The position numbers and the translations under genes are program-made. A DNA stretch of 36,807 nucleotides from a virus. Location: the IMG/VR virus record IMGVR_UViG_3300007539_000062, positions 1 to 36,807 of that record; one strand, given 5' to 3'. Position 1 is the first letter of the stretch, and each line of letters starts with the position of its first letter. Positions 1-36,807 of the stretch are shown in pieces. The notes under the pieces were generated by a model. The model was not told where the DNA came from, made no database searches, and saw only the letters and a list, made by a program, of their open reading frames with translations.

Positions 1-143
1 AGCGAGCTTGTCGAGCGAACGTCCCTAAAAACCCTGCGAGCATAGCGAGCCTAGCTAGACGCCGAACCTTAGGCTGAACCTTAGGTGAGTCGCCTAGCGA
101 CGAGAGCGAGCTTGCGAGCGGAGAAAAATTTTTTAGGGAGTAG

Positions 144-155
144 CGGTGATAGTGC
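144..155 (-). promoter_or_regulatory. GCACTATCACCG box, copy 1 (candidate phage RNA polymerase promoter core)
   Basis: The minus strand reads GCACTATCACCG, identical to 34692-34703. It contains CACTAT, the core shared by T7- and SP6-type phage promoters, in the direction of gene transcription. The upstream flanks of the two copies are similar (AGTTC), and an A/T run follows each. Only two copies exist and the usual initiating GGG is absent, so the promoter reading is an inference. Confidence 0.35.
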
Positions 156-183
156 TTATAGAACTTTTCTGAGCGTTTGACAA
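155..183 (-). promoter_or_regulatory. Putative host sigma70-type promoter
   Basis: On the minus strand TTGTCA (178-183) is followed after 17 bases by TATAAG (155-160). Transcription would run through the GC-rich leader at 1-150 and, if the genome ends are joined, into the early genes from 36641. This would correspond to the early host promoters at the left end of T7-like genomes. Confidence 0.45.
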
Positions 184-391
184 AAAACATAAGCACACAC
201 AAACACAACCGAACCCTTGAGAAAGTTCGTTGTCGTTGTTGGTTGGCTGTCGATTAGAACACAGCACAAGATTAATAGTCTGAGGCTTACCGCTTTTTCT
301 CTAGCGTTTGGCGAATGCCTAGACAACTTGATAGACAAAAAGCCCCGCCGAACATTTTCGAGCGTGCGACACGGCGACGGGGGAAAATCAC

Positions 392-400
392 GGGTATGCT
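392..400 (-). repeat. AGCATACCC nonamer, copy A
   Basis: The minus strand reads AGCATACCC, preceded by ATGTATAA as at the copy at 34483-34491. With its flank it forms an imperfect palindrome (GGGTAT at 392, ATACCC ending at 413). It is one of seven copies, all in the same orientation and all outside the genes I support. Confidence 0.6.
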
Positions 401-434
401 TATACATATACCCTCTCAGATTTTTTCACCAAAA

Positions 435-686
435 CTACTCGCATTCATCGAGTTCATCTATATCTCCATAGTATCTAGGAAACATAATAACCCAATTCAC
501 GCCCTCTCCACCAAGACCAAGTATATTATAATCAACATACTCATAAGACTCCTCTTCGGTCATACCATGTTCTTCTACATGGAAGTCTATTAGTTTGATG
601 TAGTTGTATATTAAGTAGCCATCGGAAGTAATACCTTCAATACAGGTATCTAGTCCGTCTAACTTATTTGCATCTTCTGCTAACAT
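435..686 (-). CDS. Small acidic protein of unknown function
   Basis: This is an 83-residue acidic protein (MLAEDANKLDG at the start, DIDELDE near the end) with no family I recognise. The reading frame extends upstream to a GTG at 728, but those 14 codons coincide with the hairpin of the terminator at 691-726, so I place the start at the ATG at 686. There is no clear ribosome binding site there. It is the last gene at this end, lying beyond a terminator, so it would need readthrough or a separate promoter. Its composition resembles the acidic proteins at 34828-36401. Moderately sure that it is a gene. Confidence 0.5.
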   Translation of the reverse strand: MLAEDANKLDGLDTCIEGITSDGYLIYNYIKLIDFHVEEHGMTEEESYEYVDYNILGLGGEGVNWVIMFPRYYGDIDELDECE

Positions 687-690
687 TTTT

Positions 691-726
691 AAAAAAGCCT
701 CACTCAAGAATAACCAAGAGCGAGGC
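691..726 (-). terminator. Rho-independent terminator downstream of the packaging genes
   Basis: The minus strand has a stem GCCTCGCTC / GAGTGAGGC with one mismatch and a 12-base loop, followed by TTTTTT. It follows the small genes at 792-1189 and probably ends the late transcript. Confidence 0.8.
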
Positions 727-791
727 ACAACACATATTATTATTACACCATGCTAGGCGTTAGCCCAACATTAGGTAAAGTAGATAAAGTC

Positions 792-959
792 TTACCAATG
801 TCTGTGTTCGCCTTCGTCGCTAACTAGCTTTTGAACATCATTTTTGACGAGTTTGACATCAGACTTGATTATCTTAACATCTTTTAACAACTTTCTATTG
901 TTGTCAACTTTAGTCGCCACAGAATTAACTGATTTTACTTTATTTATTGGTTGGCACAT
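792..959 (-). CDS. Small coiled-coil protein of unknown function
   Basis: This is a 55-residue open frame starting at the ATG at 959, two bases after the stop of the upstream gene. A purine-rich GAGGAAG lies about eight bases before the start, inside the end of the preceding gene, which suggests translational coupling. From about residue 8 to 46 the sequence alternates Val/Leu/Ile with Lys, Asp and Asn in a heptad-like way (KSVNSV, KLLKDVKIIKSDV, KLVKNDVQKLV), predicting a coiled coil. No function is recognised. It is read with the gene at 962-1189 and is followed by the terminator at 691-726. Confidence 0.6.
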   Translation of the reverse strand: MCQPINKVKSVNSVATKVDNNRKLLKDVKIIKSDVKLVKNDVQKLVSDEGEHRHW

Positions 960-961
960 AA

Positions 962-1189
962 TTATTCTTCCTCTTGTTCTTCATCGTCCCATACGATTTC
1001 ATATTCGCTGTCGAACTCAATCTCTTTTGAGAGTACATTTTGAGCGTGCTTTACCAAACCACTTGCAGCATACTTTGAATCGTAAGCTATTTGCGCATGA
1101 TTTGGGGCATCGGGCGAAGAGACTACAATTACGTAGTTTATCATATGTTCGCCTAATATACCTGACGCCTGTTCCAAGGGTGTTAACAT
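962..1189 (-). CDS. Small protein of unknown function after the terminase
   Basis: This 75-residue protein starts with ATG. It has a hydrophobic strand-like stretch (INYVIVVS, about residues 17-24), a segment AYDSKYAASGLVKHA in the middle and a very acidic tail ending in DDEEQEEE. I believe similar small proteins follow the terminase genes in other marine podoviruses, but no function is known to me. It lies after a repeat-rich gap of about 200 bases and directly before the small coiled-coil gene. Confidence 0.65.
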   Translation of the reverse strand: MLTPLEQASGILGEHMINYVIVVSSPDAPNHAQIAYDSKYAASGLVKHAQNVLSKEIEFDSEYEIVWDDEEQEEE

Positions 1190-1388
1190 AGTTTATAAAT
1201 TTTATTAGTTTTAATAGCATAGGGTTTACTTGGGGTTTACTTAGAGTTGTACCTAGAGTTATCTTTAAGCGCGCTCTTAGTTAAATTATCTTTAGTTTAT
1301 TATTAATAATTATAATTATAAATTAAACTTTAGCGCGCTTAGAGTTATTCCTAGTAGTATTCGCCCCTACCATATAATCCTGTCTTCT
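1190..1388. repeat. AT-rich intergenic region with direct repeats and paired AGCGCGCT palindromes
   Basis: This 199-base gap follows the large terminase gene. It contains GGGTTTACTT twice (1222-1231, 1233-1242), a 16-base near-repeat TTAGAGTT-RT-NCCTAG at 1241-1256 and 1339-1354, and the palindrome AGCGCGCT at 1268-1275 and 1332-1339, flanking an A/T-only stretch of about 45 bases. No gene is seen. The structure would suit a replication, packaging or processing site, which is an inference. Confidence 0.55.
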
Positions 1389-3059
1389 TTAAATCATTGA
1401 TAATGAACTACCTTTGCTATTGTTTGTTTTATAGTAGGCGTCCATGAACTTCTGTAGTTCTTCTTTAGCTAACATATCCTTTCTATCGAGGATGTTTTTG
1501 TTAGCATCCTGAGCCATTTGTTCTACCCAATAATTAACAGCTATGCTTAGTGCGTCTAACCTATCGTCGTGTGTTAGAGCGCCCCTAGCGGCTGTTAAGC
1601 GCGATAATTGGTATATCAACTGATACTTGAGTTGAGACTCTAAGGGATAGCCTTGAGCGCTATCGTAGTCATTACGGATAACCTTAGGGGCGATAATGAG
1701 CCTGTGTTGGTTCATTATAGGTTCTAGGGTATCAATAATACGTTTTTCCTTTTGTATACTGTGGCGTACTTCTTCTATTGTACACGGGTGTATCTTAAAG
1801 AGTATAGGCTTGAGTAGTTCTACAAACATACCGTCACCGAAGTTAGATTCAACAATAATGGTATTTACGTTGTTCTCTTTAGCCTTGTAGCAGAGGGCTT
1901 TAAGTGTTTCGTCGGAGTACCCGCCTTGGATACCGCCCGCATCAGGAACAAAAAGATTACCATTGAGCATCTTTACTACCGCATAGCCCGTTTCGTCCTT
2001 ACCGCGACCTGAGGGGTCAATAGACATAACAGAGCCTGTGTAAGGTATCATATCACCTATAAGTTGCATCGGTCTGTAGAACCTATCGCCCGTCATAGCA
2101 ACGTTAGGAATACTAGAGTCCCATTCTAAGGTAGGTGACTGCGCCCACACGAGCTTTTCAGGAGCTACCGTAGGGTCTATGTCCATAACGATAAGGTCGG
2201 ACGTTTTAAGGGGAAATCTGTCCATATCAGACAGCTTAGTGTCTAACATGAATTGCATAGCGAAACCTGAGCGTCCATAGGACACTTCACGTTCGGCTAA
2301 ATCAATATCGGAAAATCTTGTTGGTTCTGTAGATGAGCCTTTGTTTTCATCAGATACACAGAATGGGCTTATATTGCCATCGTAGGTCTTTTCATTCGTA
2401 GGGGTATCAACATACTTACAAGTCCATATACGGGTCTTGTAGCCCCTCTCAGCTAGCTTAGAATAGATTGTGTCCTCGCATTGGGGAGTACCTAAGAATA
2501 AAATCCTAGAGTCATCTTCAGGTTTAATAATAGAATCAAACTCTTTGACCTGCTCTGAGAGCTTGTCGCGCATAGCTTGAGTCTGTGAGTTGTTCGGTAC
2601 TTCTACGTCGTCAGCTACAATAATGTCTGCACGTGAACCTGTTAGTTGTGATGTGATTCCCAACGACTTAACGGATGGCGCATGGGATGCGGGGGCAAGT
2701 CCGACGTCGAATGAGATTTTTGAGAACCTTTGCTTGTCGTTTGGCTTGAGGTGTGCGAGGACAGGGAGTTCATGTATGAGTCTAAGAGTAAAAGTGCTGA
2801 AATCATCCGCTCGTGTTTTTGAAGCAGAGACGACAAGTATGTTTTTTCTAGGGTCGAGGAGCAGTTGGTGGACAACGAACGCAGAGCAAATCCAACTTTT
2901 ACCGACTCCTCTAAAGCCCTCAATAATAGCTCGTTTGTCACCTCTTTGCATATATTCTGCGATTTCATATTGTATCGGGGTTGGGTCAGGAAGATTGAGT
3001 TCTTTCCATACTATGTACAAAAAGTTTCGGAAATCCTTTAACTGTTCGGGTACTTCCAC
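1389..3059 (-). CDS. terL: Terminase large subunit (T7 gp19-like)
   Basis: This is the ATPase-nuclease motor that cuts concatemers and pumps DNA into the prohead through the portal. It has 556 residues (T7 gp19 has 586). Walker A is GFRGVGKS (residues 48-55) and Walker B IIVADDVE (146-153). The nuclease domain has SIDPSGRGKD (346-355), an acidic residue in IIVESNFGDG (about 404) and HDDRLDAL (497-504). The start is a GTG overlapping the HNH gene stop as TAGTG. The small terminase subunit and the HNH protein precede it in the same overlapping cluster. Identification is firm. Confidence 0.96.
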   Translation of the reverse strand: MEVPEQLKDFRNFLYIVWKELNLPDPTPIQYEIAEYMQRGDKRAIIEGFRGVGKSWICSAFVVHQLLLDPRKNILVVSASKTRADDFSTFTLRLIHELPVLAHLKPNDKQRFSKISFDVGLAPASHAPSVKSLGITSQLTGSRADIIVADDVEVPNNSQTQAMRDKLSEQVKEFDSIIKPEDDSRILFLGTPQCEDTIYSKLAERGYKTRIWTCKYVDTPTNEKTYDGNISPFCVSDENKGSSTEPTRFSDIDLAEREVSYGRSGFAMQFMLDTKLSDMDRFPLKTSDLIVMDIDPTVAPEKLVWAQSPTLEWDSSIPNVAMTGDRFYRPMQLIGDMIPYTGSVMSIDPSGRGKDETGYAVVKMLNGNLFVPDAGGIQGGYSDETLKALCYKAKENNVNTIIVESNFGDGMFVELLKPILFKIHPCTIEEVRHSIQKEKRIIDTLEPIMNQHRLIIAPKVIRNDYDSAQGYPLESQLKYQLIYQLSRLTAARGALTHDDRLDALSIAVNYWVEQMAQDANKNILDRKDMLAKEELQKFMDAYYKTNNSKGSSLSMI

Positions 3060-3283
3060 TATTTATTTCTTCCACGGTTTTTCTTTTTAGATTGTATTCG
3101 TAAATTCGACCTAGAGTTATTCAAAGGGTTTCTGTCCTTGTGGTCAACATCTTTTCCACGTAAAGCCTCCTTACCGTACTTTTTCACGGCGAGTTTACGA
3201 GCTTTGTTACGCCCCGCCCGTCTTTTCTTTTGTTCGGGCTTACCGTGGTACGTTCTGTATTCTTTTTTATAATCTCTAGCCAT
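3059..3283 (-). CDS. HNH-type endonuclease-like protein in the packaging cluster
   Basis: This is a 74-residue, very basic protein with the typical phage HNH core DVDHKDRNPLNNSRSNLR near residues 45-62, matching the central His-Asp and the following Asn-rich segment of HNH nucleases. The N-terminus is Lys/Arg rich. It sits between the small and large terminase genes, overlapping the first by 8 bases and the second by 1. HNH proteins next to terminases are known to assist DNA cleavage in some packaging machines, so a role in genome processing is the best inference. Homing activity is an alternative, but the overlapping arrangement argues for a resident gene. Confidence 0.8.
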   Translation of the reverse strand: MARDYKKEYRTYHGKPEQKKRRAGRNKARKLAVKKYGKEALRGKDVDHKDRNPLNNSRSNLRIQSKKKNRGRNK

Positions 3284-3506
3284 TGATTGCGCGGTCGGTT
3301 ACATCCTCGAAAGGAAGGTGTTCTACAAGTTTGAGTAAAGGGTTATCGTTCTTTATCTGAGCGTGTATACCGTTATCCTTTAGTAACTGACGTGCAGCAT
3401 TTAAATCACTAGGTGTAGCTTCTCCGCTTTCTATTCGACGTGTAAATTCGTCAATCAGTAAGCTCTGCATATTGTGCAGTTTATCTGTCTTACTAGGGTT
3501 TTCCAT
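3276..3506 (-). CDS. terS: Terminase small subunit (T7 gp18-like)
   Basis: This 76-residue protein carries the SGEATPSDLNAARQLLKDNGI signature (split here as SGEATPSDLNAARQ and LLKDNGI, about residues 32-52) that I associate with small terminase subunits of T7-like phages. It would recognise concatemeric DNA and recruit the large subunit. It overlaps the preceding membrane protein gene by 14 bases and the following HNH gene by 8, forming a tight packaging-lysis cluster as in T7. T7 gp18 is 89 residues long. Confidence 0.8.
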   Translation of the reverse strand: MENPSKTDKLHNMQSLLIDEFTRRIESGEATPSDLNAARQLLKDNGIHAQIKNDNPLLKLVEHLPFEDVTDRAING

Positions 3507-3786
3507 TTTCTAAAATATTCTCCATTTTAAGAACTCGACTTTCTAAGAACTCAAGTTTGTTATTTTGTATTATGTCGGCGGGCAGTAAGCCCTCTTTCTC
3601 CCAATCTACAATCCACGTAGAATTAGCTTCTACATCTCTAGTGACCATCTCTTGGTTGTGTTCTAACATTGTCAAACGTTCGACAATATGGAAGTAACCT
3701 GTAACAGCTACTGCTGTACCCGCTATTAAAGCAATGAGATTTCTTAGAGGTATGGTTATTGAAGTGTTATCATTAATCTGAGCCAT
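3493..3786 (-). CDS. Membrane-anchored coiled-coil protein, possible lysis accessory (spanin-like)
   Basis: This 97-residue protein has one predicted membrane segment (LIALIAGTAVAVTGYF, about residues 17-32) followed by a soluble, helical, charged region (ERLTMLEHNQEMV and KLEFLESRVLKMENIL). The anchor followed by a coiled coil, together with a position between a holin-like gene and the terminase genes, matches where T7 keeps its lysis gene 18.5 (the Rz-like inner-membrane spanin). There is no outer-membrane partner with a lipobox nearby, so the assignment is only positional. It overlaps both neighbours by 14 bases. Confidence 0.5.
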   Translation of the reverse strand: MAQINDNTSITIPLRNLIALIAGTAVAVTGYFHIVERLTMLEHNQEMVTRDVEANSTWIVDWEKEGLLPADIIQNNKLEFLESRVLKMENILENGKP

Positions 3787-3934
3787 CTTTTAGTTCCTTG
3801 ATGATTTTAATTACAAGGTAGATGAATGTTGTAAAACCTACTACGATTGCCATGAGTACGTTTACGTCCGATAATGTTAACGTCCCTATTAAACCTGTAA
3901 AGGCAACTAAGGACGGAAGATGTTGTGATTCCAT
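3773..3934 (-). CDS. Small two-helix membrane protein, putative holin
   Basis: This 53-residue protein has two hydrophobic segments (LPSLVAFTGLIGTLTL and VNVLMAIVVGFTTFIYLVI) and a short charged tail KIIKELKDGSD. The position after the tail fiber genes and before the small terminase is that of the T7 holin gene 17.5, so it is the best holin candidate here. The frame extends upstream to 4006 into the previous gene's end. I use the ATG at 3934, which gives a compact membrane protein lying 10 bases after the preceding stop. Confidence 0.5.
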   Translation of the reverse strand: MESQHLPSLVAFTGLIGTLTLSDVNVLMAIVVGFTTFIYLVIKIIKELKDGSD

Positions 3935-3944
3935 AATTTTAAAT

Positions 3945-4529
3945 TTATATTGAAACGACCCTAAATCCAAACAAACCTGAGTTCCTTTGGTTGTCAGTAT
4001 ATACAACTATATCATTACCTGTGTTCTGCCATGTATTTACGCGGATTACATCACCGACAGCTAATTTAACTATTCCATCAACCATAAGCCAAGCATTGGA
4101 GTTAAATTGAAAATAACTGTGGTTAGCTAATACATCATTACCATTTTTTTGTACTTTTACTTGAATTTGCTCACCTGTGTCAAAACCTGTAGCTATTGTC
4201 CAATAAAATCCTGCTTTTAAATACCAAAGACCCGCCCCACCGCTTTGAACTGTATATGCGTAAGTGCTAGTATTAAAACCTGAAGCTGAATCTAAACTGT
4301 CAATTATTGTATTGAATTGTAATGTTGTGTCCGTATTATGGACTACAGTTTGAGTAGTGCTTCCCTTTGCTGAAAAATAAGGAGCATTCGTTTCTCCACC
4401 ACTTACCACATTAGTCAACTGTGAACCGTCTACAGCAGGAAGTTTAGCATTGGCATCTAGTCGGACGAGTTGGTTTGCACCTGTTCCGACATCGGAAATC
4501 ATATTTGAAGTTGTTCTAGTTATTGCCAT
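3945..4529 (-). CDS. C1q/TNF-like tail tip protein, probable receptor-binding component
   Basis: This 194-residue protein has an N-terminal linker typical of phage fibers (ANQLVRLDANAKLPAVDGS, about residues 18-36). It is followed from about residue 50 by a jelly-roll of C1q/TNF type: PYFSAKGS, then LQFNTII, GLWYLKAGFYW, VKVQKNG, LMVDGIVKLAVGDVIRV and a closing SGLFGFRVVSI. Such domains trimerise at fiber ends. It follows the gp17-like fiber gene after 20 bases, so it probably forms a separate adhesin or tip. Which surface molecule it binds cannot be read from the sequence. Confidence 0.7.
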   Translation of the reverse strand: MAITRTTSNMISDVGTGANQLVRLDANAKLPAVDGSQLTNVVSGGETNAPYFSAKGSTTQTVVHNTDTTLQFNTIIDSLDSASGFNTSTYAYTVQSGGAGLWYLKAGFYWTIATGFDTGEQIQVKVQKNGNDVLANHSYFQFNSNAWLMVDGIVKLAVGDVIRVNTWQNTGNDIVVYTDNQRNSGLFGFRVVSI

Positions 4530-4549
4530 ATAAAATAAATGTTAAAAGG

Positions 4550-6406
4550 TTAGTTAGCGTTGATTTCTTCAGCAGAGAAAAAGCTCGAAGAGCCTACACC
4601 GCCTGATGAAGACCTAGTTCGGTTAAAGTAAAAATTAGCGTTAGCTTGTTCATGCACAAATCCAATCGTGTATGTTACTGCTGACATTGTATTAGGTAAA
4701 TCTATCCATGTACCTGAACAAGCATCAGGGGTTGAGTTTGAGTCAGTACCATGTGAGTTCACAAATGGGAATAAAGGAGTTGTTGGGTATGTAGCCCCGA
4801 ATGGGTTTCTCAATACAGTTGTAGTAGTTCCAATAGTTCGTGCTACTACAACACCTGCATTCCATGGATTTGTACTCCATTCCCCTGTTACGTTGAAGTC
4901 TAGCTTTATCGCTGATGATGTACTTGTTGGTGTTATAGTTAAATTATACAAACTATAAGCAGGTGAGTCGGCGACTGTACAAGTTACTAATGAATAATTC
5001 TGTGCTTGAACATATTTAAAATTTCTATAACCGTGTTTTAAGTATTCCTTAGTAACCAATGATTTGTCGTTGTTTATATCCGCTATACGTGTCTTAGGGG
5101 CGGTAATACCAACATCATAGTTAGTTCCATCAGATTGACTATTAAGACGTGTTATTTTTAAACCTTCTTGTGCAAATGTATTAGCACCTACTCTGAATCC
5201 TATATGGTCTTCACCATAATGTAGTAAATGGTCAGTCAATCCTGTGCGATACCCTTTAACACTTGCGTTAGAAAACGTACCGTCGTTATCTGCTGACGGG
5301 GCGTAGAAAAAGATTGTGTGAGCATTAACTCTCTCAGAACGTACATTAGAATCTATCCAACCCTTAGTTCCATCATTAGTTGTTACTTCTATATCAGAAT
5401 CACTTGTTGGTGCTGTACCTGATAATCCTTTGTTGATTTTCAGCTTCTTATTGTTGTTAGAATAGAATGCGATTTGTCCTGAAGCACCTGCGATTGAGTT
5501 TGGGTCTATCTCACCAAACATTCCTGTGTCTCCATCAGGATTCAATGTAAATCCTTTTTCTGAGCTATCTGTTGCGTCAGGGACACCTTGGTCTGCTCTA
5601 AATGTTTTAGCTATAACTTTTTCACTAAACGTTACATCATTATTTGAAGTGTTATGTGTGGCAGGAAAATTAATTGTAGCTGCGCCTGCAAGTGTAACAA
5701 CATTGACTACTGCTCCGTTAGGAGGGGCAGAACTAAATGTAATTGTATTAGTAGGGCTATTACTAATAGTATAATTAGCAGGGCTTTGAGTTATACCATC
5801 AAAATTTACTAGATAGGCTTTAGAGTCTAAGGCTACAGGAGTGATATTACTAAACGTAAATACTGTTGTAGTACCGTCACCTGTAAAGTTATCTTGTCCG
5901 AATGATGTTAAGTTAGTGCTTGATAAAGCAACTTGTTGGTCAACATATGACTTGTTACTTGCCTCTTGTGGATTGGCAGGTGTTGGTAAGTTAACAATCT
6001 TTCTTTGTTTTGCATCTAGTGACGTAACACCACCTACAGTAATCTCACTAATCGCACCGTCAGATATTTCAGCAGATTCTTCATTTAGGTATCTGTTGTG
6101 TTGATACGCTAAGTCTAATCGAGTAGCGGATAAACGAGAACCATCAGCAAAGTCTACTAAGTCTGTTGCTTTGTCAGATACACGTCTAATACGAACAATG
6201 TCGCCTGTTGTAGCTCCTGCTCCTACAGAACCACCAAGTTGTAAAGTAACTGTACCTGATGTTTTGTTAACTGTGTAGTCGGTGTTATAAGTTTTAGCTA
6301 CACCGTTTATTTCTACAACTACGTGTGATTCAAGTAACACAGGGAATGTAAAACTAAACGAAGTTTGATTCGATGTAGCTGTATAGTCTATGTAAGTATT
6401 AGCCAT
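4550..6406 (-). CDS. Tail fiber protein (T7 gp17-like N-terminus)
   Basis: This 618-residue fiber (T7 gp17 is 553) begins with the domain that attaches T7-type fibers to the tail: YTATSNQTSFSFTFPVL, then RIRRVSDKATDLVDFADGS and LDLAYQHNRYLNEES (about residues 8-113). A second strand-rich repeat region follows near residues 170-240, then GDTGMFGEID-type fiber repeats. The last 150 residues (from about 460) form a beta-rich ending that is probably the variable part. It lies between the internal virion protein genes and the C1q-like tip gene. Confidence 0.88.
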   Translation of the reverse strand: MANTYIDYTATSNQTSFSFTFPVLLESHVVVEINGVAKTYNTDYTVNKTSGTVTLQLGGSVGAGATTGDIVRIRRVSDKATDLVDFADGSRLSATRLDLAYQHNRYLNEESAEISDGAISEITVGGVTSLDAKQRKIVNLPTPANPQEASNKSYVDQQVALSSTNLTSFGQDNFTGDGTTTVFTFSNITPVALDSKAYLVNFDGITQSPANYTISNSPTNTITFSSAPPNGAVVNVVTLAGAATINFPATHNTSNNDVTFSEKVIAKTFRADQGVPDATDSSEKGFTLNPDGDTGMFGEIDPNSIAGASGQIAFYSNNNKKLKINKGLSGTAPTSDSDIEVTTNDGTKGWIDSNVRSERVNAHTIFFYAPSADNDGTFSNASVKGYRTGLTDHLLHYGEDHIGFRVGANTFAQEGLKITRLNSQSDGTNYDVGITAPKTRIADINNDKSLVTKEYLKHGYRNFKYVQAQNYSLVTCTVADSPAYSLYNLTITPTSTSSAIKLDFNVTGEWSTNPWNAGVVVARTIGTTTTVLRNPFGATYPTTPLFPFVNSHGTDSNSTPDACSGTWIDLPNTMSAVTYTIGFVHEQANANFYFNRTRSSSGGVGSSSFFSAEEINAN

Positions 6407-6408
6407 GA

Positions 6409-9400
6409 TTAATTATTTTGTAAAAGGTTTATTTTGTTTTGCCCTTCTGCATAGAAAGCATTTTTAAGTTCGGGGTATTCGTTTAACATTTGTCTTCTAG
6501 CTTCATTTCTGAATGCTCTAAGATATTTTTGAATCTCTTTTATTCGTGGAGATTTTAAGCCTACTTCAGCAGAAGTCTCAGCATCAGGTATAGCTTCGTA
6601 TGAGCTTGAGCGCATAAGCTTTTCTAACGCTTGTCTTAAAGTCATATCATTTATCTTAACAAGACCTGTAAGTTCTAAGTAACGGTCGTATGCTGTTTGA
6701 CCTCCTTCTTCATTAACGAAGTCTCGCATATCTAAGTTCTTATTGTTACCTAATAACTCAGCAGGTTTAGAAAACCCTGTTTTCATATTACCAATTTCTT
6801 GTTCTATGATGCTGTCAGGTATTTCTTTCTGATAAATAGGATTGAACACACCTTGTAGACCGCTTGTAGGCATTGTCTCGATTTCACCTAATAAATTACG
6901 TCTAGGCATCAATTTGTCTGCCATCGGGGTACGTTTTATCATATAATCCAACATTCCTCGTGTTTCTCTAAGCATCCTATCTTCTTGGTAGTTCATACTT
7001 TGGTTCAAAACGTTAGGTACATAACCACCCGCAATGTTACCTAAGAACTTCTCACCGTTCTTTGTAGGGTCACGAAGTACGTTAAATAAGTTATCTAAAC
7101 CTTGTACGTATGACTTATTAGTAATGTTATTCACAACAGTCGATGCAAGGTTAGAGAAAATCAAAGACATTTGGTCTGAAGTTCCTGACTCATCATATTC
7201 TGAGTATTCAGCTATATCAGCACAAATACCAAGTATAGTAGCTAACGGGTCAAGTCTTTGGTAGCTCAACATTAAGTCAGGCTTACCTTCTCTAGGAATA
7301 CGAATAGAATACTCTTGGAAACCACCTAGTTTCTCTGAGTCTCTTCGCTCTTTGTTTTTCGCTCCGTAACCTGTGATGAAATCTTTGTTAGCAAGTGTGT
7401 AATACAACAATCCTGATGTAACAGTTATTGCTGTACTTAAACGTCCAACAAGCTCTGCTCTTTCACGAGCATTAGCTGAGTTCATTTTATCCATATATTC
7501 TTTCTTGAATAATTTAGTTAATGAACCACCTTCCATATAAGACATTGGGTTTAATACTTGTGCAGCAGCTAATGGACTTCTTGATACACCGAAGGTAAGA
7601 ATGTTAGTTGGAGTTCTAACGAACGGTACAACGAATGTCATCCATGGATTTTCAGCGATTAGCTTAGATAAAGTTTTAAGTGAGCCTATCTCTGCATCTT
7701 GTGTATGAGAATTTACTTTAGCATAATACGCTGCTCTACCTGATAAGTCTTCGCGTTGTTTTGTGTTTCCTACTTTATAAGCTACACCATCTGAATCTAC
7801 TTTAAAATCTTCATCACGAATGTAATGTCTTTGCATATAGTCGTCGATAAAGTCTTGTCTCTTAGCAAATGTTAATCCTTTTTCGTCAGCTAGTTTATTA
7901 GCATCACGTAAAATATTTTCTTCTGAGAAAGCTCTACCCGACTCTGTAATATGAGAATCAAATCCTTTTTGTACATATTCAGCAATTTGTTTAGGGTCTT
8001 TGATACCTTTGTTCATTGCTTGTACAGAAAGTTCAGTACGTAAGTAATGTCTATAACTTAATGCTTTGAAGAACTCATCACCACCTAACAAACCTCTTGA
8101 TGGTAGTCTTGCTATTTTACCTAACCAATCAAACGATTTATACATGACGCCATTTTCATCCATACGTCCGCCTGTGATTTTATTTAAGTTTTCACCTGTA
8201 ATAGCGTGTATCTCACTTGAGGTATCATCGAAGACACGGTGATTAGCTATAGTAACAGCTTCATCAGTCTTCATAGCTTTTACAGCAAGCTTAAACGCTT
8301 CCGCCACACTTTCCATATGGTACGCTAAGTTAAGCTGCGATTTAGCTAATTGAAAATTACCTGTAAGTGTAGCACCTATAGTTGTCTCAGCAGTTCTTAG
8401 TGCATACGTAATAACGTTACCTAAGATATTAACCATTTGAGTTGTAGGGGCAGAAAGCAATGAGTTAATCCAATACTCACGGTTCATATCAAACATTAAT
8501 CTACCGCGCATCTTCATGTTAAGTTTGTTTAGAGATGACAATGTTTCACCACCGACTGTAGTTTTACCATCAATCGTCTTAGCGATGTCACCACTTTCTG
8601 TAGCCATAGCTAATAAATTAACTAGCTTCTTCTCTGACATACTACCTTTAGCTTGGTTACGGTATGCTTGTTGCGCGCTACGTGATTTGTTTTTAGCTGT
8701 ATCAAAACCAAAGTTACGTGTCTTGTAACCTTTCTTGTACATGAACTTTCTTTGTAACATACCTAAAGATAAGCTACGTCCGTAAAGACTCCATATACGT
8801 TGTATTTCAGTAAATTGGTCTAGGGTTGCGAATAATTCAGTTCTAGCTTCATCTAAGTCTTTACCGTTACCTGCTTCAGCTTCTTTATAAGCTTTTGCTT
8901 TATCACGAATAGATTCAGCTAAGACTTCTTGCATCTCTCTGATTACTCTTTGTTCTTCTAAAACTTCTTGGTATTTTGCTGAATCATTATCTAGTTTATT
9001 AATACGTGATGACCATGAGTTAATATCACCACCCATAATAGAAGCAAACTCTTCACTTTGTTGTGTAAGTTCTTTAGCTGTTGTTTTAGGAACTTTACCC
9101 TCCGCTTTCATTTGTTTGATGCGGACTTCAGCCATTGCTCTAGCTAACTGTGCTGCTTCAACAGAAGTTCTAACAAGTCGTGCAGCGTTTCTGAAAGCTT
9201 CTACACCACCTGTTTCTAATTCTTTAAATATACTTACATATGTTTTAGGGGCATCACCGCCGTCAGCTGCATCAGGCTTATCAGGGTTCTTGACACCACC
9301 GCCTGAACGTGCGCCTGTATTGAACGCTTGTTGGTCAGTCATATCAAGTGCAGACTTACCTTTCTTTTTAACTACAACAGCAGAACCACTTATCTTTTCT

Positions 9401-11070
9401 TTACTAGGAACAATGCTTACTTCATAGCCATCACCTAATACATCTTGAACATATTCTTTTAATTCTTGTTTAGTGAAACCTTTTTGGTATGTTCCGTTGT
9501 CGGTAATCTTAGAGCCTTCTTCCGCTCCTTTTTTAAATTTCTTGATACCTGCGATAGCTTGTACATCACGTGTCTGAATAACAGCAGTACCGCCTTCTTT
9601 TAATACTCTACCAATATCTTCAACAATACCACGTCTAATATCAGGTGGTACAACATTAAGAGTATTCATGCTTACCACATTTTCATAACTGTCCGATGGG
9701 ATGTCAGAAGCTTTACTATATGTAGGTTTAAAGTCGCCTTGTGGGAATGGTTCGTAGCTATCTGCTTTTAATTGTTTAGAACCTAAACCTAAACCTGCTC
9801 CAAAGTCGAGAGTCTTACCTTCACCTAATAAATTACCTGCTTTAGCATATGTAGGTGTAGTATTACCACGTTGTGTCTTCTGTGCGTTAGAAGGGTCTAC
9901 ATCAGGTTGTGATTTAGAAGTAAAGTTAGTCTCAGTATTTTTCTCTGTTAATACCTCTCTAGCTTTAGTTACTAATCGTTGTCTGATTTCTGCATCAGTA
10001 CCTTTTGTATCTAAGTTTTGTCTCTTAGCTTCTTCTTTGAGTTGTTTAGAATCTAAATCTTTGAACTGTGTATCGAAGCCTCTCTTAGTATTGATACCTG
10101 CAATATGGGCATCTAAACGTTGTACTAATTCTTCTTTAGTACCTCTAGCATTCAAACCATAACGTAAAGCTTCTGATTGTAATTCTTTATAATTTAAATC
10201 ATTGAAACTAACGTCTAAGAACTCAGGTTTGTAATCGTCACCTGTGTTATCTTTAGCTGCATCATTTATATCGTGTTGGGAGTCTGCGTCCTGTCTAGCG
10301 TTATCAATGTCATCTTGTCTTAGTTCAGACTCGCTTAGAGCTTCTTGTGTAGCTTGTACTTTATCTTTACCTTCAGCCATCTTTTTGTTTCTGCTCTTCA
10401 GCATCTTCAAGCTTTTGATAAATGGAACAATAACTGCCCCCATACCCGCTTCAATAAATAAACCTTCGATTACATTTTTAAGTCTACCTTCTATTTCTCC
10501 GTCCTCACCGTCAGCTGCTAAATATTCTGTAACAGGGTTCTTGAGAGAAGGATTCATATTTATCAAATTAGATAAACGTTCTTCTTGCGCATCGAATACT
10601 GTGAAATCTGCTACAGCACCTGAAGAAGTATATTTTAGAGTTTCCCCTAATTTAGTTTTCTTCTTTAATCCTTTTAGCGCTCGTAGTTCAGCGAATGTAA
10701 AATTCTTTTGACCTTTGGCAACTTTGAGTGCTGTATTAGCTCCTACCTTACTAGCTATAGTTCCAAACTTACCAACTTTACCTGCAACACCTACTACAGG
10801 AATAAAACCTGTCATAAACTGTGACACACCTTCTACTAGACCACCTGCGATTGTATTAGAGCGTCCTAAGAATCTGTTGTCATAATCAGGTAATAACTCA
10901 TCGCCTGTAGCCCAATCTGCTAAATTATAAACACCTTGAGCTGCTCCTTCAATACCTCTGAATGGTGCTGCTAGAACATCTAGGAAAACATTCTTCTTTT
11001 CCTCTTCCTGTATCGGCTGTGCGGTACGGGTGGTGGTTGTTAAACCTTTTGCTATTTCATCTATTGCCAT
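6409..11070 (-). CDS. Large internal virion (ejection) protein, gp16-like, with SAP motifs and a methyltransferase-like domain
   Basis: At 1553 residues this is the largest protein, in the place of T7 gp16 (1318). In T7 the internal core proteins are ejected into the host and form the DNA conduit. Residues about 74-103 and 201-224 are hydrophobic. Two SAP-like DNA-binding motifs lie at about 290-323 and 337-371 (each an LxxEA helix, a Gly-containing turn and a second helix). Residues about 406-569 resemble a class I SAM-dependent methyltransferase: LDFGAGLGLG (421-430), an acidic position in SYEPFP, YENVVSMNTLNVV (462-474) and LKEGGTAVIQTR (490-501). The C-terminal half has segments typical of phage core proteins (SAPTTQMVNILGN, RTPTNILTFGVS). 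No lysozyme or transglycosylase active site is visible, unlike in T7 gp16. Whether the methyltransferase is active is unknown. Confidence 0.85.
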   Translation of the reverse strand: MAIDEIAKGLTTTTRTAQPIQEEEKKNVFLDVLAAPFRGIEGAAQGVYNLADWATGDELLPDYDNRFLGRSNTIAGGLVEGVSQFMTGFIPVVGVAGKVGKFGTIASKVGANTALKVAKGQKNFTFAELRALKGLKKKTKLGETLKYTSSGAVADFTVFDAQEERLSNLINMNPSLKNPVTEYLAADGEDGEIEGRLKNVIEGLFIEAGMGAVIVPFIKSLKMLKSRNKKMAEGKDKVQATQEALSESELRQDDIDNARQDADSQHDINDAAKDNTGDDYKPEFLDVSFNDLNYKELQSEALRYGLNARGTKEELVQRLDAHIAGINTKRGFDTQFKDLDSKQLKEEAKRQNLDTKGTDAEIRQRLVTKAREVLTEKNTETNFTSKSQPDVDPSNAQKTQRGNTTPTYAKAGNLLGEGKTLDFGAGLGLGSKQLKADSYEPFPQGDFKPTYSKASDIPSDSYENVVSMNTLNVVPPDIRRGIVEDIGRVLKEGGTAVIQTRDVQAIAGIKKFKKGAEEGSKITDNGTYQKGFTKQELKEYVQDVLGDGYEVSIVPSKEKISGSAVVVKKKGKSALDMTDQQAFNTGARSGGGVKNPDKPDAADGGDAPKTYVSIFKELETGGVEAFRNAARLVRTSVEAAQLARAMAEVRIKQMKAEGKVPKTTAKELTQQSEEFASIMGGDINSWSSRINKLDNDSAKYQEVLEEQRVIREMQEVLAESIRDKAKAYKEAEAGNGKDLDEARTELFATLDQFTEIQRIWSLYGRSLSLGMLQRKFMYKKGYKTRNFGFDTAKNKSRSAQQAYRNQAKGSMSEKKLVNLLAMATESGDIAKTIDGKTTVGGETLSSLNKLNMKMRGRLMFDMNREYWINSLLSAPTTQMVNILGNVITYALRTAETTIGATLTGNFQLAKSQLNLAYHMESVAEAFKLAVKAMKTDEAVTIANHRVFDDTSSEIHAITGENLNKITGGRMDENGVMYKSFDWLGKIARLPSRGLLGGDEFFKALSYRHYLRTELSVQAMNKGIKDPKQIAEYVQKGFDSHITESGRAFSEENILRDANKLADEKGLTFAKRQDFIDDYMQRHYIRDEDFKVDSDGVAYKVGNTKQREDLSGRAAYYAKVNSHTQDAEIGSLKTLSKLIAENPWMTFVVPFVRTPTNILTFGVSRSPLAAAQVLNPMSYMEGGSLTKLFKKEYMDKMNSANARERAELVGRLSTAITVTSGLLYYTLANKDFITGYGAKNKERRDSEKLGGFQEYSIRIPREGKPDLMLSYQRLDPLATILGICADIAEYSEYDESGTSDQMSLIFSNLASTVVNNITNKSYVQGLDNLFNVLRDPTKNGEKFLGNIAGGYVPNVLNQSMNYQEDRMLRETRGMLDYMIKRTPMADKLMPRRNLLGEIETMPTSGLQGVFNPIYQKEIPDSIIEQEIGNMKTGFSKPAELLGNNKNLDMRDFVNEEGGQTAYDRYLELTGLVKINDMTLRQALEKLMRSSSYEAIPDAETSAEVGLKSPRIKEIQKYLRAFRNEARRQMLNEYPELKNAFYAEGQNKINLLQNN

Positions 11071-11072
11071 AA

Positions 11073-13415
11073 TTAATTGGTAATTCTAAATTTAGTTCTA
11101 TAATCGTTTTGTGATTTGATTAGTTGGTCAACACTAATCCCTAATAAAGTTGCTAAGACTTTTGTTGCTTCGTCGCCTTCTGCTAATCCATCAATACGGA
11201 TGTTCTTATAAGAGTTTTGAAAATAGTCGGTGTTATATGATATACCGTTTTCATCACTCAATAATGAATCTTCAAATCCTGACTCTAATATGTCAACAAT
11301 TTCTACAGGTTCATATCCTGCAAAACCTTTGATTAATTGATACTCAGAAGCTTGTTTAGCTTGTATTGCTAAAGTCTCTCTTCTTTCTCTTGTAGATGCG
11401 CGTTTGATTAGGCGTGGTAACGCTTCGTTTGCCTCTGTGTAGATTTCGTCGTAAGCTTCAGCTAATATACCTAAATTTGCATCACCGTCTTTTAAGAACT
11501 GTGCTGTGTTAGAGTATTTATCAATCATTTTTGGTATATGCACTTCATCATGTACAAACAAACTCAAATTGTTACCTGTGTTGTATTGAAGCCGTACACC
11601 TCTTGTACCTCCGAATGTTTTTAAACGGTTATCAGGGTCAGCTATTTTAGCTAACTCAGCTTGAACTTTATCTGCTTTCTCTTGAACTTCAGTAGCTATT
11701 CTTGTTTCTTCTTTTTGTATTGTAGATTTCTTGTGTAGGTAACTCTCAAAATCATTCTTTAGTCTATCTTTGAATTGGTCGTTGAGTCCACCTTTAGCGT
11801 TGATTTGTTCCATAACCCAATCTGCTCTAGCTTGAGTAGAGGGTAAGTTCATACGTAAAACTTTTTTCTGTAAATTTGTAATTTCACCTTGTAGCCATCC
11901 TCTTTGCTTTGTGATGAAACGCTGTGCATCTGAAGTTGCTCTTTGGTCAAGCAACGCGTTTTCAAGCCCTACAGGATTTTTAAACAAAGGATTACTTGCA
12001 TAATTATAACCTGTGCTAGTGTTCGCTATAACTTCGCCAAAGATTTCTTCAACACGTGTATCTCCTGATAATGCGTTCATAGATGTAGAACTGTTATCTA
12101 AATATTCAGATATGTTTTGGCGCTCTGTGTCATCTATAGATTCTAAGCTTTGCGCTCTTCCTTTAAACCACTCTATTAATTCTTCTTTTACTGCTTCAGG
12201 TACTTGCGCATCATCGCCAAGTTTTTTAATTTCTTCTTTAATGTATTGGTCTGCTGCATCTAGTCCACCTGAGTTTTCGACGTAATTATTATTCTCATCA
12301 AATTCACCATTAAGAACGTTACGTAATTCAGGTAAATATTTCTTTTTATACTCTCTCACCAATTCTGCATTGTGTTCAAGTGTTTCAGTACGCCAAGCGT
12401 CTTCTTTTGCTTCGATTGTAGCTAATAGATTGTTATATAAAGAAGAACCCACTAATGGTTCATTACCTATTTTTAAATCTTGTGCTATTTCCGCTAATGC
12501 TTCTTTAGCAAAGTCTGCATCTTCTACAGCAAAACCATCAACAAAGTCTGTTAAAACTTTTTTAGTATCTGCAATGTCTAATGTATTTAAATAACGTAGA
12601 TATGTATTTAGTATAGCACGTTTATTATTAGGCTGTGTACCATCAACAGCTTCTAACTCTGCTACACCTAAAGCAACATTACGTAAGTTATTAGCTAGGC
12701 TAGGTATAAATACTGTATCTTTGTGATGGTCTTCTAATGTTTTAGGTACAGTTAATTTTAGTTCTTCACGCTTCGCTGCTGTACTAGCTAAAAATCCTTC
12801 GTAACGTAATGTACCTTTTTGAAATAACTCACCACCATCTTGAGAACCTGTAGCTAAAAATTCTTGAGTAAGTTCGTTGATGTACCCTTCCATATCAGCA
12901 GCGGTTGGTCTTTTCTCCCAAGGAAGTTTTTCTATTTCTAATTTCTTTGCTTCTAATTTTTTAGATATAAATTTATTATAATTAGAAGACTCACTAGCAC
13001 CTACTAATTTTTCAGCATAGATACCCGCTAATGGATTTAAACCATACTGACCACGTAGTTTATTATTAATAGAGTCTTCTGTAGCTGCTAAGTTTGCTTC
13101 TTGTGCTTGTACAAGTGCTTGTCTTTCGGAATCATCCATTCCTGCAAACTTTTCTTGGAACAACAACTTATCTTTTTCAGCTTCAGCATAGTAACCTTTT
13201 TGCATAGCTTGAAGCGCAGGATTAAGTTTTTCTAAAGATGTGGCTAACTTACCTAATGATGTTTGTCCTGCTGATAAGGTTGCTTGTGTAGCAGTAACAC
13301 TTTGTCCTCCACGTCCTATAGTAGGCTGAAGTTTTGGTGTTCCTAAATTAAGACTAGCTTGAACTCTTCCGTCGCCACCGCCTAGTAAACTTTTTAATGT
13401 TTGTTTCTTCGCCAT
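11073..13415 (-). CDS. Internal virion protein (T7 gp15-like)
   Basis: This 780-residue protein (T7 gp15 is 747) is largely helical and charged, rich in Glu, Lys, Ala and Leu, with an N-terminal part containing QPTIGRGGQSVTATQATLSA. It has no enzymatic motif that I recognise. It starts with ATG two bases after the gp14-like stop and ends two bases before the gp16-like start, so order, size and composition match the T7 internal core genes 14-15-16. It would form part of the ejected channel. The assignment rests mainly on position and length. Confidence 0.8.
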   Translation of the reverse strand: MAKKQTLKSLLGGGDGRVQASLNLGTPKLQPTIGRGGQSVTATQATLSAGQTSLGKLATSLEKLNPALQAMQKGYYAEAEKDKLLFQEKFAGMDDSERQALVQAQEANLAATEDSINNKLRGQYGLNPLAGIYAEKLVGASESSNYNKFISKKLEAKKLEIEKLPWEKRPTAADMEGYINELTQEFLATGSQDGGELFQKGTLRYEGFLASTAAKREELKLTVPKTLEDHHKDTVFIPSLANNLRNVALGVAELEAVDGTQPNNKRAILNTYLRYLNTLDIADTKKVLTDFVDGFAVEDADFAKEALAEIAQDLKIGNEPLVGSSLYNNLLATIEAKEDAWRTETLEHNAELVREYKKKYLPELRNVLNGEFDENNNYVENSGGLDAADQYIKEEIKKLGDDAQVPEAVKEELIEWFKGRAQSLESIDDTERQNISEYLDNSSTSMNALSGDTRVEEIFGEVIANTSTGYNYASNPLFKNPVGLENALLDQRATSDAQRFITKQRGWLQGEITNLQKKVLRMNLPSTQARADWVMEQINAKGGLNDQFKDRLKNDFESYLHKKSTIQKEETRIATEVQEKADKVQAELAKIADPDNRLKTFGGTRGVRLQYNTGNNLSLFVHDEVHIPKMIDKYSNTAQFLKDGDANLGILAEAYDEIYTEANEALPRLIKRASTRERRETLAIQAKQASEYQLIKGFAGYEPVEIVDILESGFEDSLLSDENGISYNTDYFQNSYKNIRIDGLAEGDEATKVLATLLGISVDQLIKSQNDYRTKFRITN

Positions 13416-13416
13416 A

Positions 13417-13998
13417 TTAATCAGTATTTAAAGATTCTATCTTAGCTTCCATGTATTGGTTTTGCTTTAAGTTACCTTGTATCTGTAAATAAGAACCTGC
13501 AAGGTTAACAGCAGAGCCTAAGTAATCAGGTTTCTGTATTGGTTTATTAATACGTATTAAATTATCTTGATTACGGAATCCTGCTTCTTGTAATTCTAAT
13601 TGATTATTGATTCCTGTTAAACGTGCTTGTTCCTGTAACGTAAATCTGTGTTCAGCTTCTTGTCTTGTGTAGTCATCTATAAGCGCATCTACACTCAATC
13701 CTACCACGCCTGATTCACCTGCGGCTACTACTGCTGTAGCTCTAGCTTCTTTTGATTTACGTGACGCTTCTTTTATTTCATTAGCTAACGCCAAATCTTG
13801 TTGAGCTTCTTTTAATCTTTGTGCTGTAGCTTCACGTTGGTAACGCGCATTCTCTCGTCTAGCAGCAGCAGCTTGAGCAGCGCCTTGAGCTTTGGCTGCG
13901 TTCTTTTGTGCTGTAAGTGACATCAAAGTTGATGCCGCCGCTGTAGCCATTTGTAGTTTGGCAAGCGTAGCAGCTGTCATTGTAGCAGGTTCACACAT
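13417..13998 (-). CDS. Internal virion protein (T7 gp14-like)
   Basis: This 193-residue protein (T7 gp14 is 196) starts MCEPATMTAATLAKLQMA and continues with an Ala-rich helix (about residues 15-60), then a long helical region (LKEAQQDLALANEIKEASRK) and the small loop GESGVVGLSVDALIDDY near residues 95-110 that is common in this family. In T7, gp14 is ejected and inserts near the outer membrane as the outer part of the DNA channel. It lies two bases from both neighbours. Confidence 0.87.
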   Translation of the reverse strand: MCEPATMTAATLAKLQMATAAASTLMSLTAQKNAAKAQGAAQAAAARRENARYQREATAQRLKEAQQDLALANEIKEASRKSKEARATAVVAAGESGVVGLSVDALIDDYTRQEAEHRFTLQEQARLTGINNQLELQEAGFRNQDNLIRINKPIQKPDYLGSAVNLAGSYLQIQGNLKQNQYMEAKIESLNTD

Positions 13999-13999
13999 A

Positions 14000-14482
14000 T
14001 TATTTTATATTGTAAATTGTAAATTTTAGAAATTGTTCCCCGTTTATATCTACGGGTTGAACGATGGTAGCACCACACCACATTAACCATCTTAATGAAA
14101 AATGGTTTCGGCTGTGTACCATATTAGAATATTTAGGGTATTTGTTAGTTATTTTTTTAATCCACGGGCGTGAAAATCGTATAAAGTCTCGCTTGTAATC
14201 GTACAGTTCATCAGTACCTAACATCCATATATATCCTTCATCTGAGCTAAATTGCCCAACACCAAACATTCCACAAGGTTTTTTGTCCTTGGTCAATAAG
14301 GTATAAGTCTCATCGTCAAACTCTACGCCTAACGATAATCCTTCACGGGGTTGACTACCAACTAAACCTATTTCTAACCTATCTGCTGTCCGTAAGTTGT
14401 CAGCAATGTGGTCTATATGTGTTTCGTCAGCAACAACAACACTAATACCTGATTTATATTTCTTATCTAATAAATCATCCAT
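14000..14482 (-). CDS. Internal virion protein (T7 gp13-like, GNAT-like fold)
   Basis: I start this 160-residue protein at the ATG at 14482, which overlaps the tail tube B stop by 8 bases (ATGGATGA). The longer upstream frame lies wholly inside the neighbouring gene. The C-terminal part (YSNMVHSRNHFSLRWLMWC, then GATIV and GEQFLKFTI) aligns in pattern with the end of T7 gp13 (NYVWVGNTSHIRFLKTIGA, GQFQLFTI). The layout resembles an acetyltransferase (GNAT) fold, but catalysis is not implied. T7 gp13 is needed for virion morphogenesis. Confidence 0.75.
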   Translation of the reverse strand: MDDLLDKKYKSGISVVVADETHIDHIADNLRTADRLEIGLVGSQPREGLSLGVEFDDETYTLLTKDKKPCGMFGVGQFSSDEGYIWMLGTDELYDYKRDFIRFSRPWIKKITNKYPKYSNMVHSRNHFSLRWLMWCGATIVQPVDINGEQFLKFTIYNIK

Positions 14483-16928
14483 AACGATTTGACCTTGAAT
14501 GAACAAAGGATTCAAATTCAGCACTCTGTAAATTAGAAGGCAGAGCATAAGGATTTTCAAGCGTAATCGTGCAAGTATTTGCTTTTGTTAATATAGGGAA
14601 TCTAAATGCCCCATCAGTTAATTTCAATTCATCTACACCTTGCGTACCTATAACTACAGGGGCAAACTCATTGATATTTTCAGTACGCTCGTCAGGTTTA
14701 ACTTTAACTCTAAATGCAGAGCTATTGTTAAAGAATACACTTCCGTTTCGTATAAGTAGATTTGAAGCGTTTGAGGGGGATTTAGAGTTACCTGAAGCTG
14801 CTTTAAATAATTGTTTAGAAAATACATATTTCATTGTGTAGGCAAGACCTACGTAAACAGGTGTGTTTACTGTTGGAGTTTCAGTAAGTGTAACTACAGA
14901 ACCACTATAGGTTGCATCTAGTTTTAATCCGTCGTGTGTGTAGACTTCTAATGTATCTGTACTTTCAGGTTCGTATGGTAACTGTATTGTATTTGTATTA
15001 GCTGATACAGTTCTACTAACGCGCATATCTAAGTGAGTATTAAATCCACTTGCATCGACACGTCCTGTTTCTAAAGGAATTTTTAATAAATTAGTTTTAC
15101 CATTCTTAACACACAATATGTATAAGTCAGACTCTAGGAATTGAACGCCTCTTACATCGCCTTGTACGGTAAACTTACTCCAACTACTTAATCCTTTTTG
15201 ATTATTAGAAAAGAAGAATTTGTAAACATAGATGTCGTCAGAAGCGACAACAATCATTTGCTCTGTATTAGAACCTGAAACAGACGCTAAAGGAGTTTCA
15301 ATATATTGTGGTACGTGTGATGTAACTTCATTAGAGTCATAAACATCAGAAGTTGCATTAACAGTAAACTCTCGTAAACCTAAATGATTACCACGTGTGA
15401 ATGGAAAGTATAAATACGAACCAACAGCAATAGGGTCGACAGATGTTTCGCTGTCAAAGTTTGTAACAGCGGTAACTGATACAGACTTAGGCGTCAACAA
15501 ATCACCACCCTTCATTACGAACTGTGTATTGTCTGAGAACAATATTAAGTTCTCTTGGAAAGGTTGTGCGCTTCGTAGGTTAGTAACTCTGTTAGACACA
15601 ACAGCAACATCAATAGGGTCTGAGTCTAATAAAGTTACTACAGCAGTTCTATAAAAGTTATATTTACCATTAAGTCCAAATCCTGATTGGGATATTGAAA
15701 CAGAGTCATTAGATAAGAAACCTATACGGTTTTTAAATTGAAATATATTATTTATTTTATTTGTAACGAACGACGGGTCAGGATTGCTTTCTAAGTCACC
15801 TGCATTTAACTCATTGGTATTCATTCGTTTAATCTCGAATGTATTGAGAGCAGTATTAACTAATAGGCGTGGCATTGTTGTTTCGTCTATTTGATTTAGA
15901 ACACCACCACCTGAACATTCTACCCAAGAGCCTTCTCCTACGTTACCATCAGTATTTCCGTCAGCAAGCTCAAATTTTACATAGTAATCGTCTTGTGCTA
16001 ATTCAGCGTCTCCTTTAATTTTTACTTTAAAATTATGTGGTGCTATTAAAGGTAAATCAGTAAGCGATGAAACTTCTTTGTGAACAACACCAATACCTTC
16101 ACCTGCTAAACCGTCAATTCCAAGTGCAGTATAATCTGTAGAAGCAAATGCTGTTTTTCTATTACACACCATAAGGTTTGCGTGTACTGTTGCAGCGTCA
16201 AATTTATCTGTGTAAGTCGTAGCATTATTTAGTTTAACTCTTAAAGCGTGTAGAATTAAATTAGAGTCCGCCATATGCGGTTTAGTATCTGTACTTGAAT
16301 TTTCATTTGCAGCTGCGTAAGAATTATTTGATGAAGATGTAGGACGTGATTGAATATTTAACTCAGTCCCATCAAAGATTACACCATATTTTTTAGTGTA
16401 GTCTCCTTGTTTAATAAATATTAACGTATCATTAGATACAGCCGTACTTGTTTGTGAAGTCTTTTGTACAGTCTGTGTAGAGTTTACTAAGAAAGTTGTG
16501 TCCCCTACCGTCAATGGTTTAATCTGTGTAGACGGACTACTAGCATCTAAGTATGTACCTGACGTTGCTAGGGCGTTGTTACTGATTGTAAAATCTGTAG
16601 TAGTATTTTCAGTAAGAGTACATAACTGACCGCTGTCAGCATTAAAGATACGTAAATTCGAGCCATCATGAGTAATAATATATTTTTCGCCTGCTGTTCT
16701 TCTATAGACGTGAAACAATGTATTAGCAGGAACTGTACCATCAATAAGTGGGTCTAGTCCTGTCGTATCGTTATGTATAAATTCTGTAGCAGGTCTTTTC
16801 TGTAATCCATCTACAACACTACTAAGAGCGTTTTCTTGTTCCTCACATTGTCCGTCGTAACGTACAGCGTCAGGCTGTTGCGAAACACCTTGGATAAGGT
16901 TAGGTAACGATGTATTAATTAAGGGCAT
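14475..16928 (-). CDS. Tail tubular protein B (T7 gp12-like nozzle)
   Basis: This is an 817-residue protein (T7 gp12 is 794). The N-terminus LPNLIQGVSQQPDAVRYDG, followed by ENALSSVVDGLQKRPATEF, is the family signature. The remainder is beta-rich, as expected for the nozzle that forms the distal tail. The start ATG overlaps the stop of tail tube A as TAATG, giving translational coupling. Identification is firm. Confidence 0.93.
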   Translation of the reverse strand: MPLINTSLPNLIQGVSQQPDAVRYDGQCEEQENALSSVVDGLQKRPATEFIHNDTTGLDPLIDGTVPANTLFHVYRRTAGEKYIITHDGSNLRIFNADSGQLCTLTENTTTDFTISNNALATSGTYLDASSPSTQIKPLTVGDTTFLVNSTQTVQKTSQTSTAVSNDTLIFIKQGDYTKKYGVIFDGTELNIQSRPTSSSNNSYAAANENSSTDTKPHMADSNLILHALRVKLNNATTYTDKFDAATVHANLMVCNRKTAFASTDYTALGIDGLAGEGIGVVHKEVSSLTDLPLIAPHNFKVKIKGDAELAQDDYYVKFELADGNTDGNVGEGSWVECSGGGVLNQIDETTMPRLLVNTALNTFEIKRMNTNELNAGDLESNPDPSFVTNKINNIFQFKNRIGFLSNDSVSISQSGFGLNGKYNFYRTAVVTLLDSDPIDVAVVSNRVTNLRSAQPFQENLILFSDNTQFVMKGGDLLTPKSVSVTAVTNFDSETSVDPIAVGSYLYFPFTRGNHLGLREFTVNATSDVYDSNEVTSHVPQYIETPLASVSGSNTEQMIVVASDDIYVYKFFFSNNQKGLSSWSKFTVQGDVRGVQFLESDLYILCVKNGKTNLLKIPLETGRVDASGFNTHLDMRVSRTVSANTNTIQLPYEPESTDTLEVYTHDGLKLDATYSGSVVTLTETPTVNTPVYVGLAYTMKYVFSKQLFKAASGNSKSPSNASNLLIRNGSVFFNNSSAFRVKVKPDERTENINEFAPVVIGTQGVDELKLTDGAFRFPILTKANTCTITLENPYALPSNLQSAEFESFVHSRSNRYG

Positions 16929-17521
16929 TATGATAGTTGATAATTTCTGTTGATACCGATTCTGACGGCAACGTCATAATTGTCAAACATAGTTCTGTCA
17001 GAATGTGAACTGTCTGCATCCTCTAAGCGCGCACGAGCTTGGTACTCATCACGAGCTATAAGTGCTTCTAGTTCTTTACTTCCAACTAATCTAGATTGGA
17101 AAATTCTTGATGCACGTAAAACGATATATCTTCGTGCTTGTTCATAAAGTTCTTCCCAAGGTAGAAATACTGATACTTTTACAACTACATCTCCGTCGAA
17201 TAAATTTGTATTGTTCTTTCGGTCGAATAAATAATTACCTCTCATGGTAACATCTATATTCTTATCTATTGCATCAAGTGTAATTGCATCTTGCGGTACA
17301 CCGATACGCTTGTCACCCGCAGGTGATAAAGTTAATTTTGGTATTGAATTGAAATGCCAATCTTCTGATTGAACTTCTTTTGACACTTCGTTTAAAGTCG
17401 AAAGGGCTGTGGATGCGGAAACGGGTAATGCTACGGCATCACTAATAGTAGACACAGGTGCTTCACCTATGTGTGCTAACATGGAGTTAACTGCTTCGAG
17501 TTGAGTTGTAAGAATAGCCAT
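16928..17521 (-). CDS. Tail tubular protein A (T7 gp11-like)
   Basis: This 197-residue protein (T7 gp11 is 196) is the gatekeeper ring between portal and nozzle. MAILTTQLEAVNSMLAHIGE at the N-terminus, followed by PVSTISD, is characteristic. The frame opens further upstream to 17551, but those ten codons lie in the hairpin and T-tract of the terminator after the capsid gene, so the ATG at 17521 is the true start. No clear ribosome binding site precedes it. Because it lies after the terminator, it needs readthrough, as the T7 tail genes do after T-phi. Confidence 0.92.
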   Translation of the reverse strand: MAILTTQLEAVNSMLAHIGEAPVSTISDAVALPVSASTALSTLNEVSKEVQSEDWHFNSIPKLTLSPAGDKRIGVPQDAITLDAIDKNIDVTMRGNYLFDRKNNTNLFDGDVVVKVSVFLPWEELYEQARRYIVLRASRIFQSRLVGSKELEALIARDEYQARARLEDADSSHSDRTMFDNYDVAVRIGINRNYQLS

Positions 17522-17532
17522 AATATAAATTA

Positions 17533-17570
17533 AAATAAAAAACCCTCCCAAGGGTTAGCCAAGGGAGGGT
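17533..17570 (-). terminator. Rho-independent terminator after the capsid gene
   Basis: The minus strand has the stem ACCCTCCC / GGGAGGGT (17563-17570 and 17542-17549), an inner GG/CC pair in the loop, and a T-rich tract after it. It follows the capsid stop within about 10 bases and corresponds in position to the T7 late terminator after gene 10. Confidence 0.9.
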
Positions 17571-17578
17571 CGTTAAGA

Positions 17579-18619
17579 TTAAGCAACTACTTGGAAAGCT
17601 GCTTCAGGTCTTAGAACACCGTGTCCAACAGCGTACTTAGCTAAGAAAGCTGTACCCTGTTTAGTCATGATGTACTCAGACTCAGTAGCTAAATCAAGTA
17701 ATTTAACTGTACCAATCGCAGCTTTGTGTCCACCTAAGATTGGTAATACAGCTGAGAAGTCTTTGTCGTAACCTGAAGTTCCACCGTGTACGTTATTAGC
17801 GATACCTGTGTGGTTATCAGAACCTACACCTGAAGTAGCAGACAAGTCAACACCTGCGATGCTGTTAAGGTGATTTGATTTAACAACAGTCAAACCTGCT
17901 AATTCAGCGATTTTACCTGTAGCAACAGAACCATTGCCTTCAGCTGTGTCGCGGTTAATAGCAACGTTGTCAGTTGTAACAAGCTCGTAGTAACGGCTTG
18001 GGTCTAAGATAACGAAACGGTCTTCAGAAGGAACGTCGTTTTCGTCCATCTTTTGTTGTGCAACACCAATAATCTTGATGATGTCAGCAGCAGCAGTAGA
18101 TGTAGAGATTGACTCATTAGATAAGTCAACTGTGATACCGCCTTTAGCGCCTGTGAATGCAACGTCAGCAGCAGTATTCGCAGCAGCAACAAGAGTTTTC
18201 ATTGTTGCAAGGTCGAAACGTTTTGCTAATGCGCGTCCAAGCTCAGTTGAGTATACAGAACGAACGTCATAGTGATTTTTCAACTCATCAATATTAGCGA
18301 TGAATGTTGAAGCGATAAGCATATCGTCGATACCGATTGTACGCTCACCGTGTTTGATTTGTTGTGCGTAGCCGTTACTTGATTCAAGAACGTCTTCACC
18401 AACTGTGAAGTATTTCGCGTCGGCTGTGCCAATGACAGGGAATTGAGCCTCTTTACCTGAAGTAATTGTGCGAACGGTATGAAGGTCTTTCATAACATTA
18501 GCTTCTTCAAATGTAGTTAAGATTTCATTACTGAATACTTTGAGAAACAAAGCATCAGTTCCACCTGTAGCATTGATTTGACCTAAACGAGATACTGAGT
18601 TTACAGCTCCATTTGCCAT
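17579..18619 (-). CDS. Major capsid protein (T7 gp10A-like)
   Basis: This is a 346-residue capsid protein of HK97 fold (T7 gp10A is 345), starting MANGAVNSVSRLGQINATGG. Internal segments typical of T7-like capsids include LFLKVFSNEILTTFEE, HGERTIGIDDMLIAS and DRFVILDPSRYYEL, with RPEAAFQVV at the C-terminus. The start is set by the strongest ribosome binding site of the window (AAAGGAGA at 18629-18636, nine bases before the ATG). The gene is preceded by a gap of about 135 bases and followed at once by a terminator, consistent with high, separately controlled expression. Confidence 0.95.
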   Translation of the reverse strand: MANGAVNSVSRLGQINATGGTDALFLKVFSNEILTTFEEANVMKDLHTVRTITSGKEAQFPVIGTADAKYFTVGEDVLESSNGYAQQIKHGERTIGIDDMLIASTFIANIDELKNHYDVRSVYSTELGRALAKRFDLATMKTLVAAANTAADVAFTGAKGGITVDLSNESISTSTAAADIIKIIGVAQQKMDENDVPSEDRFVILDPSRYYELVTTDNVAINRDTAEGNGSVATGKIAELAGLTVVKSNHLNSIAGVDLSATSGVGSDNHTGIANNVHGGTSGYDKDFSAVLPILGGHKAAIGTVKLLDLATESEYIMTKQGTAFLAKYAVGHGVLRPEAAFQVVA

Positions 18620-18754
18620 AGTTTTATATCTCCTTTAATTGAGGGTTATTATTTATTGTTATGTTTTTGTCCTTTCACACATTTCCATTAATGTTATCCC
18701 TCGCAAGGGGCATTAGCTTACTTTGTATTATTGCGACTAAATTGATTAGAAGAA
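18620..18754 (-). promoter_or_regulatory. Capsid leader region with strong ribosome binding site
   Basis: This gap holds AAAGGAGATATAAAACT directly before the capsid ATG, close to the T7 gene 10 leader in form. Further upstream is a small hairpin CCCT-TGCG-AGGG (minus strand, near 18700). A late phage promoter is expected here, but I cannot identify one because no sequence is shared with other gaps. Confidence 0.6.
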
Positions 18755-18883
18755 TTACTTCTTCTTTTTCTTAGGAAAGCCTTTCTTCATATTAGAATAG
18801 GATTTCTTAGAAACGGTTGAATTCTTTTTACTGCGACTTATTCCTAGTCGTTTACGTCTATTTATATTTTCGTATAAGCTCAT
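18755..18883 (-). CDS. Very basic 42-residue protein upstream of the capsid gene
   Basis: The frame runs from the ATG at 18883 to the TAA at 18755, two bases after the stop of the preceding basic protein gene. The sequence begins MSLYENINRRKRLGISRSKK and ends MKKGFPKKKKK, so nearly half of it is Lys or Arg. It has no recognised domain. It could bind DNA or the acidic scaffold, but that is a guess based on charge and position. The tight spacing and the full-length open frame support it as a gene. Confidence 0.55.
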   Translation of the reverse strand: MSLYENINRRKRLGISRSKKNSTVSKKSYSNMKKGFPKKKKK

Positions 18884-18885
18884 AA

Positions 18886-19146
18886 TTATCTACACTTCCA
18901 TCTACGTAACGCTAGTGCCTTACGGGTTGGTCTACCTTTAGAGTCTTTCATTGCTCCTTTTGCACCTTTCATTCTTGCACAAAAAGAGCGCCTACGAGCG
19001 GCGCGCTTACCTTTTGGATTACTTTCTGTAACAGGGGCTTTTAGATTACTACCCGTCTTAGAGTTGTAATATTTTCTTCCTGCTGCGGTAAGTCCACCTT
19101 TCTTTGACTTATGTTTACTTCGTAGTGAGACTCCTTTTCGTTTCAT
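18886..19146 (-). CDS. Basic conserved phage protein (DUF6321-like)
   Basis: This is an 86-residue, strongly basic protein. The segments KKGGLTAAGRKYYNSKTGSN, KAPVTESNPKGKRAARRRSF-CAR and KDSKGRPTRKALALRRWKCR match a small family I know from many marine phages and think is called DUF6321. Two Cys residues are present (CAR and the near-terminal KCR). Its function is unknown. It lies between the three-helix membrane protein and a second basic gene, just before the capsid gene. Confidence 0.7.
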   Translation of the reverse strand: MKRKGVSLRSKHKSKKGGLTAAGRKYYNSKTGSNLKAPVTESNPKGKRAARRRSFCARMKGAKGAMKDSKGRPTRKALALRRWKCR

Positions 19147-19148
19147 TA

Positions 19149-19538
19149 TTATTTAATTTGTGATGAACCAAAGTAGAAACCAATGATTGCATATAATGCT
19201 TGTATCACAGATGGGTGAAGCAAAAAGCCGTCTTGAGTTTCATAAACGTCTTTAGCGAATATCCACCAACCTTTGGTAACTTCTACAGTTACACCTTGTT
19301 CTGAGAAAGCCATAATGAATGGTACAACAACAATCGCAAACAATACGGTTGCTACAATACCTCGACGTACCCACACACCACCACGCCCTGCGGCACGGTC
19401 TGCGCTGTCGTCAGCTGCCTTTTGTTTAGACAGCATCATTTTAACTTGAGCTTGTTGAGCTTGAACCATAGAGCCAATCAGCTTGAATATAAATCCGCTG
19501 ACTCCACCGCCAAGCATTGCTAATAAAGATTGTTCCAT
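19149..19538 (-). CDS. Membrane protein between scaffold and capsid genes, possible holin
   Basis: This 129-residue protein has an N-terminal hydrophobic or amphipathic stretch (about residues 5-24), a clear membrane helix (GIVATVLFAIVVVPFIMAF, about 60-78) preceded by basic VWVRRG, and a C-terminal hydrophobic segment (VIQALYAIIGFYFG, 111-124). The pattern resembles three-segment holin-like proteins of alphaproteobacterial phages and gene transfer agents. The location in the head gene block is unusual for a holin, and a membrane role in head assembly or ejection is equally possible. Confidence 0.5.
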   Translation of the reverse strand: MEQSLLAMLGGGVSGFIFKLIGSMVQAQQAQVKMMLSKQKAADDSADRAAGRGGVWVRRGIVATVLFAIVVVPFIMAFSEQGVTVEVTKGWWIFAKDVYETQDGFLLHPSVIQALYAIIGFYFGSSQIK

Positions 19539-19540
19539 AA

Positions 19541-20308
19541 TTAATCTAAGTTTGAGACTGCAAGACGTTGTTGAACTTCTTGTCTGTATCCTGCATCGGT
19601 TTGATATTGTTTAGAGCGCATAGCTTGTGTAACCTGTGCGCGAGATGTGAATGGTGCAACTGCTGAACCATTAGTTGAGCCTTGCATTGGAGTAACAGGG
19701 TTTCCACCTTTGTATTGTTGATACAATGCTCTTACAGCAAACTTTGCTTGTTCTATTGTACCACTCTCAACTGTTTGGTTGTATGCTTCTAAATCAGCAT
19801 CATCAAGATTTTGTCCTGCCCATTCTGACATAGCTTCGTATTCGGATTTACCTCCGATTGTATTGAATATGTCATTTGACTGTTTATCTACGATTGCTTC
19901 TTGACCTGCAATATAAGAATCTACCATCTCTTTGGAGATACCCATTTCGCCTAATTGGTTGTAAGTATCTTGTGATAACTCACCACTTTCAATATATTCG
20001 TCGTTAGCAATAGATACTATATCAGGAGTACCTGTTGATGTTTCTTCTACTGATTCAGAAGTTTCTGCTTCTTCTTCGCTACCACTAGATTGTTTAGTTT
20101 CTAGTTCAGCGTAAGCCTTCGCCATATCTTCGGCGGAACTAAATTTTTCAGGTAGCCACTCAGGGCGTTCTGAAGAACTAGGTATTGGCTGTTCTTCCAC
20201 TACGGGATTTTCAGCCGCTTTAGCGTCGATTGCCGCTGCTTCCTGTTCGAGAGTAATATTCTCTGAAGGAGTTTTATCGTTTATAACGTTTTGTTCGTAT
20301 TCTGCCAT
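19541..20308 (-). CDS. Scaffolding (capsid assembly) protein, T7 gp9-like
   Basis: This 255-residue protein (T7 gp9 is 307) has an acidic N-terminal two thirds rich in Glu and Ser (for example SGSEEEAETSESVEETSTG). A basic, Gln-rich helical C-terminus (SRAQVTQAMRSKQYQ, YRQEVQQRLAV) follows and is the expected capsid-binding part. It lies two bases after the portal stop. Order portal-scaffold-capsid is that of T7, here with three extra small genes before the capsid. Confidence 0.88.
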   Translation of the reverse strand: MAEYEQNVINDKTPSENITLEQEAAAIDAKAAENPVVEEQPIPSSSERPEWLPEKFSSAEDMAKAYAELETKQSSGSEEEAETSESVEETSTGTPDIVSIANDEYIESGELSQDTYNQLGEMGISKEMVDSYIAGQEAIVDKQSNDIFNTIGGKSEYEAMSEWAGQNLDDADLEAYNQTVESGTIEQAKFAVRALYQQYKGGNPVTPMQGSTNGSAVAPFTSRAQVTQAMRSKQYQTDAGYRQEVQQRLAVSNLD

Positions 20309-20310
20309 AA

Positions 20311-21852
20311 TTACTGTTCACCTTGCATGGTTTCATCTGCTGATTGATTTATTGTATCAGAAATAGCTTTAATCCCTGCGGGCGCTGCTTTCTGCATTAG
20401 TTGCATTTGTTGTGCTTGCTGTGCTTCAGCTTGCATAGCTTGCGCGTCTTTAATAAGACCATCTGTCTTGATACCAAGCGCAGTAGCCCTACGTGCGAAA
20501 TATTCATTTACATTAACAAACTGTGCTACAGCTTGAGCGCCAACTATTTGCGCCGCTCCTGCTAAGAACAAGTCAAGTTTCTGTAAATCATTTCCTCTTC
20601 CTAATGCTTCAACACCTGTAATAATAACAGGATTTACAACATCTTTAGGAAGCTTCGGTAGTTTCTTAGTTTTATTAAGAACTTCCAAAAGTCTATTAAC
20701 AAGCGGTAGTTGTAATTCATTACTTAATAACGAATACAAACCTCCTAGAGCAGACTCTAGTTCTTGTGATAACATTCTAATCTCTTCTGCTGTAACACGG
20801 TCAGCGTTACGAACAACACCTGATGTTAACAAGAATGCTTGTCCTAGTCGCTCTTTGATAACGTTGATGGTTTCTTGAGCAACTCTAAAGTCATTTTGTT
20901 TTTGTGTTTGTAGTACAGTAACATCAGCAGCGTTACCTTGTACTATAGCACCGTTAGGAGACTCAGCTAATTGTTTAGGACGTGTAGTACCGTTAGGATT
21001 AACTAAGAACAATGTCTTAGCGGCTACTGCTGAACCTTCGACAATAGCTTGTGTAAGTGCTTCTAAAGATTGTAAGTCACCTAAGTATTCTTCTACATAA
21101 CCACGTCCGTAATCTTCGCCGTCTATTTTAGAAAATCTGAGAGCAATGAACGGAGATTTATCAATATCAAACGTACCTTCAGTTTCAGGAACACGTACTC
21201 CATTAATATCTTGAAATAGATGCCATTTATTATCTTCCCTAACACAAGCAGTAAACAGATTACATTTATCACTAGGTGGTTTACCTGAAGCGAGAGATGC
21301 TTGCTTAATATTTTCAGGGAGGGCTTCATATGCTACTTCTTCTTTGGTTGCTATTTTAATTACATTACCCATTGGGTCACGTTTAACAACATAGCGGTCG
21401 AGATGGAATACACGCATACCACCGTCTTGTGGAATGTATATTAGTGCATTACCTGTAACAACAAGCTGTTTAAGTGCTTCATGAATACCTACTCTGTAGG
21501 ATTGTTGAGAGATTTCACTCATTACAGTTTCTTCAACTTGTTGTAATGATTTTTCTATCTCACTTATTAATTGGTCGTCTGCTCCTTCTTCTTGAATAGC
21601 AAACTTATCAATGTTTAATCTAAAAAATGGGGCGTTAGGTGGGAGTAATGCGAGCAGTAATTTAGATGCAAGGTTGTTCACACCGCGCGCACCTACGCCC
21701 GCAAAAGGAGTTTCTAGCCTACTTGAAGCGCCGAAGCCTTCATCAGGCATGATGTAAGGGAGTGTAAGTTTGGAGCAAGTGCGCGCTCTTTCCAAATATG
21801 AAACTCTATCGCCTTCACATTTGGTATATATTGATTCTGCTGTATAGTGCAT
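20311..21852 (-). CDS. Portal protein (T7 gp8-like head-tail connector)
   Basis: This 513-residue protein (T7 gp8 is 536) forms the twelvefold ring through which DNA is packaged and ejected. Characteristic segments are TLPYIMPDEGF near residue 31, GVGARGVNNLASKLLLALLP near 52-71 and FLLTSGVVRNADRVTAEEIR near 340-360. The C-terminus is Gln- and Ala-rich (MQAEAQQAQQMQLMQ). It starts with ATG four bases after the preceding stop. Confidence 0.95.
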   Translation of the reverse strand: MHYTAESIYTKCEGDRVSYLERARTCSKLTLPYIMPDEGFGASSRLETPFAGVGARGVNNLASKLLLALLPPNAPFFRLNIDKFAIQEEGADDQLISEIEKSLQQVEETVMSEISQQSYRVGIHEALKQLVVTGNALIYIPQDGGMRVFHLDRYVVKRDPMGNVIKIATKEEVAYEALPENIKQASLASGKPPSDKCNLFTACVREDNKWHLFQDINGVRVPETEGTFDIDKSPFIALRFSKIDGEDYGRGYVEEYLGDLQSLEALTQAIVEGSAVAAKTLFLVNPNGTTRPKQLAESPNGAIVQGNAADVTVLQTQKQNDFRVAQETINVIKERLGQAFLLTSGVVRNADRVTAEEIRMLSQELESALGGLYSLLSNELQLPLVNRLLEVLNKTKKLPKLPKDVVNPVIITGVEALGRGNDLQKLDLFLAGAAQIVGAQAVAQFVNVNEYFARRATALGIKTDGLIKDAQAMQAEAQQAQQMQLMQKAAPAGIKAISDTINQSADETMQGEQ

Positions 21853-21856
21853 ATTA

Positions 21857-22093
21857 TTATTCTAAATTAATGTTTAATTCATCGACTAAAACTGCTTCTT
21901 CCTCTTCAGTTAAAGTAGTGTAATCGGTAACGTCTAAACCCCATTCGCCGTCATCAGTAAGTATAGGAGCAGTAGTTGCTCTAGTTGTATTAACTGTAGG
22001 GTCTTGCCAATAAGGTAAATTAAGAGCTTGTCCTTCAACATCAGCTCTATCCGAAGCTTCTTGTTCTGTTTGAAATATTAAATATTTATACAT
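21857..22093 (-). CDS. Small conserved protein of unknown function before the portal
   Basis: This 78-residue acidic protein begins MYKYLIFQTEQEASDRADVE and ends with TTLTEEEEAVLVDELN. I have a recollection of such MYKYLIF-type small proteins in marine phages near structural genes, but no function is known. One base separates it from the lectin-like gene stop and four bases from the portal start, so it is co-transcribed with the virion genes. Confidence 0.65.
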   Translation of the reverse strand: MYKYLIFQTEQEASDRADVEGQALNLPYWQDPTVNTTRATTAPILTDDGEWGLDVTDYTTLTEEEEAVLVDELNINLE

Positions 22094-22094
22094 A

Positions 22095-23030
22095 TTAGTA
22101 ATGAGCTGACAATCTTGTGTGAACTTCTGTTCGTTCTTCTGTTGTTAAAATCTTATTAAATAATGCAGCGCATTTAAAACGATACCTATTATCGCCTAGT
22201 TCTATTCTACCTATCTCAATGTCGTTATCTACAGTATTAGTATTTACGTCAATTTCTTGTGTACCATCAACAAACATATTAATATCAGTTGATGTTACTC
22301 CTGCAATAGGTAGCCTTTGTATTTCAGCTATGTATGTTTTAAGGGTAGTGGGGAATGTATCGTGGTAATTCTGTTCATAGGTGAAATCATCGTCTCTTAT
22401 ACTTACCCCAATGTCATCTGTAAGCGATGCGTTTTTTATTGCTATTGCTTTATGTTTAGCTTGGATTGCTGTAGCAGGACTTGTAGTGTCTCTTAATGTG
22501 AACATTGTTCTACCTGAAGCAGGTAACTCGTACATTGAACTTCCTTTCTTTCTAGCACCTAAAACGAAAGTTGTATGGCTATCTATAGTATTATCTTGAA
22601 ACGCACTTTCAATTTTAGATTTAGCTCCATCAGCTATAGAAAATAAGCTTGTGTATTGATAATATCCTGCTTGGTCGGGTCTTATCTCGTTTGTATTAGG
22701 GTCGTAAAAATGATACAAACTTGAAACAACGTGAGTTAAATCTAAATCGGAATCGCCTTTTTGATTATATATTTTCGATATTCTTGCATAACTTGCGCTA
22801 CTTCCTGCCCATGAGCTAAATGTACCGTCCGTTAATTCTGTTGCGGTGAAATCCCTTTCAGAAGGAGTTGCATTGTAAACAAACATTCTAACCACAGCAT
22901 TACCTGTGCCTAGCATATCAACGCTCCCATAGACTGCAAAAGCGTCGTCAAATACATTTTTAACGACTTCAACTTGCCCAACCTTTTGCGGTTGCACAAG
23001 CGCTGTTACTTGGGAGCTAACTTGGGTCAT
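22095..23030 (-). CDS. Lectin-like (LamG / concanavalin-type) structural protein
   Basis: This is a 311-residue, beta-rich protein. After an N-terminal segment (residues 1-25, possible anchor), a domain runs to the end with ARISKIYNQKGDSDLDLTHV (compare the IYDQSG motif of arabinofuranosidase-like folds) and ends with IGRIELGDNRYRFKCAALFN, then KILTTEERTEVHTRL. That closing pattern is typical of laminin-G-like domains. No catalytic residues can be assigned. Its position just before the portal gene suggests a virion surface protein, perhaps a head decoration that binds sugars. This is a fold-level call. Confidence 0.55.
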   Translation of the reverse strand: MTQVSSQVTALVQPQKVGQVEVVKNVFDDAFAVYGSVDMLGTGNAVVRMFVYNATPSERDFTATELTDGTFSSWAGSSASYARISKIYNQKGDSDLDLTHVVSSLYHFYDPNTNEIRPDQAGYYQYTSLFSIADGAKSKIESAFQDNTIDSHTTFVLGARKKGSSMYELPASGRTMFTLRDTTSPATAIQAKHKAIAIKNASLTDDIGVSIRDDDFTYEQNYHDTFPTTLKTYIAEIQRLPIAGVTSTDINMFVDGTQEIDVNTNTVDNDIEIGRIELGDNRYRFKCAALFNKILTTEERTEVHTRLSAHY

Positions 23031-23031
23031 C

Positions 23032-23310
23032 TTACTTTTCTAATGATTGAACATTAAGGGATAAGTTTCCATCAATGTTTGCAACAACAACTCTAAGTGT
23101 AGTTGGTGATGTTACAAACTTAAAACCACCACTTTCAGCTAAAGAGCCATCTTTTAGGTCAACAAAAGCTGAACCTATTTTTTGTTGTAGTTTGATTGTG
23201 GTACTCGCACCGAATGTTCCTGAAACTAAGAATACACCCTCACCTCCGTTCCACTCGAAATCTGTATTTCCGTTGGAGGAGATTGTAGCGATTTTACCGA
23301 AACCGTTCAT
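23032..23310 (-). CDS. Small beta-rich protein, putative virion component
   Basis: This 92-residue protein has an alternating strand pattern: ATISSNGNTDFEWNGGEGVF, TTIKLQQKIG, FVDLKDGSLAESGGFKFV and TLRVVVANIDGNLSLNVQ. It looks like a compact beta-sandwich of the kind found in decoration or fiber proteins. The ATG overlaps the stop of the Pro-rich gene by one base, and one base separates its stop from the lectin-like gene, so the three are probably translated together. I do not recognise the family with certainty. Confidence 0.6.
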   Translation of the reverse strand: MNGFGKIATISSNGNTDFEWNGGEGVFLVSGTFGASTTIKLQQKIGSAFVDLKDGSLAESGGFKFVTSPTTLRVVVANIDGNLSLNVQSLEK

Positions 23311-23516
23311 TATGAATAGTTTGCGCCTGTTCCACCGCTAACACCTGTGCCGACGGTAGGACGTTTAATAGTTAATGAACCTACACCCATCTTTTTAGAT
23401 GCAGCTTTAGTTAGTTTACCGCCTGCTTTATCTAGCTTCTTAACCTTTTTGGTTGGAGGAGGAGGAGGAGCAGGAGGTTTTGGCGGTTCAGGTATATCGG
23501 GAGTTGATAAACACAT
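23310..23516 (-). CDS. Pro-rich small virion protein (T7 gp6.7-like)
   Basis: This 68-residue protein begins MCLSTPDIPEPPKPPAPP and continues with a basic stretch (TKKVKKLDKAGGKLTKAASK), then GVGSLTIKRP and a Gly-rich end. T7 gp6.7, a small virion protein, also begins MC-S-P and has a similar basic, then LKV-type, layout and lies in the same place, before the portal gene. The similarity is in pattern only, so the assignment is moderate. Confidence 0.55.
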   Translation of the reverse strand: MCLSTPDIPEPPKPPAPPPPPTKKVKKLDKAGGKLTKAASKKMGVGSLTIKRPTVGTGVSGGTGANYS

Positions 23517-23519
23517 AAT

Positions 23520-23708
23520 TTATTCCGTTGTTAATATATTTTCAGTTTGTTCTTCGCGTTTAGCGCGCAGAAAGTTTACTACAGAGCGTTGACCATAGTC
23601 ATAATCAAGTTGTCTTATGTTTTGATTAGGAGCATAATCCTTTTTTGGAAAGACTTCTTCTAGCTTATCTAGTAAGTCTTGAGGAACATTTGGGAATGGG
23701 TCACTCAT
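23520..23708 (-). CDS. Small conserved protein of unknown function
   Basis: This 62-residue protein begins MSDPFPNVPQDLLDKLEEVF and has IRQLDYDYGQRSVVNFLRAK near residues 31-50. It has no recognised domain. It is the first gene of the virion block, 17 bases after the DUF5664-like gene and three bases before the Pro-rich gene. Confidence 0.6.
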   Translation of the reverse strand: MSDPFPNVPQDLLDKLEEVFPKKDYAPNQNIRQLDYDYGQRSVVNFLRAKREEQTENILTTE

Positions 23709-23725
23709 ATAATTTTCATATAAGC

Positions 23726-24103
23726 CTATTTTCTAGGGAAAGTTATGTCGTCTAAGTCCTTGGGAAGCTTGCCTTTATCAATCCATTCTTTCGTTTGAAT
23801 AAGGCACATTGCATTCCATATGATAGCTCCGCCGTGGTCTTCGGCTGTATCACCTTCCATGAATTGCCATAGATGACGATATAAGCTGTCAATATAACGA
23901 GACATAGGTATACCCTTCTGCCAATTATCTCTTCCATATTTCGTTGCTCCGTCTTCAAAGCGCTTAGATACTGCACGTAGAGCGGATATAGGTATGAGAC
24001 TAGGCATACCTTTACCGAACATTGCATCACGTACTGCGCCTGTATCAAACTCAGAGCGTTTGCCTGAGTCAGGTAGTGTTGGTTCTATTTTGTTGGTGTC
24101 CAT
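23726..24103 (-). CDS. DUF5664 / dATP-dGTP diphosphohydrolase-like protein
   Basis: This 125-residue protein has the features of the DUF5664 family: LIPISALRAVSKRFEDGATK, KYGRDNWQKGIPMSRYIDSL, YRHLWQFMEGD and EDHGGAIIWNAMCLIQTKEW. The family is related to MazG-like all-alpha nucleotide pyrophosphohydrolases, and members have been annotated as dATP/dGTP diphosphohydrolase. The conserved Glu and Asp residues in FEDGATKYG and GDTAEDHGG are candidates for metal binding. It overlaps the exonuclease gene by 19 bases, so a role in nucleotide pool shaping during replication is likely. The substrate cannot be read from the sequence. Confidence 0.7.
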   Translation of the reverse strand: MDTNKIEPTLPDSGKRSEFDTGAVRDAMFGKGMPSLIPISALRAVSKRFEDGATKYGRDNWQKGIPMSRYIDSLYRHLWQFMEGDTAEDHGGAIIWNAMCLIQTKEWIDKGKLPKDLDDITFPRK

Positions 24104-24819
24104 AATTTTATTTCTTTCGTGTTAAAATCGTAATCGTCTTTTTGTAAGATGTAGGCAAGACGCGCATTCATTAAGGCTTCATCTTCCGATTGACCTTTCT
24201 TAGTATAAGCGTCAACTACAGTTTGCCAAACGTAGCCATTCTTGTCGAGTAATTTACGCGCTGTAATAGCGCCTATTCCTGAACAGCCTGCATAGCCGTC
24301 TACAGTATCGCCTGCTAGTGCTTGTACAAGATGAAACTGTGAAGCTTCTTCTTTATTATTTTTAATAACTTCATCTTTTAAATGATTATACCAACGTATT
24401 GGTAATGTATTAAAATCTTTGTCACCGCTAACAGCAATATACTTTCGTGGATGTTTGGTACAAAGAATACCAATCAAGTCATCCGCTTCCATATTCTCAG
24501 CAACTGTTGTTTCGTAGTTCTTAGCAACATACTCACGAATGAACTTTAAACCCATAGGCTTACGTTTATCTTTACGGTTAGCTTTATAAAGAGGAAACAA
24601 ATCATTTCTGAATGTTAGTTTAGGAGAGAATATAATATGTACATTATCGACTTTAGTTTTGTTAATAATGTTTTTAATAAACGAACTAACTTCTGCGACT
24701 AAACTAGATTCAGTTGAATGTAGCGTCCACAAGTCGTCTGTCCATTTAGTTTCTACTTCTGAAGCGAAGCAGGCGCGGTATGCCATCATATCGCCGTCAA
24801 TTATTGCTGTTGTTTCCAT
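24085..24819 (-). CDS. 5'-3' exonuclease (FEN-like, functional analogue of T7 gp6)
   Basis: This 244-residue nuclease of the FEN/PIN-like family has IIDGDMMAYRA at the N-terminus (Asp8, Asp10), MEADDLIG (about 110-117), VSGDKDFNTLP (130-140) and a helix-three-turn-helix-like region AGDTVDGYAGCSGIGAITA (169-187). It would remove RNA primers and degrade host DNA, as gp6 does in T7. The start overlaps the previous small gene by 19 bases. Confidence 0.88.
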   Translation of the reverse strand: METTAIIDGDMMAYRACFASEVETKWTDDLWTLHSTESSLVAEVSSFIKNIINKTKVDNVHIIFSPKLTFRNDLFPLYKANRKDKRKPMGLKFIREYVAKNYETTVAENMEADDLIGILCTKHPRKYIAVSGDKDFNTLPIRWYNHLKDEVIKNNKEEASQFHLVQALAGDTVDGYAGCSGIGAITARKLLDKNGYVWQTVVDAYTKKGQSEDEALMNARLAYILQKDDYDFNTKEIKLWTPTK

Positions 24820-24989
24820 TTCTTTATAGTGTGTTTAATAGTTAAGATTTCATCCTCTAAGATATGTTGGTCTTTTATTAGATTTCTGAAATCGTGTTGT
24901 AAGCGTCCTAGCTTAACTTCTTTTTTATTAAGACGGTCACGTAGTCCGTCGATGTAAGCTTCAGTTAACTCTTTATCTAAATCAGGCAT
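24801..24989 (-). CDS. Small helical protein of unknown function between polymerase and exonuclease
   Basis: This 62-residue protein begins MPDLDKELTEAYIDGLRDRL and is helical and Lys/Glu-rich, with a probable coiled coil to the end (ILTIKHTIKKWKQQQ). The ATG at 24989 overlaps the DNA polymerase stop as TAATG, so I prefer it over an in-frame ATG six codons upstream. Its end overlaps the exonuclease gene. No domain is recognised. Confidence 0.6.
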   Translation of the reverse strand: MPDLDKELTEAYIDGLRDRLNKKEVKLGRLQHDFRNLIKDQHILEDEILTIKHTIKKWKQQQ

Positions 24990-26791
24990 TAGTGTGTTTC
25001 CTTCCAATTATTACCGATTGAATATTCACCATCTAAGGGGCAGTTGAAGTTAAGCACCTCTCCCGCTTTCTTAATAGCGTCTACAAATTGCTGACCTAAA
25101 GTTTCAGCATCTTCTTTATTACAACTAAACTGAACCTCATCGTGTACGTTAGCGTGCATCTCATAAGGTTTTGTAGCTGACTTAACAAACTCTACTAAAG
25201 CTTGTTTCATAATTACCGCACCTGCACTTTGTAAAAGTAAGTTAAGAGCGGAATGCGGAGAACGACAAGGTAATTGTCTACCGTCTAATCCTGTAAGAAC
25301 ACCTGACTGTTTAACTTTAGCTGTTACTGCATCAGTTAAATATTTCACAGCAGGGTTTTTCTTCATGAAGTTTTCTTTTAAGATACGCCCTTGGACAGCA
25401 CAGCCATCAACAATAGAACCTATCTTAGCGTCACCTGCACCGTACAACCAAGCGTATATAAATCGTTTAGCATCAGCACGTGAAGGTAAACCTGCGGCTT
25501 CTTGATTAGATGTATGAACATCACCTTCTGTGACAATCCTAGCGTACTTACCTTTATCCCATGGGTGTAGGTAGTGTGCTAAACAACGTAACTCTAAACC
25601 TGAAGCATCTGCTCCAACTAATACGTTACCTTCTTTAGCTGTAAACAACTCACGACACTCTGCGCCGTATGGTGCATTAGTAGAAGGTATTTGTCCTAAG
25701 TTCGGTCGTTGATGTGAACATCTTCCTGACACAGTTCCGCAAGTATTTACAGAACCGTGAATACGTCCATTCTTTACAGACGATAGCCAAGCTTGAGCGC
25801 CCTCTGATATAGCACCTAGACGTTTAGATACTAATAAGTATTCTAAGAGCTTCTCAGATTGTTCTGAACCAATCTCTTTTAGTACCGCTTCGTTTATAGC
25901 GGGGCGTTTACCATCGTAGTGTGCGGGCTTCCAACCTGCCTTCATAAGTCTGTCGGCAATTTGGTCACGACTATTAGGATTAAATGGTATAGTCCTAGTC
26001 TTATAGTCACCTTGAAAACATTCGGTAGCTTTATAGCCTGACTCTAACATTGCTTTCTTAGTTGGGAACTTGTCACCATTACGATTTACCCACCACTTAC
26101 TTTTTAATGTTTCTACAGTAGGCTCGAAAACTTCTTGTAGCTCTGCTTCTAGTTCAGCACGGCGCTCCATAAGTTTCTTGTTAAGTTGTTCAGCTTTCTT
26201 TTCGTCAAAAGGAAAACCATTGTATTCTTGTCTACGTAGATATGTAGCAAAGTCGTGTTCTAACTTTAGCATTTGTTCACTTGGACGTTTACTGTCTAAA
26301 TGAATATACAAAGCATTAGTAACACGAACATCTTGCATACAATACTTTTCCATTTCCCTTGACCACGCTGACCAATCTGACGTTTCACCATAAGTACCTT
26401 TCAGTATATTAAGGCGTGTACCCCACGCTTTAAGTGAATGCGAACCAATCAATGATTTATCAAAGTTACTGCGTTTGAAATCATCGTTACGTACATCTGA
26501 ATAAATGCAACGAGACATTATCAAAGTGTCGGTAACGTTAGGATGTCCAAAACCAAATAGTTTAAACAATGCAGGAATATCAAATCCTATAATGTTATGT
26601 CCTATGATTTCATCAGCGGTGCTTAATAAATCTAATCCGCGTTGTATATCTCCTTCAACCTGATTGTTGAATGAGTACATTTTATTTTCTGCTCTGTCGA
26701 ATACAGACAAGCAGTAGACATCAGTTAAGTCACTTAGTTGTGACCAATCTTCGATGCCGTTAGTTTCGATGTCAAATACGAGTTGTTTCAT
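24989..26791 (-). CDS. DNA polymerase, family A (T7 gp5-like)
   Basis: This 600-residue replicative polymerase (T7 gp5 is 704) has a 3'-5' exonuclease domain with FDIETNG (Asp7, Glu9), GHNIIGFDIP (64-73) and MQDVRVT (Asp154). The polymerase motifs are A, GADASGLELR (393-402); B, RADAKRFIYAWLYGAG (438-453); and C, HANVHDEVQ (546-554). It lacks part of the T7 length, and I cannot tell whether a thioredoxin-type processivity loop is present. It follows the small nuclease-like gene by six bases and belongs to the replication operon. Confidence 0.96.
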   Translation of the reverse strand: MKQLVFDIETNGIEDWSQLSDLTDVYCLSVFDRAENKMYSFNNQVEGDIQRGLDLLSTADEIIGHNIIGFDIPALFKLFGFGHPNVTDTLIMSRCIYSDVRNDDFKRSNFDKSLIGSHSLKAWGTRLNILKGTYGETSDWSAWSREMEKYCMQDVRVTNALYIHLDSKRPSEQMLKLEHDFATYLRRQEYNGFPFDEKKAEQLNKKLMERRAELEAELQEVFEPTVETLKSKWWVNRNGDKFPTKKAMLESGYKATECFQGDYKTRTIPFNPNSRDQIADRLMKAGWKPAHYDGKRPAINEAVLKEIGSEQSEKLLEYLLVSKRLGAISEGAQAWLSSVKNGRIHGSVNTCGTVSGRCSHQRPNLGQIPSTNAPYGAECRELFTAKEGNVLVGADASGLELRCLAHYLHPWDKGKYARIVTEGDVHTSNQEAAGLPSRADAKRFIYAWLYGAGDAKIGSIVDGCAVQGRILKENFMKKNPAVKYLTDAVTAKVKQSGVLTGLDGRQLPCRSPHSALNLLLQSAGAVIMKQALVEFVKSATKPYEMHANVHDEVQFSCNKEDAETLGQQFVDAIKKAGEVLNFNCPLDGEYSIGNNWKETH

Positions 26792-26797
26792 GTGTAA

Positions 26798-27160
26798 TTA
26801 TTTGTTGTGTATGTTTGCAATTAACGTGTTAAGTGGGAGAAGAACTCCGATTGATGTGTTGGAATCTCCTCCGCATCTTTCAGCGTCTGTACCTTTAAGG
26901 TCTTCAATGAGAAGTCTGAGCTTTTCTGTTTCAATAAGCAAGAACAAATCTTCAATTTTAAAGCACCAATAATCCGCTTGAGTTGTACTGATGCCGCTGT
27001 CTTTTCCCCTAGATTTAAATTCGATAAATAAGTTGCCCGTAGTCTTAGCTTTGAAATCCGTCTTAACTTCGACTTTCTTGTTTTCAAAAATCTCAGCAAG
27101 AGCTTTTTCGGCAATTTGACCAACTGCAAGGTCGTATTTAAAATTTGAGTTATATTGCAT
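26798..27160 (-). CDS. Probable PD-(D/E)XK-superfamily nuclease
   Basis: This 120-residue protein has an N-terminal helix with GQIAEKALAEIF (about 14-25), then VEVKTDFKAKTTGNLFIEFK (30-49) and SRGKDSGISTTQADYWCF. Asp35 with Glu47-Phe-Lys49 fits the D-(X)n-E-X-K core, and the SGI-TT-ADYW tail is common in phage nucleases of this superfamily, including resolvase-like enzymes. It lies between primase-helicase and DNA polymerase, pointing to DNA processing. Endonuclease I of the T7 type is also encoded, so its exact job is open. Confidence 0.55.
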   Translation of the reverse strand: MQYNSNFKYDLAVGQIAEKALAEIFENKKVEVKTDFKAKTTGNLFIEFKSRGKDSGISTTQADYWCFKIEDLFLLIETEKLRLLIEDLKGTDAERCGGDSNTSIGVLLPLNTLIANIHNK

Positions 27161-27163
27161 ATA

Positions 27164-28768
27164 TTAGAATGGGTTTTCATTGTTATCTCCTATGGTTGGT
27201 GTTAGTGCTGATTCTTGGATACGTCCTGTAAAGGGATTGAAGGCTAAGTCGCACGCGACACCTGTCTCTCCCGAAAATCTATTTTTGAGTACGCGTAGTT
27301 TAGTTACGTTACTAGAGTCTTCGTCCTGAAGATTTCTCTCACAACCAATGACGCCGTCAGAGAGTTGTGCAATAGATGCTGAACCTCTGAGATGCGCAAG
27401 TGATGTACTCTGCCCCTCTTCGTGTCCCCGTCCTTCAGGTCTTTTTAGATGGCTAACTAAAATCATACCAATCTTAGTTTCTTCAACTAATGAACGGAGT
27501 GATGTCATTAAGTTGTCTATGATACGACGTTCGTCGCCACCTTCCATACCTGAAACAACAATACTAATATGGTCTAAGAATACATACTCAACTTCTAAAG
27601 CTTTGCATAAGTATCTTATTTTATTTATTAGATTGTCACTCTCTAACGAACCCCAATGGTCGTAGAGAAAAAATCGTCCTGAACCTACAGTCTTTTTGAA
27701 TGCTTCATTGTATTCATCGTCAACAGGAAATGGTTCAAGATGTAATAGTTTATTCATCTCTAATCCAATGATTGAATTAGCGCTTCTTTCTATGCTTTCT
27801 TCTAATGCAATATAACCAATACGTTTGTCGGTTGTTGTAAGTAGATGGTGTGCAATCTCTTTACAGATTTGTGATTTACCTACACCACTACCTGCACAGA
27901 ATGTTACAATCTCACCTTTACGCAACCCTCTAGTTTTTTCGTTAAGACCGCTAAAAGGATATGGAACACTTTCAAATACTTTAGGATTAGTTAGCCTATC
28001 GTATATGTCTGTGCCTGCTATGATTCCATCAGGCGTCCATACTTGTGCGTCCCAAAATGCTGATACCAACTCGCGTGAACGATTGGCAACTAACATTTCT
28101 GAAGGGTCTTTAAGGGGCAGTTGTGCTACCTTACATTTACCGAACGGTAGAACTTGTGCGGCGTCTTGCATTCCTTTCTTACCTGCTTCGTCAGCATCAA
28201 ACATCAAAACAACTTCTTGGAATTTATCCAACCATTTTAAATGACGTTGAAATATAACTTTAGCATTCTGTGCGCCGTTAGGTAATGACACAACAGGGTA
28301 AACAGCTTTACCACCACCAAGAACTTGTGCAGTAGTTAAACAATCAATCTCTCCTTCTACAATAGTAAGTTTCTTACCACCGTTAGGAAATAGATGTTGT
28401 CCGTAAAAGTTTTTAACTTCTCCAATACATGAGAAGCTCTTATCTTCAAATCGTAGCTTTTGTCCTACGATGCTTTTGTTAGAATCACGGTAAGTTGCAA
28501 CGTGGCAAGGCTTACCATTAACAGACGCTATTTTATAATCATAGCGTTGGCATATATCTTCGTGCAACTTTCGTTGCGGTATCGGTAAAACATTACCTGT
28601 AATATAATTAGAATTTTTAGGTGCAGTAGGTTGCATGGTGGGCGCATTAGTATTGTTTGGTTTGAACTGACCGCAGGCAAAACATTTTGTTGAACCGTCG
28701 GCGTTTAAAGAAAGAGCATCTGACGAGCCGCATTCTTCGCAGGGTAAATGTGTTTTTATGAAATCCAT
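27164..28768 (-). CDS. Primase-helicase (T7 gp4-like)
   Basis: This 534-residue protein (T7 gp4A is 566) unwinds DNA and makes primers at the fork. A zinc ribbon lies at the N-terminus (Cys10, Cys13, Cys29, Cys32), the TOPRIM domain follows with VEGEIDCL (137-144) and FDADEAG (190-196), and the RecA-like helicase domain has Walker A CAGSGVGKS (291-299) and Walker B YVFLDH (395-400). The C-terminus GDNNENPF ends in acidic residues and Phe, like the T7 gp4 tail that contacts the polymerase. It overlaps the endonuclease gene by 13 bases. Confidence 0.96.
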   Translation of the reverse strand: MDFIKTHLPCEECGSSDALSLNADGSTKCFACGQFKPNNTNAPTMQPTAPKNSNYITGNVLPIPQRKLHEDICQRYDYKIASVNGKPCHVATYRDSNKSIVGQKLRFEDKSFSCIGEVKNFYGQHLFPNGGKKLTIVEGEIDCLTTAQVLGGGKAVYPVVSLPNGAQNAKVIFQRHLKWLDKFQEVVLMFDADEAGKKGMQDAAQVLPFGKCKVAQLPLKDPSEMLVANRSRELVSAFWDAQVWTPDGIIAGTDIYDRLTNPKVFESVPYPFSGLNEKTRGLRKGEIVTFCAGSGVGKSQICKEIAHHLLTTTDKRIGYIALEESIERSANSIIGLEMNKLLHLEPFPVDDEYNEAFKKTVGSGRFFLYDHWGSLESDNLINKIRYLCKALEVEYVFLDHISIVVSGMEGGDERRIIDNLMTSLRSLVEETKIGMILVSHLKRPEGRGHEEGQSTSLAHLRGSASIAQLSDGVIGCERNLQDEDSSNVTKLRVLKNRFSGETGVACDLAFNPFTGRIQESALTPTIGDNNENPF

Positions 28769-29136
28769 TCTATTGGTATAATTTTATCACACCAAAGAAA
28801 TCCTTTTTTATCACACCAATCGGCGTATGTTGTTTTAGACTTCTTTGATAATTTGTTGTTTGCATTTAAAAAACAGAATCTTATGTCGACATCGGGATGA
28901 GCTTCTCTCACCGCCAAGTGTTTAGTACGGTCACTTGATTCCCAATATCCTTTCGCTTCGACAATGATTCCATTCGGTAGAATAAAGTCGGGCGTGTAGA
29001 CACGTTGAACCGTATAAGGTAACCGCAATGTTTCGTAAGAGAAGGCAACGTTAGCTTTTTCAAGTGATAACGCTACCCTCTCCTCGAAACGTGAGCGATA
29101 CTTAGAACGGGGCTGCCTGCGACGGTTGTACCTCAT
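28756..29136 (-). CDS. Endonuclease I, Holliday junction resolvase (T7 gp3-like)
   Basis: This 126-residue protein (T7 gp3 is 149) has the T7 endonuclease I core: FEERVALSLEKANVAFSYE, YTPDFILPNGIIVEAKGYWE with the catalytic Asp, Glu and Lys (PDF, EAK), then SSDRTKHLAVREAHPD. It resolves branched DNA and helps degrade host DNA. The only ATG available is at 29136, so its first 11 codons overlap the end of the SSB gene in another frame. The N-terminus is very basic (RYNRRRQPRSKYRSR). Confidence 0.93.
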   Translation of the reverse strand: MRYNRRRQPRSKYRSRFEERVALSLEKANVAFSYETLRLPYTVQRVYTPDFILPNGIIVEAKGYWESSDRTKHLAVREAHPDVDIRFCFLNANNKLSKKSKTTYADWCDKKGFLWCDKIIPIEWIS

Positions 29137-29701
29137 CCTGTTCTAGCACTTCACCGAATGTTTCTCCTGTTGTGGAGTATCCTTCAGTAGCGGTGAAACC
29201 TGTTGATTGGTATTCCAACAACTCAATAATTTGTACAGCCTTCAAACGAAGTGTGTAACCAAACCCTTGAGAAGGTACGTACCAAGTGTAGGGAGTGACA
29301 CTCATACGTAATTTTGTTCCGCTACCGATTTTTGGTTCATCGGTAATTGGTTTAACGTTAGCATCGAACAAAGCGATTTTAAATTCTACAACGCCATCAG
29401 GATTATCTGCGGTCGGAGAGACTTTAATTTTAGCCGCTTGCTTCGCGTAGATTTCAAACTCACCTGAGTCGTTAATTTTACAAGGTTCATTAGCCCGATT
29501 GACTTGTTTGCCTTGTGCGGTGCAAGTTGCTTTATATGCTTTTTCGATGATTGGGTCGAGTTGAGCGCGGAAGGCTTTGAAGTCTTCTTCGCTAACTGTA
29601 ATGCGACAGCTGTATAAGCCATCAGCATTGAATTTAGTATCAGGAACAATAAGTTTTGGATAACTTGCTGTTCCGATTCCTGTTGTTATTGCTTGTGCCA
29701 T
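29102..29701 (-). CDS. Single-stranded DNA-binding protein (T7 gp2.5-like)
   Basis: This 199-residue protein (T7 gp2.5 is 232) starts MAQAITTGIGTASYPKLIVP and has the gp2.5-type pattern LYSCRITVSEEDFKAFRAQL, later VEFKIALFDANVKP and SGTKLRMSVTPYTWYV. It ends with an acidic segment and a terminal Phe (EVLEQDEVQPSQAAPF), the tail that in T7 contacts polymerase and helicase. A ribosome binding site AAGAAAGGAAAA lies before the ATG. It is the first gene after the RNA polymerase, separated by a 45-base gap. Confidence 0.9.
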   Translation of the reverse strand: MAQAITTGIGTASYPKLIVPDTKFNADGLYSCRITVSEEDFKAFRAQLDPIIEKAYKATCTAQGKQVNRANEPCKINDSGEFEIYAKQAAKIKVSPTADNPDGVVEFKIALFDANVKPITDEPKIGSGTKLRMSVTPYTWYVPSQGFGYTLRLKAVQIIELLEYQSTGFTATEGYSTTGETFGEVLEQDEVQPSQAAPF

Positions 29702-29746
29702 ATTACTATTTTCCTTTCTTGGGTTTATTATTTGTGTGTATTCTCA

Positions 29747-32164
29747 TTACGAGAAGAAATACTGACTACCCTTCACGTCGCTTGCATCTAATGTTCCATA
29801 TTCAGGTATTAGCGGGAATGCTAAGTGTGGGTATTGGGTTTGAAGTTGTAATACAAAATCTTCTAACAAATCATTCTTGAACATTTTGTAACATTCGTTT
29901 CTAAGTAGTCTTGAAAATTCTTCACACTTTGTTGAGTGTGTTCCGTATGAATCATGAATCATTGCAAAGTCATAAACACCTGCTTCTTTATTCGCGGCGA
30001 TAACAGATTTAGTAAGTAGGCTTGCGTCCAAACTATGTACAAAGTTCGGTGAGATACCTTGTTTAGCCTTCTTAACGGATATTTTTGCGTCTTCTTTACG
30101 GAAGGAAACATAAGTGGCGCTACCGCCTATACTTGTTTTAACTTCTTGATTAGTAAATCCAAAATAACTTTGCTTAACAGGAAAGCCTGTAGGTGTTTCC
30201 CATTCAATCGCGTGTCCATCTTTAGCTACAATGGATGCACACTCTCTTAACCAATTCATACATTGTGTCGGTTTGTCTAAAACATCGTGTACAGCCTTCC
30301 AAGCTAACTTTGCTAAATATCCTGTAACTTTATATCTGTCGTTTTCTGTAAATGGATTTACTTTTTGTTTCTTACGTAAAGTGTCCTGATACCATTCATC
30401 AATATATGCACGACAACTATAGAATGTACCGCCATAAGGAAATACCATAACAACTCTCTTTAGTGTGCTACGGTCGATACCAAATTCATACCAAGTTTTT
30501 GCATAAGGGCTTTCATCATCTGCTAACAAATATTCATTAACTTTATCTGCGACGTCCCTATAAATATCTTCAGGAATAACAGTAGGCATTACATTAGTAG
30601 ACTTACCGCCTTCTTCATCTCGCATTAACAATGATAGTATTTGTAAACCGTTGTTAGTAGCATCCATAGCTACAGGTAAGTGTGTGTTTAACTTACCTTC
30701 ACGAATGTATTCTGCCCACTCAAAGCACCACGCTAAAAACTGCCATGACTTATCCGCGTATTCGTAATCTCTATATAATGTAGGGTTGTCGGCAATTTTT
30801 ATCGCGGTGTCTGAAAAGTCGTAAGCCCATTGCTCACGGTCTGCCAAAGAAACTTTATCATTGCCCCAAGTATTAGCACCGTGAATAGCTAACCATTTAG
30901 CATCTTGTTTGTTTTTGATTTTTTCAGGGCGGGCAAAATGTAGTAGTCCCCGTGAGTAGTCTGCTGACTGAATATTCAAGAACGAAGGAATAGAGTAAAC
31001 CCTACCTCTGAAATCACATTGGTGGGGCATAAAGAATCTCTCACCTCTAAACTTCTCCGCAAGGTGTAATGTCTTCGCAACTAACATTCTACGGGATTTG
31101 GTAGAGAGATTAAGCTCGTATATTTTAGCGGCTTCCCTTCTCCAATCTCTATTTACAATAGCATCAGTTTTAAAATCTGTCGGAATGGGCGGGAACTCTT
31201 CATCTTTACGGTTCGGGAGTTCACCGATTGATAAGTTATTGTCCCACGCCCATTTCATTGTGTCCAAGACTTTGTCATTAACTCTCCAAGGAGTTTGTTG
31301 GATTAAATTAACTGCTTCCATTGGTTCATAAAGCTCACCTTTGATGCCACGGAGGAACGGCATATCAGTAGTCTTTATGAATGGAAGCTTGGGTAAATGA
31401 TAACCTTCTGTATCAAACCCACCCTCGAACACATTTTTCCACGGTAGCGGGGTTTCTACCGTTGGAAGCCAAAAGGGTTCTAGTAACTCGCGGTCTTCGT
31501 TGTATTTCTCAATCCACTCAATTAATTCTTGTGTGGCTGAAACATATCTTACAGGCTTTTTTCCACGGGTTTTTAAAATATATACGTATTCAATTATTCC
31601 TGTTGTGGAGCGTAACAACTCAATCATGTTTACACCCATATTTAGTTTGTCTCTGATTGACCACTTCTGCCACTCAGGCATCAAACCTTTATCAACTTCA
31701 TGCGCCATCGAACCACGCACGTGTCTTATCTTACCTTTCTCTCCTTTACGTTTCTTAGCACCAAGTAGAATACCTTTAGCCTTGGCATCATTATTTTCTA
31801 AAAGGAAACGACAACGGAGTTCATCCTCGACTCTAGCACCAAGATAAATACCAACTTGGGCTAGTGGTCGATTCTTTGTAATGCTGTCTAAAACAGCTTT
31901 TATACTAATATACCCTATTACTTTTGCATCTAAATTTTGGGTATCAATTTGATAACGCGCTTTACGGTCGTAGAACGCAACGGTATTTTTCCAATCTTCG
32001 ATACCCTTTGTGAACTCAGGGAGAACACCACGCATCAAACGTTGTCCATAGTTAGTTTCTATTTCAGCGTCTCTTTGTCTTGCTGATTCAACTTTGTTTC
32101 TGTATCTGCCTACACCAAGTGTCTGCATTTCTGTGTTCAACGCCTGTTGACTTAAATCTCCCAT
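29747..32164 (-). CDS. Single-subunit DNA-directed RNA polymerase (T7 gp1-like)
   Basis: This protein is 805 residues long from the ATG at 32164 (T7 gp1 is 883). It transcribes the phage genes from its own promoters. Catalytic regions are CDFRGRVYSIP (near 384), MDATNNGLQILSLLMRDEEG with the metal-binding Asp at about 501, TLKRVVMVFPYGG (Lys569 and Tyr577, equivalent to T7 Lys631 and Tyr639), and IHDSYGTHS with Asp738. The C-terminus YFFS resembles T7 FAFA. The frame opens upstream to a TTG at 32200, three bases from a palindrome. No clear ribosome binding site precedes either start, so expression may be low or controlled. It is preceded by an operator-rich gap. Confidence 0.96.
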   Translation of the reverse strand: MGDLSQQALNTEMQTLGVGRYRNKVESARQRDAEIETNYGQRLMRGVLPEFTKGIEDWKNTVAFYDRKARYQIDTQNLDAKVIGYISIKAVLDSITKNRPLAQVGIYLGARVEDELRCRFLLENNDAKAKGILLGAKKRKGEKGKIRHVRGSMAHEVDKGLMPEWQKWSIRDKLNMGVNMIELLRSTTGIIEYVYILKTRGKKPVRYVSATQELIEWIEKYNEDRELLEPFWLPTVETPLPWKNVFEGGFDTEGYHLPKLPFIKTTDMPFLRGIKGELYEPMEAVNLIQQTPWRVNDKVLDTMKWAWDNNLSIGELPNRKDEEFPPIPTDFKTDAIVNRDWRREAAKIYELNLSTKSRRMLVAKTLHLAEKFRGERFFMPHQCDFRGRVYSIPSFLNIQSADYSRGLLHFARPEKIKNKQDAKWLAIHGANTWGNDKVSLADREQWAYDFSDTAIKIADNPTLYRDYEYADKSWQFLAWCFEWAEYIREGKLNTHLPVAMDATNNGLQILSLLMRDEEGGKSTNVMPTVIPEDIYRDVADKVNEYLLADDESPYAKTWYEFGIDRSTLKRVVMVFPYGGTFYSCRAYIDEWYQDTLRKKQKVNPFTENDRYKVTGYLAKLAWKAVHDVLDKPTQCMNWLRECASIVAKDGHAIEWETPTGFPVKQSYFGFTNQEVKTSIGGSATYVSFRKEDAKISVKKAKQGISPNFVHSLDASLLTKSVIAANKEAGVYDFAMIHDSYGTHSTKCEEFSRLLRNECYKMFKNDLLEDFVLQLQTQYPHLAFPLIPEYGTLDASDVKGSQYFFS

Positions 32165-32202
32165 GTATTTGTTTTTGTCAGAGTTTTGTCCATATGTCAA
32201 AT

Positions 32203-32224
32203 TTAGTTACACATATGAAACTAA
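32203..32224. promoter_or_regulatory. Operator-like palindrome 1 upstream of the RNA polymerase gene
   Basis: A 22-bp palindrome reads TTAGTTACA-CATA-TGAAACTAA; all pairs of the arms match except one. It matches the palindrome at 32344-32365 in 20 of 22 positions. It lies just upstream of the RNA polymerase start, where a bound repressor could block transcription. Confidence 0.7.
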
Positions 32225-32259
32225 TTTAGTATTGTGTTAAATTGTTATTTTAAAGGTGT

Positions 32260-32273
32260 TTACAAATATGTAA
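32260..32273. promoter_or_regulatory. Operator-like palindrome 3 (related, shorter)
   Basis: TTACA-AATA-TGTAA is a perfect palindrome with the same 4-base spacer as its two neighbours and similar arm ends (ACA / TGTAACT). It lies 53 bp centre to centre from palindrome 1 and 88 bp from palindrome 2. Confidence 0.5.
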
Positions 32274-32305
32274 CTATAACACCCGATTAGGAATGAGTTG
32301 TCTTC

Positions 32306-32385
32306 TATAGACATAGACAAATATTGGCTGTTTTCTGCGAAAATTAGTTTCACATCTGAAACCAATATTGTCTATTTTGTCTATA
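32306..32385. repeat. Imperfect inverted repeat with TGTCTAT units around palindrome 2
   Basis: The arm at 32306-32327 (read on the minus strand as CCAATATTTGTCTATGTC-TATA) matches the plus-strand arm at 32362-32385 (CCAATATTGTCTATTTTG-TCTATA). TGTCTAT occurs at 32369, 32378, 32399 and 32410, and its inverse ATAGACA at 32307 and 32313. The motif array encloses palindrome 2 and reaches into the end of the small gene upstream. Confidence 0.65.
32344..32365. promoter_or_regulatory. Operator-like palindrome 2 upstream of the RNA polymerase gene
   Basis: A 22-bp palindrome reads TTAGTTTCA-CATC-TGAAACCAA, with arms paired in all but one position. It differs from palindrome 1 at only two positions and lies in the loop region of the larger inverted repeat. 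Two near-identical palindromes 141 bp apart suggest cooperative binding of one dimeric regulator. Confidence 0.7.
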
Positions 32386-32412
32386 GAAAATGACAATTTG
32401 TCTATACTTTGT

Positions 32413-32595
32413 CTATTCCTGAACGCCGTTTTCAATCAGCTTATCCTTCATACGTGCAATTTTATTTTTCAACTTCTCAATATCTTTATTAAGAGTTTCA
32501 TTTTGCGTTGATAATACATCGCACATCTTAGTCATAGAGTTAAGACCGCGTTTTAATACTGCTTCGGAACTTTCGTCCCATATTCCTTTAGACAT
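32413..32595 (-). CDS. Small coiled-coil protein between integrase block and RNA polymerase
   Basis: This 60-residue protein begins MSKGIWDESSEAVLKRGLNS. From about residue 20 to 56 it has heptad-like Leu/Ile/Met spacing (MCDVLSTQNETLNKDIEKL and KNKIARMKDKLIENG), so a leucine-zipper-type dimer is likely. No DNA-binding basic region is obvious. It is the last gene before the operator-rich gap, which makes a regulatory role plausible but unproven. Confidence 0.6.
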   Translation of the reverse strand: MSKGIWDESSEAVLKRGLNSMTKMCDVLSTQNETLNKDIEKLKNKIARMKDKLIENGVQE

Positions 32596-32596
32596 A

Positions 32597-32668
32597 TTAT
32601 TTCTTTTTGGGTTTAGGTTTAGGTTTATATTTAGATTTCTTATTTAGAATTGCTGTTGTTCTTAGCAT
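32597..32668 (-). CDS. Possible 23-residue Lys/Pro-rich micro-protein
   Basis: An ATG at 32668 opens a short frame ending KKSKYKPKPKPKKK at a TAA one base before the next gene's ATG at 32595. The first part overlaps the HTH gene in another frame. It contains the tandem CCTAAACCTAAACC sequence. It could instead be a frameshift extension of the HTH protein, or chance. No ribosome binding site is clear. Confidence 0.25.
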   Translation of the reverse strand: MLRTTAILNKKSKYKPKPKPKKK

Positions 32669-32966
32669 AATAATTTGGAAGGTTGAAGTAACGTCGCCAT
32701 TTAGCGTATGTACTTGGGTGGACATGATTAGTAGCGCAGGCTTCTTTACAACTCAAGCCTGAATCTCTAAGTGTATCAATATTTTTTAGAGCCAATAGTT
32801 TTTCATCTTTAGTATAACCGCTAGACCTATACTTTTCAGGCTTACCGATAAAATCAGTTGTACCTGTTTCTTTTACTAGGCGTTCGTTATCTTCGACTTC
32901 TTTGGCTAGGCGGGCTGCTGCCCACCGCATAAACGAGCTTGCTTGCTCTGCTGTAGTTTCAATCAT
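32640..32966 (-). CDS. Helix-turn-helix protein of unknown role
   Basis: This 108-residue protein has an N-terminal helical region (SFMRWAAARLAKEVEDNERL) and, at about residues 66-95, a likely HTH: LRDSGLSCKEACATNHVHPS followed by TYAKWRRYFNL, similar to the HTH of transposase-like or phage regulator proteins. It starts 12 bases after the integrase stop. The place between the integrase and the RNA polymerase control region makes it a candidate excisionase, activator or repressor acting on the palindromes downstream. None of these is shown by the sequence. Confidence 0.6.
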   Translation of the reverse strand: MIETTAEQASSFMRWAAARLAKEVEDNERLVKETGTTDFIGKPEKYRSSGYTKDEKLLALKNIDTLRDSGLSCKEACATNHVHPSTYAKWRRYFNLPNYYAKNNSNSK

Positions 32967-32978
32967 ATTTATGGTTGT

Positions 32979-34016
32979 TTATTGTTGTAGTGCTTCTAAA
33001 CCCACCATGAGTCCATCAGGAGCGAGTTTAGCGTAAATCATTGTAGTTTTAATGTCGGCGTGTCCCATCCACTTCTGTACGACTGTAATAGGAACTCCTC
33101 GTTGTACTAGACGACTAGCACATGAGTGACGTGTAATATAAAAAACAAAATCTTTATCGTCGTTATTCATTTCTTCACGAACACAATCCCAATGTCTTCT
33201 TACACGTTGGTTGTCCCACCATCGGAATGGGTATTCTATATCGTACTTACAAGACATTTCCCAATGTTTGTGTGCGCGTTTAGTTAATGGAACAGTTCGG
33301 GCAATCCCTGTTTTAGTTTGGTGTTCATAAATATCAACTACCCAAACATTCTTGACCTTGTCGTGACGCACTTGTTTTCTTTGGATTTGTCTTGATTCTT
33401 CAGGGCGTAAACCTGTATCAATAGACCAACCAAAGAACTTAATGAACCTTGAGAAATCTTTGGCTGTGTTGTGGTATCTGTTAGCTAGTTTCAGTAGAAC
33501 TTGAATGATTGTTTGCTCTTCTTCATCTGACCAAAATATCAAACGTTGGTTCTTTGTTTTGAACCTAGGTATGTGAGGCATGGCATCAATCCAACCTCTT
33601 ACTAACGCAAAGTTTAGAGCTTTCCGTAACTTGGCTAACTTACAATTAACTGTGGCAGGTTTAAGACCTAAGTTTTTCAAATGTTTTACAAACTTATCTA
33701 TATGAGTTGTTTTAATGTTGCGGGCAGGTATGTCCCCAAAATATTCATTAAATTTTTTTATCTCATACAAACAATCTTGTTCTTGAGCTTGTCCTTCCCA
33801 AACATTGACAAACGTTTCATCAAGTACATCCGAAAGTGATTTGTCTTTGCTGTCTCCACTAATTATATCATTCAAAGAAATGTTAAGAGCTATACGTCTT
33901 TTCATCTCTGCTTCCCAAGCATTCGCTTCAACTTCAGTATCGAAACTTCTGCGATGTCTTGTGCCGTTCTTCATAAAGTCGGCTTGGTAACTGCTATTTA
34001 TTTGTCGAATACTCAT
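32979..34016 (-). CDS. int: Tyrosine recombinase, phage integrase
   Basis: This 345-residue integrase has an N-terminal arm-binding-like region (SYQADFMKNGTRHRRSFDTE), a core-binding SAM-like domain (about 60-145) and a catalytic domain. Catalytic residues are Arg204 (TGLRPEE), Lys235 (QTKTG), Arg296 (ITRHSCASRL), His319 (GHADI) and Tyr328 (MIYAKL). The first His of the usual HxxR motif is Tyr293 here. All other catalytic residues are present, so activity is expected. Its start overlaps the end of the MarR-like gene by 23 bases, so the two are translated together. I could not find a tRNA-like attachment core nearby. Confidence 0.93.
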   Translation of the reverse strand: MSIRQINSSYQADFMKNGTRHRRSFDTEVEANAWEAEMKRRIALNISLNDIISGDSKDKSLSDVLDETFVNVWEGQAQEQDCLYEIKKFNEYFGDIPARNIKTTHIDKFVKHLKNLGLKPATVNCKLAKLRKALNFALVRGWIDAMPHIPRFKTKNQRLIFWSDEEEQTIIQVLLKLANRYHNTAKDFSRFIKFFGWSIDTGLRPEESRQIQRKQVRHDKVKNVWVVDIYEHQTKTGIARTVPLTKRAHKHWEMSCKYDIEYPFRWWDNQRVRRHWDCVREEMNNDDKDFVFYITRHSCASRLVQRGVPITVVQKWMGHADIKTTMIYAKLAPDGLMVGLEALQQ

Positions 34017-34389
34017 GTGTAATATCTAATATGTCTTGTTTCAAAGCTTTACCTTTGATGTCTAGGCTTACAATTCTGACACGTGCATCACGTGAGTCAA
34101 CACTAAATTTAATGATTTTACGATTTAATAAATATCTACAACTACGGTGTAATCTTACTGCTGTTGTATCTAATGCTTTTTGTATGTCTGCAAATGGTAC
34201 GGAAGACTCTGCACTACATAGAATATAGTAAACTGATAAGGTATATAAGTCTAAGTTACCTAAATAATCATGGAGCTTCTTTCCACGTTGGATGCAAGCA
34301 AATGAAAACACACCGCTCTGAAAACGGTATTTTATAGCACCATTCCCAACAAAATGGTTTGATTGTATCGATTTTATTGCTGTCCCCAT
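33994..34389 (-). CDS. MarR-like winged-helix regulator
   Basis: From the ATG at 34389 this protein is 131 residues long; a GTG at 34401 would add four residues. The C-terminal half fits a MarR-type winged helix: LDLYTLSVYYILCSAESSVP, FADIQKALDTTAVRLHRSCR, then the wing and closing helix VDSRDARVRIVSLDIKGKAL, close to the D-RD-R...SLT-KG pattern of MarR proteins. A sigma70-like promoter (34427-34455) lies just upstream and a palindrome further up. Linked to the integrase by overlap, it is the leading candidate for a lysogeny regulator. Its N-terminal 45 residues are not typical of MarR. Confidence 0.65.
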   Translation of the reverse strand: MGTAIKSIQSNHFVGNGAIKYRFQSGVFSFACIQRGKKLHDYLGNLDLYTLSVYYILCSAESSVPFADIQKALDTTAVRLHRSCRYLLNRKIIKFSVDSRDARVRIVSLDIKGKALKQDILDITHEYSTNK

Positions 34390-34426
34390 AACACCCCACA
34401 CATTGTATTATTTCAATACTGAAAAG

Positions 34427-34455
34427 ATAATATACTGTGATTCCCGACATAGCAA
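34427..34455 (-). promoter_or_regulatory. Putative sigma70-type promoter of the MarR-like gene
   Basis: On the minus strand TTGCTA (34450-34455) and TATTAT (34427-34432) are separated by 17 bases. A start near 34420 would leave a leader of about 20-30 bases before the gene. Confidence 0.5.
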
Positions 34456-34482
34456 TAGATAATTTCAAATGTGTAATTAATT

Positions 34483-34491
34483 GGGTATGCT
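34483..34491 (-). repeat. AGCATACCC nonamer, copy B
   Basis: This copy is preceded by ATGTATAA as at 392-400. It overlaps the start-point region of the promoter-like sequence at 34491-34518. Confidence 0.6.
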
Positions 34492-34518
34492 TTATACATC
34501 TAGTAAAACGTTTTACAA
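34491..34518 (-). promoter_or_regulatory. Promoter-like sequence overlapped by a palindrome
   Basis: The minus strand has TTGTAA (34513-34518), a 16-base spacer and TATAAA (34491-34496). The perfect palindrome at 34503-34516 covers the spacer and part of the -35 element, a typical arrangement for repression. Confidence 0.4.
34503..34516. promoter_or_regulatory. Perfect 14-bp palindrome, operator candidate
   Basis: GTAAAACGTTTTAC is a perfect palindrome about 115 bp upstream of the MarR-like gene. MarR-type dimers bind palindromes of about this size, so autoregulation is plausible. The sequence differs from the palindromes before the RNA polymerase gene. Confidence 0.55.
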
Positions 34519-34554
34519 AGGGTTATTTAACACTAAATATTAATAGTATTTTTT

Positions 34555-34574
34555 GGGTATGCTTTGGGTATGCT
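34555..34574 (-). repeat. Tandem AGCATACCC nonamers, copies C and D
   Basis: Two direct copies at 34566-34574 and 34555-34563 are spaced 11 bp apart, about one helical turn, so proteins bound to both would lie on the same DNA face. They lie between the GC-rich block and the regulator promoter. Confidence 0.65.
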
Positions 34575-34640
34575 CTCAGCCCCCGCCCGCCCGCTTCGGA
34601 CTCGCCTAAGATTTTCGAGCGTTCGGCAGGATGATAGTTA

Positions 34641-34684
34641 TTTCCCTGCGAACGGAGTGAGCCTAGCTTAGCCCCGCAGGGAAA
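34641..34684. repeat. GC-rich stem-loop in the regulator leader
   Basis: TTTCCCTGCG (34641-34650) and CGCAGGGAAA (34675-34684) form a perfect 10-bp inverted repeat with a 24-base loop that contains GAGCCTAGCTTAG. The loop and left arm resemble positions 32-58. No T-tract follows on the minus strand, so it is not a terminator for the genes here. Confidence 0.6.
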
Positions 34685-34691
34685 AAATTTT

Positions 34692-34703
34692 CGGTGATAG
34701 TGC
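34692..34703 (-). promoter_or_regulatory. GCACTATCACCG box, copy 2
   Basis: This is identical to the box at 144-155 and likewise precedes an A/T run and a GC-rich segment. It lacks the TATAA found in copy 1, so the host-type promoter of copy 1 is not conserved while the box is. It lies just downstream of the terminator at 34729-34754. Confidence 0.35.
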
Positions 34704-34719
34704 GGAACTCTTGAAAATG

Positions 34720-34754
34720 TTATATAAAAAAGCCCTCCGATTATGGAAGGCTTT
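34720..34754 (-). terminator. Rho-independent terminator at the end of the early block
   Basis: On the minus strand AAAGCCTTCC and GGAGGGCTTT form a 10-bp stem (one G-T pair) with a 6-base loop, followed by a T-rich tract. It separates the early small genes from the regulator-integrase unit. Confidence 0.9.
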
Positions 34755-34761
34755 CTTATTA

Positions 34762-34824
34762 TTATGTTATGTTAAGCATTAGAATTATAAATAGAACTCC
34801 AAGCAACAGGGGTAAGGCAATCAT
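34762..34824 (-). CDS. Possible 20-residue hydrophobic peptide
   Basis: From the ATG at 34824, three bases after the stop of the preceding gene, a short frame encodes MIALPLLLGVLFIILMLNIT and stops just before the terminator. It would be a single membrane helix. There is no clear ribosome binding site, but the close coupling and the purely hydrophobic composition make it worth listing. Confidence 0.35.
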   Translation of the reverse strand: MIALPLLLGVLFIILMLNIT

Positions 34825-34827
34825 AGG

Positions 34828-35019
34828 CTATTCAATTCCGATTAGTATTATTTCTGTGTTACACTCGTCGTCGTGGTAAACGGTAACTTCTTCTGTAACA
34901 ACTTCCTCCAAATAATAATTTGTGGGGTCGTCGTCGTGAATCATATCTGACGTTACCAAACGAACTTGAGAGTTAGGTGGGACGTTCAATAATTGTATTA
35001 TTAATTCCTGTGCATTCAT
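34828..35019 (-). CDS. Small acidic early protein
   Basis: This is a 63-residue acidic protein beginning MNAQELIIQLLNVPPNSQVR and rich in Asp and Glu (HDDDPTNYYLEEVVTEEVTV). Its ATG overlaps the stop of the upstream gene (ATGA) and a GGAGG-type site lies in front. No family is recognised. It is the last normal-sized gene of the early block. Confidence 0.7.
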   Translation of the reverse strand: MNAQELIIQLLNVPPNSQVRLVTSDMIHDDDPTNYYLEEVVTEEVTVYHDDECNTEIILIGIE

Positions 35020-35363
35020 TCGTCACTCCCTCCAATCTCTTCCAACCAAATACCGTTTTCGCTGTGTATTGGATTGTAATAAACTTTGTTAGGGTTTTGG
35101 TCGTGAATAGTTTCACTCTGCTCGTCCCAAACGCTATGATGTAAATTACCAAGAGCGTCTAAGGTGTAGTAGTCGTCGCCCTCACGGAACGGATACCCAA
35201 ACTCTTTCTCTAGGTGTCGGCGGATTGTATCCTGCACAACGAACTCTGTGGAATCGTCGGTGTCTGTACAGTTAGGACAAAGCCCTGCTCTTACCAAATC
35301 GTCAACAATGTTTAATGCCACGTCAGCAATGTCGTCGTCTTTAAGTGTTTTTCTCTCAGTCAT
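35016..35363 (-). CDS. Early protein, paralogue of the upstream gene
   Basis: This is a 115-residue acidic protein. Residues 8-55 (DDDIADVALNIVDDLVRAGL, then VVQDTIRRHLEKEF) resemble the C-terminal half of the 94-residue protein encoded just upstream, suggesting tandem duplication. It has one CPNC pair near residue 29 and an aromatic, acidic C-terminal half (DDYYTLDALGNLHHSVWDEQ). A good AAAGGAG site precedes the ATG. Function is unknown. Confidence 0.72.
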   Translation of the reverse strand: MTERKTLKDDDIADVALNIVDDLVRAGLCPNCTDTDDSTEFVVQDTIRRHLEKEFGYPFREGDDYYTLDALGNLHHSVWDEQSETIHDQNPNKVYYNPIHSENGIWLEEIGGSDE

Positions 35364-35640
35364 TGCTAAACTCCTTTACTAAATGTTTTGTAATGGTGTC
35401 ACGAATAGCGGTAATACTGTGCCAAGCTAAACCCTCTTTTACCAAATCGTCAAAAATGTTTGATGAGATAGAAGCAAGGTCGTCGTTGGTGTAGAACTGT
35501 TGAGTGTTTGTTGGTTCAACAACTTTTATAGAACTTGTGGTGTTGTAAGGTCGTGACATTGCCAAGTCTCCTACTTTTTCCATAAAGTCACAAAAGTGTT
35601 TTTCTTTAAGGTTTGCGACGTCTAATTTGAATCTAGCCAT
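35356..35640 (-). CDS. Early protein with a duplicated helical motif
   Basis: This 94-residue protein begins MARFKLDVANLKEKHFCDFM. Residues about 51-91 (NDDLASISSNIFDDLVKEGL, then AIRDTITKHLVKEF) are the counterpart of the motif in the next gene. Its start overlaps the previous stop by 8 bases and has GAGGAGGG in front. No function is recognised. Confidence 0.72.
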   Translation of the reverse strand: MARFKLDVANLKEKHFCDFMEKVGDLAMSRPYNTTSSIKVVEPTNTQQFYTNDDLASISSNIFDDLVKEGLAWHSITAIRDTITKHLVKEFSND

Positions 35641-35989
35641 TATCGCCCTCCTCTTCTAAATACTTCTCCTCATCTATGACGTCTGACTCAGCTCCGCCTA
35701 AATATTCTGAAGCGTGTTCATAAGCATAATCAATGTCTTTGTGTATCTTGAAATTATTCCACTCTTCCCAAGTTGCGGGTTTATTGGTGAATTGAGATTT
35801 ATAATCGTCTAGTTGGCAACGGTCATAAAGAACAAGAACATCATCACCATCTAAACAACCTGTTAGCAAAGAATCTATACTTGTAATTAAATTTTTAAAA
35901 TGAACTCTGCCTGCAACGGATTGCAAATCGCTTGCGGTGGTTTCTTTTATGTCTTTTAAATAACTTCTTATTTTTTCGACTTTATCCAT
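35633..35989 (-). CDS. Acidic early protein of unknown function
   Basis: I start this 118-residue protein at the ATG at 35989 because AAAGGAG lies seven bases before it; the longer frame upstream lies inside the neighbouring gene. It begins MDKVEKIRSYLKDIKETT and ends in a very acidic tail (DVIDEEKYLEEEGDNG). The central part contains LLTGCLDGDDVLVLYDR. It overlaps the upstream gene by 8 bases. No family is recognised. Confidence 0.7.
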   Translation of the reverse strand: MDKVEKIRSYLKDIKETTASDLQSVAGRVHFKNLITSIDSLLTGCLDGDDVLVLYDRCQLDDYKSQFTNKPATWEEWNNFKIHKDIDYAYEHASEYLGGAESDVIDEEKYLEEEGDNG

Positions 35990-36401
35990 TGTTAGACTCC
36001 TTTCCCCAAGTGTCCTCAACAACAACTTTGAAATGTTTTGTAAGAGCGTTGGCGTGTTCCAAGAAATTCTTTGAAAGATTCTCATCGCAATACTTGGTAA
36101 CTTCAAAGCCAATATCTAACTCATCGAGATTCTTCTCTGCAAGGCGGTCGTCAATGTGGTCATTGATGTTATCCGTCTCCACAAAATTTTCGGTGTATTG
36201 ATAAATGTTGTCGGAAGTAATAATGTCATTGTCCCAAACAAAGTCCTGCATTGTTCGGTCAAGGTCTTCCTTGTCAATGAAGTCGCAAGTATCGTCAATA
36301 TACAGTTCAGCACCTTTTATAGCAAGGTCTTCTACTACTAATTTAAAAGCGTCTGATTTAACAACCGCTTGAATAATTTTGTTTTTGATTAATTTTAGCA
36401 T
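35982..36401 (-). CDS. Acidic early protein of unknown function
   Basis: This 139-residue protein begins with a basic, hydrophobic helix (MLKLIKNKIIQAVVKSDAF) and then becomes strongly acidic (DDTCDFIDKEDLDR, ETDNINDHIDDRLAEKNLDE). Early T7-like proteins with such composition often act on host enzymes or mimic DNA, but nothing here proves it. No good ribosome binding site is visible. It follows the first early gene after 15 bases. Confidence 0.7.
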   Translation of the reverse strand: MLKLIKNKIIQAVVKSDAFKLVVEDLAIKGAELYIDDTCDFIDKEDLDRTMQDFVWDNDIITSDNIYQYTENFVETDNINDHIDDRLAEKNLDELDIGFEVTKYCDENLSKNFLEHANALTKHFKVVVEDTWGKESNNG

Positions 36402-36416
36402 AATAATAATGTGTGT

Positions 36417-36641
36417 TTATGAATCTATTTCAGTTTCATTTATTGTTTTTATTAAAAACAGGATTTGTTCGACTGCTTCTGAATAATAAAAATTGTTGGT
36501 CTTATCTTCTGTAATTAGAAAATCTTTTTCTGTATTGTTTAAGCTTTCCCTAATTAGTAAATAAATCTTATCTTCAATTTCGTTTACTTTTTCAATCGGA
36601 AACCCAAGGTAAGTATGATTGTTTAATATATCTTTGCTCAT
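36417..36641 (-). CDS. First early gene, small protein of unknown function
   Basis: From the ATG at 36641 this protein has 74 residues (MSKDILNNHTYLGFPIEKVN at the start, FYYSEAVEQILFLIKTINET near the end). The frame opens further to a TTG at 36665, which I consider less likely. It has no recognised domain. It is the first gene reached from the high-coordinate end and is preceded by three nonamer repeats. Confidence 0.6.
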   Translation of the reverse strand: MSKDILNNHTYLGFPIEKVNEIEDKIYLLIRESLNNTEKDFLITEDKTNNFYYSEAVEQILFLIKTINETEIDS

Positions 36642-36807
36642 TCTTTTAGTCTGACGGCGTGTCAAGTTAAGTCAACACTTATTTTTTTCTACGTGGAACT
36701 TATGGGTATGCTCCTGCCAAACATTCGTGGGTATGCTTTTAGATTACCTTGGGTATGCTCTTGCCGAACCTTTGAAAAAGTTTTTTGCCCTTGACCCTCA
36801 AAATGAT
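36642..36807. other. Noncoding leader at the high-coordinate end
   Basis: This region contains three AGCATACCC nonamers and the segment TTGCCGAACCTTTG, related to GCCGAACCTTAGG near position 61. A perfect TTGACA lies at about 36666-36671 on the minus strand, but no matching -10 element is seen. No gene is found. It probably continues across the window ends into positions 1-183. Confidence 0.5.
36704..36759 (-). repeat. Three AGCATACCC nonamers, copies E-G
   Basis: Direct copies at 36751-36759, 36729-36737 and 36704-36712 have start-to-start spacings of 22 and 25 bp, near two helical turns. All are in the same orientation as the copies near the integrase block and lie just before the first early gene. 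Confidence 0.65.

Follow-up and report, generated by a model that had tools for sequence, protein, structure and literature searches.

A gap upstream of a T7-type RNA polymerase gene probably combines a phage attachment site with candidate MarR-type repressor operators

A single virus record of 36,807 bases (IMG/VR record IMGVR_UViG_3300007539_000062), hereafter called the window in the sense of this whole stretch of DNA, was used for the analysis. Its long reading frames lie nearly all on the minus strand. In the direction of the RNA polymerase (RNAP) gene, the order is a MarR-like winged-helix protein, the proposed repressor (33994-34389), a tyrosine integrase (32979-34016), a helix-turn-helix (HTH) protein of 108 aa (32640-32966), a small coiled-coil protein of 60 aa (32413-32595), a gap of 248 bp and a T7-type single-subunit RNAP of 805 aa (29747-32164), all on the minus strand. 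The RNAP is recognised by Pfam RNA_pol (1.8e-90) and phrog_414 (2.5e-216), and the integrase by a SAM-like core-binding domain, a weak arm-binding match and Phage_integrase (2.7e-19). The HTH protein is of the HTH_23/transposase type (HTH_23, 3.3e-6) and is a candidate excision factor or second regulator; a fold search with it gave no significant match. The coiled-coil protein is conserved beside the RNAP; several relatives keep it, whether or not a gap precedes their RNAP gene. The order MarR, integrase, gap and T7-type RNAP, known from temperate T7-like phages (Autographiviridae with integrase and MarR), is thus present in the window, and the phage is most likely a temperate T7-like marine phage.

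A DNA similarity search against isolated phages found no match to the window, and close relatives were taken from IMG/VR. The RNAP is 78-79% identical to the RNAPs of two of them (L005 and L006), 40% identical to that of an uncultured Mediterranean phage and 33-34% identical to those of Pasto, HTVC031P and LUZ100; over Pasto, LUZ100 and HTVC019P the range is about 32-34%. A protein scan of viral contigs for close relatives of the MarR-like protein or the integrase returned only L005 and the distant L096. Three further relatives (L033, L035 and L042) have the integrase and HTH genes abutting the RNAP gene with no gap; their attachment site, if any, must therefore be elsewhere.

The gap lies at 32165-32412, on the assumption that the RNAP most likely starts at the ATG at 32164, as in relatives. 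The original prediction had described a repeat-dense intergenic gap of 212 bp at this place; its repeat density was borne out and its length was not. Two 22-bp palindromes, here named O3 (32203-32224, core 32207-32220) and O1 (32344-32365, core 32348-32361), are present as predicted, each self-complementary at 9/11 positions. They share 19 of 22 positions, one fewer than the 20 first counted, and 18 when one of them is turned around. The related palindrome expected between them was located at 32256-32277 (O2), with the core TTACAAATATGTAA at 32260-32273 and self-complementarity at 7/11 positions. The window contains the sequence TTNCANNNNTGNAA eight times, with 1.4 occurrences expected; none of 100 shuffles reached eight, and three of the eight fall in the gap. 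The 22-bp palindrome form was found four times against 0.08 expected, the four being both strands of the two main sites.

Alignment of the gap (with L003, L005, L006 and the L004 record) revealed that the palindromes are retained in all three independent close relatives (L004, L005 and L006), so that their loss from relatives, which would have counted against the operator idea, was not observed. The window, L005 and L006 each carry three palindromes at corresponding places; the L004 record carries O2 and O3 only, and O1 hence appears dispensable. The spacing between O2 and O3 is 53 bp in the window, L004, L005 and L006, close to five helical turns. O1 and O2 lie 88 bp apart in the window. In L005 and L006 the distance is 99 bp, longer by 11 bp or about one helical turn, in too few cases to carry weight. 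A matrix scan found the operator sequence absent from the distant relatives L031, L096, HTVC019P and P-SSP7, and pattern scans for the operator and the core brought up no locus beyond those known before.

Further occurrences of the operator were searched with matrices that left out the genome being scanned. A matrix built only from the six gap palindromes of L005 and L006 was run over the whole window, and its top four sites were the three gap palindromes (25.7, 25.4 and 18.8) and a site with its core at 34463-34476 (17.4; full candidate operator 34459-34480), just ahead of the promoter predicted for the MarR-like gene (TTGCTA-17-TATTAT, 34427-34455, minus strand). In 60 shuffled genomes the best scores averaged 11.6 and 2/60 reached 17.4, and the 34463 site therefore rests on its position and on its recurrence in L005. 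With a second matrix from the window and L006 only, L005 being held out, the three gap sites of L005 ranked first, followed by sites at 3300 (19.3) and 3140 (15.2). Both lie upstream of the L005 MarR gene, and the former overlaps the -35 element of a predicted promoter. A possible second operator of the window's MarR-like gene, TTTCAATACTGAAA at 34411-34424 over the predicted transcription start, matches the 14-bp core and scores poorly over 22 bp (2.8). Palindromic sites at both the target promoter and the promoter of the MarR-like gene are thus seen in the window and in L005, independently in two genomes, and this distribution is the strongest argument for the MarR-like protein as the proposed binder. 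Together with the conservation in relatives, it lends good support to the predicted control of the RNAP gene, and the palindromes O1-O3 look like repressor operators.

The MarR-like protein itself has no Pfam MarR match above the cut-off; its counterparts in L031 and L096 meet the cut-off. It is 34-37% identical to the L005 protein, and a four-sequence profile matches MarR chains at 8.3e-7. The structure prediction (pLDDT 74) is confident from about residue 30 onward, and with it Foldseek retrieved MepR (6e-6), MexR (1e-5) and E. coli MarR (3.2e-5). By its model, the protein is a MarR-type winged-helix protein. Among the three binders proposed originally (the MarR-like, HTH and coiled-coil proteins), it is the better candidate, and the other two appear less suited.

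The RNAP promoter likely lies between O2 and O3 (32226-32255, minus strand), where the stretch is AT-rich and holds a -35-like CTTTAA (32255-32250) and a -10-like TACTAA (32231-32226), the latter corresponding to TATAAT in L005. These hexamers are not above chance, and a sigma-70 promoter scan gave nothing above shuffles.

Another recurrent pair of motifs, ACTATCACCG and ACTATCATTTTGAG, occurs in the window (34701, 34638 and 153) and in L005 (339/469, 1487/1655 and 2862/3008). The motifs are often paired, and in L005 they follow terminator-like CGCCTTTTTT stretches. They may be promoters recognised by the phage RNAP, and the RNAP gap has none of them.

A second class of repeats in the gap was told apart from the palindromes by the alignment with L005 and L006. 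The unit TGTCTAT occurs ten times in the 36.8 kb, a total not in excess of chance, and six of the ten fall within 32307-32416, two on one strand and four on the other. The clustering and the inverted arrangement noted earlier are therefore real; the role as repressor half-sites is not upheld, as the units match the arm-type repeats of integrases. Read on the other strand, TGTCTAT corresponds to the outer repeat T-x-GACAA, which in the window reads TATAGACAAA, AATAGACAAT and similar forms. GACAA is found eight times in the gap against 0.78 expected (0/500), with repeats on both sides of a central core, and it is enriched in the gaps of the window, L005, L006 and L096. The cluster on the integrase side (P-arm, 32366-32417) consists of ATAGACAA and AATGACAA repeats, the last of which overlaps the stop codon of the coiled-coil gene. 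The cluster on the RNAP side (P'-arm, 32172-32200, minus strand) consists of TTTGACATAT, TATGGACAAA and TCTGACAAA. With the tyrosine integrase gene about 570 bp from the gap, the units look like arm-type sites of this neighbouring enzyme.

The interval between the palindromes O2 and O1 (32278-32343) differs from the rest of the gap. The arms are 61-66% identical to those of L005 and L006, against 33-36% for this core, which appears to have been swapped between relatives. In L005 and L006, the 3' half of a tRNA-Ala(GGC), absent from the window, lies between O1 and O2, and the pieces match a real tRNA-Ala gene of bacterial genomes at 41/45 and 42/52 positions, respectively. The L004 record, which has a further 355 bases before its truncated RNAP match, carries TTGACAT-type repeats on both sides of a core that matches the 5' half of tRNA-Glu (30/35). 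The same order of MarR, integrase, gap and RNAP was also found in L096, L031 and P-SSP7, again with a whole or partial tRNA in the gap. L096 has a complete tRNA-Leu between two sets of GGTGACAA repeats and no palindromes, L031 has a truncated tRNA-like element (tRNA-His by eye), and P-SSP7 has the 5' half of tRNA-Leu (31/34) downstream of the integrase gene. The tRNA pieces in the same gap of relatives mark this gap as an attP in the group. By analogy, the window gap would be an attP as well, with a core that is not tRNA-like, a role that the original prediction, in describing an operator region only, had missed.

The orientation of the pieces varies: sense to the RNAP gene in L004, L031 and P-SSP7, and antisense in L005 and L006, where transcription of the tRNA would run away from the RNAP gene. 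In L111 (the record of L004), L031 (4690-4970) and L110 (5768-6039), the core carries a tRNA 5' half that runs in the direction of the RNAP gene. With such a core, a host tRNA promoter would read toward the RNAP gene after integration.

Searches for a host partner of the core, an attB, gave no match of the window core to a host gene. None of 299 genomes matched a tRNA-Arg anticodon-arm pattern guessed for the window core. For tRNA-Ala(GGC), the sets of 199, 398 and 121 genomes searched did not contain the exact anticodon-arm pattern, and one-mismatch versions appeared only in the phylum of a Billgrantia genome and in one of its orders. A genome scan with the RNAP alignment found no integrated prophage of this clade and returned only four distant relatives (28-35% identity); the LUZ100 integrase gave weak matches only (21-54% identity) in three of these four genomes.

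The large inverted repeat noted earlier around the palindrome O1 was confirmed as an 86-bp inverted self-match (32303-32388, 72% identical) bounded by an 11-bp perfect inverted repeat (32303-32313/32378-32388). In the window it holds arm sites, including two inverted TGTCTAT units, and ATATTGG, unlike in L005 and L006. As RNA, the minus strand of 32296-32395 is predicted to fold at -38.2 kcal/mol (z -8.1), and none of 200 shuffles was as stable. The early transcripts of T7 are cut by RNase III. A hairpin of this stability would suit an RNase III or attenuation site in a transcript reading through into the RNAP gene, an account of the element to which we assign a slim chance: the matching stretches of L005 and L006 lack it (z -0.5 and -0.3), and an inverted copy of arm repeats explains it. 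An Rfam search gave no known RNA, and miRNA-type matches on the hairpin stayed below the gathering score. The inverted repeat may have arisen simply by duplication of arm sites in inverted orientation, or it may serve as a processing site in a read-through transcript.

The two sets of repeats could each be read as the whole function of the gap. If all of them, TGTCTAT included, were repressor sites and the attP lay elsewhere, the dense repeats before the RNAP gene and the conserved palindromes would be accounted for. The tRNA halves in the same gap of L004, L005, L006, L031 and P-SSP7 argue against this, as do the arm-like GACAA repeats that flank the tRNA of L096 where palindromes are lacking, and we regard it as very improbable. 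The converse, an attP only, with the palindromes as sites of an accessory factor such as an HTH excisionase and no control of the RNAP gene, draws on the position of O1 and O2 on either side of the core and on the HTH gene between the integrase gene and the gap. Little credence is given to it here, as the region upstream of the MarR-like gene has the same sites without being an attachment site, the conserved spacing is that of O2 and O3, both on one side of the core, and L033, L035 and L042, with neither gap nor palindromes, encode the HTH protein as well. The palindromes may also be operators bound by the HTH or coiled-coil protein in place of the MarR-like protein. Both are encoded next to the gap and the former has the HTH_23 match, but the recurrence of sites at the MarR-like gene is as in autoregulation and the HTH protein is present in phages without palindromes, though its specificity may have drifted; on balance such a binder is unlikely.

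Overall, our analysis suggests that the gap is probably a composite lysogeny site, an attP and a MarR-repressed RNAP operator region in one. In this composite arrangement the outer clusters of arm-type repeats would serve the integrase and flank a host-derived core exchanged between relatives. The RNAP promoter would lie on the RNAP side of the core, between O2 and O3, two copies of the palindromic operator TTNCATATNTGNAA, with O1, a third copy, on the integrase side. The MarR-like protein, encoded upstream of the integrase gene, would bind O1-O3 as a dimer and would also bind the site at its own promoter, regulating itself and limiting its own expression. In the lysogen it would hold the RNAP promoter shut at O2 and O3. 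Integration would place the RNAP gene, its promoter, O2 and O3 together at one prophage end, and the MarR-like, integrase, HTH and coiled-coil genes and O1 at the other. With the attP separating the early operon from the RNAP promoter, read-through from this operon into the RNAP gene would be cut as well. A more speculative version, which we consider decidedly doubtful, would give the repressor a role in recombination as well: the attP core between O1 and O2 would be bridged or masked by MarR dimers sitting on these two operators, which would make repression and integration a single decision. Integration itself would then reset the circuit, since it parts the polymerase promoter from O1 and the early operon.

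How a temperate T7-like phage with a powerful RNAP of its own stays silent in the lysogen is an open question; repressor sites have been put forward as a hypothesis for such phages, from which stable lysogens are difficult to obtain. The present clade offers explicit candidate operators with conserved spacing and a likely repressor. Candidate operators, promoter and attachment site would share 250 bp, in which the host-derived core is swapped and the regulatory sites stay.

In lambda-type attP sites, the core is flanked by clusters of arm-type sites for the tyrosine integrase. The window differs in that arms and core are threaded with candidate repressor operators and the putative RNAP promoter. 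In mycobacteriophage BPs, with its integration-dependent immunity, the attP lies inside the repressor gene, whereas the putative attP of the window is placed between early operon and RNAP gene, and the phage has an intact repressor gene before it integrates. PMC4557955 places the attachment site of BPs within the lysogeny control circuit. Bordetella phage BB8 was set aside, since the gene before its integrase gene is not MarR by Pfam. Pasto, LUZ100 and HTVC019P have the same order of MarR, integrase, gap and RNAP as the window. For temperate T7-like phages, PMC10134795, citing Boeckman et al. 2022, presents as a hypothesis that MarR sites flank the promoter upstream of the RNAP gene. Relative to that description of temperate T7-like phages, the candidate operator of the window is defined, tied to the MarR promoter and interleaved with the putative attP. 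In P-SSP7 and S-TIP37, the attP with a tRNA piece lies downstream of the integrase gene, that of P-SSP7 in the gap between integrase and RNAP, and integration was shown experimentally with no stable lysogens reported (PMC8776855). The window integrase is of a different lineage and its core is not tRNA-like, and P-SSP7 has no operators of the window type. The hypothesis of MarR sites controlling the RNAP gene and the attP downstream of the integrase gene were thus known already, and this study adds a defined candidate operator and its interleaving with the putative attP.
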